A stretch of 64,000 bases of DNA from assembly GCA_034521575.1 (NCBI GenBank), contig JAXHMJ010000002.1, positions 652,706 to 716,705 of the forward strand, read 5' to 3'. The notes beneath the pieces are model-generated. The model made no database searches, had not been told where the DNA came from, and saw nothing but the letters and a program-made list of their open reading frames with translations. Position numbers and translations under genes: made by a program. The stretch is from a candidate division KSB1 bacterium (lineage in GTDB: Bacteria; Zhuqueibacterota; Zhuqueibacteria; Residuimicrobiales; Krinioviventaceae). This document shows, in pieces, positions 1 to 64,000 of the stretch (its first letter is position 1; each line of letters begins with the position of its first letter).

Positions 1-8
1 GTGCATTT

Positions 9-428
9 TCAGGGAAAACGCAGCAAGGCGCCCATATGTTCCTGGTTGGGCATCTGCTGCGGATCAACCGTGTAAACCGTGCCGCCGTAATGCAACGTGT
101 TTACAATAATCATTTCAACCAGATCCCGGTTTTCCGGATCATTCGGCTCATCAAGAACCACATTGCCGTCTGCTGCATTATATTTTCCCAACACTTTATA
201 GTCCGGATTTAAAAACTGTTCTCCCGGCTCCAGCATGGCCAGAGCTGTGACCTCATCATAGCCGTCATTTTTTAATTGTGCTTTTAGATCCTGGAGCCTG
301 TTTTTAAACCGGATTTTATCATTCTGTATTTTGTCCCATTGCGGATGGGTCGGAATATAAATCGAAAAACAAATTTCATTGCGCGGAGTGGTTAACTGTT
401 TCAATGTTTGACTCTGAAACAATTGCAT
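9..428 (-). CDS. baeRF-like release-factor-family protein, internally shortened
   Basis: The 139-residue reading starts at an ATG with a strong AAAGGAG site 5 bases upstream; an earlier in-frame ATG at 539 has no such site. The first 55 residues (FSIYIPTHP, then DKIRFKNRLQDLK) look like the N-terminus of bacterial archaeo-eukaryotic release-factor (baeRF) proteins. The last 65 (DLVEMIIVNTLHYGGTVYTV, QQMP, GALLRF) look like their extreme C-terminus. Family members are usually about 350-390 residues, so the central portion, near residues 60-75, is absent without a frame change. Either a genuine deletion or an assembly collapse is possible. Function in this lineage is unknown; activity is doubtful in this form. 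Family assignment is from memory of the motifs. Confidence 0.5.
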   Translation of the reverse strand: MQLFQSQTLKQLTTPRNEICFSIYIPTHPQWDKIQNDKIRFKNRLQDLKAQLKNDGYDEVTALAMLEPGEQFLNPDYKVLGKYNAADGNVVLDEPNDPENRDLVEMIIVNTLHYGGTVYTVDPQQMPNQEHMGALLRFP

Positions 429-647
429 AAATTCTCCTTTCGTATAATTTTTCAAATAAAGAACCAGAGTCCTGTCAGGTTCCTGCATTATACCAAACTT
501 TGACCCCTCAGAGCATCCTGAAAATATTGTACGGATCACAGTGAGACTGGAAAAAATATAAACTTGATGGGCATTTCATTTGTTTATTCATTAATTTTTG
601 GTATTTTAGATCTTGAAATTCAACCGCACCAAATAAAGGAAATCATT

Positions 648-2273
648 ATGCAAACCACACGACGTCAATTCCTGAAATCAACAGGCGCCGCTGCTGCTGT
701 GTCTGCTCTGGGTTCTTTTCGCTGTTCCGGTGAAAAACCGCCGAATATCGTCCTGTTTTTTTCAGATGAGCTGGCCTATGATTTTATCAGCTGTTACGGA
801 GGCGGAGTTCAAACGCCGAATATTGACAAGTTGGCCAGAGAAGGTCTTCGGTTTACACATGCTTACTGTGCTGCGCCCATGTGCACACCCAGCCGCTTTG
901 GCGTGCTGACCGGTCAGTATCCGGGACGCTGCAAGCATCCCGCCTTTATCCAGGAGTATCCCGATGATCAGATGTATTCGGTGGCCTGGAATACTTACCT
1001 GGATCAATCGCATGTTACATTGCCCGGATTGCTGTCCCGATCCGGTTATCTCACCGGGATGAGCGGAAAATGGCATATCGGACCGGAGACTTTGGGGTTT
1101 CCTGAAATAGATGCTGATGCAGATTTAAAGAACGAAAAAACCGACAAACTGCTTCAGGAACGTCACAGAATTGCCGCTGAACAGGTAAAGCAGGATGCCG
1201 GATTTGATCTGGCCAAAAGCGTGTCCTGGGGCAATCTGGACGAACATCCGGTCAGGGCCCTGCGTCATCATAATTTTCCCTGGATCACCAAGGGAACCGT
1301 AGAGTTGATTCAGGATTGTAGGCAAAAGAACAAGCCGTTTTTTGTTTATGCAGCCACCACCGCGGTTCATGGCCCCTATCATCCTGATCAGTTCAAGCAT
1401 GATCTGAATTATACGCCGCAGGGCAAGCTTGAAGATGTTGAACAGTATCAGCTCTCTCAGGATGCTCTGAATAAACGCTTAAAGCTCGCACCGGAATGGA
1501 TGCACCACAAGATCGCCGGTATGGCCTGCCTGGATCACCATGTGGGACAAGTCATGCAAACTCTAACGGATCTGGGAATTGAAGACAATACGATTGTCAT
1601 ATTTATGGGCGACCACAACATTGAACCCGGAAAAGCCACGTGCTATGAAAAAGGCAACCGCGTTCCGTTTATTATCAAATGGCCTGGACATGTCAAACCG
1701 GGACAGGTGAGTCCTGCGCTGGTCCAGAGTGTGGATATACTGCCGACCCTGCTGAATGCAGCCGGTATTACCTTGCCTGCAGATCATCAATTCGACGGAG
1801 TTGATATGACCCCGCTGTTTAAAGGTTCAGATCAGGTGCGTGACTCTGTGTACCTCGAGTCGGGATATTCCCGCGCTCTTGTAGACGGACAATACAAATA
1901 CATTGCAGTGCGTTATCCGCAACCGATTGTTGACGCCATGAAAAACGGTGAAACGCAGTATGCGCCGAATCATCTCGATACGTTCAAACAGGCACATTCC
2001 CAAATTGCGATTCAGCATTTCCCGAATTATTTTGATCAAGATCAGCTATACGATCTGAAATCTGATCCCTTTGAACAAAATAATCTGGCCGGTAATCCCG
2101 ATTATGCGAAAATCTTAAAATCAATGAAACAAAAGCTAACGGTTCGGCTTGGCACATTTTCACATCCGTACGATTTGCAGCCGCAGCCGTTTTTGTATAC
2201 ACCCGAGTATAAACTGTTGGCCAAAAACACCAAAGATTCTGGGCACGGATTATATCGCCTGGCTGCCGCGTGA
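648..2273 (+). CDS. Tat-exported type I sulfatase (C-terminus frameshifted)
   Basis: Hydrolyses sulfate esters, probably on a polysaccharide. The ATG at 648 follows AAAGGA and begins a twin-arginine signal (RRQFLK, then an Ala-rich stretch to about residue 27), so export in folded form is expected. Cys79 lies in CTPSR, the formylglycine signature of type I sulfatases. A GKWH motif near residue 143 and a GDHN...GNRVPFIIKWPG segment are further alkaline-phosphatase-fold landmarks. The first metal motif reads SDE rather than the usual DD. The annotated stop at 2271-2273 follows GLYRLAAA, but dropping one G at 2241-2243 restores a natural tail, DYIAWLPRDHGSIVWPPEE, ending at 2328. With the PL8 lyase at 17.5 kb it suggests use of sulfated glycans; the substrate cannot be read from sequence. 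Confidence 0.9.
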   Translation: MQTTRRQFLKSTGAAAAVSALGSFRCSGEKPPNIVLFFSDELAYDFISCYGGGVQTPNIDKLAREGLRFTHAYCAAPMCTPSRFGVLTGQYPGRCKHPAFIQEYPDDQMYSVAWNTYLDQSHVTLPGLLSRSGYLTGMSGKWHIGPETLGFPEIDADADLKNEKTDKLLQERHRIAAEQVKQDAGFDLAKSVSWGNLDEHPVRALRHHNFPWITKGTVELIQDCRQKNKPFFVYAATTAVHGPYHPDQFKHDLNYTPQGKLEDVEQYQLSQDALNKRLKLAPEWMHHKIAGMACLDHHVGQVMQTLTDLGIEDNTIVIFMGDHNIEPGKATCYEKGNRVPFIIKWPGHVKPGQVSPALVQSVDILPTLLNAAGITLPADHQFDGVDMTPLFKGSDQVRDSVYLESGYSRALVDGQYKYIAVRYPQPIVDAMKNGETQYAPNHLDTFKQAHSQIAIQHFPNYFDQDQLYDLKSDPFEQNNLAGNPDYAKILKSMKQKLTVRLGTFSHPYDLQPQPFLYTPEYKLLAKNTKDSGHGLYRLAAA

Positions 2274-2393
2274 TCATGGGAGCATTGTCTGGCCGCCTGA
2301 GGAGGCAAATCCCATCTGGAAACGATAAATACAGTTCGGCTGCGGTATACGGAGACATGCCGCATCCGGCTATTCAATAGAGGAGCGTTGTTC

Positions 2394-2763
2394 ATGTATA
2401 CTTTGACCGTAAAAAGCGGTTTTTCCGCTGCGCACCGTCTGGTCGATTATCCCGGAGATTGCAAACGTATTCACGGTCACAATTACAAAGTATCGCTGTC
2501 CATTCAGGCGATGCAGACTCAATGACAGCGGAATGATCATGGATTTGATGCAGCTGCAGACAATGCTCGATCACTGCATCAAACCGTTTGATCATCAACT
2601 GCTGAATGAAATCGAACCGTTTAACTGCAACAATCCCACCTCGGAAAATATCGCAAAGTTTATATTTGACGCGATGGCAAAACGAATCCCTGAACATGTG
2701 TCGGTCGCCTGTGTGACCGTGCATGAAGTGGATGCGTTCAGTGTGACCTATTCGGGGGAATAA
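2394..2763 (+). pseudogene. queD: 6-pyruvoyl-tetrahydropterin synthase / QueD, frameshifted
   Basis: The start follows an AGAGGAG site. Frame 1 gives FSAAHRLVDYPGDCKRIHGHNYKV, with the zinc-binding His pattern (AAH, HGH) and the catalytic-type Cys of the PTPS/QueD family, but stops at 2523-2525. The rest of the family (GMIMDLMQL through ENIAKFIF, HVSVACVTVHE, ending at 2763) continues in another frame. The shift lies at about 2516-2525, and the total length (370 bases) fits one extra base. QueD makes 6-carboxytetrahydropterin for queuosine/7-deazaguanine synthesis; the related PTPS makes tetrahydropterin. No other queuosine genes are nearby. Because both halves are well conserved, a sequencing error is as likely as decay. 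Confidence 0.8.
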
Positions 2764-3191
2764 AAAACCTGCATATCTCTGCGTATCACCCGCCTGCATG
2801 CTGTTTTATATCCTACAAATATGATATATATATTTATTGAAATACAATAATGTATGGATTAGAACTGATTTATGCTGATTTGGATGGAATGTCTGATGTT
2901 TTCCCCTTAGTTTCAGGGTTATTCGTAAAAATACTCAATTTTGATGGCAGGTAACCCTTGTATTTTATCAGCAAACTTGTCTATTTGCACAACCGTTGCC
3001 GCGGTTGCGGAGAAATTCTGACCGCAAGCGCGGCAAAATGCTAAAAAATGACAATAGAGTGGGGTATTATTTTAATTCTTACAATATTGCATCTTGTTTC
3101 ATTAAATCAATTCCAGATATCTTTTCCTTAACTGACAATAAAACAATTAATTAAATAACCTTTCGGCCCTGTCGTGTGAGCTGCAAAAATT
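2764..3191. other. Non-coding region upstream of glnK-amt
   Basis: About 430 bases with no supported gene; AT-rich, with stops in all frames and only short ORFs that lack ribosome sites. It contains the inverted repeat at 2999-3033 and runs into the -24/-12 promoter. Its length leaves room for upstream activator binding, as sigma-54 promoters require. Confidence 0.6.
2999..3033. repeat. 12-bp inverted repeat upstream of the sigma-54 promoter
   Basis: CCGCGGTTGCGG (2999-3010) and CCGCAAGCGCGG (3022-3033) are inverted copies with 11 of 12 positions matching around an 11-base spacer. It stands out as a GC-rich island in AT-rich DNA, about 160 bases upstream of the -24 element. That is a normal distance for an enhancer-binding-protein site. 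It does not match the enterobacterial NtrC consensus, so an activator site is inference; an RNA stem from an unmapped transcript is the alternative. Confidence 0.45.
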
Positions 3192-3206
3192 TGGCACTGA
3201 CTTTGC
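3192..3206 (+). promoter_or_regulatory. Sigma-54 (-24/-12) promoter of glnK-amt
   Basis: TGGCACTGACTTTGC has GG (3193-3194) and GC (3205-3206) separated by exactly 10 bases, matching the RpoN consensus TGGCAC-N5-TTGC. Transcription would start near 3218, about 20 bases before the PII start codon. Nitrogen-responsive sigma-54 control of glnK-amtB is the classical arrangement. The activator gene is not in this window. Confidence 0.88.
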
Positions 3207-3239
3207 CCTTACAGAAATCAAAAAATTACAGGGAGACAC

Positions 3240-3581
3240 ATGAATCTAATTATCGCTTATATTCAGCCGGAGCGCCTGAATTTTGTCAAACAGGAATTGT
3301 ACGAGCGTGAGGTCTTTAAAATGTCCATCACCAATGCATTGGGCTGTGGACAGCAAAAGGGCTATCACGAGACCTATCGCGGCGCGGATATCGAGGTGAA
3401 TCTGCTGAAAAAAATCCGTATTGAAATCGCTGTCAACGATGATTTTGTGGATCGAACAATCGAGGCAATTATTGCCGGCGCCAAGACCGGTACGATCGGG
3501 GACGGAAAGATATTTGTCATGCCGTTGACGGAATGTATCCGTATTCGAACGGGTGAGACCGGACACGATGCCATCGGCTGA
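3240..3581 (+). CDS. glnK: PII nitrogen regulatory protein (GlnK/GlnB type)
   Basis: A 113-residue PII protein, full length for the family, starting 8 bases after an AGGGAGA site. PII trimers sense ATP/ADP and 2-oxoglutarate and, when encoded beside amt, typically plug the ammonium channel. T-loop (residues 37-55, [15 protein letters not shown]) and B-loop ([13 protein letters not shown]) are recognisable, and the C-terminal IRIRTGE is intact. Residue 46 is Tyr, but position 51, the uridylylated Tyr in enteric GlnB/GlnK, is Ile. Control by GlnD uridylylation is therefore unlikely and effector binding alone may suffice. Transcribed from the sigma-54 promoter with amt 55 bases downstream. Confidence 0.95.
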
Positions 3582-3636
3582 GCGCTGCATAACCTTTTAT
3601 TGTCAATTTTACTAAAAACATTTTCTGGAGGCTAGT

Positions 3637-4955
3637 GTGATCGATCTCAAAAAAACTGCATGGTTGTCTGCATGTATCATAATACTTTTAACATCAACAG
3701 GTCTGTTTGCAGAGGAATCCGGTGATTCATCGCAAATGGCACTTTTTACCATCAATAATACCTGGATGCTGGTTGCAACGTTTCTGGTATTTATTATGCA
3801 CCTTGGTTTTGCGACGCTTGAGGTTGGATTGACCCGGGCAAAAAATACCGTTAATATATTATTCAAAAACACCCTGATTGTGGCGATTGGCCTGTTGACC
3901 TATACGCTGATTGGTTTTAATCTCATGTATCCCGGCGATACCTGGATGCTGGGAAAGGTGCTGGGATTTGCCGGATTGGGTATCGGAACCGATGCGGCCG
4001 GTATTACACCTGCTTATAACATCGGGTATACTTACTGGACGGATTTTCTGTTTCAGGCCATGTTTGCAGCCACCGCTGCGACCATTGTTTCCGGTGCGGT
4101 GGCCGAACGCATCAAGCTGGATGCGTTTTTGATTTTTTCCGCGGTGTACGTCGCTGTGATCTATCCCATTGTCGGTTCCTGGGGATGGGGCGGAGGTTGG
4201 CTGGATTCCATCAATTTTCATGATTTTGCCGGTTCAACCTTTGTGCATTCCGTCGGCGGCTGGGCTGCACTCGCCGGTGTTATTGTGCTGGGACCGCGGC
4301 TTGGAAAATATGTGAACGGCCATATTAAACCCATTATGGGACATAACATGCCGCTGGCCGCCATCGGTGTGTTTCTGCTCTGGCTCGGCTGGTTTGGATT
4401 CAACGGCGGTTCAGTATTGTCGGCAAATCCGGGCGGAGTCAGTTATGTGTTTGTGACCACCACTCTGGCAGCCGCCTCGGGAATTGTCATTGCCATGATG
4501 ACCTCATGGATCATTCAGAAAAAGCCGGATTTGTCTATGGTCCTGAACGGCTGTCTGGCCGGACTTGTCGGGATTACAGCCGGAGCCGATGTGGTGTCGA
4601 TTGTCTCGGCTATTGTCATCGGCGGTATTGCCGGATTCATCGTGGTGGTGTCTGTTTTAACCATTGACAAGCTGCATCTGGATGATCCGGTGGGTGCGCT
4701 TTCCGTTCACCTGATCTGCGGTGTATGGGGGACACTGGCGGTTGGATTGTTCAGCAGCGAGTTTAGTTTTCTCTCGCACTGGCCGGTGTGGCCGGCGCGG
4801 CTGCCCTGTGTTTGCCGGTGGCGTTGGGACTTTTTGCTGTGCTCAAGAAAACCATGGGAATCCGGGTGAGCGAACAAGAGGAACTGCGCGGCCTGGATAT
4901 CGGTGAGCACAGTATGGAAGCCTATAGCGGATTTCAGATTTTTATTACAGAATAG
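3637..4955 (+). CDS. amt: Ammonium transporter AmtB (frameshifted near 4770)
   Basis: Starts at GTG after TGGAGG. A signal-peptide-like segment (cleavage probably after GLFA) is followed by about eleven membrane helices of the Amt/Rh family. The channel twin histidines are visible in [10 protein letters not shown] and [12 protein letters not shown]. The first frame runs off after [11 protein letters not shown] and stops at 4869. In the next frame the family's last helix ([20 protein letters not shown]) and cytoplasmic tail ([19 protein letters not shown], then a GF tail) continue to a TAG at 4953-4955. The change lies around 4767-4775. Both halves are conserved, so one base is probably missing from the consensus. 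Partner of the adjacent PII protein. Confidence 0.9.
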
Positions 4956-4987
4956 TGTGACAAACCTTTGTCCTTTTCTGCCTGAAA

Positions 4988-5030
4988 GCGCCGTACCTGC
5001 ATTATGACAGGTACGGCGCATTTTTTATTT
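4988..5030 (+). terminator. Rho-independent terminator after amt
   Basis: A perfect 12-bp stem (GCGCCGTACCTG at 4988-4999, CAGGTACGGCGC at 5008-5019) with an 8-base loop, followed by six T (5021-5026). It ends glnK-amt, and its T-tract overlaps the stop codon of the convergent minus-strand gene. Confidence 0.92.
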
Positions 5031-7834
5031 CAAGAGGGAACATTTTAAAGTCTGCTGTTCATCACGTGTTTGCAGTTTTATGAAATAAATCCCGCTGCTA
5101 TGATACGAAGCATCCCATGTATAGTCATAATATCCGGCCTGGAGGTCGCGTTTTATCAGCGTTTGCACGCGGTTTCCCAGAATATTATAAACAGCAATGC
5201 TCGATCAATCCGAATCGGGGAACCTCAACTTTAATCGTTGTGCTCGGATTGAAAGGATTGGGAAAAGCTGACAGTCTGAATTGATCCGGGAGCGCCGGAT
5301 GTTGAGCCACTGATGTTGTGCTGTCAATGACTGTGATATAGTCTTCAAAAGTCTGTGAAGCAAGTGAAGATAGTCTCCTTATTACCAATTTGACTGTGTA
5401 GGTTCCCGGTTCAGTGTAGGTATGGACAGGATGGTGTTCGGTGCTGACGGTTCCGTCGCCGAATGTCCAGCGCCGTTCAGTGACAAGGCCGCTGGATTGA
5501 TCACGGAATTGAGTTGTGAACGGGGCCTGACCTATTGTGTCATCCGCTGTAAAGGCCGGATCGACATCAAACAGATCATCAGAAAAGGCAACATAATCCG
5601 CCCAGATATCGCGTTTGCTTATATCCTGATGGTGAGAGTTCATCCATGTCAGCAGTGCAACCGTATCCGAGCAGGCAATGGAGGGCGCTGCTTTTTGCGC
5701 CCGCAAGTCAAACCGCGAGGCCCGGGCAATCGGACTCAATTTGCCGTTTTCATTTAAAAAGCGAAATTCGAGTTTGTAAGGCGGATCATCATATTGACCG
5801 CGTCACCCAGTATAAAAGTCCGCCGCCGCTCGGATGCACCGCAATATCCACACGTTCTTTGCCGGTGTCATCTGCGTTGATTCGTATCTCCTTCCCCGCT
5901 GGTTTGCCGCTGTTTGAATACCGTCGGCAGTAAACCGAGGCGTTAAACTGATCACGGCGGTAGTCCAACCAGGTGATCATCAAGTTATTATCTCGGTCCA
6001 TATCCAGTTTGGGTTGACTGGCATTGCCACTGTCGCCTGCAACTTTGAACGTATCAACAATCAAATCGCCTTTTGAATCATAAACACGGCCATAGACAGC
6101 AGATGAGACCAGGAACGGCGGCGTGATATGAGTTGCCTGCCAGGCAACCGCAAACCGTCCGTTGCCGCTGCCGGCCACGCAAGCGGCGGAGGCATTGTCA
6201 AAATCGCTGGAAATTACAAAATTCCCGCCCAGCGGTGAACCTGACTTGAAAAGCTGACCTGTTATTTGTCCGGTATTCGTATTTTCCCAAACTACGAGGG
6301 CGGTGTCGCCGTTCATTGCCGCAAAAGATTCCTCACAGCTCATACCCAGGTCATTCACACGCACATTGCCGCCGGAAAGAGCGCCGACCAGTTCGATAGA
6401 CTGCAGATAAATATCCTGTTCCTGAGAATCGCGATGGTCTTCCCAGACCACAACCACATGATCACCCACACCGACATCGGGATGCGAACCGGTATTGGTT
6501 TCGCATACATTTACATTTTCCTCAATATAATCCGGTTCAGGGCTCAAAAGCTGTACCCTTATCTCGCCATTTTCATGACCATGCCAGGTTACAGCCGCAT
6601 AGCCAGTCGTTTTATCCATCGCTGTTTGCGGATAGGCGGCATCGGATCCGGGTCTCAGTGTATAGACATAAGGTTTGGTTTGATAGCCGTTTTGATTACG
6701 TCTGCCCAGAACCATCCCGCTATAGCCGGAACTGTAAAGCATCCAGGTATCGTTATTCGATCCCAGAGCCGGCACAGCATATCCATGCATGTCATCCCGG
6801 GTGATATCGTGGAAAATGTTTACAGGGCCCCAGATATTATCCAGATGGGAATTCATTTGTTCAGTCAGCAGAACATGATCAAGAGACGATCCCCAGAGGG
6901 CAACCACTGAATTTGAAGAGCCGACATCCAGACCCAGCAAACGGTCGGTTACATGATACTGGTTTTTTTCGAGGTATACAGGCGATGTTGCCATGCCTCC
7001 ATTCGCACTCAGCTGGCAGCATTTGATGTTAACATAGTTATCCTCAAACGGTTGATAGAGTATAGTGGTTTTTCCATTGTTGTCTGCATCCATCAACGGA
7101 GGGTATGGAATCGACGACGGTGTCGAGTCAATGGTAAAGTCATTTTTAATGACGGTCAAATTCCCCGAATAATCATAAATTTTTCCTTTCAAATCTCCAT
7201 CGGCCCAGATCGTCAGGAATTTGCTGTCCGGCAGTAGTTGCACGTTGGGGCAAACAGCATCAGTCGAGATGATAAACGAATTTGCAGTGGGCGCAGGAAC
7301 GGGGGGAATGAGAGCGCCTTCCAGTTCGTGGGCCGGATTCCGTGTTTCCCACACCGCAACGGCGAATCCCTGTTCGTTGATACTGACCTGGATATTGTCC
7401 CGAGTGGCCCGTTTCGTGAATCCGGCATCAATTCGGACAGCATCCCGTTCATACAGTGAATTATCATAGTTTACCCGTTTGATGTATACTTTGCTGTTTT
7501 TGATCCATGCCACAATAAAATTTCCATCGTTTGAAATAGAAAGCGCGTATTGGCTTTTGACATTAGTGAAATCATGTTCAATCTCGAATGGTTCGGTGAG
7601 TATAACACCGGAATTGGACAACCGTTGTCCATACAATGCATAGTAAAAAGAAGGTGAATGTGTGGGACGATAGGCCTCAACCCAGGTTAACAGCATTTTT
7701 CCGCTTGCGTCAGTATGCAGATCGCCGAATTTAAAGTTTTCCGGAGAAATCCTGCTGATTTGAAAGTCCTGATCCAGCAAGTCCATTGAATAACAAGTTG
7801 CCAAAAGCATGAAAATACATAATAAAGTTTTCAT
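5025..7834 (-). CDS. Secreted PKD-domain protein with T9SS/FlgD-like C-terminal domain (two frameshifts)
   Basis: Unrecognised secreted protein of about 935 residues. A signal peptide (MKTLLCIFMLLATCYS) starts at 7834 after a GGGGTG site. Residues 20-680 hold repeated beta-rich units with recurring WEDHRDSQ/WLDYRRDQ-type motifs ending in Tyr-rich strands, probably a beta-propeller or similar. The first frame ends at 5789 (WVTRSI); shifting near 5790 continues as QYDDPPYKLEFRFLNENGK and into a PKD fold (WTFGDGTVS...HTYTEPGTYTVKLVI). A second shift near 5195 restores the tail after AFPNPFNPSTTIKV: SIAVYNILGNRVQTLI...SSGIYFIKL, the FlgD-like/T9SS sorting domain seen in FCB bacteria. The stop is at 5025-5027. 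Likely surface-attached or released; substrate unknown. Confidence 0.75.
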
Positions 7835-7844
7835 GACGCACCCC

Positions 7845-7880
7845 GCTATGTTGTGAAAATATAGCTATGTTGTGAGAATA
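7845..7880. repeat. Tandem 17-base direct repeat
   Basis: GCTATGTTGTGAAAATA (7845-7861) and GCTATGTTGTGAGAATA (7864-7880) differ at one position and are offset by 19 bases. They lie just upstream of the start of the minus-strand secreted protein. They could be an operator for that gene or a local duplication; no family is recognised. Confidence 0.6.
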
Positions 7881-7982
7881 AAAAGGTGATCGCGGGAGCG
7901 GAAGAATCAACGGAAGGAAACAGATATGACCACCCACTAAAAAAAGTAAGAAATACTATAAGGAAATCAAAGAAAAAAGTGC

Positions 7983-8011
7983 TTGCTCTGAATAAAAAAA
8001 AATTGTATCTT
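7983..8011 (+). promoter_or_regulatory. Candidate sigma-70 promoter of the aromatic operon
   Basis: TTGCTC (7983-7988) and TATCTT (8006-8011) are separated by 17 bases. The predicted start near 8018 falls just before the leader-peptide ribosome site. Spacing is ideal but both hexamers are imperfect. Confidence 0.5.
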
Positions 8012-8037
8012 TAGTGAAGTATAAAGGAGATTTTTGA

Positions 8038-8094
8038 ATGTTTTATTTTTTTTACAACTATTATTTTTATTTTACCTGTAGCGGCAAAGGTTAG
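8038..8094 (+). CDS. Phe/Tyr-rich attenuator leader peptide
   Basis: An 18-residue ORF, MFYFFYNYYFYFTCSGKG, with an AAAGGAG ribosome site (8023-8029) 8 bases before the ATG. Ten of residues 2-12 are Phe (5) or Tyr (5), with one Asn as the only exception. It sits directly ahead of the chorismate mutase/DAHP synthase/prephenate dehydrogenase operon. It overlaps the first arm of the antiterminator and precedes an intrinsic terminator. This is the classic design of a transcription-attenuation leader: the ribosome stalls at the Phe/Tyr codons when these charged tRNAs are scarce. The sequence features are seen directly; the regulatory role is inference from the trp/phe paradigm. Confidence 0.9.
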   Translation: MFYFFYNYYFYFTCSGKG

Positions 8095-8135
8095 CACGGA
8101 GACGCCGAATACTATCATTCAACGCTAACTTTGCC
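8083..8135 (+). promoter_or_regulatory. Antiterminator stem of the Phe/Tyr attenuator
   Basis: GGCAAAGGTTAGC (8083-8095), which includes the leader stop codon, can pair with GCTAACTTTGCC (8124-8135): 12 base pairs with one bulged G. The 3' arm shares GCC (8133-8135) with the 5' arm of the terminator, so the two stems exclude each other. A ribosome stalled at the Phe/Tyr run (8041-8073) leaves the 5' arm free, giving read-through. A ribosome at the stop codon covers it, giving termination. Confidence 0.8.
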
Positions 8136-8161
8136 CACTTTTTCGAGTGGGCTTTTTTTTT
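8133..8161 (+). terminator. Attenuator terminator before the shikimate operon
   Basis: GCCCACT (8133-8139) and AGTGGGC (8146-8152) form a perfect 7-bp stem with a 6-base loop, followed by nine T (8153-8161). It lies 14 bases before the first structural gene, so it must be bypassed for expression. Confidence 0.92.
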
Positions 8162-8174
8162 ATAGGTGATGCAG

Positions 8175-8429
8175 ATGAGTCTGAAAAAATACCGTTCCGA
8201 CATCGATCAGATCGATCAAAAACTTCTTGAACTGCTGAACTCGCGAGCGGATATTGCGCAAAAGATCGGCCGTGAAAAATCGCGTGCGGATATGCCGGTC
8301 GTCAACCAAAAACGCGAACAGGATATTTTGCATCGGATGGTCGGATTGAATCCGGGACCGTTGAAAGACAGGGATATTATCGATATTTATAAACAAATCA
8401 TTGCTGCCTGCAGAGAAATTCAAAACTGA
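8175..8429 (+). CDS. Chorismate mutase (AroQ fold, monofunctional)
   Basis: An 84-residue all-helical chorismate mutase that turns chorismate into prephenate. The ATG at 8175 is preferred because AGGTGA lies just upstream; earlier GTG/ATG codons at 8166 and 8169 fall against the attenuator T-run. Landmarks are YRSDIDQIDQKLLELLNSRADIA with the active-site Arg and the later KIGREK segment, KREQDIL and the YKQIIAACREIQ helix. It lacks fused dehydratase, dehydrogenase or DAHP synthase domains, so it works beside the separately encoded TyrA. First structural gene after the Phe/Tyr attenuator. Confidence 0.9.
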   Translation: MSLKKYRSDIDQIDQKLLELLNSRADIAQKIGREKSRADMPVVNQKREQDILHRMVGLNPGPLKDRDIIDIYKQIIAACREIQN

Positions 8430-8456
8430 ATTTTAACAAATCCAAGAGGTGCTGAT

Positions 8457-9473
8457 GTGGTCATTGTTATGAAAGATACGGCAACCGTGGAACAGGTTGA
8501 AACCGTATCCAATCGCTTAAAAGAAATCGGATTTGATGTTCACAAGGTGGTTGGTGTCAACCGCACCATCCTGGGCGCCCTGGGTGAAGTACGCGGTGTT
8601 GATCAGAGAGAATTCGAGATCATGGACAGTGTGTTTGAAGTGATTCGTATATCCGAGCCCTATAAACTGGCGGGTCGAACGTTTCATGCCGAAGATTCCG
8701 TGATCAAGGTCAAGGATGCGGTATTCGGGGGCGATCATATTTCCGTTATTGCAGGACCCTGCTCGATTGAGAGCGAAGAGCAGTTGTTCACCATTGCCAA
8801 AGCCGTCAAGGATGCCGGAGCCAAAGTCCTGCGCGGCGGGGCGTACAAACCGAGAACATCGCCTTATTCGTTCCAGGGGATGGGAGAAGAGGGCCTGAAA
8901 CTGCTAAAGCAGGCGGGCGAAGAGTTTAATATTCCCACTATTTCCGAGGTGATGCGTGAAAATCAGGTTGAATTAATGAGTGAATATGTCGATATTCTGC
9001 AAGTGGGCGCCCGCAATATGCAGAATTTCCCTTTATTGCGTGAGCTCGGCAAAATCAAAAAGCCCGTATTGCTAAAGCGGGGTATGTCCGCGCTGATCGA
9101 GGAACTGCTTATGGCTGCTGAATATGTGATGGCCGGCGGCAATTATGACGTGATTCTCTGCGAGCGCGGCATTCGGACGTTTGAGACCTATACTCGCAAT
9201 ACACTTGATATTTCAGCTATTCCTGTCGTAAAAAAGACCAGTCATCTTCCGATTGTTGCGGACCCCAGCCACGGCACCGGGATTCGTGAAAAGGTAGCCC
9301 CTATGGCCCGCGCAGCGGTTGCGGCCGGCGCTGACGGATTGATGGTGGAGGTGCATCACGATCCGGATCATGCAATGTCGGACGGCCCGCAGTCTCTGCA
9401 TCCCAAACAGTTCAGTCGGCTTATGGAAGAGATCCGTATGATCGCCTGGGCTATCGGCCGCAACGTGGATTAG
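8457..9473 (+). CDS. aroF: 3-deoxy-7-phosphoheptulonate (DAHP) synthase, type I-beta
   Basis: First shikimate step: condenses phosphoenolpyruvate and erythrose 4-phosphate. The GTG at 8457 follows AGAGGTG. Residues 1-70 form the N-terminal ferredoxin-like domain typical of Thermotoga-type I-beta enzymes, which usually confers Tyr/Phe feedback. The barrel carries [11 protein letters not shown] (99-109), [35 protein letters not shown] and the metal/substrate motif DPSHGTG. At 338 residues it is the usual length. End-product inhibition would complement the transcriptional attenuation upstream, though that inhibition is inferred from family knowledge only. Confidence 0.95.
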
Positions 9474-9493
9474 ATATTCAGGAGGTAGATACC

Positions 9494-10606
9494 ATGTCAA
9501 CATGTGATCATTTCAAAACCATCAGTATTATCGGCGTTGGATTGATCGGAGGATCACTGGGACTTGCACTGCGGCGCAAAAAATTCAGAGGCCGGGTTAT
9601 TGGTATCGATGATCCCTATGTTCTCGAAAACGCTCTCAAACGCGGAGCCATCGATGAAGGCATCTCCCGTATCAATATCAAAGACGGTCTTGAACATTCC
9701 GACCTGGTCTTTCTGTGCACACCCATCACTGATATAATGCAGCTGTTGAAGGAAATCGGCGATTATGTAAAATCCGGGACGTTGATCACCGACGTGGGCA
9801 GTATCAAACGCCAGATTGTAGAAACTGCCAATTTGCATCTGCCGTCCAGCTGCAGCTTCATCGGCGGACACCCCATGGCCGGATCCGAATTCCGGGGCGT
9901 GCATGCTGCTGATCCGTTTTTGTTTGAGAATACTTCTTATGTGCTCACACCCAGCCGGCCTGTGGATGTCAGCAAACGTCAGGCTCTGGGTGAACTGCTT
10001 GAATGCATCGGCGCCAAGGTGCTGCTGCTACAGCCCAAACTGCATGACGAAATCGCGGGCGCGGTCAGCCATCTGCCTCAAATGGCCGCGATCGCGTTGA
10101 TGAATCTGGTCGCCAAAAAGCAGACAGAAAGTCCGCATTTTCTCAAAATGGCCGCCGGCGGATTCAGGGATATGACCCGCATTGCCTCCAGTCCGTTCGG
10201 CATTTGGGAAGATATCTGCGACACCAATGCAGATATGATTACCGGATTTATTGATGCGTATGTAAAAGAACTGGAGGAGTTGAAAGGTATTATTAACAAC
10301 AAGGGAAAACTCGAATCCTATTTTCATGATGCTGCCAAAAACCGCCTGTCCATTCCCACGGATACCAAGGGATTTTTGAATCCCCAGTATGAGATTAGTG
10401 TGTCCGTTGAAGACCGTCCCGGTATCATTGCGGATATCGCGGGGACGCTTGCAAAGGAGAGTATTAATATCAAAGACATCGAAGTTCTGAAAATCAGAGA
10501 AGATGAAGGCGGTACCATCCGTCTTGCATTTGCCGGAGAATCCGAACAAACCAGCGCGATCGAATTGTTACAGAAACACGGCTTTGAGTGCCGGAAGCGA
10601 GGTTAA
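9494..10606 (+). CDS. tyrA: Prephenate dehydrogenase with C-terminal ACT domain
   Basis: Oxidatively decarboxylates prephenate to 4-hydroxyphenylpyruvate, the route to tyrosine. The ATG follows AGGAGG. The NAD-binding motif GVGLIGGS occupies residues 14-21; GGHPMAGSE and the catalytic-domain helices (LHDEIAGAVSHLPQM, GGFRDMTRIA) follow. The last ~75 residues (YEISVSVEDRPGIIADIAGT...) are an ACT domain, expected to bind tyrosine as feedback inhibitor. At 370 residues it is the normal TyrA-ACT length. It sits between DAHP synthase and aroA; no prephenate dehydratase is in the operon, so the phenylalanine branch must be completed elsewhere. Confidence 0.95.
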   Translation: MSTCDHFKTISIIGVGLIGGSLGLALRRKKFRGRVIGIDDPYVLENALKRGAIDEGISRINIKDGLEHSDLVFLCTPITDIMQLLKEIGDYVKSGTLITDVGSIKRQIVETANLHLPSSCSFIGGHPMAGSEFRGVHAADPFLFENTSYVLTPSRPVDVSKRQALGELLECIGAKVLLLQPKLHDEIAGAVSHLPQMAAIALMNLVAKKQTESPHFLKMAAGGFRDMTRIASSPFGIWEDICDTNADMITGFIDAYVKELEELKGIINNKGKLESYFHDAAKNRLSIPTDTKGFLNPQYEISVSVEDRPGIIADIAGTLAKESINIKDIEVLKIREDEGGTIRLAFAGESEQTSAIELLQKHGFECRKRG

Positions 10607-10608
10607 TT

Positions 10609-11892
10609 ATGTCAGAGCGTCGTATCAAACCCGTCAGTCGGGTTGATGGAAACATACGTGTGCCCGGCGACAAATCTATTTCGCATCGGGCGCTTATTTT
10701 CAATGCCATCGCAAAAGGAGAGAGCCGGATCACCGGGCTGTTGAATTCCGCTGATGTAAAAAGCACTGAAAACTGTCTAAAGCAATTGGGCGTGTCCATC
10801 GAGGACCATGAAAACGGCAAGAAGATTATAGGCAGGGGGATTGAAGGACTGGAGCAGCCGTCTGAACCGCTAAATGCCGGAAATTCCGGAACCACCATCC
10901 GGCTGTTGAGCGGCGTTCTGGCATCGCTGCCGTTCGTCACGGAAATTACCGGAGACGAGTCTTTGATAAACCGTCCCATGCGCCGCATCATAGAGCCGCT
11001 GGAACAAATGTACGCGACCGTGGAAAGTGACAACTACCGCGCGCCGCTCAAAATACGAGGCGGACATTTGAACGCGATTGATTACAGCACTCGCATCTCG
11101 AGCGCTCAGGTCAAATCCTGTATTCTGCTGGCCGGTCTGTCTGCCAAAGGCATGACTCAAATCACGGAACCCTACCGGTCTCGTGACCACAGTGAACGCA
11201 TGCTATCGGATATGCAGGTCACCATCAAACAGACACAGACCATCGTCGCCATCAAAGGACCGACTGTGCCGGTTGCCTGCGATATCGATGTGCCCGGCGA
11301 TATTTCCGCAGCGGCGTTTTTCATCGCCGCCGCGGCGCTTTTACCCGATTCCGAACTGCTGTTAGAGAATGTGGGCATTAACCCGGCGCGCACCGGCGTT
11401 TTGGATGCACTCAGCGCCATGGGCGCGCAATTTCAATACAAAAACCAGGTCGAGATAAACCGGGAACCCCGGGCTGATATTCGCGTGATTTCCTCCAAAC
11501 TGAATTCGACCCATATTTCCGGTCCCATGATCCCGAGCATCATCGACGAGATTCCCATTCTGGCGGTTGCCGCTACCCAGGCGCACGGCACCACCACCAT
11601 CCGGGATGCCGGAGAACTGCGCGTCAAGGAATCCGATCGAATTTCCGCGCTTGTCGACAACCTCAAGCGGATGGGTGCGGATGTCCGGGAAAAAAAAGAC
11701 GGTTTGGTCATCAAAGGTCCGGTTCAGCTCAAAGGCGCTGAAATTGACAGTTACAAGGATCACCGTATTGCTATGGCATTCAGCATTGCCGGACTGATCG
11801 CGAAAGGCGAAACCGTGATCAAAGATACGGATTGTGTGTCCGTGAGTTTTCCTGATTTTTATGAAAAATTGGAACACCTGACTCGTGATTAA
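10609..11892 (+). CDS. aroA: EPSP synthase (3-phosphoshikimate 1-carboxyvinyltransferase)
   Basis: Sixth shikimate step. The ATG at 10609 lies 8 bases after GAGGTT and 2 bases after the tyrA stop. An upstream in-frame ATG at 10588 would overlap tyrA and lacks a ribosome site. The 427-residue product carries PGDKSISHRALIFNAIAKGE, NAGNSGTTIRLLSG, the DEIPILA motif and RVKESDRIS, all active-site landmarks. DYSTRISSAQVKSCILLAGL resembles class II-type enzymes. No truncation or frame change. The 3' end overlaps aroE by 8 bases, suggesting coupled translation. Confidence 0.96.
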   Translation: MSERRIKPVSRVDGNIRVPGDKSISHRALIFNAIAKGESRITGLLNSADVKSTENCLKQLGVSIEDHENGKKIIGRGIEGLEQPSEPLNAGNSGTTIRLLSGVLASLPFVTEITGDESLINRPMRRIIEPLEQMYATVESDNYRAPLKIRGGHLNAIDYSTRISSAQVKSCILLAGLSAKGMTQITEPYRSRDHSERMLSDMQVTIKQTQTIVAIKGPTVPVACDIDVPGDISAAAFFIAAAALLPDSELLLENVGINPARTGVLDALSAMGAQFQYKNQVEINREPRADIRVISSKLNSTHISGPMIPSIIDEIPILAVAATQAHGTTTIRDAGELRVKESDRISALVDNLKRMGADVREKKDGLVIKGPVQLKGAEIDSYKDHRIAMAFSIAGLIAKGETVIKDTDCVSVSFPDFYEKLEHLTRD

Positions 11893-12724
11893 AGGGTCCA
11901 CTGACATTTATGCGGTCATCGGAGACCCCGTTGAGCACAGCCTGTCCCCGCTGATGCAGAACTATTTGATCAAACTATTTGATCTGGACGCGGTATATGC
12001 GGCCTGTCATGTGCGCTCCAAAGACCTTAAAACGGCTCTGGCGGGACTGCAGGCGTTGAATATAAAAGGTATCAACGTCACATTGCCGCATAAAATCAAG
12101 GTGCGAGCTTTTTGCCGGACAGTTTCTAAAGATGTTGAAACATTGGGCGCGGCCAACACCATTACTCCGGATGAAACAGGCCTTTGTGCTGATGTGACGG
12201 ATCACGCCGGATTTCTCGAATCATTGGGAGATCGGCAAAGCCTGTTCCGGGGAAATGCTGTTTGTATGTTGGGCGCCGGCGGCGCCGCGCGTTCGATTCT
12301 CTATGCATTATCACAGCTTGAGGTGGATCGGGTGTCAATTTATAACCGGACGCGCGAGAACGCGGAGCAGCTCATCCGCGAGGCTGCACAGTCTTTCGGG
12401 TTCACATCGGCTGAGAGCGTCGCGCAAAGTGAGCTGAACCGCACGATCGAATCCAGCTCTATTGTGATCAATACAACCTCGGTCGGGATGCATCCGCACA
12501 TCGAGGCCACCCTCTGCGGTGATGATGCGCCGTTTTCCAGGCGCCATTTTGTCTATGATCTGATTTACAATCCGTTGCAAACCCGACTGTTGCGTACCGC
12601 AAAATCCAAAGGCGCGTTTGTGCAGAACGGACTGGATATGCTTATCTTTCAGGGTCTGCAGTCGCTGCGCATCTGGACCGGACAAAATCTGCAAGCTGAC
12701 GCCGGAGCAACTAAAAGAATGTAG
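11885..12724 (+). CDS. aroE: Shikimate dehydrogenase
   Basis: Reduces 3-dehydroshikimate to shikimate with NADPH. The GTG at 11885 overlaps the aroA stop. The 279-residue protein has [16 protein letters not shown] (shikimate-binding Ser pair), NVTLPHKIK with the catalytic Lys, the nucleotide motif [17 protein letters not shown] as the NADP-recognition region, NTTSVGMHP and the C-terminal [11 protein letters not shown]. The catalytic Asp region reads DVTDHAGF instead of the commoner NTDxxG, a mild variation. Length and domain order are ordinary. Confidence 0.95.
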
Positions 12725-12747
12725 AACCTTACTGGAAACCGAACTTT

Positions 12748-13939
12748 ATGAATAGACTGCGTTTTTTGACAGCCGGCGAATCGCATGGGCCGGCGCTCAA
12801 CTGCATTATCGAGGGACTTCCGGCCGGACTGCCGCTCACGGAAGATGATATTGTCCGTGATTTAAAACGCCGGCAAAAAGGATACGGTCGCGGCGGACGT
12901 ATGCAGATTGAAAAAGACAAGGCAAACATACTCAGCGGAGTGCGCTATGGCAGCACACTGGGGAGTCCGGTGTCTCTGGTGCTGCATAACAAGGACTGGC
13001 CCAACTGGACGCATAAAATGAGCGCAGACCCGGTTCAATATCCGGTGGATAAACTGCAGATGCCTCGTCCCGGACATGCCGACTTTGCCGGCATGGTCAA
13101 GTACCGCCAGGATGATCTGCGCAATATTCTGGAACGCTCGTCAGCGCGCGAAACCACCGATGCGTGTGGCCGCAGGCGCCGCCGCCAGACAGCTGCTGGC
13201 GCAGTTTAATATCCGGATTTACAGCCATGTAACGCGTATTGGTCCGGCTGTATCGGACAATTCTCGAATTGATCATCCATTGGCGCCCGGTACTGAGGAA
13301 TGGACGGCATTTTTTAAACGCGCCGAGGAATCGGATGTGTCCTGCACCGATGCAAAGGCCGGTGATACCATGCGCGCGGCGATTGATCAGGCAAAAAAGC
13401 AGGGGTATTCGCTGGGCGGACTGGTGGAATGCATTGCCTGCGGTGTGCCGGTGGGACTGGGCAGTCATGTTCACTGGGACCGCAAACTGGATGCAATGCT
13501 CGCGTACAGCATGATGAGTATCAATGCCATCAAAATGGTCGAGATCGGACTGGGCGGGCGTGTCTCGCAAACCCCCGGTTCGCTTGTGCACGATGAACTG
13601 TTTTACAGCAAAGAATCCGGTTATAGCCGCAGTCACAATCATGCCGGCGGTATTGAAGGTGGGATGAGCAACGGCGAACCCATTGTGGTGCGTCTGGCCA
13701 TGAAACCACTGCCGACCATGACCGCACCGCTGCGGTCCGTGAATGTCAAAAACAAATCCGCAAAAGAAGCGCATTATGAACGCGCGGATGTCTGTGCCGT
13801 ACCGGCAGCTGCTGTGGTGGGAGAAGCAATGATGGCTTTGACTCTGGCCGATGCCCTGATGGACAAAATCGGCGGAGATTCCGTCAATGAAATGACTGAA
13901 CGTTTTAACGCATTGCCGCATGTACCCCTGGAGTGGTAA
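12748..13939 (+). CDS. aroC: Chorismate synthase (frameshifted near 13158)
   Basis: Last shikimate step: eliminates phosphate from EPSP with reduced FMN. Frame 1 begins [17 protein letters not shown] (the first family signature) and runs through RPGHADFAG and [10 protein letters not shown], then derails to a stop at 13209. The true continuation ([18 protein letters not shown], then [19 protein letters not shown] and [10 protein letters not shown]-like segments to 13939) is in another frame. Removing one G around 13159 gives SSARETTMRVAAGA without other change. The total of 1192 bases fits one extra base and about 396 residues, the normal length. As chorismate synthase is normally indispensable, a consensus error is the likeliest cause. 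Confidence 0.92.
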
Positions 13940-14456
13940 AAATATTTATTTTATCGGGTTTATGGCTGCCGGAAAATCGACCATCGGCAGCGCGTTTGCC
14001 TCTTATCTCGGCTGGCCGTTTGTGGATACCGATACCTATATTGAAGAATCCGCGGGCAAATCCGTGCCTGAAATATTTGCCGAACAGGGCGAAACAGCGT
14101 TCCGGGATATGGAGACAGACGCCATCCGAAACCTGGCGCAGCGCAAAAATACGGTCATCGCTCTCGGCGGCGGCGCTGTATTGCGCGAGGAAAACTGGCA
14201 GCTGCTTGATGCGTCGGGTATAACCATCTGGCTCAATATTCCGGTGAGCGCTGTGGATCGGCGGGTGGCGACATCCTCACAGCGTCCGCTGCTGGCCGGA
14301 CTGTCCGATTCTGAACGCCGTAAAAAAATCCGCACCATGATGCAGGCGCGTAAACTCTATTATCAACGAGCCCGGGTGAAAATAAACTGCAGCGGAAAAC
14401 AACCTGTGAATAAAGTCGTTTTTGATTTGTTTGAAAGACTGTTATATGAATCGTGA
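13920..14456 (+). CDS. aroK: Shikimate kinase
   Basis: Phosphorylates shikimate at O3 with ATP. The 178-residue P-loop kinase has GFMAAGKST (residues 13-21), the shikimate-binding DTD at the end of strand 2, the FRDMET region and the GGGAV loop, then a lid with RPLLAG. The ATG at 13920 overlaps the end of aroC by 20 bases; no good independent ribosome site is seen, so coupling to aroC is likely. Its end overlaps the aroB start. Confidence 0.95.
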   Translation: MYPWSGKNIYFIGFMAAGKSTIGSAFASYLGWPFVDTDTYIEESAGKSVPEIFAEQGETAFRDMETDAIRNLAQRKNTVIALGGGAVLREENWQLLDASGITIWLNIPVSAVDRRVATSSQRPLLAGLSDSERRKKIRTMMQARKLYYQRARVKINCSGKQPVNKVVFDLFERLLYES

Positions 14457-15543
14457 AATTATTGTCAATACAGGCGAACCTTATCCCATTTATATCCGGC
14501 AGGGGGGACTGGGTGAACTGGCTGAACTTTTGCATCAGCACGAGCTGGCGCGTCAGGTTTTTATCATCACCGATGAACATGTGGCGCCGCTGTACGCCAA
14601 TGCCGCGCTGCAGCATCTGCGTCAGGAAGGCTTTCACTCGGAACACGTTGTGCTGGCCGCCGGTGAACGCACCAAATCCCCGGAATCGGCTGAAAAACTG
14701 TATACCTGGCTGATTGAAAATCAGGCCGGCCGCGATTCGGTGATTATCGCATTCGGCGGCGGTGTGATCGGTGATCTGGCCGGATTTGTGGCAGCAACCT
14801 ATATGCGCGGTGTGCCGCTGGTGCAGATTCCCACTACGGTATTAAGTCAGGTGGATTCAAGTGTGGGAGGCAAGGTCGGTATTAACCATCCACTGGGTAA
14901 AAATATGATCGGCGCCTTTTATCAGCCGAAATTTGTACTCATTGATCCGAATGTGCTGCATACCCTGTCACAGCGGCAGACCCGCGCCGGATTCGGTGAG
15001 GTGGTCAAATACGGTTTTATCGCTGATGTTGAACTGTTCCATCTGCTTGCAGAATCTCTCGACAATCTCCTGGCGTTGAATGACATGGAACACCTGCAGT
15101 CAGTGCTGGAAACCTGCTGTCAGATCAAAGCGGATGTGGTGGCCCAGGATGAACGGGAAAGCGGTCTGCGCGCTATACTGAATTTCGGCCATACCATCGG
15201 TCATGCTCTGGAAGCACTGACGCAATATGAGCATTTTCTACACGGCGAAGCCGTGGTGCACGGTATGAAAGCCGCGCTTTACCTGTCTTATCTCAAGGGG
15301 TATCTGGAACGCTCTACCGTTGAAAAAAGCATTCTGCTGCTCAACCGCTTTGATCCTCCCGCCATCCCCGCTTCCATCGATGATGTTGAACTGTTGAATG
15401 CGACGAAACACGATAAAAAGCGGTCATCCACGGGTCAGACCTGGGTGCTGCTGCAGAAACCGGGACGCGCACACCTGGAGCAGGACGTGACCGATGACTG
15501 TATCCGTCAGAGTATTGCATTTATGAAAGAAATGGATCACTAG
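14446..15543 (+). CDS. aroB: 3-dehydroquinate synthase
   Basis: Second shikimate step: cyclises DAHP using bound NAD and a divalent metal. The ATG at 14446, overlapping the aroK stop, gives 365 residues and the natural start MNREIIVNTGEPYPIYI. An earlier in-frame ATG at 14422 lies deeper inside aroK. Motifs: AAGERTKS, FGGGVIGDLAGFVAATYMRG, PTTVLSQVDSSVGGKVGIN, KNMIGAFYQP, the metal ligand segment EVVKYG, NFGHTIGHALE and HGEAV. Complete and uninterrupted. Confidence 0.96.
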   Translation: MNREIIVNTGEPYPIYIRQGGLGELAELLHQHELARQVFIITDEHVAPLYANAALQHLRQEGFHSEHVVLAAGERTKSPESAEKLYTWLIENQAGRDSVIIAFGGGVIGDLAGFVAATYMRGVPLVQIPTTVLSQVDSSVGGKVGINHPLGKNMIGAFYQPKFVLIDPNVLHTLSQRQTRAGFGEVVKYGFIADVELFHLLAESLDNLLALNDMEHLQSVLETCCQIKADVVAQDERESGLRAILNFGHTIGHALEALTQYEHFLHGEAVVHGMKAALYLSYLKGYLERSTVEKSILLLNRFDPPAIPASIDDVELLNATKHDKKRSSTGQTWVLLQKPGRAHLEQDVTDDCIRQSIAFMKEMDH

Positions 15544-15999
15544 ATGAAACCGCGGATTTTAATTGTACACGGACCGAATCTGAATCTCCTGGGCGAACGC
15601 GAGCCGGATGTTTACGGCACAGCCACACTCAAAGATGTGAATGCAGCAATCCGCAGCAAAGCACGCGAGCTAAATGTCAAACCGGTCTTTTATCAGTCCA
15701 ATCACGAAGGCCGGATCATTGATTTTCTGCACCGTCAGCGCAAAACAGTTAGGGGACTGGTGATCAATCCCGGCGCTTTGACGCATTACAGCTATGCCCT
15801 GCACGACGCGATTATCGGTATTTGCCTGCCGGCCGTGGAAGTGCATCTGTCAGATATTCACAAGCGTGAAGAATTCAGGCGGATTTCTGTTACCCGGCCG
15901 GCTTGCTTGAAACAGATCAGCGGCAAGGGGATTGAGGGGTATGTTGAGGGTCTGGAGTTTATTACAGATATTTTGAACAACGAATCGAAAACAGAATAA
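15544..15999 (+). CDS. aroQ: 3-dehydroquinate dehydratase, type II
   Basis: Third shikimate step. The start codon directly follows the aroB stop. The 151-residue protein has GPNLNLLGEREPDVYG, including the catalytic Tyr, QSNHEGRIIDF, INPGALTHYSYALHDA and VEVHLSDIHKREEFR with the catalytic His. These are hallmarks of the dodecameric type II enzyme. It closes the operon; with the upstream genes all seven steps from PEP plus erythrose 4-phosphate to chorismate are encoded together. No clear terminator follows. Confidence 0.95.
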   Translation: MKPRILIVHGPNLNLLGEREPDVYGTATLKDVNAAIRSKARELNVKPVFYQSNHEGRIIDFLHRQRKTVRGLVINPGALTHYSYALHDAIIGICLPAVEVHLSDIHKREEFRRISVTRPACLKQISGKGIEGYVEGLEFITDILNNESKTE

Positions 16000-16118
16000 C
16001 TTTTTTGCGTGTAACTTTAACCAAGCTTAAATTATAAAAGCAGTTTAATATTGAGCTCGGCTATCCAGCATGGATCATCCTCCTTTTCTTTCGATTGTTG
16101 ATGTGAAACAGGCCATGC

Positions 16119-16250
16119 TCAGGCCGTACGTTTCCCGGACGCGGGCGGTGTCAATTTCAGATAAAAGGGCAGAATATAACCGAACACAGCAATTAGCAGC
16201 ACCAACAATTCTTGAATTCCAAGACCTGCTAATGCACCAAGAGCGAGCAT
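16119..16250 (-). CDS. Small single-helix membrane protein (43 aa)
   Basis: An ORF of 43 residues with an excellent GAGGAGG ribosome site 5 bases before the ATG. The sequence GLGIQELLVLLIAVFGYILP forms one membrane helix preceded by a short N-terminus and followed by KLTPPASGKRTA. The GIQELL...FG pattern resembles the first helix of TatA-type proteins, but no amphipathic helix follows. After the TGA stop the same frame stays open to 16032 (SKEKEDDPCWIAELN), so an extended reading with a substituted stop is possible. Function unknown; it lies convergent to aroQ. Confidence 0.55.
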   Translation of the reverse strand: MLALGALAGLGIQELLVLLIAVFGYILPFYLKLTPPASGKRTA

Positions 16251-16386
16251 AGAACCTCCTCAGCTTGGGTTTTTTACCCGGAATCAATGTTTTTTCACCG
16301 CCTCAACTTTACTATAAAGCGCGTGCAAGCATTTGACGGGCAATAGGGTAGAGTCCATGCGGATCTGCGCCAGCGCCTTATCAGCG

Positions 16387-16737
16387 TTAGCCATCGGTTG
16401 CTTGCAATAACCTGATGACCGTGTCATAGTTTTCATCCGGTTTATGCATGTCCGCAATAGTTTTGGCTGTACGATCGAAACGGGTTCTCTGGTCGGTCCT
16501 GGCGCCTTTTGAAAGCAATAGTTTGATAATTTCCGGACGCATAGTGTCCACCGCAGCCAAAAGAGCAGTATACCCATTTTTGTTCTGATGGTTGACAGTT
16601 GCGCCGGCCTGGATCAGAAAACCCAATAGCCTTGGTTCGGCCAAACCCGCAGCGGCTATCAATGCTGTACTGCCGTTATCAGACATTGCATTGACGTTCA
16701 CACCTCTATTATAATATTGATTTGTCGGAAAGTGCAA
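16387..16737 (-). pseudogene. Ankyrin-repeat fragment
   Basis: Up to 116 codons holding about three ankyrin repeats: VNVNAMSDNGSTALIAAAG, VNHQNKNGYTALLAAVD and a third near RTDQRTRFDRTAKTIADM. The first repeat begins almost at the ORF start, where only a TTG without a good ribosome site is available, so the N-terminus (usually with a signal peptide) appears lost. Probably the 3' remnant of a longer gene. No adjacent phospholipase or catalase partner, which often accompany bacterial ankyrin proteins, is seen. Confidence 0.6.
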
Positions 16738-16816
16738 GACTTTTTTTTAGTAATAGAGCTGATTCTGATGTCATCGGAATCAGGGAGTAAGCAGCCCTTT
16801 ACCTCACACAAAACCC

Positions 16817-17179
16817 CTATTCGTCACGATGCACAGTCTGGATGGAAAACGCCGGCAGACATACAGAAATATATTCGGCGCCGTCGGGCCCCGGAGAACT
16901 GTACTGCACCCATTCACCTGCATGGACAATGACAGCCTGCTCAGCATTCACATCAAATTCCGAGTCGCGCAGCTTGATGTGCAGACTGCCTTGAAGCACC
17001 ACAGTATATTCATCAAACCCGGGCGTCTGTCCTGGCTCGGACCAGCCGCACGGACTGTTCATATGCGCAACGCTGATCTGCTGCGTGCCGCTGTTGACGC
17101 GGCCGATGTATTCATGGATTTGTTTGGCGGGTACACCGGCTGCCGGGATGCGCGTGGGATGTTCTATGACTGTGGCCAT
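16817..17179 (-). CDS. Small cupin-domain protein
   Basis: A single-domain cupin of 120 residues, starting after an AAGGA site. The core strands are visible: HMNSPCGWSEPGQTPGFDEYTVVLQGSLHIKL (cupin motif 1 region) and VNAEQAVIVHAGEWVQYSSP (motif 2 region). Motif 1 has few of the usual His ligands, so metal binding is uncertain. Such proteins can be isomerases, dioxygenase-like enzymes or sugar binders; nothing here selects one. Monocistronic, divergent from the PL8 lyase. Confidence 0.8.
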   Translation of the reverse strand: MATVIEHPTRIPAAGVPAKQIHEYIGRVNSGTQQISVAHMNSPCGWSEPGQTPGFDEYTVVLQGSLHIKLRDSEFDVNAEQAVIVHAGEWVQYSSPGPDGAEYISVCLPAFSIQTVHRDE

Positions 17180-17519
17180 AAAAAAAAATCCTTTTGATTG
17201 ATTTTTACGATGATAAAAAACACAAAATTGAGGTTATGATGCAACATTGGTAAAGCAGTTAACACAAAAAAAAGACGCACCGTAGAACAGTACATACCCT
17301 AGTACGTACTATTTTATCTCAATAGTATTTATTAATATACAAAATTTAATTGACTTTTCCGATGTGCAAATAATCCGAGCTTCCGGTTTTCCAATTTCAA
17401 TTCACGATTCACCACTTGAAAATATCGCATTCCGATTCATTATTTTTACTTGATTCTGATATGACAAACTGTTAGCTTTAAAGAGTTCTGTGATCATTGA
17501 CCCTCAAAACGGAATGAAC
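17180..17519. other. AT-rich divergent intergenic region
   Basis: About 340 bases between the cupin (minus) and the PL8 lyase (plus) with no supported gene. A short palindromic patch with AGTACGTACT-like symmetry lies at about 17285-17311. TTGACT near 17351 could be part of a promoter for the lyase, but no convincing -10 follows at ideal spacing. Confidence 0.5.
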
Positions 17520-19603
17520 ATGCGAATTTGGATTCTGATAGTCATTGTTATTCTTTTAGGCGGCGCCGTTGGTGCGCAGGCTGATGATCTGCAGGTGCTG
17601 AAATCCCGCATTCTGGATCCACTGCAGAACGCACGGGTGGACACGGATCAGGTGCAGCGGCTGATAACAGCGCAGCAGCCGGAGGGCAGCTGGCCGTCCA
17701 TTGATTATTCGGACAGCACACGCTCGGGCTGGAAGCTGAATCAGCATCTGTACAATCTGACCAAACTGACGCTGGCGTACCGCTCTGACCGCTCGCCCCT
17801 GCAGGGGCAGCCTGAACTGCGCCGGGCCGTGCATGCAGCGCTTAATGACTGGCTGCAGCATGATTATCAGAATCCCAACTGGTGGCACAATGTCATCGGA
17901 GTGCCAAGATCCCTATCGTCTCTGTTTCTACTGTTGCAGTCTGAACTTGATTCTGTGCAGCTCAGCAAAGGCATTGAAATCCTCAAACGCGCCGAACTGG
18001 GCATGACCGGTCAGAATCTGGTGTGGGTGGCCGGTGTGACCATCAATCGTGGTATTCTGCAGAACGATCTTGCACTGGTGGACAGCGCCTTTGCGCGCAT
18101 TGAGAGCGAGATCCGCATCACCACAGCAGAGGGCATTCAGCCGGATTTCAGTTTTCATCAGCATGGCAACTGTCTGTACAATCACGGTTACGGCTCCGGA
18201 TTTGCGGTGGATGTGTCGAGACTTGCCGCTCTGGCCGCCGGAACCCGCTTTGAGTTCTCAGCTGAAAAAATAAATATTCTGACGCGCTACATCCTGGACG
18301 GATCGGCGTGGATGATCTATGGCCGCACCGCGGATTACGGGGCGCTTGGACGCGAGATAACGCGTCCAGGCGAGAATGCCGGTTATTTGCGCAACGCCGC
18401 GGAAAATCTGCTGCAGCTGGACACCGGCAGGGAAGAGGAGCTGCAAAGATTGATCAACCGGATCACCTATCCGGATACCGCCAATATTTTCGGCAACAAA
18501 CACTTTTGGCGCTCTGATTTTATGACGCATCACCGACCGGATTATTACGCGTCAGTGCGCATGTATTCCACGCGCATGGATAATACCGACAATCCCTACA
18601 ACAGCGAAGGATTAAAAAGTCATCATATTGCCGACGGATGCAATTTTCGGTTTGTGTCCGGGAATGAATACAAAAACATTTTCCCGCTTTGGGACTGGCG
18701 CAGGATTCCAGGAACTACCGTTATACAGTTTGATAGTCTGCAGGGCAATGTACGTCGCAGCGGCAGATCGGACTTTGTCGGCGGCGTCTCGGACGGCACA
18801 TACGGTCTGGCTGCGTTTGATTTCAAATACGATTCTCTGGCTGCGCGCAAATCCTGGTTTTTCTTTGACCGGCAGTATGTCTGTCTGGGCGCCGGTATTT
18901 CCAGCAATACAAATGAACCGGTGTATACAACCGTGGATCAATGTTATCTGAACGGAGAGGTGAGCATCTCAAAGGAATCCGTACAGACACCGTCACGGGG
19001 AGAGCACCGCATAAAGGGGCCGGTGATGATCCGGCATGCATCTGCTGAATATATTTTCCCGAGTATAGCGAACTGATACTGCACAACACCTTTGAATCCG
19101 GATCCTGGTACGAGATCAACCGCTCCAAACCTGCTGAACTGCTGAGCGATGAGCTGTTTACGCTGTGCATTGACCATGGCGCTCAGCCGCGGAATGCGGA
19201 ATATGCTTATATTGTGCGGCCGAACTCGAATCCGGAATTGCAGCCAATCCCGGATGTGCGCATATTGGCCAATCATTCGCGGCTTCAGGCGGTGTTTCAT
19301 CCCGAGCGAGAGATATGGCAGTGCGTCTTTTACGTGCCCGGGGCACTGTCTGTTGGCGGTTTTGAGCTGCGGATGAATCATCCCGGTCTGCTTATGCTGC
19401 AGAAAGATGAAAACGGTTTGCAAGTCTGTGTGTCGGATCCGACACAGATGCTGGAAAAGCTGATCGTATCCTTGTCCGGGCAGTGGACCGGGCCAGGCTG
19501 CCGGTATGAGGCCGGCCAGGGTATCACTCATGTTGAGTTCACGTTGCCTCCCGGCGGAGCTGCCGGACAATCTGTGAAACGGAGCCTTTTTTCAAAGAAA
19601 TAA
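17520..19603 (+). CDS. Polysaccharide lyase family 8 (chondroitin AC/hyaluronate/xanthan lyase type), frameshifted near 19060
   Basis: Secreted endo- or exolyase that cleaves uronic-acid glycans by beta-elimination. The start at 17520 (after ACGGA) gives signal peptide MRIWILIVIVILLGGAVGAQA. The N-terminal alpha/alpha toroid has NWWHNVIGVPR (catalytic Asn region), PDFSFHQHGNCLYNHGYGSGF (catalytic His and Tyr) and GALGREITRPG (catalytic Arg). Then come the beta-sandwich domains. Frame 1 stops at 19076 after EYIFPSIAN; one base restored near 19060 gives FPEYSELILHN, ESGSWYEINRS and AEYAYIVRPNSN to the stop at 19603. Length about 695 residues fits PL8. Substrate among hyaluronan, chondroitin or xanthan is not decidable here. 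Confidence 0.85.
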
Positions 19604-19604
19604 C

Positions 19605-19633
19605 TTGCATTTTATAAAAAATAACAGTATATT
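19605..19633 (+). promoter_or_regulatory. Sigma-70 promoter of the cold-shock gene
   Basis: TTGCAT (19605-19610), a 17-base spacer and TATATT (19628-19633). The same hexamers and spacing recur before the pseudokinase operon at 27540, supporting a genuine housekeeping consensus. Start of transcription would be near 19640. Confidence 0.7.
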
Positions 19634-19639
19634 ATACAA

Positions 19640-19825
19640 CTAATTTATTTGTACCCTGTTTTTAGGACTTTTGGTTTGATGTTAACACTCTATTTTTAGG
19701 GGCGACGCACAGCAAAACGAACAGAGCGCAAATCGGCTGAAACTTAGTCTAGGTTGTCTCTTTCGTTCCCATGAGCTTAAAACTGAGACGTACATTGACT
19801 TTAATTCAAGTAAAGGAATGGTTCT
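19640..19825 (+). promoter_or_regulatory. Long 5' leader of the cspA mRNA
   Basis: About 185 untranslated bases separate the predicted transcription start from the CspA ATG. Long structured leaders that change fold with temperature are typical of cspA mRNAs in other bacteria. I see no ORF with a ribosome site in it and did not fold it, so the thermosensor role is inference. Confidence 0.45.
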
Positions 19826-20026
19826 ATGCAAAAAGGAACAGTCAAATGGTTTAACGGATCTAAAGGTTATGGCTTTATCACCACTGATGAGGGCACGGAC
19901 ATCTTTGTACATTACAATGCCATTAACGGTGACGGATACAAAACTCTCGATGAAGGCGAAACAGTCGAATTCGAAGTTGAAGACAGCCCCAAGGGTCAAA
20001 AAGCCACCAACGTCTCGAGAATATAA
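19826..20026 (+). CDS. cspA: Cold-shock protein (CspA family)
   Basis: A 66-residue OB-fold nucleic-acid chaperone that melts RNA secondary structure. The start follows AAAGGA. It carries both RNA-binding motifs, KGYGFI (RNP1) and DIFVHY (RNP2), plus the leading [14 protein letters not shown] signature. Full length for the family. It is followed by its own terminator and then by an RRM protein and a DEAD-box helicase, so three RNA-remodelling genes lie in a row. Confidence 0.96.
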
Positions 20027-20044
20027 TAGACGATTGTTCAAAAA

Positions 20045-20068
20045 CCCCCGATTTCGGGGGTTTTTTTT
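20045..20068 (+). terminator. Rho-independent terminator after cspA
   Basis: CCCCCG (20045-20050), loop ATTT, CGGGGG (20055-20060), then eight T; preceding A residues can extend the stem. It separates cspA from the RRM gene. Confidence 0.92.
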
Positions 20069-20270
20069 GTTTCAATACGCGGCATATCCAAAAACAGTAT
20101 GAATCTGAAGTTCTGCTGAATATCCATGAATTTTATTTATTCACCAATCGGCAGATTCAAACGTATCAATCCAGCCAGGTTTTAATCACGCTGCATCGAT
20201 TGCACATTCAAATTCCGATTATTAACTCTAATTTTCCAATTGAATATACGGGGCGATGATGGTCCCGTGA

Positions 20271-20289
20271 CATCGGCATGCTGCCGATG
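20271..20289 (+). repeat. Hairpin in the leader of the RRM gene
   Basis: CATCGGCA-TGC-TGCCGATG is a perfect 8-bp inverted repeat with a 3-base loop, ending about 10 bases before the ribosome site of the RRM gene. There is no T-run, so it is not a terminator. A 5' mRNA stabilising stem or a protein-binding site, possibly autoregulatory, would fit. Confidence 0.5.
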
Positions 20290-20312
20290 ATACTTATGAA
20301 AGGTGACTGTTT

Positions 20313-20582
20313 ATGAATATGTACATTGGAAATTTATCCCATAAAGTGACCGAAGGCGATCTGGAACAATTATTTTCTGACTATGGAACGGTGGAAACAG
20401 TCAAGATTGTCAAAGACCGGTTTTCAGGACAATCAAAAGGATTCGGGTTTGTGGATATGCCGGATAATTCAGAAGCCGACAAGGCAATGAAAGCCCTGAA
20501 CGGCATGCAAGTCAAAGAATCACGCATCAAAATCAGCCAGGCTGAAAACAAGCGAAAACGTTCTTCCAGACGGCGCAGATAG
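20313..20582 (+). CDS. RRM-domain RNA-binding protein
   Basis: An 89-residue protein with one RNA recognition motif: MYIGNLS (RNP2, residues 3-9) and KGFGFVDM (RNP1, about 42-49), ending in a basic tail KRKRSSRRRR. It resembles the small Rbp proteins of cyanobacteria and other bacteria, which bind single-stranded RNA and are often cold-induced. A ribosome site (AAAGGTGA) precedes the ATG. It lies 38 bases before the DEAD-box helicase gene and may be cotranscribed with it. Confidence 0.93.
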   Translation: MNMYIGNLSHKVTEGDLEQLFSDYGTVETVKIVKDRFSGQSKGFGFVDMPDNSEADKAMKALNGMQVKESRIKISQAENKRKRSSRRRR

Positions 20583-20620
20583 TGAATCATTGACATATCA
20601 GATATATTAAAGAGAATAGA

Positions 20621-22234
20621 ATGAACAAAGTAACTTTTAAGGATCTCGGCCTATCTGACGCCATGTTAAAGGCGGTAAATAAAAAGGGGTTTGAAGAGCC
20701 GACCACGATCCAGGCGCTGACCATTCCGGTTATGTTGCAGGATCAGCATAATATCATTGCCCAGGCGCAGACGGGCACGGGTAAAACCGCGGCATTCGGA
20801 CTGCCGCTGATGGAAATGATTGATCCCGGTGATGAACGGGTGCAGGCGCTTATTCTTGTGCCGACCCGTGAATTGGCAATACAAGTCTCTGAAGAGATCA
20901 ATTCCCTGCGAGGCGATAAAAAAATAAAAACTATTCCGATCTATGGCGGTCAGTCCATTGACCAGCAGCTGCGCCGACTGAAAAAAGGCGTTCATATTGT
21001 TGTCGGTTCGCCCGGCCGGATCATTGATCATCTGCACCGCAGGACTCTGTTTCTCGATCGCATTGAGCATCTGATTCTGGACGAAGCGGATGAAATGCTG
21101 AATATGGGCTTTATCGAGGATATGGAAGAAATATTCAAATACACCAATCCTGACAAACGAACCCTGTTGTTTTCAGCCACTATGCCAGCCCGGATTAAAG
21201 AGTTGGCACGTGAGTATATGACTGGTTATGAGCTGATTAAAGCCAAAAAAGAAACCCTGACCACGCATCTAACGGAACAAATCTACTTTGAAGTCAAGGC
21301 AGCAGACAAATTCGAAGCCCTGTGCCGCATTATTGATATTGAAGAAGAATTTTACGGACTTATTTTCTGCCGGACCAAACGGGATGTGGATGAGCTGGCC
21401 ACGCACTTGATCGACCGCGGTTATGACGCTGAAGCGATTCACGGTGATATTTCCCAGGCGCAGCGCGAACGTTCGCTCGGCAAATTCAAAGGCCGGACGG
21501 TTAATATACTGGTGGCCACGGACGTGGCGGCGCGCGGAATCGATGTCAACGACCTTACGCATGTCATCAACTATGCGCTTCCTCAGGACCCCGAATCTTA
21601 TGTGCACCGGATCGGACGAACCGGCCGGGCGGGAAAAGAGGGGACCGCGATCACGTTTATTACGCCCAGCGAGTACAAACGGCTGCTGTTCATCCAGAAG
21701 AAAACCAAAACCGATATCAAAAAATCCAAAGTGCCCAAGGTCAGACAGATCATCCGGGCGAAACGTAAAAAAATCACAGATGATATTGAGCTTTTACTGG
21801 AAGAAGAACTGGATCCCATGTTTTACAACTGGGCTAAAAAACTGCTTGAAACCAAAGATCCAACAGAGGTGTTGGCAGCGGTCTTGAGCTATTCATTTGA
21901 AAAAGAACTTGATGCCGGTTCATACACTGAACTGTCCAAAGCCAGTGCGCGCGGAACCCAGCTGGACAAGCAGGGCAGAGCCAGACTGTTTGTCGCTCTC
22001 GGTAAAAAAGACAAACTCACAGCCAGAAAATTGATCGATATGATCACCAATCAGGTTGAGATTAAACCCCGGCAGATCAGCGATATTCAGCTTTTGGACA
22101 ATTTTTCGTTTGTCACGGTGCCGTTTGACAAAGCTGAAGAGATTGTCAAAAATTTCCGAATCAAAGGTCAGAGACCGCTGTTTACTCACGCCAAAGAAAA
22201 GTCCAAAAAGAAAAAAGGATCGGGAAAACACTAA
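20621..22234 (+). CDS. deaD: DEAD-box RNA helicase (DeaD/CsdA-like)
   Basis: ATP-dependent RNA helicase of 537 residues. All core motifs are present: Q motif before AQTGTGKTAAF (I), PTRELA (Ia), DEAD (II), SAT (III), TDVAARGIDV (V) and HRIGRTGRAG (VI). Residues about 445-515 (RARLFVALGKKDKLTARKLI through LLDNFSFVTVP) form a DbpA-type RNA-binding domain, followed by a Lys-rich tail. That combination is typical of DeaD, acting in ribosome assembly and mRNA decay at low temperature. The position after cspA and the RRM gene supports a cold-shock role. Confidence 0.95.
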   Translation: MNKVTFKDLGLSDAMLKAVNKKGFEEPTTIQALTIPVMLQDQHNIIAQAQTGTGKTAAFGLPLMEMIDPGDERVQALILVPTRELAIQVSEEINSLRGDKKIKTIPIYGGQSIDQQLRRLKKGVHIVVGSPGRIIDHLHRRTLFLDRIEHLILDEADEMLNMGFIEDMEEIFKYTNPDKRTLLFSATMPARIKELAREYMTGYELIKAKKETLTTHLTEQIYFEVKAADKFEALCRIIDIEEEFYGLIFCRTKRDVDELATHLIDRGYDAEAIHGDISQAQRERSLGKFKGRTVNILVATDVAARGIDVNDLTHVINYALPQDPESYVHRIGRTGRAGKEGTAITFITPSEYKRLLFIQKKTKTDIKKSKVPKVRQIIRAKRKKITDDIELLLEEELDPMFYNWAKKLLETKDPTEVLAAVLSYSFEKELDAGSYTELSKASARGTQLDKQGRARLFVALGKKDKLTARKLIDMITNQVEIKPRQISDIQLLDNFSFVTVPFDKAEEIVKNFRIKGQRPLFTHAKEKSKKKKGSGKH

Positions 22235-22336
22235 TATAACGGCTACAATTTTTTATCGGTCAGTCTGATTAATCTTTCGCGTTTTAGAATTTTCTTGGTT
22301 TTAACTAAAAAATTTTGTAATCTCATTTTTAAAAAT

Positions 22337-22366
22337 ATCCTCGTCTTAAAGCCGGGGATTTTTTTT
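22337..22366 (+). terminator. Rho-independent terminator after deaD
   Basis: ATCCTCG (22337-22343) pairs with CGGGGAT (22353-22359), with one G-U pair and a 9-base loop, followed by a run of T to 22366. Confidence 0.7.
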
Positions 22367-22429
22367 AACAGTTTGTTATATTCTATAAAACCTCAATGTC
22401 AGTAAAATGCCGAACAAGCACAGGAAAGA

Positions 22430-23053
22430 ATGATGAACGGCTTGGAACATTTGTTTAAAAATAATAGAGCATGGTCCGAAAGCTTTCAATCGAATCCGGA
22501 TTTTATCAAACTGTCAGCAGGGCAGGCTCCGGAGTATTTTTTTATCGGCTGCTCAGACAGCCGGGTTCCTCCGGAGCTTATTCTCGGACTGCAGCCGGGG
22601 GATTTGTTCGTTCACAGAAATATTGGCAATCTGGTTCTGCATACGGATATCAACTGTCAATCCGTGATCCAGTATGCCGTTAATGTACTCAAGGTATCTC
22701 ACATTATTATCGGCGGTCATTACGGCTGTGGTGGTGTCAAGGCTGCGCTTCAGGAACGAACCTCCGGAGTGGTCGGACACTGGATTTCTCCACTCCGGGA
22801 CTTGTACCGTCACCATCAGGAAGAACTTGATGCCGCGGGGTCAGAAAAACAGCAATGGGACCGTTTGTGCGAGCTGAACGTCCGCGCGCAGGTGCTCAAT
22901 CTCTGTTTTACCTCATTTGTGCAGTCCGCCTGGCATACCGGGCAGTCACTGAGTGTACATGGATGGATTTACAATCTTGAAACCGGCAGGATGAATGATC
23001 TTGGTCTGACGCTCTCTTCCCCCGAAGATCTGTCGCTTTTGGAAAAAGGTTGA
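22430..23053 (+). CDS. can: Beta-class carbonic anhydrase
   Basis: Interconverts CO2 and bicarbonate. The 207-residue protein has Cys41-x-Asp43-x-Arg45 in GCSDSRVPPE and His97/Cys100 in GGHYGCGGV, the zinc ligands and Asp-Arg dyad of beta-carbonic anhydrases. RNIGNLV and the C-terminal VHGWIYNLETG are also typical. It begins after GGAAAGA (ATG at 22430 or 22433) and ends normally. Single gene after the deaD terminator; it probably supplies bicarbonate for carboxylases. Confidence 0.95.
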   Translation: MMNGLEHLFKNNRAWSESFQSNPDFIKLSAGQAPEYFFIGCSDSRVPPELILGLQPGDLFVHRNIGNLVLHTDINCQSVIQYAVNVLKVSHIIIGGHYGCGGVKAALQERTSGVVGHWISPLRDLYRHHQEELDAAGSEKQQWDRLCELNVRAQVLNLCFTSFVQSAWHTGQSLSVHGWIYNLETGRMNDLGLTLSSPEDLSLLEKG

Positions 23054-23166
23054 GAGCAGCCCCGAACGTTCCGGACAGATACGGGCTATTTTGAGCCTGC
23101 ATGTTGAAATACTCGACGGCCTCGTTTTTGTTGTACTATAGGGACATCAACAGGGAGGTTAAATTG

Positions 23167-23513
23167 ATGAGTAAAGAATATATTAAAAAGCCGTTCCGCC
23201 GTGGATTGTACTGATTTTGTCTATTCTGATGAAAACGGCAGCTGAGATAATTTTACCCGGGGATTTGATTGCATGGAATATTTTAGACAAATTAACCACG
23301 ATTTTAATTATTTTCAGCATTGCCTGGCTCCTCATCAGAATTGTACGCGTCATCAAGCTGAATTTCCTGAAACGCTATGACATTTCTGTACAGGATAATT
23401 TACAGTCCCGCAAGGTACATACAAACTATCCAAGTCTGCCGAAAACCCGAATACATCTGCAGGATCAGAGCGGCGAGACGTTCAAAACGTCTTTCGATAC
23501 AGCCGGCAGCTGA
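23167..23513 (+). pseudogene. Truncated MscS-type mechanosensitive channel gene
   Basis: A strong AGGGAGG site precedes an ATG at 23167. The first frame stops at once (GLY then TGA, near 23214), but shifting near 23195 gives a hydrophobic start (VPPWIVLILSILMKTAAEI), a second helix (LTTILIIFSIAWLLIRIV) and the family-like stretch KRYDISVQDNLQSRKVHT. The pore-lining helix and beta domain of MscS do not follow; the frame ends at 23513. So this is the N-terminal third of such a gene with at least one frame change. Family assignment is moderate. Confidence 0.5.
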
Positions 23514-23569
23514 AAACACGCCGAATCAGGCCTTGAAACAAAAGCAGAGAATTATTAAATTATCATGTT

Positions 23570-24694
23570 ATGCAAATTCATATTAATGAAAAACGGCCTG
23601 AAAAGATATCGAAAACGCCGGTGCTGCAGCAAACCGCGTTTTGGGCCAAAGTAAAACGTCAGCAGGGGATTGGTTCGCAGGCTTTTGATATCCAGATCCG
23701 TTCAGATGATATTTACATTGGAGATACCCAAAGCCGGCATGTAACCGATGATGTGCTGGTGCTGCTGCAGTCGGCGGGCCAGAATGATGTGATTGGATAC
23801 GTTCCTTATGGTCCGACACTCAATCCGGACGATGAAAACCAGGGGCTGTTTCTGGAAGAGTTGTCAGAGACGCTGCGCCCGAATTTACCGGACAATTGCG
23901 TATTGCTGCGCTATGACCTCCGATGGGAATCACCCTGGGCCAAGGATCATGCGTATTTTGATGCCAACGGAATCTGGACAGGTCCGCCTTCCAGAATCAA
24001 CCAGGAAATCCGTGTGAATTTCGGCACCGAGAACTGGAATTTGAAAAAGGCGAATACCAATGTGCTGCCGCCTGATACGGTGTTTATCGATCTGTTACAG
24101 GATGAAGAAGAGCTGATTGCCAACATGAAACCCAAAACCCGCTATAACATCAGGCTGTCAGGCAGACGAAGAGTCCGGGTCAGGCGGGGCGGAATAAGCG
24201 ATCTTGAACTGTGGTATCGGCTGTACCGGCAAACCGCGCAACGGAATCATATCTGCCTGCACGATCTGAACTATTTTCAAACTGTTTTGAATGCAGAAAC
24301 CGATGAGCTGCGCTCACCGGCAAATGTAGAACTGCTCATTGCAGAAAAAGAACATGAACCTCTGGCTGCCATGTTTCTGGTGTTCTCCGGTCGGCGTGCG
24401 ACGTACCTCTATGGCGCTTCATCGTCCTTGCACCGCAATGCCATGCCCACCTATGCGCTGCAGTGGCATGCCATCAAACGCGCCAAACAGACCGGATGCC
24501 GTTATTATGACATGTTCGGCATTGCACCGAAACCTGATCCGGCGCATCCGCTGTACGGTCTTTACCGGTTTAAAACCGGGTTCGGCGGAAATGTTTTTCA
24601 CCGTATGGGCTGCTGGGATTATCCTCTCAACGAACGCGCTTATGATACCTATCGGGTATCCGAACTGAACAGTCAGGGATACCATCTCGGCTAA
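23570..24694 (+). CDS. FemAB/FemX-like aminoacyltransferase
   Basis: A 374-residue double-GNAT-fold protein. MKPKTRYNIRLSGRR (about residues 186-200) matches the conserved MxxKxRYNIRLA segment of FemX-type enzymes, which add the first amino acid of peptidoglycan cross-bridges from aminoacyl-tRNA. RYDLRWE and the C-terminal MFGIAP...GLYRFKTGFGG are also characteristic. No signal peptide. In Gram-negative lineages homologues may modify other acceptors, so the exact substrate is open. The start is an ATG at 23570 without a strong ribosome site. Confidence 0.85.
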   Translation: MQIHINEKRPEKISKTPVLQQTAFWAKVKRQQGIGSQAFDIQIRSDDIYIGDTQSRHVTDDVLVLLQSAGQNDVIGYVPYGPTLNPDDENQGLFLEELSETLRPNLPDNCVLLRYDLRWESPWAKDHAYFDANGIWTGPPSRINQEIRVNFGTENWNLKKANTNVLPPDTVFIDLLQDEEELIANMKPKTRYNIRLSGRRRVRVRRGGISDLELWYRLYRQTAQRNHICLHDLNYFQTVLNAETDELRSPANVELLIAEKEHEPLAAMFLVFSGRRATYLYGASSSLHRNAMPTYALQWHAIKRAKQTGCRYYDMFGIAPKPDPAHPLYGLYRFKTGFGGNVFHRMGCWDYPLNERAYDTYRVSELNSQGYHLG

Positions 24695-25136
24695 ATGCTA
24701 CAATTGCCGGGGATTCAAAAGGCCGGGCATTTTCAGAAAGCCGTTCTGTATTGAGCTTTTGATAAAAAACCAGGCCGAAAATTATTTGTGGATCAAGAGC
24801 GACAATTTAGCATGCAGCAATCCACTGGTTAAAGCGACCGACGTAATACGCAATATAGCAGTCAGTAACAAGGATTAGTTAAATTAATTTATTGCAGTAT
24901 CAAATACAAGTTGGACCTGGATTCCATACATGCGATTCTGAAAACCATCAGCCAGAGGCTGCTGCAGGCATAAACCGGGCATCCGGCAGATGTTCATGTC
25001 AGGTCTTGTCAAATATTAAAGCAGGGAGAATTTAGGACTGCCGCATTGTATCATTTAATGCTGTTAATAAAAACAGTTCTGAATATTGAATTCAAAAACA
25101 ATTTTCATGTAATAGCCTCGGCACTATTGGTTTCTA
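24695..25136. other. Intergenic region without a supported gene
   Basis: About 440 bases between the FemX-like gene and comEC. It contains two short open stretches (ends near 24878 and 24976) that could be remnants of coding DNA, but neither has a ribosome site or recognisable similarity. No clear terminator, promoter or RNA gene is visible. Confidence 0.5.
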
Positions 25137-27533
25137 GTGTTGTCAAAACTCAAGGGGGTGCTTTTGCATAAAGTTCCGATTTTAAAAATTTTACTTCCCT
25201 ATATAGCCGGGATTATATTCGCCCGCTGCGTTCAGACTCCGACAGTCCTGCTGTACAGCGCAAGTATTTCATTATTTATGTTTGTCTTTTTGTTTTATTT
25301 TTTTAACCGCCTGCGATTGTTTGCTCTGTGCGCTTTTCTCTTGCTGTTTGTTGCCGGAATTCTGATTTATCAGGGCTCGGGACAGATTAAAAAAACGGAT
25401 TGTTCTCATATGGCCGATTTACCGGTTCTGACCGCGATTAGAGGAACTGTTGTCTCACCTGTCAGCGAGCGGGATGAATCCATTCGTAGCGTATTGCGAG
25501 CGGACTCCGTATGGATTCAGGGAGTGCGTTATCCTGTAAGCGGCAAGGTTCTTTTGAACTGGTATGACCCCGGACCTCTCCGTTATGGTGACGAGATCAT
25601 AGCAAAAGGCAAATTGCGCCTTCCGTCCCGGGACCGCAATCCCGGGGATTTTAATTATCGGGAATATCTCGCTGTGCGGCACATCCATTCAATTTTTTCC
25701 GTGAAAAACAACATGGATTTACTGATTCTCGAACGCGATCAGGCCAGCTGGGTCATGTCGCATATTGTTATTCCATGCAGGCGTTACGCTTTATTCTTTT
25801 TCAATCAGCTGGATGGAGGAGAAATGTCCGCTTTTGCAGCGGCCCTGATCATTGGTGAACGGGGCGGGCTTTCTTCTGATATGAAAAATTCGTTTGCTCG
25901 CTCTGGAATTATCCATATCCTGGCGGTATCCGGACTGCATGTCGGATTTTTATGGACCATGCTGACCGCAATGTTTCAACTGCTGCGCATCAAAAACCCA
26001 TGGCGTGTTGTGCTGATTATCGGATGTCTGGTGTTTTATGCAGCCCTGACCGGCTTTAAAGTGCCCGTGGTCCGGGCTACGCTTATGGCGGTTATATTAA
26101 TGATCGGTACCGTCATACAGCGGCCCGGATATTCTTTGAATTCCATGGCAATGGCCGCATTAGTCCTGCTGTTAATTCAGCCTCTGCACCTCTTTCAGGC
26201 AGGATTTCAGCTGAGCTTTGCCGCGGTAACCGGCATTTTACTGTTTTATAAGAAATTTAAAACATTGGCCCAGGGCTGGCTGCTGAACGCGCGCGAGAAC
26301 GGTCAAATCCGGTTTTACCTGGTCGGGTTGCTGCTGGTCAGTGCATCTGCGCAATTTGCAACCCTGCCTTTGACTGCTTATTATTTCAACCGCATTCCGA
26401 CACTGGCGCTATTGATGAATTTGGTCGCGCTTCCTCTGGCCGGAGTTATTGTCAGCACTGCGTTTCTTGCTCTAGGGCTGTCTGTCTTGTTTTGGCCGAT
26501 CGGCTGGATGTTGGGACAAGTGATGTGGTTGTTTACCAAACTGCTGTTGATCATCACCCAGGCAACGGGATCACTTTGGTTTGTATCCCTTGATGTTGCA
26601 CAGCCAAAGCTTTGGCATATTGCCGCTTATTATCTCATTTTGGGCCTTTTGGTGTTTTGGCAGGAACGGCGCTATCGGTTTGCAGCCATCGGTACGGTTC
26701 TGATTCTGGCCAATTTATCACTCTGGTTCCGAAATTTTTCCAAACAGGATATCTTGTCCATTGATTTTCTGGATGTGGGACAGGGTGATTCAGCTGTGCT
26801 CATGTTCGATAATCATTCTGTCGTGGTTGTTGATGCCGGCGATTCAAGCGAAAAGTATGACTGTGGAGAGTCCATTGTAGGCCCGTTTCTAAAACGACGC
26901 GGCATAGACCATATTGACCTGTTGATCCTGACTCATTTTCATTCCGATCATACCGGCGGGGCCGAATATTTACTGAATCATTTTCACATTGATACCCTGG
27001 CGATGCCGAATCAGCCGGAACATAAAGAATTTATCAAATACCAACGATTTGCAGCGGAAAATAGCATCCCGACGAAAGGATTAGAGAGAGGGGATATCCT
27101 CAAAGGCTACGGAAAGCCGGTCCTTTTGGTGTTGAACCCGGGTAAACACATGTTACAGGATACCACATCGAATATAAATGATGTGTCCCTGGTCATTCTT
27201 TGCAAATATAAAACCGGCTCTGTTCTTTTGACCGGCGATGCCGAAATAGCCGCTGAACAGGAGATGTCAGTCTATCAGCGGTTACTGGACGTCGATGTTT
27301 TGAAAATAGGCCACCACGGAAGCGCAACCGCAAGCAGCCACGCATTTCGGGAGAGGGTTGATGCGGAATGTGGCGTGGTTTCTGTCGGCGCCTTTAACCG
27401 GTTTGGTTTGCCGTCCGAATTCCGGCTCGAGCAGTTTGAAATTGAGGGCACAAAGATATTGCGAACTGATCTAAACGGCGCTGTCCGAGTTCAAATTCAG
27501 GAACAGGGGTTAATTGTCGATTCTCATTTTTAA
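25137..27533 (+). CDS. comEC: ComEC/Rec2 DNA-uptake channel
   Basis: Inner-membrane channel that passes single-stranded DNA during natural transformation. The 798-residue protein has N-terminal helices, an OB-like domain (RGTVVSP..., GDEIIAKGKLRLP, NPGDFNYREYL), the competence membrane domain (HILAVSGLHVGFLW, RPGYSLNSMA, QAGFQLSFAAVTGIL) and a metallo-beta-lactamase-like C-terminus with LTHFHSDHTGG and KIGHHGSATAS. All three family parts are present and intact. The start is uncertain: GTG 25137, TTG 25140 or a TTG shortly after the AAGGGGG site near 25150. No other competence gene is in the window. Confidence 0.93.
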   Translation: MLSKLKGVLLHKVPILKILLPYIAGIIFARCVQTPTVLLYSASISLFMFVFLFYFFNRLRLFALCAFLLLFVAGILIYQGSGQIKKTDCSHMADLPVLTAIRGTVVSPVSERDESIRSVLRADSVWIQGVRYPVSGKVLLNWYDPGPLRYGDEIIAKGKLRLPSRDRNPGDFNYREYLAVRHIHSIFSVKNNMDLLILERDQASWVMSHIVIPCRRYALFFFNQLDGGEMSAFAAALIIGERGGLSSDMKNSFARSGIIHILAVSGLHVGFLWTMLTAMFQLLRIKNPWRVVLIIGCLVFYAALTGFKVPVVRATLMAVILMIGTVIQRPGYSLNSMAMAALVLLLIQPLHLFQAGFQLSFAAVTGILLFYKKFKTLAQGWLLNARENGQIRFYLVGLLLVSASAQFATLPLTAYYFNRIPTLALLMNLVALPLAGVIVSTAFLALGLSVLFWPIGWMLGQVMWLFTKLLLIITQATGSLWFVSLDVAQPKLWHIAAYYLILGLLVFWQERRYRFAAIGTVLILANLSLWFRNFSKQDILSIDFLDVGQGDSAVLMFDNHSVVVVDAGDSSEKYDCGESIVGPFLKRRGIDHIDLLILTHFHSDHTGGAEYLLNHFHIDTLAMPNQPEHKEFIKYQRFAAENSIPTKGLERGDILKGYGKPVLLVLNPGKHMLQDTTSNINDVSLVILCKYKTGSVLLTGDAEIAAEQEMSVYQRLLDVDVLKIGHHGSATASSHAFRERVDAECGVVSVGAFNRFGLPSEFRLEQFEIEGTKILRTDLNGAVRVQIQEQGLIVDSHF

Positions 27534-27539
27534 ATTCTA

Positions 27540-27568
27540 TTGCATATTCACATCGGTTTTGTTATATT
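27540..27568 (+). promoter_or_regulatory. Sigma-70 promoter of the pseudokinase operon
   Basis: TTGCAT (27540-27545), 17-base spacer, TATATT (27563-27568), identical in both hexamers and spacing to the cspA promoter. It starts right after the comEC stop codon. Confidence 0.7.
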
Positions 27569-27612
27569 TAAAAGAGTTCCAAGTAGAGAAAAATTAAAGA
27601 CAAGGTTATATT

Positions 27613-29529
27613 CTGACGATTGGCTATTATAAAAATCTCGAGCTTGTTATTCGCGCTCCGTTTTGGTCCTTTTACAGTGCGTTGAACACACGCACCGGAT
27701 ACCGCGTCTGTATCCAGGTCCTGGAAGAGCCATTTTCCACAGATCTGGAAGCCACTCTGCAGTTTACACACCAGTTCGATGTCGGCAAAAAGATCATGCA
27801 CCGGAATATGCTGCGTGTTTACGATTCTCAGATTATAGAGGGAATACCTGTCATTGAATACGAGCACTTTAAAGGCGTCTCGTTCAAAGATTTTGTTGAA
27901 AAAAAGCATATTTTACCCCGAGTCCGCATCACTTCAATCTGGGTAAAAATTGCACGCACTCTGCAGCACACAATTTTTCTTGGAATTCCGCATGGATGTC
28001 CGGCGCCGGAATATATTTTGATTGATCCGGATACAGATCAGATTAAAATATTTGGGTTTGGCATCCACCATCTCTATGATTTCCTGTATCCTCTGTATCC
28101 GGAACTTTATACTTCAATTCTGCCTTTTATTCCACCGGAAGCTGTTCAGGGTCGGTCGCTGGATTCCAGAAAAGCCGATGTCTATGCCTTTGGTGTGTTG
28201 TGCTATTATATGCTGACCCGTATACTGCCGTTTTATTCAGAATCGATTCAGACGGTGATCCGTCAAAAACAGGAACTACCTCCGTCACCCAAGGATATCA
28301 ATACGCATGTGCCGGTTCAGCTGGCGGACTGGGCCATGTCTCTGCTGCATCCGGTGCCGACGGAGCGAACCACCTTGAATACTTTTCTGGATTATCTTGA
28401 TCCGCAGCAGGATAAAAATGTATATCCGGACCTGAGGAAACGCAGTATTGTGCCCAGAGGGACAATACATCGAATAGTCGAACCTGTAAAGGCTTTTTTT
28501 TCTCAGCAGCTTTTAGCGGTTTGGTCAAACTATAAAGCTTTTATTTTAACCGGAATGGGTATTCTGCTCATTTTATTGGTTACTCTTCGGGTGATCAGTA
28601 CTTTTGACAATGAAAACGAACAACTCAATGCAGCGTATCAGGAAATGGTCGAAACGACCCCCCGGGATGACGGTATGAACGACGGATCACCGGAACGAAC
28701 GATATTGCCGGATTCTGCCGTCCGGGATTCAACAGAATTTGCAGGCCGGGCGGACAGCCTGCAAATGGAAAAAAAAGGTAATGATAACGGACCTAAAGTC
28801 CGGGCTGCTTCCGCAACCGTCGAACCGGAACCCGGCGAACAGCTGCCGCAATCAGTAGAGTACACCATTTCTGCTCATGCAAACTCTGAACCCGTAAATG
28901 CCCGTGTGTTTATTGACCGGAATTATGTGGGGCAATGCTATCCCGGCCGGCCTGTCAGTCTAAACCTGAATCGAGGAGAAACCTTTTTAATTGCTGTAAA
29001 AAAAGACGGCTATCAAAACTGGGAACGCAGCATCAGGCCGCAAAATACCGGGGCCAACATCAGGGCGGAGCTTTCACCGGTTAGAGCGGCCCACCGTCTG
29101 ACCATTACACAACCGGATTTTGCAGAGCGTGCAAAAATTGACCAGGGAGAATATCAGGACCTGCCGATCAAGATTGAGTTGACGCCGGGTCGGCATACTA
29201 TCACATTTCTGCATTCAGAAACCGGTTTTACATATACGCAGGTTCTGAGTATTACAGCGGATTCTCCGGATACATTGTCGGTGCACCGTGCTGATGTGGG
29301 AAGAGGAAATGCGCTGTTTGTGTTACGCAACGCTGAGGAACATGGGTATGTTTTTGTAAGTATAGATGATACCCAGACTTTACAGACAACACCTTACAAA
29401 ACAACGCTCTCAGCCGGGCCCCACCGGGTCCGTTTTTCCAGAAAAGGCTATCAGGTTGTACCTCAAGATACGGTGTTTGTCGTCGAGCCTGACCAGCAGG
29501 TCAAAATAACTTGTCGAATTATGAACTAG
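27613..29529 (+). CDS. Membrane pseudokinase with extracytoplasmic PEGA-like domains
   Basis: A protein-kinase fold (about residues 1-265), one membrane helix (about 308-329) and a periplasmic part with PEGA-like beta domains (about 420-480 and 575-635). Kinase landmarks are HRNMLRVYD, PPEAVQG and ADVYAFGVLCYYMLT. All three catalytic sites are changed: the VAIK Lys is Gln (VCIQVLEE), the HRD loop reads PHGCPAPEYILID, and DFG reads GFG (KIFGFGI). So it should not phosphorylate and may signal or scaffold. The N-lobe reading extends upstream of the first usual start (TTG 27682) to near 27613, where only CTG/ATT codons follow an AAGG site; a rare start or a base error is implied. First gene of a three-gene operon. 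Confidence 0.8.
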   Translation: MTIGYYKNLELVIRAPFWSFYSALNTRTGYRVCIQVLEEPFSTDLEATLQFTHQFDVGKKIMHRNMLRVYDSQIIEGIPVIEYEHFKGVSFKDFVEKKHILPRVRITSIWVKIARTLQHTIFLGIPHGCPAPEYILIDPDTDQIKIFGFGIHHLYDFLYPLYPELYTSILPFIPPEAVQGRSLDSRKADVYAFGVLCYYMLTRILPFYSESIQTVIRQKQELPPSPKDINTHVPVQLADWAMSLLHPVPTERTTLNTFLDYLDPQQDKNVYPDLRKRSIVPRGTIHRIVEPVKAFFSQQLLAVWSNYKAFILTGMGILLILLVTLRVISTFDNENEQLNAAYQEMVETTPRDDGMNDGSPERTILPDSAVRDSTEFAGRADSLQMEKKGNDNGPKVRAASATVEPEPGEQLPQSVEYTISAHANSEPVNARVFIDRNYVGQCYPGRPVSLNLNRGETFLIAVKKDGYQNWERSIRPQNTGANIRAELSPVRAAHRLTITQPDFAERAKIDQGEYQDLPIKIELTPGRHTITFLHSETGFTYTQVLSITADSPDTLSVHRADVGRGNALFVLRNAEEHGYVFVSIDDTQTLQTTPYKTTLSAGPHRVRFSRKGYQVVPQDTVFVVEPDQQVKITCRIMN

Positions 29530-29531
29530 AG

Positions 29532-32500
29532 ATGTTTAAACAAAAGTTACATATTATTGTCGTTTTTTTGATCCAGGGTGTGCTTCAGCTTTTGTTCTCT
29601 CAGGGCGAGGCCGTTAACTCGGAATTTGTTGAAAGTGTTACACCTCGACCCTATACAATCGGTGTGAATGAAAATACAGCCATCATCATACACACAACTC
29701 TTGATGTTGATTCTATTGACCGCCCTGAAGATATGCTGAAGCTTTACGGCCAGCGTTCCGGTCGTATAAGCGGAAACGTACAATACAATTCAGATTCAGC
29801 ACAATTTATCTTTACACCGCAATCTCCTTTTCTATTTAGTGATGAAATCACGGGCGTTTTATCCTTAAACGCTTTGAATATTGATCGTTCACCTGATTTT
29901 TTTATCTGGAGTTTTACAATCCGTACCGCCGCATCCCATCCCTATTATCATAATCTGAGCTATGATTCCAATCTGAATCTGACCTCTTTGGCCACTCTGG
30001 ATATCCAGGATGACGGTGTCGATGAAATCATTATTGCGGGGAGTCGGAATAATCAGCATTATATCCAGTTATTGAATAATAACTATGGTCAGATTAAAGC
30101 CGGGCCTCTGTTTGGCGTGCCTGACCGTGTGCGTCCGATTATCACGGGTGACCTGAATGCCGACGGGATTTCTGATTTGTTGCTGCTGCACCGCGGGAAA
30201 TCGCTGTATGACATACCGCCGCGGTTTTCTGTTGTCACGGTTTCTTCTCAGGGAAATTTTACACTCGAACAAACAGTTACCGTGGCGGGACTGAAAGCCG
30301 GCACGGCTGAACCCAGAGATGCTTTTTTAAAGGATTTGAACGGAGACGGCGCGCTTGATATCGCTTTACTCATGCGAACTGGGACCTCAAAAAGCATCTA
30401 TGTTTATCTGAATAACGGCTCCGGGGCATTCGATCAGAGCGGTCCATCACACCTTTTTTACAGTCAGCCCCAGGGTGAAAGCATGCTGGGAAACGATTTT
30501 AATCTGGACGGAACGGTTGATCTTGCGGTTTCCCATCATAGCGGAAGCCGGAGCGGGATATCGATTTTTTGCAATTCCGGGCGGGACTCTTTGTATCAGA
30601 ACGAACCGGATTATACGATTGAACACGGTAATTATGATTTTGAATCCAGTCTTTGCCATGATTTTAACAATGATCATCTTCCTGATCTGCTTTGGGGAGA
30701 TTTTACAAATGTTGACTTTTTTCTTTATGAACACCAGGGAGTTGACACGGGACTGACGCCGTTCAAACCGGAGTTTAGATTGTCCCGGTTTAACAACAGT
30801 ATCGGCGGTACACTATCCCTGATTTCCTCTGATTTTGATGCGGATGATGATATGGATATCGGCTGGATTGGCTATTCCGTGGGCCAATTTAGTATTTTGT
30901 GGAACGACAATGGTTTTAACACGGCGTCCACGAATTACAGAATTCTGGAGAATCCGGTTCGGGCTGCAAGCGGATATTTTGATCAAAACGACGGTATGGA
31001 TTTTTGCATTGCTGATGCGTCCGGCACAATGACTTTTTTGTTTAATCGTCCGGATGAACGGCATGCTCCGGATTCACCCCGGCTCATCGCCCCGTTATCC
31101 AATAGTGTGCATCAGGATACCCTTTCCCGGTTTGCCTGGGAGATTCCGGACGATGCGGATGGTGATTCATTATCTTTTATTGTGAATATTTTTGATGAAA
31201 ACGGAACCCTTTTGCAATATGATGCGGCAAAGAAGCCGCAATTGTTCGATCCGGTTCCCCCGGTGGCGGCTGCAAGCGGAGACATGCGATTTCAGCTGCC
31301 TGTCTCTCTCAGAGACGCGGTGTACGAATGGGAGGTGATTGCGCAGGATTCCCTGATGATCAGCGAGCCCTCGCCGCGCCGGGCATTCAGTATTGACTCT
31401 CAAGCTCCGATCATCACAGAGTTGATCTGGCAAAACCCGGATTATGCTGACAAATGGTATGCGGCGGATACGGAAACAGAAATCAGTTTTCAAGTTGATC
31501 TGCAGGAGGAGCATCCGGATTCTGTTGTGCTGACCGGAGACGAGGTGGGTCGGTTTGCCTATATATTCGACGACACCCTGCATACCGGTCCATTTTCCTT
31601 TTGGCCTGAGGTTCAAACTGATGGGCTGTACTCCGTCCGTTGCGATGTGATTGACAAAGCAGGACAGCGCTCTTTTATTGCTGACACCCTGGGACTCGAC
31701 TTTACCCCGCCGTCCGGCGCGGCCTGCGACATTAAAAGCGACACCAGCCGAACGGATACATTCAGAGTGTTTTGGGGCGGAGGAAAAGATGGCAACGGCA
31801 GCGGCATTCACAGCTACCGGATTCGTTACAAGCAGAATGATGGTAAGTGGACGGTATGGATTTACAATACAGAAAAAACCGATTCGCTGTTCACCGGAGA
31901 AAACAAAAGCACATACTATTTTGAGGCTGTTGGTTCAGATCATGTGGGATATCAGCAGCCTTATGCCGGTGAACAGGATGCTGTGACCGTCTCTATACCC
32001 GGCGACACCCTGCCACCCGGACAACCCGTCAATTTGCTGGTGGATGACGGCAAAGTGTCAAATTGGCAGGCACAACCTGAATTTCAGATCGGCTGGGAAA
32101 ATCCACCGGACGAAAGCGGTATTGCACGTACACTGTATAAACTGGAAACGTCACCTCTGGATGACTGGGATACGACCGGCACTCTGCCGCAAACGCAACG
32201 TGTAGACATTTCAGCCAACCGGGAAAACGGACAGTATGTTTATATCTGGTTGCAGGATTCCAGCGGCAATGCAGATTTTAACAGCAGGGATTCGGTTCTG
32301 TTGCGTTACGATGCCACAGAACCTGTAATACAGGCTGTAAAGCTTTTGCTGGCAGGTCGGGATACCTCGGCTTTGTGGTTCAATCCGGACAGCAATTCGA
32401 CAGCGGTTTTGCGTATGTTCTATGATGAACTGAATCCTGTACAGCTGCGCTGCGAATTTTCCGAGTTTCTTGATCCTATAACCCGGACTCCCGCCGTAAC

Positions 32501-35500
32501 AGACAGTATTGATTTTTCAATTGATTTGCAGACTATACCCGATACGCGGTTAACCGCAACGCTCAGTTGCATAGATAAAGCCGGAAACCGTTCAGAACAG
32601 CCGTTCTTTATCGGACTGGATTCGACGCCACCGCAGAATACGATGGCGCTGGCGCCTGATACCACCAGTCTGCAAAATATTCCCATCTCCATAGATACCA
32701 TAAACACCATTGAAAATACATCCGGTCTGAGCGGAGTTTACCGTATATGGGTGAAAACAGACGATGGGGAGTGGTCTATTGCCCGATCCCGATATACCGA
32801 TTCAAAATACAATCATGCTGCGCAATTCGGACATATGTATTATTTTGCTGCCGGTGCAATCGATAATGCCGGTAACGTCGAACTGTTTAAGGGCCAGGCC
32901 GAATGCAGTACCTATGTGAATGAGAATTATGTTGATGATCAGCCGCCTGGAAAACCGCTGAATACTAAAGTGAATGGCCACGGACTGTTTCAATGGTTTG
33001 CTGATCGGGAGATAAAGGTATCATGGGAGACTCCCCCGGATGAATCGGGAATATCTCATTACTATTTAAAGTGGAACTCACCGCCGGCCGATTCATCGGA
33101 TTATGATGAAAAAGAACCGGCTGTTTCGCCATTCACGGCGACAATACCGGATACGGGAAAGAACATCCTGTACCTCTGGCTTGAGGACAGCAGCGGTAAT
33201 ACGGACAGCGAACAATACGCTGATATCCGGCTGGGATATGATCCGACTGATCCGCAGGTTGATTCTCTTCGGCTTGTTAATGCTGTATTTTTAGAAAAAT
33301 GGCTGAATCCGGATTCAAATACAGCCGCGCATTACAGACTGACGGTACGTGAGGCTCATTTAGATTCGATACAATGGTCAATTGAGGGAACCGATGCCGC
33401 ATCTGCGTTCATGGATACCCTGGCATCCATGAACGCACAATATAACCTGCAGATTCCGGTTTTAGATCTTGCTCAGGGCTGTCATAGGATTGCATTTACA
33501 GTCACAGATAGTGCGGGAAACAGTACAACGGTGCAGCATGAATGCTGTATTGATTCAGAAGCACCGCAGGCAACGATTGCCCAGTCTCCGGACACGAGTT
33601 TATCCAAAGCGTTTTCCGTAACCTGGCAGGGCGCTCCGGGTGTAGATCAGGAAAACGGCTCGGGATTGTCCGGACAATATGATTTACGAATGCGGGTGAA
33701 TGCAGGAGAGTGGCGCACGATTATCAGCAGACTCGGAATCAAGTCATTTTCATTCAGCGGGGATCACGGCAAAACGTATGAATTTGAAGCGGCCGCCTGG
33801 GACAATACCGGAAATCGTGAACTGTTCAGCGGTATAGCGGAAACAAGCACGCATATCGATACCAATTTTCAAGATTCGACACCTCCTGATGCTCCGTTAT
33901 CTGTTAAAATAAACGGACAAGATCCCACAGTATGGTTTAGTGATACCTCACTAACTTTGTCATGGAAAAACCCGGATGATCTTTCCGGCATTTCAGCTGT
34001 TTATTACAAATATGGTACCGCTCCTGAAACTGCTGAGGATTACAGCGGGATGCAGAGAATCAACGGCGATTCTTCCATCATTCTCAATACCATACCGGAA
34101 AACGGAGTCCGATGTTTTCTCTGGCTTGAAGACGGCGTCGGAAACACAGATCATACCCGGTATACGGAAATTTATATAAAAAATGATAATACAGTCTCCG
34201 GTTATCACAACAGTCTATCCGATTAATCCATTAAATATTGACCGTTTTTCAAAAGAGATGGCGAGCCGGTGCAGCATTCTTTTGCAAATGCAGGAAATGA
34301 ATCCGGCTTTTGTGAGTTTTTTCTCATCGAACCTGGATACTCTACGCGTTCCTGTTGACAATGACAGTCTGTCGTTGACTGTGGATCTTTCGGATTTAGC
34401 ATCGGGAAATCACTCTGTATACTGCATGGTTGGCGATTCCGCCCGGAATACGCAATTGGACAGTTTCTCTATCGATATCGATCTGATTGCTCCCGGAATC
34501 GAGATCAGCCAGTGGGATACTCTCACACAAGCGGGAGAAGACTATTCAGTGTCGGCCCGTATTACAGATGATGTTTTCGTTGAACAGGCGCTGCTCTACT
34601 ATAAAAAGGGAGGCTGGCAAAACTTTAACCAAATCGAGATGAATGCAACGGGAGATGTGTATTCTGCTGTCATTCCCGGTGATTCTGTCGGCATGCGCGG
34701 AATTGAATTCAAAATACAAGCCTCAGACGCGCTCTATAGCCCATTCTTCCCATTAGACTCCAGTGTTCTGTGTCCCAATGTCCAATGGGGGGGCGATCGA
34801 ACCGCTGCATTTACCTTAATCGGCGGCAGTGAAGCTGATGCATATCGGATGGTTTCAATTCCGTTTGAACCGGCCAACAATCACGCTGAAGCTGTATTGG
34901 TGGACAATTTTGGTCCCTTTGAAGATGAAACCTGGCGATTTTTATATTGGCAGCCGTTGAACAATCAATATGTCGAATACCCTGATATTCAATCACTTGA
35001 GCCGGCTCAGGCTTATTGGAGTATTACTTTAAGCGACAGTGTTAACTTTAGTGTCACTGGCGGCAAATCAATTTCAACCAAAGAAGCGTATGATATAAAG
35101 CTGTACCAGGGCTGGAATGATATCGCTTTGCCTTTCACGTTTAACATTACCTGGGATGATATTGTAACGGCCAGTACACTGGACACCTCGTTGTTATGGG
35201 GACCGTTTACATTTGATAAACGCTGGATTTATCCATTTGAAATAAAGACACTGGAGCCCTGGCAGGGATACAGTCTTTACTGCGAATCGGAACAAATGAC
35301 CCTGAAAATACCACCGATTGAGGCCGGTTCCAGCCTGAATAAGCCCTATGGGAGCGTCCTGAATTGGGGATTACAGCTCATAGCTGTCTGCGGAGCGTCT
35401 GCAGACTCGATGAACATCATTGGCACAGCTGAGAATGCCAATGATGCTTTTGATCGGTACGATTATGTGGAAGCTCCGGTGATAGGCGATTATATCACTC

Positions 35501-36099
35501 TGTTTTTTCCACACCCGGATTGGAAACCTGTGTTGGAGCGTTTTGGCGTGGATATACGCGCTCCAAAGCATAAAAATACCTGGGTTTTGCATGTGGAAAA
35601 CAGCAAACCCGAGTGCAGTGTCGAATTGTTTTTCCATACTCTCACGCCTCTGCCGGACGATCTGCATCTGGTTTTAAAGGATCAACAAGCTAATATTGAA
35701 ATTGATTTGACGCAGGAATCGTCATATCAATTCCTCTCTAACAGGGATATGTCACCCCGTACATTGGAAATCATCGGGAGTAGCAGTGACCATTTGGCTG
35801 AAGAATCAGAGGATACGGCTGAACCCCGGAAAATACTGCAGAATCACCCGAATCCTTTTAATTCAACAACCGTCATATCTTTTCATTTAGAGTCTGCGTC
35901 TGATGTGAAACTGGTTGTTTACAATTTACTGGCTCAGCGGGTCAGGGGATTAAAATCAGGATTTCTGGAAAAAGGATTTCACCAAATCAGTTGGGACGGA
36001 CTGGATGATTTTGGAAATCCGGTCGGTACGGGAATCTATATTCTCCGTCTGGAGACCAAGGAGTATTCCCAAACACGTAAAATGATTTATACCCGTTAG
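29532..36099 (+). CDS. Giant secreted FG-GAP propeller/Fn3 protein with T9SS-type tail (frameshifted near 34195)
   Basis: About 2190 residues. The ATG at 29532 sits 2 bases after the pseudokinase stop; signal peptide ends near LLFSQG. Residues about 150-510 hold seven FG-GAP/VCBS-like calcium motifs (DLNADGISD, DLNGDGALD, DFNLDGTVD and relatives), so a seven-bladed integrin-alpha-like propeller is likely. Three long supermodules of paired Fn3-like domains follow, each with PPDESGI, W-DSSGN-type motifs. The frame ends at 34226 but continues from about 34183 in another frame (SPVITTVYPINPLNIDRF) through more beta domains to NHPNPFNSTTVISFHL and GTGIYILRLETKEYSQTRKMIY, a FlgD-like/T9SS sorting domain. 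Probably a cell-surface adhesin or matrix protein. Confidence 0.8.
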
Positions 36100-36108
36100 G
36101 AAGGCTCG

Positions 36109-36822
36109 ATGTCTAAAAAAAGTATTTTCACTATAATGATGATAGCTGCAGCCGGCATGATCTCCGGGCAGGAAGCTGATATTGAAATTGATCGCGGCAT
36201 ACAAGCTTTTTACCAGGCAGAATTTGAACAATCCATACAAATTCTGCAGAACGTGCTGAATCGGGATACTCTGGAAAAAAGCGATCTGTTCAGGATTCAT
36301 CTTTACATTGCATTTTCAAAATACCGCCTTGGCTATCTGGTAGAAAATATCACTATGCATCTTCGTCTGGCTGCTCAGGCCAGACCGGACACCGTGCTTG
36401 ATTCCGCCAAATTTCCACCTGATTTGACCGACCGATATGATTCTGTACGGGGGGAAACGGTCGGTTCATTGCTGGTTACCAGTCATCCGGATAGCGCTTC
36501 AATCGTTTTATTGGATCTTGAAACGCATGAAATTGAGGAACATGTGACTCCGTATCGACTGTATGGTATCGAACGTAAAAGGTACAGCATTGTCGTTTCT
36601 AAACAAGGCTGGAAGGCATTTACAGGCGCCGCAACCCTGCAGCCGTCAAAATCGGAGATTCTGAACGTAACACTGAAAGCAAGCAAACCAGCTGTTCTGA
36701 AAAAGTACTGGCCTTACGGAGCTGGAATTTTAGTCGCCGGCGTTTTGGTTTTAGCACAATTTGTAGATACGGATTCAGACAATGAGAAAAAATCCTTACC
36801 GTTGCCTCCGGACCGCCCCTGA
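36109..36822 (+). CDS. PEGA-domain envelope protein
   Basis: A 237-residue protein 9 bases after the giant gene. A signal peptide (IFTIMMIAAAGMISG) is followed by a helical TPR-like part (IDRGIQAFYQAEFEQSIQILQNVL, then HLYIAFSKYRLG), a PEGA domain (GSLLVTSHPDSASIVL through YSIVVSKQGWKAF) and a C-terminal membrane helix (WPYGAGILVAGVLVLAQF). It shares the PEGA theme with the pseudokinase two genes upstream, so the three probably act together at the envelope. Biochemical role unknown. Confidence 0.75.
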   Translation: MSKKSIFTIMMIAAAGMISGQEADIEIDRGIQAFYQAEFEQSIQILQNVLNRDTLEKSDLFRIHLYIAFSKYRLGYLVENITMHLRLAAQARPDTVLDSAKFPPDLTDRYDSVRGETVGSLLVTSHPDSASIVLLDLETHEIEEHVTPYRLYGIERKRYSIVVSKQGWKAFTGAATLQPSKSEILNVTLKASKPAVLKKYWPYGAGILVAGVLVLAQFVDTDSDNEKKSLPLPPDRP

Positions 36823-36824
36823 TT

Positions 36825-37445
36825 ATGCTGACTGATTTACTCGAATTTGAAACTGAATTCTGGGCCAAAGGCCATGCTTATATTGCCGGGGTTGATGAAG
36901 CGGGTCGGGGACCCCTGGCCGGTCCGGTGGTAGCCTCTGCGGTGATCTTTTCAAGACATGATTTTGAAAACCCAGGAATTAAAGATTCAAAATTATTGTC
37001 TATTAAAAAGAGAACACAGATCGCTGAATATATCCGAGAGCGCGCGTTGTGCGTTGGAATCGGAATTTGTGAACATGATGAAATTGACAGGCTGAACATA
37101 TTAAAAGCCAGCCTTTTGGCCATGCAGCGGGCCGTTAACGCTTTGAGCGTAATACCGGATCAAATTCTTGTTGACGGCCGGAATGTTCTGGATACAACGA
37201 TACCCTGTGAGGCGCTCATCAAAGGAGATTTAAAATCAAGAGTGATTGCAGCTGCTTCGGTTATTGCCAAAGTGGAACGCGACTGTATGATGATAGAATA
37301 CGACCGGCAGTATCCGGAATACGGATTTGCAAGGCACAAAGGTTATCCTACAAAACACCATGTTGAAGCCATTGAACAACATGGTTTGTCACCGATTCAC
37401 AGACGATCATTCAGGGTAAAAGCACTTGACGGCATCGAACTCTAA
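36825..37445 (+). CDS. rnhB: Ribonuclease HII
   Basis: Removes ribonucleotides and RNA primers from DNA duplexes. The 206-residue protein has the acidic metal site GVDEAGRGPLAGPVV (Asp24-Glu25), DSK, the third Asp in ILVDGRN and a fourth in KVERDCMM, with the AAASVIAK motif. Starts 2 bases after the PEGA gene and overlaps yraN by 20 bases. The common rnhB-yraN pairing supports both calls. Confidence 0.95.
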   Translation: MLTDLLEFETEFWAKGHAYIAGVDEAGRGPLAGPVVASAVIFSRHDFENPGIKDSKLLSIKKRTQIAEYIRERALCVGIGICEHDEIDRLNILKASLLAMQRAVNALSVIPDQILVDGRNVLDTTIPCEALIKGDLKSRVIAAASVIAKVERDCMMIEYDRQYPEYGFARHKGYPTKHHVEAIEQHGLSPIHRRSFRVKALDGIEL

Positions 37446-37785
37446 AAAAACCGGAACACAGGGCGAAGCCCTTGCTGCAGAATATCTCGAAAGAAAAGGC
37501 TATGACATTCAGGAACGCAACTATCATGGCGCAGGAGGGGAGATTGATATCATTTGCCGGGATCGTGATGTGTTGGTCTTTATAGAAGTGAAAAGCCGAA
37601 AATCCAAATCCTTCGGCGATCCGCTGGAATGGGTGAATGCCCGAAAACAGGAACGCATAGGTGAAACTGCGAATGAATATATGAGCCGGCAGGAGAACGA
37701 ACTGGACTGCCGTTTTGATATTGTTACCGTTGATTTGAGTTGCATGCAGATTGAACATTTTGAAAACGCCTTTTGGCTTGAATGA
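37426..37785 (+). CDS. yraN: YraN/UPF0102 family endonuclease-fold protein
   Basis: A 119-residue protein of the UPF0102 family, starting at TTG 37426 inside the end of rnhB. The restriction-endonuclease-like core is clear: GEALAAEYLERKGYDIQERN, GEIDIICRD and VFIEVKSRKS, with the Glu/Asp and ExK motif of PD-(D/E)XK nucleases. Biological role is poorly defined in general; association with DNA recombination or repair is assumed. Confidence 0.92.
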   Translation: MTASNSKKTGTQGEALAAEYLERKGYDIQERNYHGAGGEIDIICRDRDVLVFIEVKSRKSKSFGDPLEWVNARKQERIGETANEYMSRQENELDCRFDIVTVDLSCMQIEHFENAFWLE

Positions 37786-37798
37786 CGGGGAGGTGAGC

Positions 37799-38176
37799 AT
37801 GGAAAAATATTTAGCAGATGGAAAAAAACTGCAGTGCCTGCAGGATGACATTACGAAATTATCGGTTGATGCCATTGTCAATGCTGCCAATGAACAGTTG
37901 GCACATGGCGGAGGGGTGGCCAAAGCAATTTCAAAGGCCGGAGGCAGGCTTGTACAGAAACAGAGCACAGAGTGGGTCAAAAAGCATGGTCAGTCTATTG
38001 CGTTTCCGGCCATCCGCACAGGGATATTCGGGTACCCGTTGAAAAAATGTGCCGAGATTATGATTTCTGAATCCATTGAATTCCTGAAATCCGGTTCCTC
38101 TGTAAAGCATATTATATTTTGTTTGTTCAACCAGAAAGCCTATGATACATTTGTTGAGGAATTGTCAGGAAAATAA
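37799..38176 (+). CDS. Macro-domain protein, internally shortened
   Basis: Macro domains bind or hydrolyse ADP-ribose derivatives. GGGGAGGTGA precedes the ATG. The N-terminal half (GDITxxxVDAIVNAANE-type: DDITKLSVDAIVNAANEQL, HGGGVAKAI) and the C-terminal half (QSIAFPAIRTGIFGYPLKKCAEI) are well conserved. About 50 residues usually present between them (from the VPTGxAxxT segment to the helix before SIAFPA) are missing: the text jumps from WVKKHG to QSIAFPA in frame. At 125 residues it is short for the family (about 170). Either a true deletion or an assembly artefact; ligand binding would probably be lost. Confidence 0.75.
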   Translation: MEKYLADGKKLQCLQDDITKLSVDAIVNAANEQLAHGGGVAKAISKAGGRLVQKQSTEWVKKHGQSIAFPAIRTGIFGYPLKKCAEIMISESIEFLKSGSSVKHIIFCLFNQKAYDTFVEELSGK

Positions 38177-38275
38177 TCCGGGAACGCCAAAAATATCCCT
38201 CCTTTGGCCGGAACAATGCCCTGAATGCCGGGTTTCAAACATGTAAATCACTGATTAACAGCTGGAGTTTAGCTC

Positions 38276-38902
38276 ATGAAAAAAACTATTTTTATTGCTG
38301 CACTGTTACTGGTGCATTGCGTATCGTTCGCCGCCCCCAAATGGGAAATCGGCCCGCATGTCGGTTTTTCATTCCCGACCGGAGACCATGTTTATGGCAA
38401 TACGGCCGGTGAGGGACTTGGCGCCAAAGTGCTGTATCAATTTGAAAATATACATTATTTACGCGCCCGGGCTGATCTTTTGTATCTTTCTTACGGAGAA
38501 CAACGGAGTTCGATTGAAAACACGCCCGGTCTTTTGGAGAGAACCCGGCATGAATCCTTTCAGCTGACCACAGGCGTGCAATTTGATTGGGGATCAGGCA
38601 CGGTACGATCCTATATTTCTCCCATGGTAGGAGTTTTTAACTTTCGCTCCGTATCAACCTATCCTGATTTGTATTACTATTACGGCTATACGGTATCAGA
38701 CACGCGTGACAGTCAATGGACTTATGGCGGCCGTTTGCAGGGTGGTTTGCTCTTTGATATCGGGCTGGGGGTTTTAATCGATGTTGGTTTCAACTATCAG
38801 AGACTATTCGATGTACAGATTGAAAAAGAAAACCGTACTTTTCGAACCGATGCTGACGATCTTATGCTGAATGTCGGTGTTTTGATTTCAGTCACTGAAT
38901 AA
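38276..38902 (+). CDS. Outer-membrane beta-barrel protein
   Basis: A 208-residue protein with signal peptide (KKTIFIAALLLVHCVSFA) and alternating strands typical of an eight-stranded OmpA/OmpW-like barrel: WEIGPHVGFSFPTGD, LRARADLLYLSYGE, FQLTTGVQFDWGSG, VRSYISPMVGVFNF, WTYGGRLQGGLLFDI, GVLIDVGFNYQRLF and a terminal LMLNVGVLISV. It does not end in the usual Phe. No OmpA peptidoglycan-binding domain. Function unknown. Confidence 0.75.
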   Translation: MKKTIFIAALLLVHCVSFAAPKWEIGPHVGFSFPTGDHVYGNTAGEGLGAKVLYQFENIHYLRARADLLYLSYGEQRSSIENTPGLLERTRHESFQLTTGVQFDWGSGTVRSYISPMVGVFNFRSVSTYPDLYYYYGYTVSDTRDSQWTYGGRLQGGLLFDIGLGVLIDVGFNYQRLFDVQIEKENRTFRTDADDLMLNVGVLISVTE

Positions 38903-38923
38903 ACGACAAGGAATTGACAACCT

Positions 38924-41137
38924 ATGCCAAAAGTTAATGATTTACCGAATATTACAAAAGAGAAAGTGGAACAGATTGTTCATAAAAACCATCATGATCC
39001 GTTTCAGATATTGGGTCCGCATCAGATTGAAATAAATGGAGAATTATGCTGGCTGGTGAGGGCATGGCTTCCGAATGCCAGAACAGTAAGCCTTTATTTA
39101 CCGGAGGCAAGAGAACATATCGATATGGTGAGGGCGCATCATGATCAGTTTTTTGAAGGGATAGTGTCACGAAAAGCTGAATTGCCAAACTACCAATTTC
39201 ACGTGCTGACGTACGATGATAAAGAACGATTTGATCATGATTCCTATTTTTTTCTGCCATATCTCACGGACACCGATCTCTATTTATTTGGCAAAGGCGA
39301 TCATCACAAGCTCTATGAAAAGATGGGCGCTCATCCTACCCGGATCGATGATGTAGAAGGCGTGCATTTTGCGGTGTGGGCTCCGAATGCCCGTGCTGTG
39401 AGTGTGGTGGGTGAGTTTAATCAATGGCAATCCGGGCATCACCAGATGCGTGTGCTGGGCGGATCAGGTGTATGGGAACTCTTTATACCGGGATTAAAAG
39501 CCGCCCAGATTTACAAATATGCCATCAAGGATCAGCATGATCACGAATTCTTCAAGGCCGATCCGTTTGCCTTTCAGGCCGAAACCCGTCCCAAAACCGC
39601 CTCCATCATTGCGGAAATTGATTCGCACGAGTGGAATGATGATGACTGGATGCACAATCGGCGAAATACGGATGCCCTGCGGAAACCCATATCAATCTAT
39701 GAAGTACATTTAGGTTCATGGAAACGCAAAGATGACAACAGCTTTTTGAATTACCGTGACCTTGCCGTGCAGCTTGTCGATTATGTTAAAAAAATGGGAT
39801 ATACTCATATTGAATTGATGCCGGTTGCAGAACATCCGTTCGACGGATCATGGGGATACCAAATCACAGGGTATTTTGCGCCCAGCTCACGATACGGTGC
39901 ACCTGCAGATTTTCAATTTTTTATGGATCACTGTCATCAGAATGACATCGGAGTTATTGTTGACTGGGTTCCGGCGCATTTTCCAAAAGACGCGCATGGA
40001 TTGGCCCGATTTGACGGTACTGCTTTGTATGAACATCAGGATCCACGATTGGGAGAACACAAGGACTGGGGGACTCTAATATTCAATTACGGAAGAAACG
40101 AGGTCCGGAATTTCCTGATTGCCAATGCGCTGTTCTGGTTTGACAAGTATCATATCGACGGCATCCGTGTGGATGCTGTATCTTCCATGCTCTATCTTGA
40201 CTATTCCCGTGAAGGTGATGATTGGGTAGCCAACAAGTTTGGCGGTCGCGAGAATCTGGACGCAATCGATCTGATCAAGCATATTAATGAACTGTTATTT
40301 GGATATTTTCCCGGTGCATTATCAGTCGCCGAAGAGTCAACGGCATGGCCCGGCGTTTCAAAACCCACGTATCTCGGCGGGCTGGGTTTTAATCTCAAGT
40401 GGAATATGGGCTGGATGAATGATTTTCTGACTTTTTTCAGCAAAGATCCGGTTCACCGCAAGTATCATCACAACATGATCACCTTTGCACTGCTGTATGC
40501 ATTTAATGAAAATTTTGTGCTGGTCCTGAGTCATGACGAAGTGGTGCATGGAAAAAAATCATTGCTGAGTAAGATGCCGGGGGATGACTGGCAAAAATTT
40601 GCCAATTTGAGAGCTCTGTATGGATTTATGTTCGGTCATCCCGGCAAAAAGCTGCTTTTTATGGGATCGGAATTGGCCCAATGGAGAGAGTGGAATGAAA
40701 AATACAGCATTGACTGGCATTTACTAGAGTACGACCGTCACAGACAAATCCAGACCCTGTTGTCGGATTTAAATCATCTTTATGCATCGGAACCTGCTTT
40801 GTACCATCATGATTTTGAAAAGGAAGGGTTTCAGTGGATTGATTTTCAGGACTGGGAAAACTCGATCATTTCATTTATTCGAAAAGGGAGTGACGCGGAC
40901 AAACTGATTTTCGTCTGCAATTTTACACCTGTATATCGGGAAGGCTATCGTGTGGGGGCGCCTGTGAACGGCAAATATAAAGAGCTCCTGAATACAGATT
41001 CCGACATTTACGGTGGCAGCAATAAAGGAAACTTTGGAACCGTTCAAAGCCAGAAAACTCCCTGGCACGGTTTCGATCATTCAATTGCCATCAATCTGCC
41101 GCCTCTGGCTACTGTTATTTTCAAACCGGAAAATTAA
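38924..41137 (+). CDS. glgB: 1,4-alpha-glucan branching enzyme
   Basis: Introduces alpha-1,6 branches in glycogen (GH13). The 737-residue protein has an N-terminal N1 domain (HHDPFQILGPH), a CBM48 domain (VHFAVWAPNARAVSVVGEFN) and the catalytic barrel with the nucleophile Asp in GIRVDAVSSMLY, the acid Glu in SVAEESTAWP and the third Asp in LSHDEVVHGKKSLL. A beta-sandwich domain ends it. Full length with no frame break. It is the only glycogen gene in the window. Confidence 0.97.
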   Translation: MPKVNDLPNITKEKVEQIVHKNHHDPFQILGPHQIEINGELCWLVRAWLPNARTVSLYLPEAREHIDMVRAHHDQFFEGIVSRKAELPNYQFHVLTYDDKERFDHDSYFFLPYLTDTDLYLFGKGDHHKLYEKMGAHPTRIDDVEGVHFAVWAPNARAVSVVGEFNQWQSGHHQMRVLGGSGVWELFIPGLKAAQIYKYAIKDQHDHEFFKADPFAFQAETRPKTASIIAEIDSHEWNDDDWMHNRRNTDALRKPISIYEVHLGSWKRKDDNSFLNYRDLAVQLVDYVKKMGYTHIELMPVAEHPFDGSWGYQITGYFAPSSRYGAPADFQFFMDHCHQNDIGVIVDWVPAHFPKDAHGLARFDGTALYEHQDPRLGEHKDWGTLIFNYGRNEVRNFLIANALFWFDKYHIDGIRVDAVSSMLYLDYSREGDDWVANKFGGRENLDAIDLIKHINELLFGYFPGALSVAEESTAWPGVSKPTYLGGLGFNLKWNMGWMNDFLTFFSKDPVHRKYHHNMITFALLYAFNENFVLVLSHDEVVHGKKSLLSKMPGDDWQKFANLRALYGFMFGHPGKKLLFMGSELAQWREWNEKYSIDWHLLEYDRHRQIQTLLSDLNHLYASEPALYHHDFEKEGFQWIDFQDWENSIISFIRKGSDADKLIFVCNFTPVYREGYRVGAPVNGKYKELLNTDSDIYGGSNKGNFGTVQSQKTPWHGFDHSIAINLPPLATVIFKPEN

Positions 41138-41169
41138 AAAAACGGTGCCGGAGATTAAACTCCGGCACC
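41135..41169 (-). terminator. Rho-independent terminator of the TonB-receptor unit
   Basis: Perfect 10-bp stem (GGTGCCGGAG at 41144-41153, CTCCGGCACC at 41160-41169) with a 6-base loop. The A-run at 41136-41142 becomes a U-run on the minus strand, so it terminates the minus-strand transcript; the stem may also slow glgB transcription. Confidence 0.9.
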
Positions 41170-41177
41170 ATTGTCCT

Positions 41178-43544
41178 TCAGATTCCCAATTCCCATCTTA
41201 TCATAAAATTACGTCCCGGCTCAATTGAAATCTCGCCCCGATTGCTGGCGAGATGATTTCGATATGCGGTGTCCAGTACATTTTCAACCCCGAAAAACAG
41301 CTGCGATCGGAGATTCATAATCTGAAAAGAACGGGTGAATGCATAGACATCAACATAAGCATATGCCGGTGTCGATGCTTCCCAGGCGGCGACTCGTTCC
41401 TGCTCAGAGTACAGCGTGGCCGCAATATTAAAATTTAAAAACGGAGAAACCGGTCCGCTCAAACTGATGCGGCCGTTCAAAGGGGGGATCAATGGCAGCG
41501 GCTCATCAACATAAACATCCTGGCCGTGAACATAAGATGTGCTGAGATGCAGCGAATACTGCTTGTAAAAACGGTAATCCGTCCGGACTTCACCACCGTA
41601 CAATTCGGCTTTGCCGACATTGCTTTTCAGCAAGGCGTTTCTGCCTTCATAGGTCGAGGCTTTTTCTATCACCATATCGGTAATGCGGTTGTAGAACGCG
41701 TTGGCTGAAAAAGATATTTTATCTTTCCAAACCCGGATACCAACATCTGTAAACATGCCGTTCTCAGGTTTTAAATTCGGATTGCCGACTTTGACCAGGT
41801 TTCCAAGATCAATATACTGATATCGCTCCGAGATATATGGAGAACGGAATGATCGTGCTGCTGTAAAGGTGAAATCCGTTGACGGCGTTGCGTGAAACAA
41901 CAGCCCTAAATTTCCACTCCATGAATGATTATTTACTGTGTTCTCCTTCCAGAGAACGGTCTGGGTGGGGGGCGAATCAATCCGCTGGCCGTTTTGAACA
42001 ATATACACGGGATTCAAGGTTTTGTCATTCTCCACCCGGATCCAGTCCCAGCGACCTCCAAGGGTGAGTTTAATACGATCCTGCAACAGAGGGACTTCAT
42101 CCTGAGCATACACCCCGGTGCTGTAATAGGTCGAAAGCGGCAGAGGACGTTCAGCCAATGTCTGATCAATGCTTTTTACCACCGATCCGTTGTCCGGGTC
42201 CAGAACATCAATACGCATATGCTTTTTTCGGCGGCTATCCAATTCCTTTTGCCAGGTATCAATACCGAGAATAACATATTGATTGGCCGGTAATGACCAG
42301 TCTGTCTGCAGTTGCACCCCTGAGTGGCATGTGTGGCTTTGGGAAGTATTTCCTGCATGTGTATTTCTTTCGGCGGAGTTGTGGGCATTGATTTGATAAT
42401 ATGGGGAATATTTTCCACATCTCTCAGGATATCCTGTTTAAAATACTTTACGGACAGGCGAGGAAGCGGCGCGATGATATTGCGGCCGATGTACTCAATG
42501 CTGTAAAGATCACGTTCCTCTGTCGGATACCGGACATCCGCTTTGGAGGGAAACAGATTATTGGCGCCCGGGATGCCCACATTGAACGCACGATAACGCT
42601 GAGCGTTAAATTTGAACTCGTGATTTTGCGTTAATTTGATTCCCGCACGGGCTGAAAGAGAATTATCCCTGAACTGACTGTTGCCGAGAGTACCGTGAGG
42701 CGTTTCCACTTCCTCCGCATCTCTCAGAGTACCTGAGAGTTTGAAATACCATCGTTTTCCTCCTGTATAGGCTGTTACGCTTGCATCCCGGCGGTCATTG
42801 ACACTACTGTAATGAGTAGACAGGGTGGAGGTTGCGTAAAGGGATTCAGAATACCATCCGTCACGGGTTATGATGTTCACCACGCCGCCAATCGCGCCGG
42901 TCCCATACAATGAAGACCCCGCCCCTTTGATCACTTCGATGCGTTCAATATCATTGACATCAACCATGGAAAAACTGGCGGCAAGATCTGTCTGCTGTAT
43001 CCACCCGATTCCCATCGATCAGGACGACAATATTATTTCTACTCAACCCCCGGATGCTGAGAAAAGTACCCCAGGCTCCATCGTGTCCCAAAGACAATCC
43101 GGGTTCCTGTTGCAACACTTCGGTGCTGGTTACGGGCATGGTTTTCTGAATGGCGTCCTGCTCCACAACGGAAACGGGAATGGGAACTTGTTTGAGTTTC
43201 AACGTTTGCCGTGTGGATGTGACTTTGACTTCTCCCATCGGAACAGCACGCGGAGACAAAGCAATTGTCAGATTTTTATCGTTATCCTTCAGCTTGACGG
43301 TTCTCGTTTCAGTTTCATAGCCCATATAAGCAATTTTGACCTTATATGTACCCTCGGGCAAATTAGAAAGCACAAATTTTCCTGAAGCATTGGTGCTGGC
43401 TCCCCAATCCGTTCCCTGAACAGAAACATTGGCGCCGGTGAGTGGTTTATTTGTATCAGCTTCAAGAACACGGCCTGTTATTTCAGCTGCAAACGCTGAA
43501 CAGGCCAGGCCCACAATAAAAATGATTGTGATCCAAAGTCTCAT
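41178..43544 (-). CDS. TonB-dependent outer-membrane receptor (two frameshifts)
   Basis: Energy-coupled outer-membrane transporter of about 789 residues. A signal peptide ends at ACSAFA; a carboxypeptidase-regulatory-like domain (ITGRVLEADTNKPLTGANV...) precedes the plug (VVVLIDGNRV-type segment, then IERIEVIKGAGSSLYGTGAIGGVVNIIT). The barrel ends NFMIRWELGI. The reading is split by frame changes near 43010 (between DGNRVDTA and TDLAASF) and near 42315 (between THATQ and VQLQTDWSL); the total length is a multiple of three, so the indels cancel. Ligand unknown. It lies 34 bases after an ACT-domain regulator gene, suggesting a metal or cofactor substrate, an inference only. Confidence 0.88.
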
Positions 43545-43578
43545 GAGATCAATCCTTTATTTTTAAAAAGTTAGATGT

Positions 43579-43836
43579 TTACGATGTTTTTGCAAATGCA
43601 GTTTTCACGCTGACCTGATCAATTTGACCTATTTTTCCGGTCATGGCACCTATCTGGTCTGTATTGCCTTCGACAATCAGGGTAATAATAGACAGGTTAT
43701 CGCGTGGAAGTCCCAGACGTCCGATTATGACGTCTGAATAATCGGTAAGAATGTTGTTGATGGTTTTGACGGCAGCGGTACGGTTCTGGATTATAACCGT
43801 TACCACGCCGATTCTCGTGGTAGGGGAATGTTGCAT
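43579..43836 (-). CDS. TM1266-type ACT-domain regulator (iron-only hydrogenase system regulator family)
   Basis: An 85-residue protein starting after AAAGGAG. RIGVVTVIIQNR...VNxILTDYSDVIIGRLGLP, then SIITLIVEGNTDQIGAMTGKIGQI and VSVKTA match the small ACT/NikR-like family named iron-only hydrogenase system regulator. Family members normally sit with the HydE/F/G maturases; none are here. Instead it precedes a TonB receptor. No DNA-binding domain is present, so regulation would be by protein contact or ligand sensing. Confidence 0.8.
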   Translation of the reverse strand: MQHSPTTRIGVVTVIIQNRTAAVKTINNILTDYSDVIIGRLGLPRDNLSIITLIVEGNTDQIGAMTGKIGQIDQVSVKTAFAKTS

Positions 43837-43850
43837 GTTTTTGATCTCCT

Positions 43851-44045
43851 TTATGTTAGGATATATCCCTTCATTTCAGAGTGTTTAAACAATATAATAA
43901 ATACTTTATAAATAAACAAAGAAAAAAATCTCTTTTCAAAATAAAGTATATAAACATAAAGACAGTCTGTGCAAACCTGTTGCTGCCTGTTGTCTATAAA
44001 TTTCCATTCTAATGCATAACCGCATTTGGGACAATAGTTAAACAT
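43851..44045 (-). CDS. Small zinc-ribbon protein
   Basis: A 64-residue ORF; the ATG at 44045 with AGG upstream is preferred to longer in-frame options that overlap the amidase. Cys5/Cys8 (YCPKCGYALEW) and Cys25/Cys28 (VCTDC) form a CxxC-x16-CxxC zinc ribbon like the one at the N-terminus of NADH pyrophosphatase-type Nudix proteins. The tail is hydrophobic and shows no Nudix box, so it may be a truncated gene or an independent small protein. Confidence 0.45.
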   Translation of the reverse strand: MFNYCPKCGYALEWKFIDNRQQQVCTDCLYVYILYFEKRFFSLFIYKVFIILFKHSEMKGYILT

Positions 44046-44058
44046 GTTAACCTGACTT

Positions 44059-45876
44059 TTAATCAGTAATAAATTCTCTGATGGATTGTATGAGCGCTTT
44101 GGAGCATTCTCGATAATACGCCTTCGATCTGACAAGTTTTTCTTCTTGAGGATAAATCATAAATGCCGGTTCGATCAAGACGCTGATCGTATTGGTTATC
44201 CGGCACATGGCCAGATTGTCCCAAAACAGCCCGTAATTAGGTAAATGGAACGTATCGAGCAATTGTTCCTGAATTTTGAGGGCGAGCGCAAAATTTTGCG
44301 GATGATAATAATAGGTGCTGGTTCCGTGGTTGATAAAAGGATTAACACCATCAGGCAAGGCGTTATGATGCAGACTGAGCAGTATATCCGGCTCAAGTTC
44401 TTTGGCGTAGCGAATACGGTCCTGAAGTGAGATACCCGGTTCTCCGTTATGTGTCAGTGAGACGGTTGCGCCTTTTTGACGCAGACGCTCTGCAAGTTCA
44501 CGGGCGAGACGCAGATTAATTTCTTTTTCAGTCACACCACTCGGACCGACAGCGCCGTGGTCGGGCCAGTGACCGGGATCAAGGAGAATGTGTAGATGTT
44601 TGAGAGGAGAATACGGCCATTTTGCGATGCGCGGCGGTTTTTTGATCCGGATCACAAAATTATCATCTTTATCGTATTCAGTTTTGTACCCCCATTGCTG
44701 GTTCACGGAAATGGGAATGTGAAGACGATAAAGCCCGTCATTGACTTGCTGCCACTGGGGTTGTACCCTTTGCGGTTTATTGCAGAGATTACGCATCCAG
44801 TCTGTATCTGCCGTGCTGTAATAAAAATAAATGTCAAGCGCCTGAGGATTAACGCTTTGTTCAATTCGAAACGGCACACGAAGATGTGTATAGACTTTAA
44901 TGTTCCAGTATTTTTTATCTTCGGTTATTCTGACATTTTTAATAACAGCAGAGAGCAGGGGGGCATGAGTATTAAGCGGTATCAGGCCTGACGTGTCGAT
45001 CCAGGCAGTGGTATTCCGGCTTAACCGGACATTGTACGTTCCAAGATATTCACCAATAATTTGCAGTCGGACATCTTTGGGCAGAAAAAAATAATAGCTG
45101 TTGCGGAAACCGGTTCGCAGGACCAGGTCATGTGCGGTTTTTGCCATGACAGGCTGAAGCGTATCAGTAAGAAAAAGGGTTACGTCTGGATCATAATGCA
45201 GTGTGTCGGTAGCCGAGATTCAAACATAGTTGATGTCCAGGGAATCTTTATGAAACAGAAAATCAGAAAGCGTAAGGCTGGCGGTATATAAATTACGAGG
45301 TGTATTGGGGATTACCGCACCCGACCCCAGAGCCATTTCGCCCCAATAAGCAGTTTCAGGATGCACACCTTCGAACAGTTGAATTCTTTTATCAAGGGGT
45401 GTCAATTGAGCATACACGCGCTGTCCCGGTGTGGCTCGGCATTGAAGCAAAAGGGACTTGCCGGAAATGGTTTTGTAATCAGAGCCCGGAAGAGTAAAAG
45501 TTGAATCAAACCACAAAGAGTCATCCGGATAGGCTTGCCAGGGTTGCTGAATAAACACATTTCGGACGATGCGGGTTGTATCCTGTGGCAGAACAGCCCG
45601 ACAAACAAACGCAAATGAATCATAGGCAAATGGAACAAAAGCGAGAAACGATCCGTTTTCAATAGGCTCTACCGGAGCTCCGTTTATGGAGACTTTGGCA
45701 TCCTTGGGCTGGACCGTGCCGATTATAAAGACAGAATCAGATGGTCCCGGGTAAAGTGTGTCATTTTCAGCAGGAAAACTAACTGAAATGTACGGAGAAT
45801 CTGTATTGGAGAATGCACCGGACGCTATGCAAAAAAATAAGCTGTAAATCAGATATTTCAGAGGCGAGCTCAGCAT
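44059..45876 (-). CDS. N-acetylmuramoyl-L-alanine amidase, interrupted by in-frame TGA
   Basis: A 605-codon reading in a single frame from a signal peptide (YLIYSLFFCIASGAFS) to the stop at 44059, broken only by TGA at 45220-45222 (after SLDINYV, before ISATDTLHY). The N-terminal part has an Ig-like domain (PAENDTLYPGPSDSVFIIG, VSINGAPV). The C-terminal ~190 residues are Amidase_3: HILLDPGHWPDHGAVGPSG with the zinc His, the Glu in VTEKEINLRLA, LSLHHNALPDG and a final Glu in LIEPAFM. It splits stem peptides from glycan strands during growth and division. The TGA is probably a base error or a nonsense mutation. Confidence 0.85.
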
Positions 45877-45907
45877 AATCTTCGATTCATTCCGGCGAAT
45901 AACCGGA

Positions 45908-46882
45908 TTATCTTTTGATTTTTTTAACTTTTTGTGCTGAAACCGCTTGATTCAGATAAAGAGAAACCTCAGTACCGTAAAAGCCCAGTCTAAATATAAT
46001 CTGTACCAGGATAAAAATCTGCTGAAGGAGGATAGCCAGAATGATCATCGTCGCGGTGACGGTCGGTACCATTGTTATAATCCATGCGAGCACAAGCAAC
46101 GCCAGGCCGGAGGCAATAAACACACTCAGATATAACCCGGTTACGGTTCGGAAATTTTTGAACGTGAATTTGATCGCCAGCCAAATAGACAGCCATGACG
46201 AGTCCTTTTTTTCCCGGATGACAATGATCTTTGCATAATCAAATATAATATCCAAAAAGATCATGATGAGAAACAGGATCAAAAACCCGCCCAAATTGGC
46301 AAACCAAACAACGGTCTGGTTCAGATTTGAAAGCGTGAGAAAATCGACAAGCGCAAATAACCCGGGAAGCAAAAGTTTGTAATAAGCTAAAAAAACCAGT
46401 AATGCAGTGAAAACAATCGCAGACATGTGATTCATATACTGTCCGCAATACGAAAAAAATCGTTGGACAGTGAATTTGCGTTTTTCACCCAGATATAATG
46501 AAAGAATACCGCCGTTCAAAAATGCAGCGACAAACAGATACACAATACCGAGACTGAGGACAGCCCAGCTGATTTGAGAAAACTGTCCTGTCAATACGAG
46601 TTCTGCATTATCAAATAAGGTACCCAGACCACTGCTGATACTGGGACGCAGCGTTTCCAGAATACCGTCATTTTTAAGGTTTAATTCCTGCCACCATGAA
46701 TAGTCAAATGCTAAAAGTTGTTCGACATCAGACTGTTTCGCCATCTGTTCATTAAGTTGAGTGGCAAAAGGAAGGGTAACGAGAAGGGCCGCAAAAATAT
46801 TAACAATGAAAACAATACCGATAATTTTATAATATGTGAAAACCTGCTGGAATCCCTGTCTAAAGGCTGTTCTAATCTTCAT
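45908..46882 (-). CDS. Polytopic membrane protein of unknown function
   Basis: A 324-residue protein with about six membrane helices (for example IIGIVFIVNIFAALLVTLPF near residue 20, LGIVYLFVAAFLNGG, FLILFLIMIFLDIIF, LALLVLAWIITMV). A CAGGAG site precedes the ATG. A loop of about 50 residues follows helix 1 and a basic segment (IVIREKKDSSW) lies between helices 4 and 5. I do not recognise the family. It lies between the M1 peptidase and the amidase in an envelope-related run and is probably cotranscribed with them. Confidence 0.8.
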   Translation of the reverse strand: MKIRTAFRQGFQQVFTYYKIIGIVFIVNIFAALLVTLPFATQLNEQMAKQSDVEQLLAFDYSWWQELNLKNDGILETLRPSISSGLGTLFDNAELVLTGQFSQISWAVLSLGIVYLFVAAFLNGGILSLYLGEKRKFTVQRFFSYCGQYMNHMSAIVFTALLVFLAYYKLLLPGLFALVDFLTLSNLNQTVVWFANLGGFLILFLIMIFLDIIFDYAKIIVIREKKDSSWLSIWLAIKFTFKNFRTVTGLYLSVFIASGLALLVLAWIITMVPTVTATMIILAILLQQIFILVQIIFRLGFYGTEVSLYLNQAVSAQKVKKIKR

Positions 46883-46933
46883 TTACAACTCCTGTTTTAT
46901 AGTTTGTTCAGTGTTGCCGGGGCATGGGCGATC

Positions 46934-48904
46934 TTAGGAATAAAATGTCATCATTTCCAACAGACTTTGCACCCAAAAGAGCCATTTTGAAGTCCACTTT
47001 AAACCGGGCAGGTGAGATGATTCCGCATATTTTAAATTATTGTGACGATATACATCGAGCCATATTTTATGATCAGGATCAATCTCTGCCTTGATCAATC
47101 TGGACTCTGATGTAAACTGAATACGCCTGGTATACCCTGAGCCATCCCAGGATTGATATTTCGTCTCACCATTCTCGAACGTGAGAGCAATGTCAACCGG
47201 CAATTTAATATTACCGTTGCGCTGCAAAAATATCTTGTTCAGAAATAAATCCTGGTCGCGGGATATCTTGCGGCTGACCAGACTGTCACCGTCCTGAAAT
47301 ATACCCTGGTCATCTGGCAGTAAGGACGTGTAAAGATCAGAAATCGCATAATCACATTGAGCAGGTGTTTCAAGCAATGTCTGGACCAGCGAACTCATAT
47401 TGGGCTGCTTTTGTGCCAAGAGATTCTGAAAATCCTTTGGTTCCGGATGCTGAAAGGAAAAAGATTGTGTATATGATTTCATGATATTCGGCCAATCCTC
47501 TTCCAGTATATTCTCCAGAGTCCACAGCATCAAAGCGGGTTTTTTATACGCATTATTGCGGTATACATCATAGGAATAATGCTCCCAGGCTTTGTTTGAC
47601 ATTTTCCCGGACATGCCGAACTGTCGCTGACTGTTTTGCAGGGTTGCCCTGTAATCAACAGGTATATTTTGAAATACCAGCGGTATCCCAAAACCGTAAC
47701 GATCCAGATAGGTTTTAGTATAGTAAGCGTCACCGAAAGTGGCCTGAAGGCAGCGGGTGGTGGCATATACGCTAAATCCTTCATCCATCCAGGGATGCTC
47801 GACTTCATTACTTGCCAGAAGACCATAAAAGAACTGATGACAGCACTCATGTGTAACGGTTCGATGCAGCTTCCGACTCGGAGACGGATTTATGAGCGGG
47901 GTGGAGGCTGTAATCAGTGTCGGATATTCCATTCCTCCAAACCAGCTTTTTTCGGGTACATCAACAATGGTCAATTGTGAATAAGGATAAGGAATATACC
48001 AATGTCCAAAGTGCTTGAGAGCACTGACAGCAGCATCAAAATAATCATCTACAAATTTACCATGAGCTGGTTGGTACAGTAACTTTATATTTACCGGCGG
48101 CAGGTCCTCGGATTGCAGCTGCCGTTCTTCAATACGATAATCCGGCCAGGCCGTCCATGCAAAATCATGTACGCAGGTTTGTTCAATTTTGTAAGTGACG
48201 CTGTCGTTGCCGGTTTTTATTGTATCGGTTATAGCACCTGTTGCACCGATTTTATATTTAGACGGCACTGTCAGCTCTACATGATAGTCGCCAAAATTCG
48301 AATAAAATTCACTGGTTAAATGAAACTGATGGCAGTTCCATCCGTTGTCTTCCAGAACGCCCAGCTTGGGATACCATTGTCCTGCAAAAAACAAATTGTC
48401 AATATAACCGCTACGCGGCATATTGTGGGGGAGACGGGCGGTGAAGGAAAGTTCTATATCGATTGTTTCACCGGCACGAACAGGAGCTGGAAGATTTACT
48501 TCAAATACGGTGCGATCTTTCTTATTGTCATCGTCCGGATGGATGTAATTGATGGGCATAAGGTCAGCGCCGTTTGCGGATATTGAATTGATTTTACAGT
48601 ATCCCCAGCTATCCTGATTTGCATATTTCAGAAAGGAAGCAAATTTTTTCGATCGGATAACCTCCTGCATGAATGTACTTTGGGTATTCATAAAAGCGTT
48701 CAGATAAAGATGAAACTGGAGCGTGCTGACGGCATTTTCTGTCGGGTTTTTCCATGTCAACAGCTGATCCCCCCTGATAGTTCGTTCGGATGGATTCAGG
48801 CTCGCCTGAATTGTATAGTCGACGACCTTGTCGCAGGATTCATTTCCAGCAAAAGCCCAAACAGGCAAAACAAGTAAAATAAGCAAGAGAGTTAATCGTT
48901 TCAT
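46934..48904 (-). CDS. M1-family zinc metallopeptidase (aminopeptidase-like), secreted
   Basis: A 656-residue protein with signal peptide (MKRLTLLLILLVLPVWAFAG), an N-terminal beta domain and a gluzincin catalytic domain. The zinc site is HECCHQ with the third ligand Glu in NEVEHPWMDEGF. The exopeptidase loop reads GGMEYP in place of GAMEN. A C-terminal domain shows the strands typical of M1-like proteins in Bacteroidetes-type genomes. Predicted periplasmic or outer-membrane associated; peptide substrate unknown. Confidence 0.88.
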   Translation of the reverse strand: MKRLTLLLILLVLPVWAFAGNESCDKVVDYTIQASLNPSERTIRGDQLLTWKNPTENAVSTLQFHLYLNAFMNTQSTFMQEVIRSKKFASFLKYANQDSWGYCKINSISANGADLMPINYIHPDDDNKKDRTVFEVNLPAPVRAGETIDIELSFTARLPHNMPRSGYIDNLFFAGQWYPKLGVLEDNGWNCHQFHLTSEFYSNFGDYHVELTVPSKYKIGATGAITDTIKTGNDSVTYKIEQTCVHDFAWTAWPDYRIEERQLQSEDLPPVNIKLLYQPAHGKFVDDYFDAAVSALKHFGHWYIPYPYSQLTIVDVPEKSWFGGMEYPTLITASTPLINPSPSRKLHRTVTHECCHQFFYGLLASNEVEHPWMDEGFSVYATTRCLQATFGDAYYTKTYLDRYGFGIPLVFQNIPVDYRATLQNSQRQFGMSGKMSNKAWEHYSYDVYRNNAYKKPALMLWTLENILEEDWPNIMKSYTQSFSFQHPEPKDFQNLLAQKQPNMSSLVQTLLETPAQCDYAISDLYTSLLPDDQGIFQDGDSLVSRKISRDQDLFLNKIFLQRNGNIKLPVDIALTFENGETKYQSWDGSGYTRRIQFTSESRLIKAEIDPDHKIWLDVYRHNNLKYAESSHLPGLKWTSKWLFWVQSLLEMMTFYS

Positions 48905-48957
48905 TCCATTACTCCGGTTTTGAACACTTTTCTGACAATCAATGAAAATACATAGCT

Positions 48958-49749
48958 TTATTCATTGATTTCGATGATCTTGTACTGGTTTAAATGAGGT
49001 TTTATAAAAGCTTGAGCATACTGTTCGGCTCTAGTCCCGGACTCGAAATTCCCGATCCAAATAGCATACAGTTTAGAGTTGGCAAGAACCTGCTCGCGAA
49101 TCTCTACAACTTTAAACTTTTTTAACAATTTCTGTTGTACCCGGTAAGCATTGGAATAGCGGCTGAGCACTCCGATTTGAATACTGTAGCGTTTATTTTC
49201 CTGACTTATGGCTTGAAGCAGAGAACGTTCATCTATTGAATCCTGAAGTTTTTCAAGCTGCCATATAACTTCATCAACCAACATTGACTGTGGATATCGG
49301 GTTAAAAAACGCTGCAGGGCCTGCCGGGCTTTTTGTCTGTGACCGCGCAGGATATCGATGAAGCAGAGTTCATATTCTATTCTGTCCACAAGTTCAGAGC
49401 GCGGATACTCGTCCAGAAATGTATGAGCCAATTTTTCCGCTTTGTTCAGATTGCCTTGTGAGCGTTCCAGGCAAACAAGTTTTTCCAAGGCATCGTCGCA
49501 ATATTTTGAAGAAGAGCAGGCTTTGATGAAATGATAGTACCTGTCTTTAACCTGTTCAGCGTTTTTTGTAAATAACAACTTGAAAAAGATGACGGAAGGG
49601 TGATCAGGATAGGAATCGCTCAACTGCTCAAGAGACGATTGCAGAGCAGAAAAGTTTCCCTGACTGTAAAGTCGATCTGCAGACATCAGAGTTATTTCAG
49701 AAAGGCAGACGGCCGGGAGAAATAAAACAATGATCGAGAACGCTTTCAT
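48958..49749 (-). CDS. TPR/SPOR-domain envelope protein
   Basis: The ATG at 49749 follows GAGGAAA and overlaps the lapB stop; it opens a signal peptide (KAFSIIVLFLPAVCLS). The 263-residue protein has TPR-like helices (LYSQGNFSALQSSLEQL, NLNKAEKLAHTFLDEYP, GHRQKARQALQRFLTRYP) and a C-terminal SPOR domain (YSIQIGVLSRYSNAYRVQQ through LYAIWIGNF), which binds denuded peptidoglycan at division sites. Located between lapB and a metallopeptidase, upstream of an amidase that makes such denuded glycan. Confidence 0.85.
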   Translation of the reverse strand: MKAFSIIVLFLPAVCLSEITLMSADRLYSQGNFSALQSSLEQLSDSYPDHPSVIFFKLLFTKNAEQVKDRYYHFIKACSSSKYCDDALEKLVCLERSQGNLNKAEKLAHTFLDEYPRSELVDRIEYELCFIDILRGHRQKARQALQRFLTRYPQSMLVDEVIWQLEKLQDSIDERSLLQAISQENKRYSIQIGVLSRYSNAYRVQQKLLKKFKVVEIREQVLANSKLYAIWIGNFESGTRAEQYAQAFIKPHLNQYKIIEINE

Positions 49750-50888
49750 GAATTTCCTCGTCGGGCTGTGTTCCAGTTGTGACAGGTTGGACAATGCCAA
49801 AAATAAGAATCGGCCGTATAGCCGCACCGGCTGCAGGCAAAAGAATGTTCATATTGGTACGCAGAGACATTGTTGATTTCGGATTTTACAGATTCATGCC
49901 GACCCAGCTTAGATTCGAGTCGGATGATCTGCAGGAGGATACTATCGTTGCTTAATTTTTGATACGCTTTTCGATTCAGTTCAACCGCTTTTTCCAATTC
50001 GCCCTTTTTTTCTTTAATTTTTGCAAGACCGAGATATACATCAACAAAATCCTGTTTAGACTTTAAAAGATAGAGGTACAACGCTTCAACTTGTTCAAAT
50101 TCTCCCAGTTCATAAAGTCCGGGAGACAGCTCTTCCAGTGCCACAGAGGCCATGTGGGGGATTTTGTGAATCAATTTCCGTAATTCTTTTTCTGCATCTT
50201 TGGCGCGCCGTTCTCTGATATAGCTTTTCACCAGCTCCAGATAAGCGGGAAAACAGTCTGTTTTGATCTTGATGGCTTGGCGAAAAGTTAAACGGGCATG
50301 ATGTTCAGATTTGCCGCTGATCAAGACCAATCCCTGTTCAACCTTGTACAGAGAAAGAATGTCCTGCTTTTTATCTTTGGGTATATTGTTTATTTTTTTC
50401 AGATGCAGAAAAGCATTTTCCCAATCATGCAACGCTTCAAAGCATTCGATCTTTTTGGTTTTCGCCCATTCATCTTTTTTATCAATTTCCAAAAGACGGT
50501 CACAGGCATATAATGTCCAGGTGTACTGCTGACATTCCCAATAATTGAAAGCAAGCGACCGAATAATCAGAATTTCCTGCGATTGTTCAAGTTGAGGCCG
50601 GGCCAACAGGTCTCTTAAAATGCGGATGGCATTTTCGTGATCACCTTTTTGTCGTGAAATATTACTAATGTGAATATATGCGTCCAAATAATCAGTATGA
50701 GAGCACACCAGTTTGCGCAAGAGCTTCAGAGCCTTGTCCGGGTCACCCAATACAAGTTCGTTGAGGCCCTGAATATAAAGGACATTCGGTGAAAAAGACG
50801 GTTTCAGCCGTTTGCGCAAAACAATAATGGAAACAATACATAATGCAACGGCTGATGCAGCGGCAATGATATAATAACTCTGCTGCAT
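49746..50888 (-). CDS. lapB: LapB/YciM-like TPR protein
   Basis: A membrane-anchored TPR protein of 380 residues. An N-terminal helix (IIAAASAVALCIVSIIVL) is followed by repeated TPR units (GDHENAIRILRDLL, GELEKAVELNRKAYQKL) and a C-terminal rubredoxin-like metal site, CSRCGYTADSYFWHCPTC. That layout is diagnostic of LapB, which in E. coli controls LpxC turnover and LPS assembly. LapA lies immediately upstream, as in E. coli. The role here is inferred by homology and context. Confidence 0.9.
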   Translation of the reverse strand: MQQSYYIIAAASAVALCIVSIIVLRKRLKPSFSPNVLYIQGLNELVLGDPDKALKLLRKLVCSHTDYLDAYIHISNISRQKGDHENAIRILRDLLARPQLEQSQEILIIRSLAFNYWECQQYTWTLYACDRLLEIDKKDEWAKTKKIECFEALHDWENAFLHLKKINNIPKDKKQDILSLYKVEQGLVLISGKSEHHARLTFRQAIKIKTDCFPAYLELVKSYIRERRAKDAEKELRKLIHKIPHMASVALEELSPGLYELGEFEQVEALYLYLLKSKQDFVDVYLGLAKIKEKKGELEKAVELNRKAYQKLSNDSILLQIIRLESKLGRHESVKSEINNVSAYQYEHSFACSRCGYTADSYFWHCPTCHNWNTARRGNS

Positions 50889-50894
50889 AAATGT

Positions 50895-51245
50895 TTAATC
50901 CTCTTTAGATTCTGGAAGTGATTTTTCAGAAGAGGTCTTTGGAGTCGCCCAGGCTTCCTCAACAGAGACGTTTCTCATGTCTTTGAGCTCTTTTTTAAGC
51001 TTTTCGACCTGTCGTTTGCATTTTTTATGTTCCAGTTTCGTCTTTATAATGTGAATGACGGCCAGTAAAAAAGAAAACAGCATTCCGGCTACAAACGCTA
51101 TATATAAAACCAGCCATAATGCCAAATCGTTTACTGTTTCCCATTTATAGAAAACAACAGGCACTTTAACATCGGAGTTTTGAACGGCAAATCCGATAAG
51201 CACAGTCACAGCCACAATAATTAACAACCAGCGAATAATCCACAT
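50895..51245 (-). CDS. lapA: LapA-like membrane protein
   Basis: A 116-residue protein with two membrane helices (WIIRWLLIIVAVTVLIGFAVQNSD and LVLYIAFVAGMLFSFLLAVI) and a cytoplasmic coiled tail (KRQVEKLKKELKDM). The short helix-NSD-helix pattern is typical of LapA. The ATG at 51245 is chosen for its GGAGG site; an earlier start at 51266 adds a few residues. It precedes lapB by 6 bases. Confidence 0.85.
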   Translation of the reverse strand: MWIIRWLLIIVAVTVLIGFAVQNSDVKVPVVFYKWETVNDLALWLVLYIAFVAGMLFSFLLAVIHIIKTKLEHKKCKRQVEKLKKELKDMRNVSVEEAWATPKTSSEKSLPESKED

Positions 51246-51341
51246 AATTCCTCCGCCAATAATCATAAATAAAACTTTTACTAATGTAAAAGAATCGATT
51301 TAAAATACAAACAAAAATGTTGAGAGGTGAGTGAAATCCCC

Positions 51342-51367
51342 AAAAAAAGAGGCGGTAAAACCGCCTC
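51342..51367 (-). terminator. Rho-independent terminator after nfu
   Basis: GAGGCGG (51349-51355) and CCGCCTC (51361-51367) form a 7-bp stem with a 5-base loop; A residues at 51342-51348 give seven U on the minus-strand transcript. It separates rnfB-nfu from the lapA run. Confidence 0.9.
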
Positions 51368-51373
51368 TCGTCA

Positions 51374-51604
51374 TTACACTGAAATCACCTGATCAATTTC
51401 AGGCAGTTGTTTTTTAAGTTCGCGTTCGATTCCCATTTTTAGAGTCATTTGCGACATGGGACATCCGGCACAGGCGCCCTGGAGCCGAAGTTTCACATTA
51501 TTTCCCGCGACTTCGACAAGTTCTACATTACCGCCATCAGCAATGAGCGCCGGCCGCACTGTATCTAAAATCTGATCTACTTTTTCATAGGTTATTTCTG
51601 ACAT
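51374..51604 (-). CDS. nfu: NifU-like iron-sulfur scaffold/carrier (Nfu C-terminal domain)
   Basis: A 76-residue single NifU C-terminal domain. IRPALIADGGNVELVEV-type core and the cluster-binding motif GACAGCPMSQMTL (CxxC) are intact. It carries [4Fe-4S] clusters to target apoproteins. Placed 15 bases after rnfB, whose product needs several clusters, which makes functional coupling plausible. Confidence 0.95.
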   Translation of the reverse strand: MSEITYEKVDQILDTVRPALIADGGNVELVEVAGNNVKLRLQGACAGCPMSQMTLKMGIERELKKQLPEIDQVISV

Positions 51605-51619
51605 GATTAATCCTTTATA

Positions 51620-52469
51620 TTATTGTACTGTTTGTTCCGGTGTTGCTTGTTCCGCATATGATTGATCACGAATAACATAACAATTGGCCGGGCATTTTTC
51701 CACAGCCGTGTACAGGTCATCACTATCGATATCCTGAATTTTGGGCAAATTGCCCTGCATTGTTATCGCCTCCGAGGTGGTTACTTTGGGGGTTGTGCAT
51801 ATTTTACATGCAAAGCATCCAACCTTGCATACTGACTTTACAGCTTTGGCCTTGTCCTGAGACACACAAGCCAGGTAAACATTCTGCTGGCGGGGAATGA
51901 GCTGCATAATGCCGCGGGGACATGTGGTTACACAGATTCCACAGGCTGTGCACTTTTCTTCATCGACAATCGGTAAACCCTTGTCACCCATGGAAAGCGC
52001 GTCAAAGGGACAGGACTCGACGCAGGAGCCAAGTCCCAGGCAGCCGTATTCACAAGCCTTGTGTCCGCCTCCGACGAGTTCAGCAGCATGACAATCATGG
52101 ATACCTTGATAGTGAAATTTTGAGACGGCATTGTTATTATCACCCTGGCAGCAAACCACCGCAACTTTGGGATCACCCGAGGGTTCATTGGATATACCCA
52201 AAATGTTGGAAATAGATTGTGCTACAGTTTCTCCACCAGGAGTACACAAATTGGCAGGGGCTTCACCTTTGGCCGCGGCTTCAGCATACGCATTGCATCC
52301 GGGATAGCCGCAAGCTCCGCAATTGGCGCCAGGCAGTTCATTTAGAATCTCGTCTACCTTGGGGTCCGTTTCGACAGCGAATTTTTTTGACGCAAATGCC
52401 AGTCCGGTTCCGAAGAACAATCCCAAATCCACCGAGTGCAATGATGGAGGAAATAAATATCAAGCTCAT
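51620..52469 (-). CDS. rnfB: RnfB-type ferredoxin subunit (N-terminus frameshifted)
   Basis: Electron-transfer subunit of the Rnf ion pump or an RnfB-like ferredoxin. The cluster-binding region GANCGACGYPGCNAYAEA is followed by an Fe-S domain with CVESCPFDAL and CTACGICVTTCPRG (two [4Fe-4S]), and further Cys motifs (CKVGCFACKIC, EKCPANC). The longest frame starts at 52441, but the membrane anchor reads in another frame from ATG 52469 (MSLIFISSIIALGG); a change near 52425 joins it to LGLFFGTGLAFASKKF. No rnfC, D, G, E or A genes lie beside it, unlike the usual operon. Confidence 0.88.
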
Positions 52470-52658
52470 TGAATCATCTCTCTTTGTTATTGTTTATGCT
52501 AATATATATATTATGATTTACTTTTGCAAGAGTTCCATTTCTCCTGAATCAATTTTCTCTGATTGATTTGTTTTTAGGAAAAATCTTTATTAATTTAAAG
52601 ATATATGTTGACCTGACTCGGAGTTTTGGTTTTTTACTTTTATTTTTGATACAATTTG

Positions 52659-54272
52659 ATGAAAAAAAGAGCGATTCATAGAGTTCTCATTGTAACCATT
52701 GTGGTTCTGTTTTTGCCGATTTTTTCCTACACGGCGCTCCAGTTTATGCAGAGTGATAAAAATCAAAAGCTTGTGCAGTCTATATATGATCGGCAGCTTG
52801 ACAGTATTTTATTTTCTATTAATCAACATTGCTGGGATATATTCAGTACCTGGCTTTCGGAGATTTCCAGCCATTCTGTCACCGCATACAATAACCGCTC
52901 TCCGCAGAATATAAACTCTGCTTTAGGCGAATTTGTAGAAATGGAAAGTGTGGTATCCGGTGCTTTTTTGCGAGTGACTCCGGATCTTTATTATTCTTAC
53001 ATGGACAACCGCAGTGTTTCAAAAACCTCTATCAAAGACAATCAGTTTAGAGTCAATGCAGATAAAATAATTACTGATAAACAGAAAGTCCTGGAGCGAA
53101 TGATTCGCCTGGCAAAAGAAGGCTATGTGCGCCCCATTGCTGTACAATTAGATACCATGCAATCGTCTGATGTCCCGCAAAGTCTGCTGCTTTTTCCCAT
53201 TGTCGATGAATCTTTTCCTATCAACTCGGCTGCTTTCAGCGGTATTATCATTAATAATGAAAAATATGTTCGTGAAATTGTAGCCAGACGTTTTTCCTCA
53301 TTAAATGAAGGCGAATTTATATTTGCAGTTTCCGATTCCCGGCAAGATCAGTTTCTTTATCTTTCATCGGAGGAAAAGCCTGACGCCAATTTTGAAAAGA
53401 GTCAAACACTTTGGATTCTTCCGCATCTGGATATTAAAATCAAATTAAGCGGCACCACACTCGGAGAAATATCCAAAAAGCAGATTCAGACGAATTTACT
53501 TTTGCTTGTAGCCGTCAATGTTTTATTTATTGCCGGAATGGCTTATTTGCTGCGGAATACCTATAAAGAAATGGAATTGGCAAGGATGAAAACAAATTTT
53601 GTCGCCAATGTTTCTCATGAATTAAGAACCCCCATTTCTTTGATACGGATGTATGCTGAAACTCTTGAAATGGGAAGAATAGAGGGAGAGAATAAATTAA
53701 AAAAATATTATAGAACAATACTTGCGGAAACCGATCGACTTTCAAAGCTGATCAATAATATTCTTGATTTTTCCAAGATAGAATCCAACAAAAAAACGTA
53801 TCAAATGGTGCGGACTGATATGAAGGATTTGGTTGAAAAAGCATTACATATTTACCATTATCACCTGCAAAAAAACAATTTTGAATTGGATGTGCATATG
53901 ACAGAGCATCCGGTTATGCTGAAAGTGGATCCCGAGGCAGTAACACAAGCTTTTGTCAATCTAATAGACAATGCCATCAAATACAGTGATTCCAGCCAGA
54001 AAATAGATATTAACCTGAATAGTCATGATAATGATGTTGTTTTATCCGTCAGTGATCAGGGTATCGGCATTCCGGAATCGGAACAGGATAAAATATTCGA
54101 TAAATTTTACAGAGTCGGAAGCAGCACCGTACATAATACTAAAGGGAGCGGCTTGGGACTTTCTCTGGTCAAACATATTATGCAGGTACACCAGGGCGAA
54201 GTTAAATTAAAAAGTAAACCCGGTGAAGGCAGTACATTTTCGCTGGTTTTTCCCACGAATCAAAATCAGTAA
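52659..54272 (+). CDS. Sensor histidine kinase
   Basis: A 537-residue membrane kinase. Helix 1 (VLIVTIVVLFLPIFSYTAL) and helix 2 (LLLLVAVNVLFIAGMAYLL) flank a periplasmic sensor domain of about 240 residues without a recognised fold. HisKA carries VSHELRTPISL with the phospho-acceptor His; the ATPase has NLIDNAIKYS (N), DQGIGIP (G1), FDKFYRV (F) and GSGLGLSLV (G2). No ribosome site is visible before the ATG (or the TTG one codon earlier), and the preceding TACAAT could be a -10 element, so a leaderless transcript is possible. Its response regulator follows by 12 bases. Confidence 0.93.
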   Translation: MKKRAIHRVLIVTIVVLFLPIFSYTALQFMQSDKNQKLVQSIYDRQLDSILFSINQHCWDIFSTWLSEISSHSVTAYNNRSPQNINSALGEFVEMESVVSGAFLRVTPDLYYSYMDNRSVSKTSIKDNQFRVNADKIITDKQKVLERMIRLAKEGYVRPIAVQLDTMQSSDVPQSLLLFPIVDESFPINSAAFSGIIINNEKYVREIVARRFSSLNEGEFIFAVSDSRQDQFLYLSSEEKPDANFEKSQTLWILPHLDIKIKLSGTTLGEISKKQIQTNLLLLVAVNVLFIAGMAYLLRNTYKEMELARMKTNFVANVSHELRTPISLIRMYAETLEMGRIEGENKLKKYYRTILAETDRLSKLINNILDFSKIESNKKTYQMVRTDMKDLVEKALHIYHYHLQKNNFELDVHMTEHPVMLKVDPEAVTQAFVNLIDNAIKYSDSSQKIDINLNSHDNDVVLSVSDQGIGIPESEQDKIFDKFYRVGSSTVHNTKGSGLGLSLVKHIMQVHQGEVKLKSKPGEGSTFSLVFPTNQNQ

Positions 54273-54284
54273 GAGGGTCAAAAT

Positions 54285-54968
54285 ATGGCACATATACTCG
54301 TTGTTGAAGACGAACAAGACATGGCGTTGGGCTTGAAAGATAATTTTGAATTTGATGATTATAAAGTGTCCATTGCCTATGATGGAGAGGCGGGATTAAA
54401 GATGGCGCTTGAACAAAAGCCGGATTTGATCATCCTGGATATTATGCTGCCAAAACTGTCCGGTATGGATGTGTGCAAAGAATTGAGAAACAAGGGATTG
54501 CAAATTCCCATTATTATGCTCACCGCACGTGGGCAAGAGTTGGATCGTGTGTTGGGTCTGGAATTGGGTGCAGATGATTATATCACCAAACCTTTCAGTA
54601 TTCGTGAACTGCTGGCCAGAGTAAAAGCAGTATTGCGTCGTTCGCAAAAATCCAAGGAACGAGAACATTTCTTTCAGTTTGGCAAACTATTCGTCGATTT
54701 TGAGCATTATAATGCTCAAAATGAAAAAGGCGATGAAGTGGAAATGACTTTTAAAGAATTTGAAATTCTGAAATTTTTCGTAGAAAATACCGGAAGAACC
54801 GTCAGCCGGGATGAATTGCTTGATAAAGTCTGGGGTTATGAAATATATCCCACTTCACGGACAGTTGACAACCATATTGTAAAACTGCGAAAAAAAATCG
54901 AAGATGATCCTATGCATCCCAAGCATATCATCACGGTTTACGGGATAGGCTACAAGTATGTAGAATAA
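54285..54968 (+). CDS. OmpR/PhoB-family response regulator
   Basis: A 227-residue regulator with receiver domain (VVEDE, phospho-acceptor Asp52 in LIILDIMLPK, LTAR, Lys in YITKPF) and a winged-helix DNA-binding domain (FKEFEILKFFVENTGRTVSRDELLDKVWG, TVDNHIVKLRKKIEDDP, GIGYKYVE). Paired with the upstream kinase. Repeated half-sites lie between it and tolC, so tolC is a candidate target. Confidence 0.95.
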   Translation: MAHILVVEDEQDMALGLKDNFEFDDYKVSIAYDGEAGLKMALEQKPDLIILDIMLPKLSGMDVCKELRNKGLQIPIIMLTARGQELDRVLGLELGADDYITKPFSIRELLARVKAVLRRSQKSKEREHFFQFGKLFVDFEHYNAQNEKGDEVEMTFKEFEILKFFVENTGRTVSRDELLDKVWGYEIYPTSRTVDNHIVKLRKKIEDDPMHPKHIITVYGIGYKYVE

Positions 54969-54994
54969 AAAATGATCAGGAGGGGAGTGACATT

Positions 54995-55056
54995 AATTTA
55001 CAATATTTGACACCTGAATGACAATTGTAATTATTTAATTTACGTTATTGTAAATT
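54995..55056 (+). promoter_or_regulatory. tolC promoter with repeated TTTAC/GTAAA half-sites
   Basis: A consensus -35 TTGACA (55007-55012) is followed at 17 bases by ATTATT (55030-55035). Around it lie AATTTACAATA (54995-55005) and its exact inverse TATTGTAAATT (55046-55056), a palindrome AATTTAC-N6-GTAAATT (55037-55056), and ATTGTAA repeated directly at 55024 and 55047, 23 bases apart. Such paired repeats over a promoter suit an OmpR-type regulator, here probably the one encoded just upstream. Binding is inference. Confidence 0.6.
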
Positions 55057-55086
55057 GGTTTTAACTTTGCAAGATTGGGAGTGTGA

Positions 55087-56573
55087 ATGATTCGTTTGAT
55101 ATTGACAGTTTCATTAATACTGTTGCCATCCCTGTTAATGGCGGATGAGGTTATAGATCTGACATTGGATCGGGCTGTACAGATTGCTATGGGTAGCAGT
55201 TATCGTATCAAACAGCTGAAATTAGGAATTGAACGATCCAGACTTTGGTTACAGGCAGAACGTGCAGGATTGCGTTCCAAAGTATACATGAATATGAAAG
55301 CACCTGAATTTGAGGCGCTATCGGATTATGAATGGGATTCCAATCTTCAAAAAGACATCATCGTCCGTCGCAACACACAGCTCTGGCAGGCGAATCTGGC
55401 GATCCGACAGCCGATTATATTTTTCGGATATCCCACAAACGGTTATCTTTCTTTGAACAACAAAGTATATCGTTACGATCAAATCACGTCTGACGTGCGC
55501 GATATTAATTATTACAATCGTTTATTTGTCAAATATGAACAGCCCTTTTTTCAACCCAATGAACTTAAAAACGATATTGAAAAGGCGCAGCTTTCTCTTG
55601 AGCGTAAAGAGCTACAATTTCTCGATGATCAGGTTGATTTGATCGATGATATAGCTGATGATTTTTATGATTTGTATCGTCTGTCTTTTCAAAATATGAT
55701 ATTTAATCAGCAAATAATAAATCTTGAAAAATGTTATGACATTGCCGATTGTCGGTCTGCCAGCGGAGAAGAATCCCTGGATTGCATTAAAGTTCGTGTG
55801 GAGCTAAACAACGTCAAGGAGAAACTGGCGCAAAATAAAAGCAATCTACGTATGGAAAAAACGCGATTGAAACAGCGGTTGCGTTTAGAGTCCGGTGATT
55901 CTTTAGTGATCAAAACTGCTGTAGAGATTTCCAATATTGCGATCAATCCTGAAGAAGCTGTACAGAATGGCTTTAAGCTCAGACCGAGATTGCGATTAAT
56001 TGACATTAGTAAAAATGAACAGGAAATTAATTTAATCAATGTAAAAGGCTGGAACTCTTTTCGTTTAAATCTGGAAATGACCTTTGGGCTGGAACGGCAA
56101 AATCCCCGTTATGAGGAACTGATTCGGCAGGATTATGAAAACAGTTATTCAGTAGCTTTGAGCGCTTATATGCCCATATGGGATTGGGGACAAAGACGGG
56201 CAAGGATTCAGGCACAGAAAATATCGATTCAAAAATATGACCTGTATAAAGAAGAAATCCAAAACAGTATTCGTTCAGAGATTGAGAATTCCGTTCAAAA
56301 TATGAAAGAATATCAAATCCCCGAGCCACAAATATGCACAGCAACCGTAAAATGGCAAAAGAGATCACTGAACGCACACTGAGCCAATATGATAAAGACG
56401 AAATAGCCCTGCAGGAAGTACTGGAGGCCGTCACCCGCGAAAAAGATACAGAAATGAATTTTCTGGACGCTTATCTTGGATACAGGCGTTCGCTTTTTAA
56501 ATTAATGACCAGCACTTATTATGATTATGAAAATAATATCAAACTCCTGGAAAAATACAATACGGACTCTTGA
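55087..56573 (+). CDS. TolC-family outer-membrane efflux protein (frameshifted near 56320)
   Basis: Trimeric outer-membrane channel subunit of about 495 residues. A signal peptide (LILTVSLILLPSLLMA) precedes LTLDRAVQIAMGSSYRIKQ, the first TolC helix. Strand-like segments and long helices follow (ELKNDIEKAQLSLERKELQF, RARIQAQKISIQKYDLYKEE). Frame 1 derails after QNMKEYQ and stops at 56382; the last helices (MAKEITERTLSQYDKDEI, then LGYRRSLFKLMTSTYYDYENN) read in another frame to 56573. No membrane-fusion or pump gene is adjacent, which is unusual. Confidence 0.87.
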
Positions 56574-57590
56574 TCAAAGTGAATGGCTCAAATTGTAAAT
56601 TTATACGCATTCTGATATTGCTTTATCTGATAGCGGTTTCAACCGGGACAGCGCGGGACCTCAATAAAGAGATCGATCTTTCAGGTGTCTGGCTGTTTGA
56701 AATTGGTGATGATTTAAATTATGCAAAACCGGGTTATGACGACTCGAGATGGTCCAAAGTCTCTGTTCCCTCACCATGGGAAAATGAAGGGTTTCCCGGC
56801 TATGACGGCTATGGCTGGTACCGGATCAAAATAACGATTCCCAAGCATTTGCAAAACAAACTAATCTATTTAAAGCTTGGCCAGATAGACGATGTCGACC
56901 GAACCTATTTCAACGGTCACCTCCTGGGAGGGAACGGCGATTTTCCGCCACATTATCAGACGGCATATGATAAAAATCGACTATATGAAGTACCAGCGGG
57001 TTTCATCAATTACGGTAAACAGAACGTCATTACAGTACGGGTATATGATTATCATCATAGGGGAGGTATTGTGTATGGCGATATTGGTATTTATTCGCGT
57101 GATGATGTACTCAATTTGCTGGCGGGATTTAAGCGGTATGTGGAAATTTAAGCCCGGTAATAACAATGAATGGGCCTCGCCGGATTATGATGATACCGGA
57201 TGGCGCAGGGTCGGAGTTCCTTCGCATTGGGAGCAACAGGGTTTTCCCAATTATAACGGATATGCCTGGTATCGTCAATCCTTTGAGATTAAAAGAACAA
57301 AAAATCGGAAACTTATTTTTGTTGTCGGAAAGATTGATGATATCGATCAGGTTTTTTTAAACGGAGTCAGTATCGGCTCTACCGGTGTTTTTCCTGAAAA
57401 GGGTAAAGAAACCAAATCTTATTGCAATACGAAGCGAGCGTATTTCATACCTCCTTATCTCATACGCGAAAATAAAGAAAATCTGATTGCAGTCAAGGTC
57501 TACGATCTCGGAGGAAATGGTGGTATTTATTCAGGTCATATTGGAATCGTAACCCGTAAAGAATTTTTAAATTATCAGCAAGACAAATAG
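56570..57590 (+). CDS. Secreted protein with two jelly-roll (GH2 sugar-binding-like) domains, frameshifted near 57125
   Basis: About 340 residues: a signal peptide (FIRILILLYLIAVSTGTA) and two tandem galactose-binding-like domains resembling the N-terminal domain of GH2 glycosidases. Copy 1 has LSGVWLFEIGDD, WSKVSVPSPWENEGF, YGWYRIKI and QIDDVDRTYFNG; copy 2 has LSGMWKFKPGNN, WRRVGVPSHWEQQGF, YAWYRQSF and KIDDIDQVFLNG. Between them the frame changes (about 57120-57130). No catalytic barrel follows, so it is probably a binding protein. It overlaps the tolC stop, so it is likely cotranscribed; what it binds is unknown. Confidence 0.75.
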
Positions 57591-57770
57591 AATTCATACT
57601 TGATAAGCTACGTTCTCTCTCATCTATACATCAGCACAAAGTCTCGCACGGCGAACCTTTGTCTGTTTTGAACGGTCACTCTATCCAGCCCGGGTATGGG
57701 ATTTTTTTCTTTTTTATTCCAATATTTTTCATATATTCAATGATGCCCTTGAAACCAAAGTCGGGAACAT

Positions 57771-59003
57771 ATGAACAACACCAATCATCAAAAGCAATTT
57801 CCATCCAGAACCGAACTTTATACTGCCTATCAAGAATCATTTGATCATTACAAGAGTATATCGCACAGGGTTTTGCAAAAAATAAATCATCTTTTAGATG
57901 AAAATGAGATAACAGGATCTGTCAAGAGTCGTATCAAATCTTTTGATAGCTTTTATAAAAAGCTTTTGCTTTCATTCAATCATGTCAGAAATTCCTCTAC
58001 AATTACAGATATCATCGGACTGCGTGTTGTTTGTATTTTTCTGAATGATTTGGATAAAATTCAGCAATGTCTGTATGACTCTTTTACTGTAAAAGAACAT
58101 GAATACAAAGGCTCTAAATTTTCAGCAGGCGAATTCGGATATCAATCCATTCATATGCTGATTGAACTTCCGGATGGGTTGATCAAACGCCCGATCCCGT
58201 TTACAGAAAATGTTTTTGAATTGCAATTGAGAACAAAACTTCAAGATGCATGGGCCGAAGCCGAACACGAAATCATTTACAAATCAGATGAATCCCCTCT
58301 GAATGATTATTTAAAACGAAAACTTGCATCTATTAACGCTTCATTGACGCTGACTGATATGATTTTTCAGGAAATACGTGATTATCAACGCGCCCGGCAG
58401 AAGCTCGACGATAAACGCAGAAATTCACTATACGAAAAACTTCATGCGATTCAAAATTTATCCATGATGGAAAACATTTCGACCGACACAGAAGAAGTCC
58501 AGAATTTGCGCAATTATGAAAACAGTCTACATGACGAGCTTCACAACCTGTTGTTCAATGCACTGGATGCGCACAGCAAGCATGAATATGACCGGGCGCT
58601 CTCCCTGTATACCCGGATTGTCGAGTCCTGCTCAAATGACAAAATTTGTTCCATTGTCTACAACCATCGCGGTATGGTGTTTTTCGTATTGTCAAATTAT
58701 ATCAAAGCGGTAGAAGATTTTTCTATGGCCATTGAAAAAAATCGGGACAATGCCAGAGCACACAGCAACCGGGGATTGGCTTTCCGGATGTTGAAACAGT
58801 ATGACCGGGCTCTGGAAGATTTGGATCGGTCAATTGACATCGATGCCTTGCATATTGACGGCTACTTTAGCCGTTCGCAGTTGAATTTCGAGCTAAAAAA
58901 TTATCCCGCTGCTATAGCGGATTGCGAAAAAGTTCTTGAAATTAAACCGGATTATCAGGCAGCCCGCAAGTTTTTACAAGTTATAAAAGAAAGGATTTTT
59001 TAA
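57771..59003 (+). CDS. (p)ppGpp synthetase domain fused to TPR repeats
   Basis: A 410-residue protein. Residues about 50-170 are a RelA/SpoT synthetase domain: RIKSFDSFYKK, DIIGLRVVCIF (Asp80, Arg85), GYQSIH (123-128) and ELQLRTKLQDAWAEAEH (150-166). Key residues of the synthetase fold are kept, so pyrophosphate transfer from ATP to GDP/GTP (or another acceptor) is expected. There is no HD hydrolase, TGS or ACT domain. Residues about 245-405 are TPR repeats (AHSNRGLAFRMLKQYDRALEDLDRSID, YPAAIADCEKVLEIKP). It is a stand-alone small-alarmone-synthetase type; a toxSAS-like toxin is possible, but no antitoxin candidate is adjacent. Confidence 0.88.
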   Translation: MNNTNHQKQFPSRTELYTAYQESFDHYKSISHRVLQKINHLLDENEITGSVKSRIKSFDSFYKKLLLSFNHVRNSSTITDIIGLRVVCIFLNDLDKIQQCLYDSFTVKEHEYKGSKFSAGEFGYQSIHMLIELPDGLIKRPIPFTENVFELQLRTKLQDAWAEAEHEIIYKSDESPLNDYLKRKLASINASLTLTDMIFQEIRDYQRARQKLDDKRRNSLYEKLHAIQNLSMMENISTDTEEVQNLRNYENSLHDELHNLLFNALDAHSKHEYDRALSLYTRIVESCSNDKICSIVYNHRGMVFFVLSNYIKAVEDFSMAIEKNRDNARAHSNRGLAFRMLKQYDRALEDLDRSIDIDALHIDGYFSRSQLNFELKNYPAAIADCEKVLEIKPDYQAARKFLQVIKERIF

Positions 59004-59025
59004 AGTTCAACAACATGAGGATTTT

Positions 59026-60262
59026 ATGAATATTTATGCTGTTGTTATCCTGTCTGCTCTTTTAATTGAGTTTATTTTATCTCGTACCGCGGATATGCTG
59101 AACATCCGGCACATAAAGCGCGAACTGCCGGAGGAATTCCAGGGATACTATGATCAGAAACGCTACCAAACCTCTCAGGAGTACACCAAAGAAAAGAGCC
59201 GTTTTGGTCAAATTATTGAGACAATGGATTTGCTAATTCTGCTGGTGTTCTGGTTTTCAGGTGGTTTTAATTGGCTGGATAGTATGCTGCGGCAATTAAA
59301 CTTGTCAGATATACTGACAGGGATCTTGTTTGTCGCGATTTTGGGGGCTGCCAAGTTTATAATCGATCTGCCATTCAGCATTTATTCAACATTTGTGATT
59401 GAAGAAAAATATGGGTTTAACAAAACAACCTGGAAAACGTTTATTCTCGATATTCTTAAAGGAATGCTGCTCAGTTTGATACTCGGTGTTCCGCTGCTCA
59501 CAGGTATTCTGGCGATTTTCCAATATCTGGGAACTTTTGCATGGATTGTCGGCTGGGCTCTGGTTACCGTTTTTACACTTGTTGTTCAATATATTGCCCC
59601 CCGTTGGATTATGCCTATTTTTAACAAATTCGAACCTTTGGAAAAGCATGAACTCTATCATAAAATAAAATCATTTTTTGATTCTGTCGATTATTCAATC
59701 TCTGGAGTCTTTGTGATGGACGGGTCCAGGCGGTCGAGAAAATCAAATGCATTTTTTACCGGGTTTGGAAAGAATAAACGCATTGTCTTTTTCGACACCC
59801 TTGTAGAGCAACATAATGATGAAGAAATTTTATCTATACTTGCCCACGAAGTCGGGCATTATAAGAAAAAGCATATATTAAAAAGCACGATTATTAGCAT
59901 TTTGCCACACGGGTTTTGTCTTTTATCTTTTGTCCATTTTTTTATCGCATCAGGGATTATTTGAAGCTTTTTATATGCAACAAATGTCGGTTTATGCGGG
60001 ACTTTTATTTTTTGGGATGCTTTATTCGCCTATTGAACTATTTATATCGCTTTTATTGAATATCTTTTCGCGCAAGAACGAGTATGAGGCAGACCGGTTT
60101 GCTGTAAAGACCCGAAATGACAAACATTCCATGATCAACGCGCTCAAGAAACTAACGGTTCACAATCTGTCTAATCTAAAACCGCACCCGTTTTATGTTT
60201 TTCTTTATTATTCTCATCCGCCTGTCCTTAAACGAATCGATGCAATCAGGGAACTAGATTAG
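59026..60262 (+). CDS. M48-family membrane protease (Ste24/CAAX protease type), frameshifted near 59910
   Basis: Integral-membrane zinc protease of about 412 residues. N-terminal helices and the RELPEEFQGYYDQKRYQTSQEY segment are typical of Ste24-type M48A enzymes, as is FVIEEKYGFNKTTWKTF. The zinc site is HEVGH (ILAHEVGHYKKKH), with the third ligand Glu in NEYEADRFAV. Frame 1 loses the family after HILKSTIISIL and stops at 59964; the next frame continues to 60262 with a further helix, the EADRFA motif and SHPPVLKRI. The change lies around 59905-59915. Probable membrane-protein quality control. Confidence 0.9.
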
Positions 60263-61711
60263 AGTAGAGCTCGATATAATCGAGCCATTTATATGTGGTA
60301 ATCATGGGAAAGCCTGGAACCTCCGGGGGAAGATATTGTATACCGGTAAACTGATTCAAATCGACATTAACCAGATCCACCTGTTTATACGCTTTATCAT
60401 TCAGTCTGATCTTTTTCTCATCAGACTTTAAAAGCTGTTCGACATATGGATTCAGGAATTGTGTGATGACATTGAAATAATCTTGCTTTGCTTTCTTTTT
60501 AATACGGCTTAAAAGATATTCACGATGCAATTCTGCAAGATACGCATCTTTGAACATGGCTCTGTATTGCTGTACTAGCGGAGCGTGATGCAAACGGCGA
60601 TTATATGCTTTTTGCGTCATAGCATCTTTAACCACAAGTTCTCTGAGATTGCGCTCAAAAACAGAACGCCACTGATCTCTTGAAAAGTGCTCCGGCTTTA
60701 GAAAGAATGGAAAAGTCGATGATTTTAACAGTAGAGTTTCTATGTTCCATTCCTTATTCTTAAATCTCAAGATGAGGAGAGTTTTAGAGATTCATAGAGA
60801 ACATCATAGTAATTATGCAGAAATATAATCGTTTTCTCGCGCCAGAACGCTGGTGAATTGTTTCGAGTTTTTGGGTTATCATATATGATATCAGCAACTT
60901 TTGTAAGATTCTCGTTTACAAACTCTATGTTCGCAGCAGCAGTACGTTGATTGATATAGGTTACAAAAGAACAATAACAGAGATCCAACTTTATTTGTCC
61001 TTTTATCATGGATACGGAATTATGCAGCGGGGGGAGATACTGTTTGTCAACTATTTTTACATAATGGAACACAGAGTCGATGAAAACAGGACCGACCAGG
61101 TCACCCGTCTTGCGTTCCGTTTTAAATATTTCGGTTGTCAGTTTATCCTGATGATTCAAGCTCCAGGACACGGTCTTTGAATAAATGCTGTCAATGCAGA
61201 ACGAATCAAATGGAACGGACTTGGGTGTCATTGAAATAAATGGACTGGCGGAATCGGCACTCAGGCCACCCGGACTCTTTAAGATACGGGTCTTGTATTG
61301 ATAGGAATAATTTTCATAGATACTGTCTATCATCGTGCTGTCTATTGCCATAGATAAAGAGTCTTTATGATCTTGCTGATATAGATAATATCTCATAGCA
61401 TTTTCCTGATGCGCTTTCAAAAAGAGCTGGAAATGCTCGGATTCACTTAAAAGATTATCTTTGCCTTCTTTCAGGGCGAACAGTTTTTCAGCCAGCAGAG
61501 AATTAAAAATAATTTTTTTATGAATTCTGTGATTGTTACTGCAGTAGGCGGGACGTTTGGAATAAATGATACGTAAGAGGAACTCCTGAGCACTGATCCT
61601 TGTGTCAGGCGTTATCTGAACCAAAGTAGACATGCTGCTTTCGGTGTTGCCGGAATCACAACAAAGTGTAAACAGAATCGCAGCAAATAATATCAGAAAT
61701 AAAAATCTCAT
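60246..61711 (-). CDS. SurA/PpiC-like periplasmic protein (frameshifted near 60780)
   Basis: Read as one gene of about 488 residues from the signal sequence MRFLFLILFAAILFTLCC. ISAQEFLLRIIYSKRP, IIFNSLLAEKLFALKEG and the long helices after it resemble the SurA_N chaperone region; LVGPVFIDSVFHYVKIVDKQYLPP resembles the end of a parvulin domain. The first frame stops at 60767-60769; the rest (RFKNKEWNIETLLLKS, then VFERNLRELVVKDAMTQKAYNR) is in another frame whose only start is a TTG without a ribosome site, and a shift near 60780 joins ESLK to TLLILRFKNKEW. Two overlapping genes is the alternative. The parvulin domain is weak. Confidence 0.6.
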
Positions 61712-61835
61712 AAGGATCGGTTTTTGAATTCAATATAACTATATCATTAATTAAAGTCAAAACATTTCAGAAAAAGCACCATATCTTGTTCTTTTTATTA
61801 AAACTACAACAAGTTGACGTCAGAGGAATGAAAAA

Positions 61836-61851
61836 ATACTATATATTGTTA
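61836..61851 (+). promoter_or_regulatory. Candidate NrdR box upstream of nrdJ
   Basis: ATACTATATATTGTTA contains the core CTATATATTG (61839-61848), a full match to the published NrdR core CwAtATaTwG. A weaker copy, CCATGAATTG (61869-61878, 7 of 10), lies 30 bases downstream, between the -35 and -10 elements. Tandem boxes about three helical turns apart are usual for NrdR control of ribonucleotide reductase genes. The nrdR gene itself is not in the window. Confidence 0.55.
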
Positions 61852-61857
61852 TTTAAC

Positions 61858-61886
61858 TTGACAATTGACCATGAATTGTCTATATT
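61858..61886 (+). promoter_or_regulatory. Sigma-70 promoter of nrdJ with embedded palindrome
   Basis: TTGACA (61858-61863), 17-base spacer, TATATT (61881-61886), the best promoter match in the window. GACAATT (61860-61866) and AATTGTC (61874-61880) form a perfect 7-bp inverted repeat that fills the spacer. A repressor bound there would block polymerase. Start of transcription near 61893, about 70 bases before the nrdJ ATG. Confidence 0.8.
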
Positions 61887-61960
61887 TTTTTAACGGGAGC
61901 GATGAGGTGGGGATGAGGGTTCATCGTATAATTTCAATAATTACGAGTTATGAGGTGAGT

Positions 61961-64000
61961 ATGAAAAACGAGACTCCGGAACTTGATTTTGGTCATGCAA
62001 CACAATCGGAATCAAATTCTGAAACAGACTCTCAGGTTGAAAAGAATTCAGGAATTACTATTTCCCGATTTTTTTCACAACCTCAGGTCCATCCTTATGA
62101 CGAATTGGAGTGGGAGCAACGGACGGCAAATATCACCAATGACAAAGGAAAAGTTGTATTTGTTCGTGAAGATGTACAAGTGCCAAAGAATTGGTCTCAG
62201 ACTGCATTGAATATCGTGGCATCCAAATACTTTCACACCAATAGAGGCTCGGAGGAACCTGAAACAAGTGTAAAGGAGATGATTAACCGAATTGTCATCA
62301 CCATAAAAAAGTGGGGTGAGAACACGGGTTATTTCTCAGATCAGGAAAATGCGGATATTTTTGAAGCCGAGTTGACGCATCTTCTTGTTAACCAAAAAGC
62401 ATCGTTCAACAGTCCGGTTTGGTTCAATCTGGGCTGCGAAAAAAAGCCGCAGAGTTCAGCTTGTTTTATTAATGCTGTGGATGACACAATGGAATCCATT
62501 CTCAATTTGTCCCGGACAGAGGGATTACTGTTTAAATGGGGATCGGGTACCGGCACCAACTTTTCATCATTGAGATCGTCAAAAGAGAGCACCTCTCGCG
62601 GGGGCAAAGCCTCCGGTCCTGTTTCATTTATGCGTGGTTATGATGCGTTCGCCGGTGTTATTAAATCCGGCGGCAAGACAAGACGCGCTGCGAAAATGGT
62701 CATCCTTAATGCTGGGCATCCTGACATCCGCGAATTTATCAATTGCAAAGTGAATGAAGAGAAAAAGGCCTGGGCGCTCATTGATGCCGGTTATGATGGA
62801 TCATTCGGCGGTGAGGCTTACAATTCTGTGTTTTTTCAAAATTCTAACAACAGTGTCCGTGTAACGGATGAGTTTATGCGTTCAGTTGAGGAAGACCGGG
62901 AATGGTGTACTCGGTCTATCACAGGTAATGAAATAGTGGAACGGCATCGAGCAAGAGACCTGATGAATGAAATATGTGATGCTTCACATATCTGTGAAAG
63001 TACCGGGAATTCAATTCGACAGCACGATTAATGATTGGCACACCTGTCCCAATTCTGCCCGCATTAACGCTTCAAATCCCTGCAGCGAGTATATGTTTGT
63101 TGACAATTCAGCTTGCAATTTAGCGTCTCTTAATTTGCTTAAATTTGTTGATGATGACGGACAGTTTGATGCAATCGCTTTTCGGCATGCGATTCATGTT
63201 ATAATCACAGCGCAGGAAATACTTGTGGGCAACTCAAGTTATCCTACTGGATTCTATCTGGAGGCGGGGAGCAGTTCACGAATACCGTCCATTGGGTTTG
63301 GGCTATGCGAATCTGGGCGCTCTCTTGATGTATTTTGGACTGGCTTATGACAGTCCGGGCGGCCGTGCGCTGGCAGCGACAATAACCGCATTGATGACAG
63401 GTCAGGCTTATCTGTCTTCTTCAATATTGGCCAGCTCTATCGGGCCGTTTGATGAATACGAGAAAAATGCCAAGCCCATGCTGAATGTCATGAAGAAGCA
63501 TAAAGACGCCGTTAAAAATATTGAAAACTCACTGGTTCCCGATAATCTTATTGAATCCGCTGAAGAAGTCTGGACAGAAGTATTAGAGTTCGGCAGCAAT
63601 TTACGGATTTCAGAATGCCCAAACCACGGTACTGGCTCCCACAGGTACCATTGGATTTATGATGGATTGTGACACCACCGGGATTGAGCCGGAACTGGCG
63701 CTTGTCAAAACCAAAAGCATGGTCGGTGGCGGATTTATGAAACTTGTCAACCAGACAATCTCATCTGCGCTTGACAGGCTGGATTACACAGAACAGCAGA
63801 TCAAGGAGATTCTTGATTTTATCGATGAGAATGAAACGATAGAAGGTGCACCGCATTTAAAATCCGCTCATTTACCTGTTTTTGACTGCAGTTTTAAAGC
63901 CAAAAATGGAAAGCGGTTTATACCTTACATGGGACATGTACGCATGATGGCCGCTGTACAGCCGTTTTTATCCGGCGCTATTTCAAAAACAGTCAACATG
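61961..64000 (+). CDS. nrdJ: Class II (B12-dependent) ribonucleoside-diphosphate reductase, partial, three frameshifts
   Basis: Makes deoxyribonucleotides using adenosylcobalamin. The ATG at 61961 follows GAGGTG. Landmarks: VPKNWSQTALNIVASKYF, NQKASFNSPVWFNLG, SSACFINAVDDTMESI, WGSGTGTNFSSLRSS, GGKTRRAAKMVILN, HTCPNSARINASNPCSEYM (NxCxE active-site motif), RPLGLGYANLGALLM, APTGTIGFMMDCDTTGIEP. The frame changes near 63001-63007, 63250-63275 and 63591-63597; in each case the protein continues naturally in the new frame. The gene runs past the window end at TVNM. Three breaks in an essential enzyme point to sequence error. Confidence 0.92.

Follow-up and report, generated by a model that had tools for sequence, protein, structure and literature searches.

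In E. coli, the pheL leader (of pheA) and the trpL leader each sense a single amino acid, serve a single terminal branch and form a 1:2 hairpin. In the multivalent attenuators of ilvGMEDA and thrABC one leader reads the codons of several end products, these being branched-chain amino acids or Thr/Ile. A few leader-peptide systems in Bacteroidetes/Chlorobi are also said to have been listed by Vitreschak in 2004. A survey of 2010 (PMC2965389) places leader-peptide systems in Proteobacteria and Actinobacteria and adds Firmicutes to them, and a paper of 2005 (PMC1173090) lists putative attenuators that precede aromatic supraoperons. The aroF operon of C. glutamicum is preceded by a leader, aroR, that contains the stretch Phe-Tyr-Phe and responds to Phe and not to Tyr (Neshat 2014, reviewed in PMC11802643). 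Two candidate regulatory uORFs with notable Phe and Tyr content have been linked to shikimate metabolism genes (Stav 2019; PMC6429828, Fig. 6b), and uORFC-13-1, the aroF leader of Acholeplasma (PMC8632094), has at least one Phe codon and a terminator before DAHP synthase.

The locus described here lies in a 64-kb window (the whole stretch of DNA that was analysed). It has in common with aroR, as reviewed, a Phe and Tyr leader before a DAHP synthase operon and a readthrough that would depend on ribosome stalling; it is unlike aroR, which has its one Phe-Tyr-Phe stretch in an actinobacterium, in offering 10 control codons and in preceding the complete common pathway together with chorismate mutase (CM) and tyrA. 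With the uORFs of Stav 2019 it shares a predicted Phe/Tyr uORF associated with shikimate genes (PMC6429828). Those uORFs come from other bacteria (Clostridium novyi and Thermovirga lienii are among the five genomes), the likeness concerns the residues and gene context given in the figure legend, and the passages on them mention no Trp or His variants such as are present in this lineage. UORFC-13-1 is limited to Acholeplasma and environmental sequences, with no Tyr stated (PMC8632094). As in pheL and trpL, a stalled ribosome would free a region 2 that pairs with region 3 and blocks a terminator; unlike them, the present leader has codons for two amino acids, heads the whole common pathway and has no 1:2 hairpin that we could see. 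It is set apart from ilvGMEDA and thrABC by its concern with aromatic amino acids and by a codon set that shifts with operon fusion. The first-pass annotation regarded a mixed Phe and Tyr leader as unusual; it is less so: Stav 2019 (PMC6429828) had already predicted such leaders before shikimate genes, and one, aroR of C. glutamicum, had been tested (PMC11802643). The mechanism is classical, and what appears to be new is its occurrence in this lineage and a series of leader codons that tracks operon content: in the open-access literature we found no earlier report of such an attenuator in this lineage, or of leaders combining Phe, Tyr and Trp or His, Phe, Trp and Tyr.

Table 1. Features of the leader region and of the aromatic operon (window coordinates).
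Feature	Coordinates	Strand	Basis
Predicted promoter, TTGCTC (7983-7988), 17 nt, TATCTT (8006-8011)	7983..8011	+	position relative to relatives' boxes
Shine-Dalgarno site AAAGGAG of leader ORF	8023..8029	+	sequence
Leader peptide ORF, MFYFFYNYYFYFTCSGKG then stop	8038..8094	+	read from sequence; Phe+Tyr leaders at equivalent place in 29 loci
Control codons 2-12 (5 Phe, 5 Tyr, 1 Asn)	8041..8073	+	sequence, relatives' leaders, masked folding
Region 2, predicted antiterminator 5' arm; includes the leader's final codons and stop	8083..8095	+	relatives' pairing, covariation, masked folding
Region 3, predicted antiterminator 3' arm, overlapping terminator 5' arm	8124..8135	+	relatives' pairing, covariation, masked folding
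Intrinsic terminator, arms 8133-8139 and 8146-8152, plus nine T	8133..8161	+	sequence, folds; counterpart in 29/29 loci
Chorismate mutase (CM type II), candidate starts 8166, 8169, 8175	8175..8429	+	Pfam PF01817, E=1.1e-21
DAHP synthase, N-terminal ferredoxin-like domain	8457..9473	+	PF18152, PF00793; NF006421
tyrA, prephenate dehydrogenase with ACT domain	9494..10606	+	profile search
aroA, EPSP synthase	10588..11892	+	TIGR01356
aroE, shikimate dehydrogenase	11885..12724	+	TIGR00507
aroC, chorismate synthase, in two frames, break near 13160	12748..13939	+	NF003793
aroK, shikimate kinase	13920..14456	+	profile search
aroB, 3-dehydroquinate synthase	14449..15543	+	TIGR01357
aroQ, type II 3-dehydroquinate dehydratase; final operon gene	15544..15999	+	TIGR01088

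The leader ORF is 18 codons long, of which the first 12 hold 5 Phe and 5 Tyr (ATG TTT TAT TTT TTT TAC AAC TAT TAT TTT TAT TTT ACC TGT AGC GGC AAA GGT TAG), and its ATG follows a strong Shine-Dalgarno site at a spacing of 8 nt; the earlier description of both proved exact to the base. Boxes resembling TTGACA-16/17-TATATT are found in many relatives, ending about 40 nt 5' of the leader ATG. Their predicted counterpart in the window is a weak promoter match, and a simple promoter scan favoured another site there. A direct repeat, GCTATGTTGTGA, at 7845-7856 and 7864-7875 (19 nt apart), lies in the gap that divides the leader from the divergent gene and is possibly an operator. The upstream neighbour (5789-7834) is on the minus strand, divergent from the leader; because it runs the opposite way, the terminator following the leader is not that of an upstream gene, and this identity is ruled out.

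In Gram-positive bacteria, aromatic genes are under the control of T-boxes and similar leaders, and a leader that binds tRNA, as a T-box does, or a metabolite could in principle govern the terminator here. That reading is almost certainly wrong for this locus: at Rfam thresholds no family is found anywhere in the window (Trp_leader scores 17.4 bits against a gathering threshold of 41; the T-box motif, RF00230, is absent), and a permissive Rfam scan of 7830-8200 yields just sub-threshold, chance-level matches. A T-box or riboswitch identity was accordingly rejected. Pfam and NCBIfam scans of the leader peptides match no leader family.

Region 2, GGCAAAG(G)TTAGC, pairs with region 3, GCTAACTTTGCC, in 12 bp with one bulged G. 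The terminator reads GCCCACT...AGTGGGC (8133-8152) with its nine T at 8153-8161, so the overlapping stem, the terminator and the T run, all noted previously, are confirmed to the base; the strict overlap of the two structures in the window is GCC, 3 nt. The minimum-energy fold of the window retains a 9-bp remnant of the antiterminator stem alongside the terminator. Ribosome stalling was modelled by folding the window RNA under a ribosome-sized mask. As long as the terminator 3' arm is not yet made, the antiterminator pairs that overlap the terminator form with p=0.99 while the A site lies within codons 2-10 and p=0.66 at codon 11, and with a probability of 0 from codon 12 through the stop codon; region 2 is hidden by a ribosome at the stop codon and free with a ribosome at the control codons. 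At equilibrium, on the other hand, leaving region 2 free does not prevent the terminator from being the more stable structure, by 6.4 kcal/mol in the window (0.7 to 16.7 kcal/mol in relatives). Thus, the proposal that stalling exposes and completion hides the antiterminator holds in masked folds that precede synthesis of the 3' arm, and must be qualified in the sense that the switch has to be kinetic, since the terminator is the more stable structure once its 3' arm has been made. In the window, the switch may be leaky. Neither the minimum-energy nor the masked folds of the window contain a 1:2 protector/pause hairpin, which is typical of trpL and was not counted as defining for attenuators of the trpL/pheL type.

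The features by which attenuators of that type are recognized are found together at this locus: clustered end-product codons in a leader ORF, a terminator before the first gene, and a covarying antiterminator that competes for the terminator 5' arm, if only through the 3-nt strict overlap in the window. The element is very likely a ribosome-mediated transcription attenuator, judged from its sequence and that of its relatives, because leader and terminator are conserved and the pairing of regions 2 and 3 covaries in a genome-specific manner. Translation of the leader, stalling and readthrough would then proceed as follows. RNA polymerase would initiate just 5' of 8038 and a ribosome translate the leader. 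When charged tRNA-Phe or tRNA-Tyr is scarce, the ribosome would stall in codons 2-11, leaving region 2 free to capture region 3 before the terminator 3' arm exists; the terminator would fail, and CM, DAHP synthase, tyrA and the remaining aro genes would be transcribed. When both charged tRNAs are ample, a ribosome at the stop codon would cover region 2 and the terminator would form. In a lineage that has been little studied, classical leader-peptide attenuation would head the whole aromatic pathway and control the trp and his operons as well.

The equivalent loci in relatives were found through their DAHP synthase, and the start codon was picked manually in several of their leaders. In 29 loci of the same class, which belong to the window's own family and to many further ones, a Phe and Tyr leader is accompanied by a terminator, 21-52 nt 3' of the leader stop, and by a leader-end segment complementary to the terminator 5' arm. 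Phe and Tyr are both present within the richest 12 residues of all 29 leaders (Trp in 3). The region 2:3 duplex averages -18.8 kcal/mol for a genome's own arms and -13.9 kcal/mol when arms are swapped from one genome to another (0 of 5000 permutations did as well). The pairing exceeds that of dinucleotide shuffles with a combined p of 1.6e-31. Several Watson-Crick pair types occur at terminator positions +4 to +10 (for example TA, AT, CG and GC at +7 and +8), per-position counts that are biased towards pairs by the duplex program's choice of the best pairing, the swap test being the cleaner control. The alignment of relatives' leaders that had been suggested as a check therefore strongly bears the attenuator out: no leader lacks Phe or Tyr, no locus lacks a terminator, and the covarying pairing is specific to each genome.

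These comparisons also weigh on two other explanations. In this AT-rich region a U-rich ORF might have arisen by chance beside an ordinary terminator, Phe and Tyr codons being themselves rich in U; that origin is extremely improbable for an arrangement kept, with covarying antiterminators, over many families of the class, next to an upstream gene on the opposite strand, and in which Trp (TGG) and His codons arise exactly in those operons that have taken in trp and his genes. The leader is, moreover, the sole such ORF in the window: one leader-sized ORF with at least 8 Phe/Tyr in 12 codons exists on both strands of the 64 kb, and a terminator follows it. Alternatively, since free amino acids can be sensed by leader peptides (Trp by TnaC; PMC8429421), the nascent peptide might arrest its ribosome upon binding free Phe or Tyr. 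This is very improbable: peptide sequences vary widely among genomes, with composition alone kept, and the conserved C-terminal letters, resembling SGKD, fall on region 2, where the RNA itself is constrained.

Beyond the class, several genomes of the phylum have a Phe/Tyr leader and a terminator 5' of chorismate mutase or DAHP synthase. Leader-like ORFs rich in Phe/Tyr, several with ends resembling YFYFP, precede these genes in other classes of the phylum (loci L144-L147). Phe/Tyr-rich ORFs with a terminator also precede aroF in Clostridia and in one Fusobacteria record (L080, L081, L085, L086, L093, L097, L100, L102, L109), several of them with a common ...FSAG.F motif. We do not claim these last as the same element; their region 2:3 pairing is mostly no better than that of shuffles.

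The operon behind the leader covers all seven steps to chorismate on one strand and ends at 15999, and the first long plus-strand ORF after aroQ starts at 17490. The first-pass annotation called it a complete shikimate operon, which stands for CM, DAHP synthase, tyrA, aroA, aroE, aroC, aroK, aroB and aroQ, with the reservations that aroC is split between frames and that pheA is absent. Two overlapping ORFs hold the aroC halves, which match positions 1-122 and 123-343 of the NF003793 profile, and the frameshift is either an indel of the assembly or a true break in the gene. Elsewhere in the window, an ammonium-transporter-like ORF (3637-4869) loses, judged by eye, the expected C-terminal reading near 4720, probably by a frameshift, and two adjoining minus-strand ORFs (5185-7834) resemble, by eye, one broken secreted protein with a terminal FPNPFNPSTT sorting-like motif.

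Leader codons follow operon content. In this lineage Trp-run leaders precede trpE and His-run leaders precede hisG, as in the window's own genome, where MNLVLNINNANFWWWWTFITRCATGK with a terminator stands before trpE (G000:C5:589236-590606, L156) and MYCHHHSHHHHSKILSGGG with a terminator before hisG (G000:C3:628678-629232, L189). In three families (f9, f10, f11) the trp genes and CM-aroF form one row (in four loci trpEGDCFBA, then CM, aroF, tyrA, aroA and more), with a single leader before trpE that has Phe, Tyr and Trp; MKISLSTYFVNFGFWFWYWYYYYARGGKAMSGLT and MKAIHSTSAYWFWYWYYYASSGMDMFASRI are examples. All three residues are present in 10/10 fused trp-aro leaders, and Trp in 10/10 of these vs 3/29 aro-only leaders, the ten including two read by eye (G062, G031) and two whose contig stops before CM-aroF and whose fusion is assumed (G031, G039). 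Rank tests (Trp, fused vs aro-only, p 1.3e-8; Tyr, fused vs trp-only, p 1.5e-5) overstate the number of independent events because the loci are related, the three operon types requiring just 3 changes on the DAHP synthase tree. In one genus (f6, three genomes) the row is CM, a trpB-like gene, aroF, tyrA, aroA, aroE, aroC, aroK, aroB, aroQ and hisG, with aroQ adjoining hisG; the leaders before it (L205-L207, L217-L219) have His, Phe, Trp and Tyr (...HFSHHWFWYWYYH...), and these rows showed no additional His leader followed by a terminator. Where a second DAHP synthase ends the trp operon (G029, G040, G046), the leader there is Trp-only and the main aro operon stays Phe and Tyr.

This series bears on the question of whether the Tyr codons act. 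They need not, because aroR of C. glutamicum, with its Phe-Tyr-Phe, is described in the review (Neshat 2014, via PMC11802643) as responding to Phe and not to Tyr, and the attenuator might sense Phe alone, with Tyr codons tolerated since TAT/TAC suit a U-rich stretch. We consider this unlikely: Tyr is present in 29/29 leaders and outnumbers Phe on average (4.5 vs 3.9 per leader), tyrA is within the operon, and where trp genes join it the leader gains Trp codons and not just Phe. Dual Phe/Tyr sensing is the likely reading.

In fused leaders the core is of the aro type, with a region 2 near AGTGGGAAGGAT and the terminator CCCACT, and not of the trp type, CGCCGTGGATGCA..., that precedes most trp-only operons, which suggests that aro leaders acquired Trp and His codons as operons merged. 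We think it fairly probable that one conserved RNA switch, with a region 2 and a terminator like those just given, has been re-coded within the phylum on operon fusion, from Phe and Tyr (aro) to Phe, Tyr and Trp (trp-aro) and to His, Phe, Trp and Tyr (CM-trpB-aro-his), so that the leader would act as a two-, three- or four-input sensor fitted to the products of its operon. Together with the Trp leaders, the series would amount to a natural experiment on how a multi-input attenuator evolves when operons merge. The loci where trp and CM-aroF genes form a row and the trpE leader combines Phe, Tyr and Trp are L198, L199, L203, L204 and L209-L213; the fused row of G035 (L211) also includes a gene that, by eye, resembles tryptophanyl-tRNA synthetase (11117-12106 after reverse complement).
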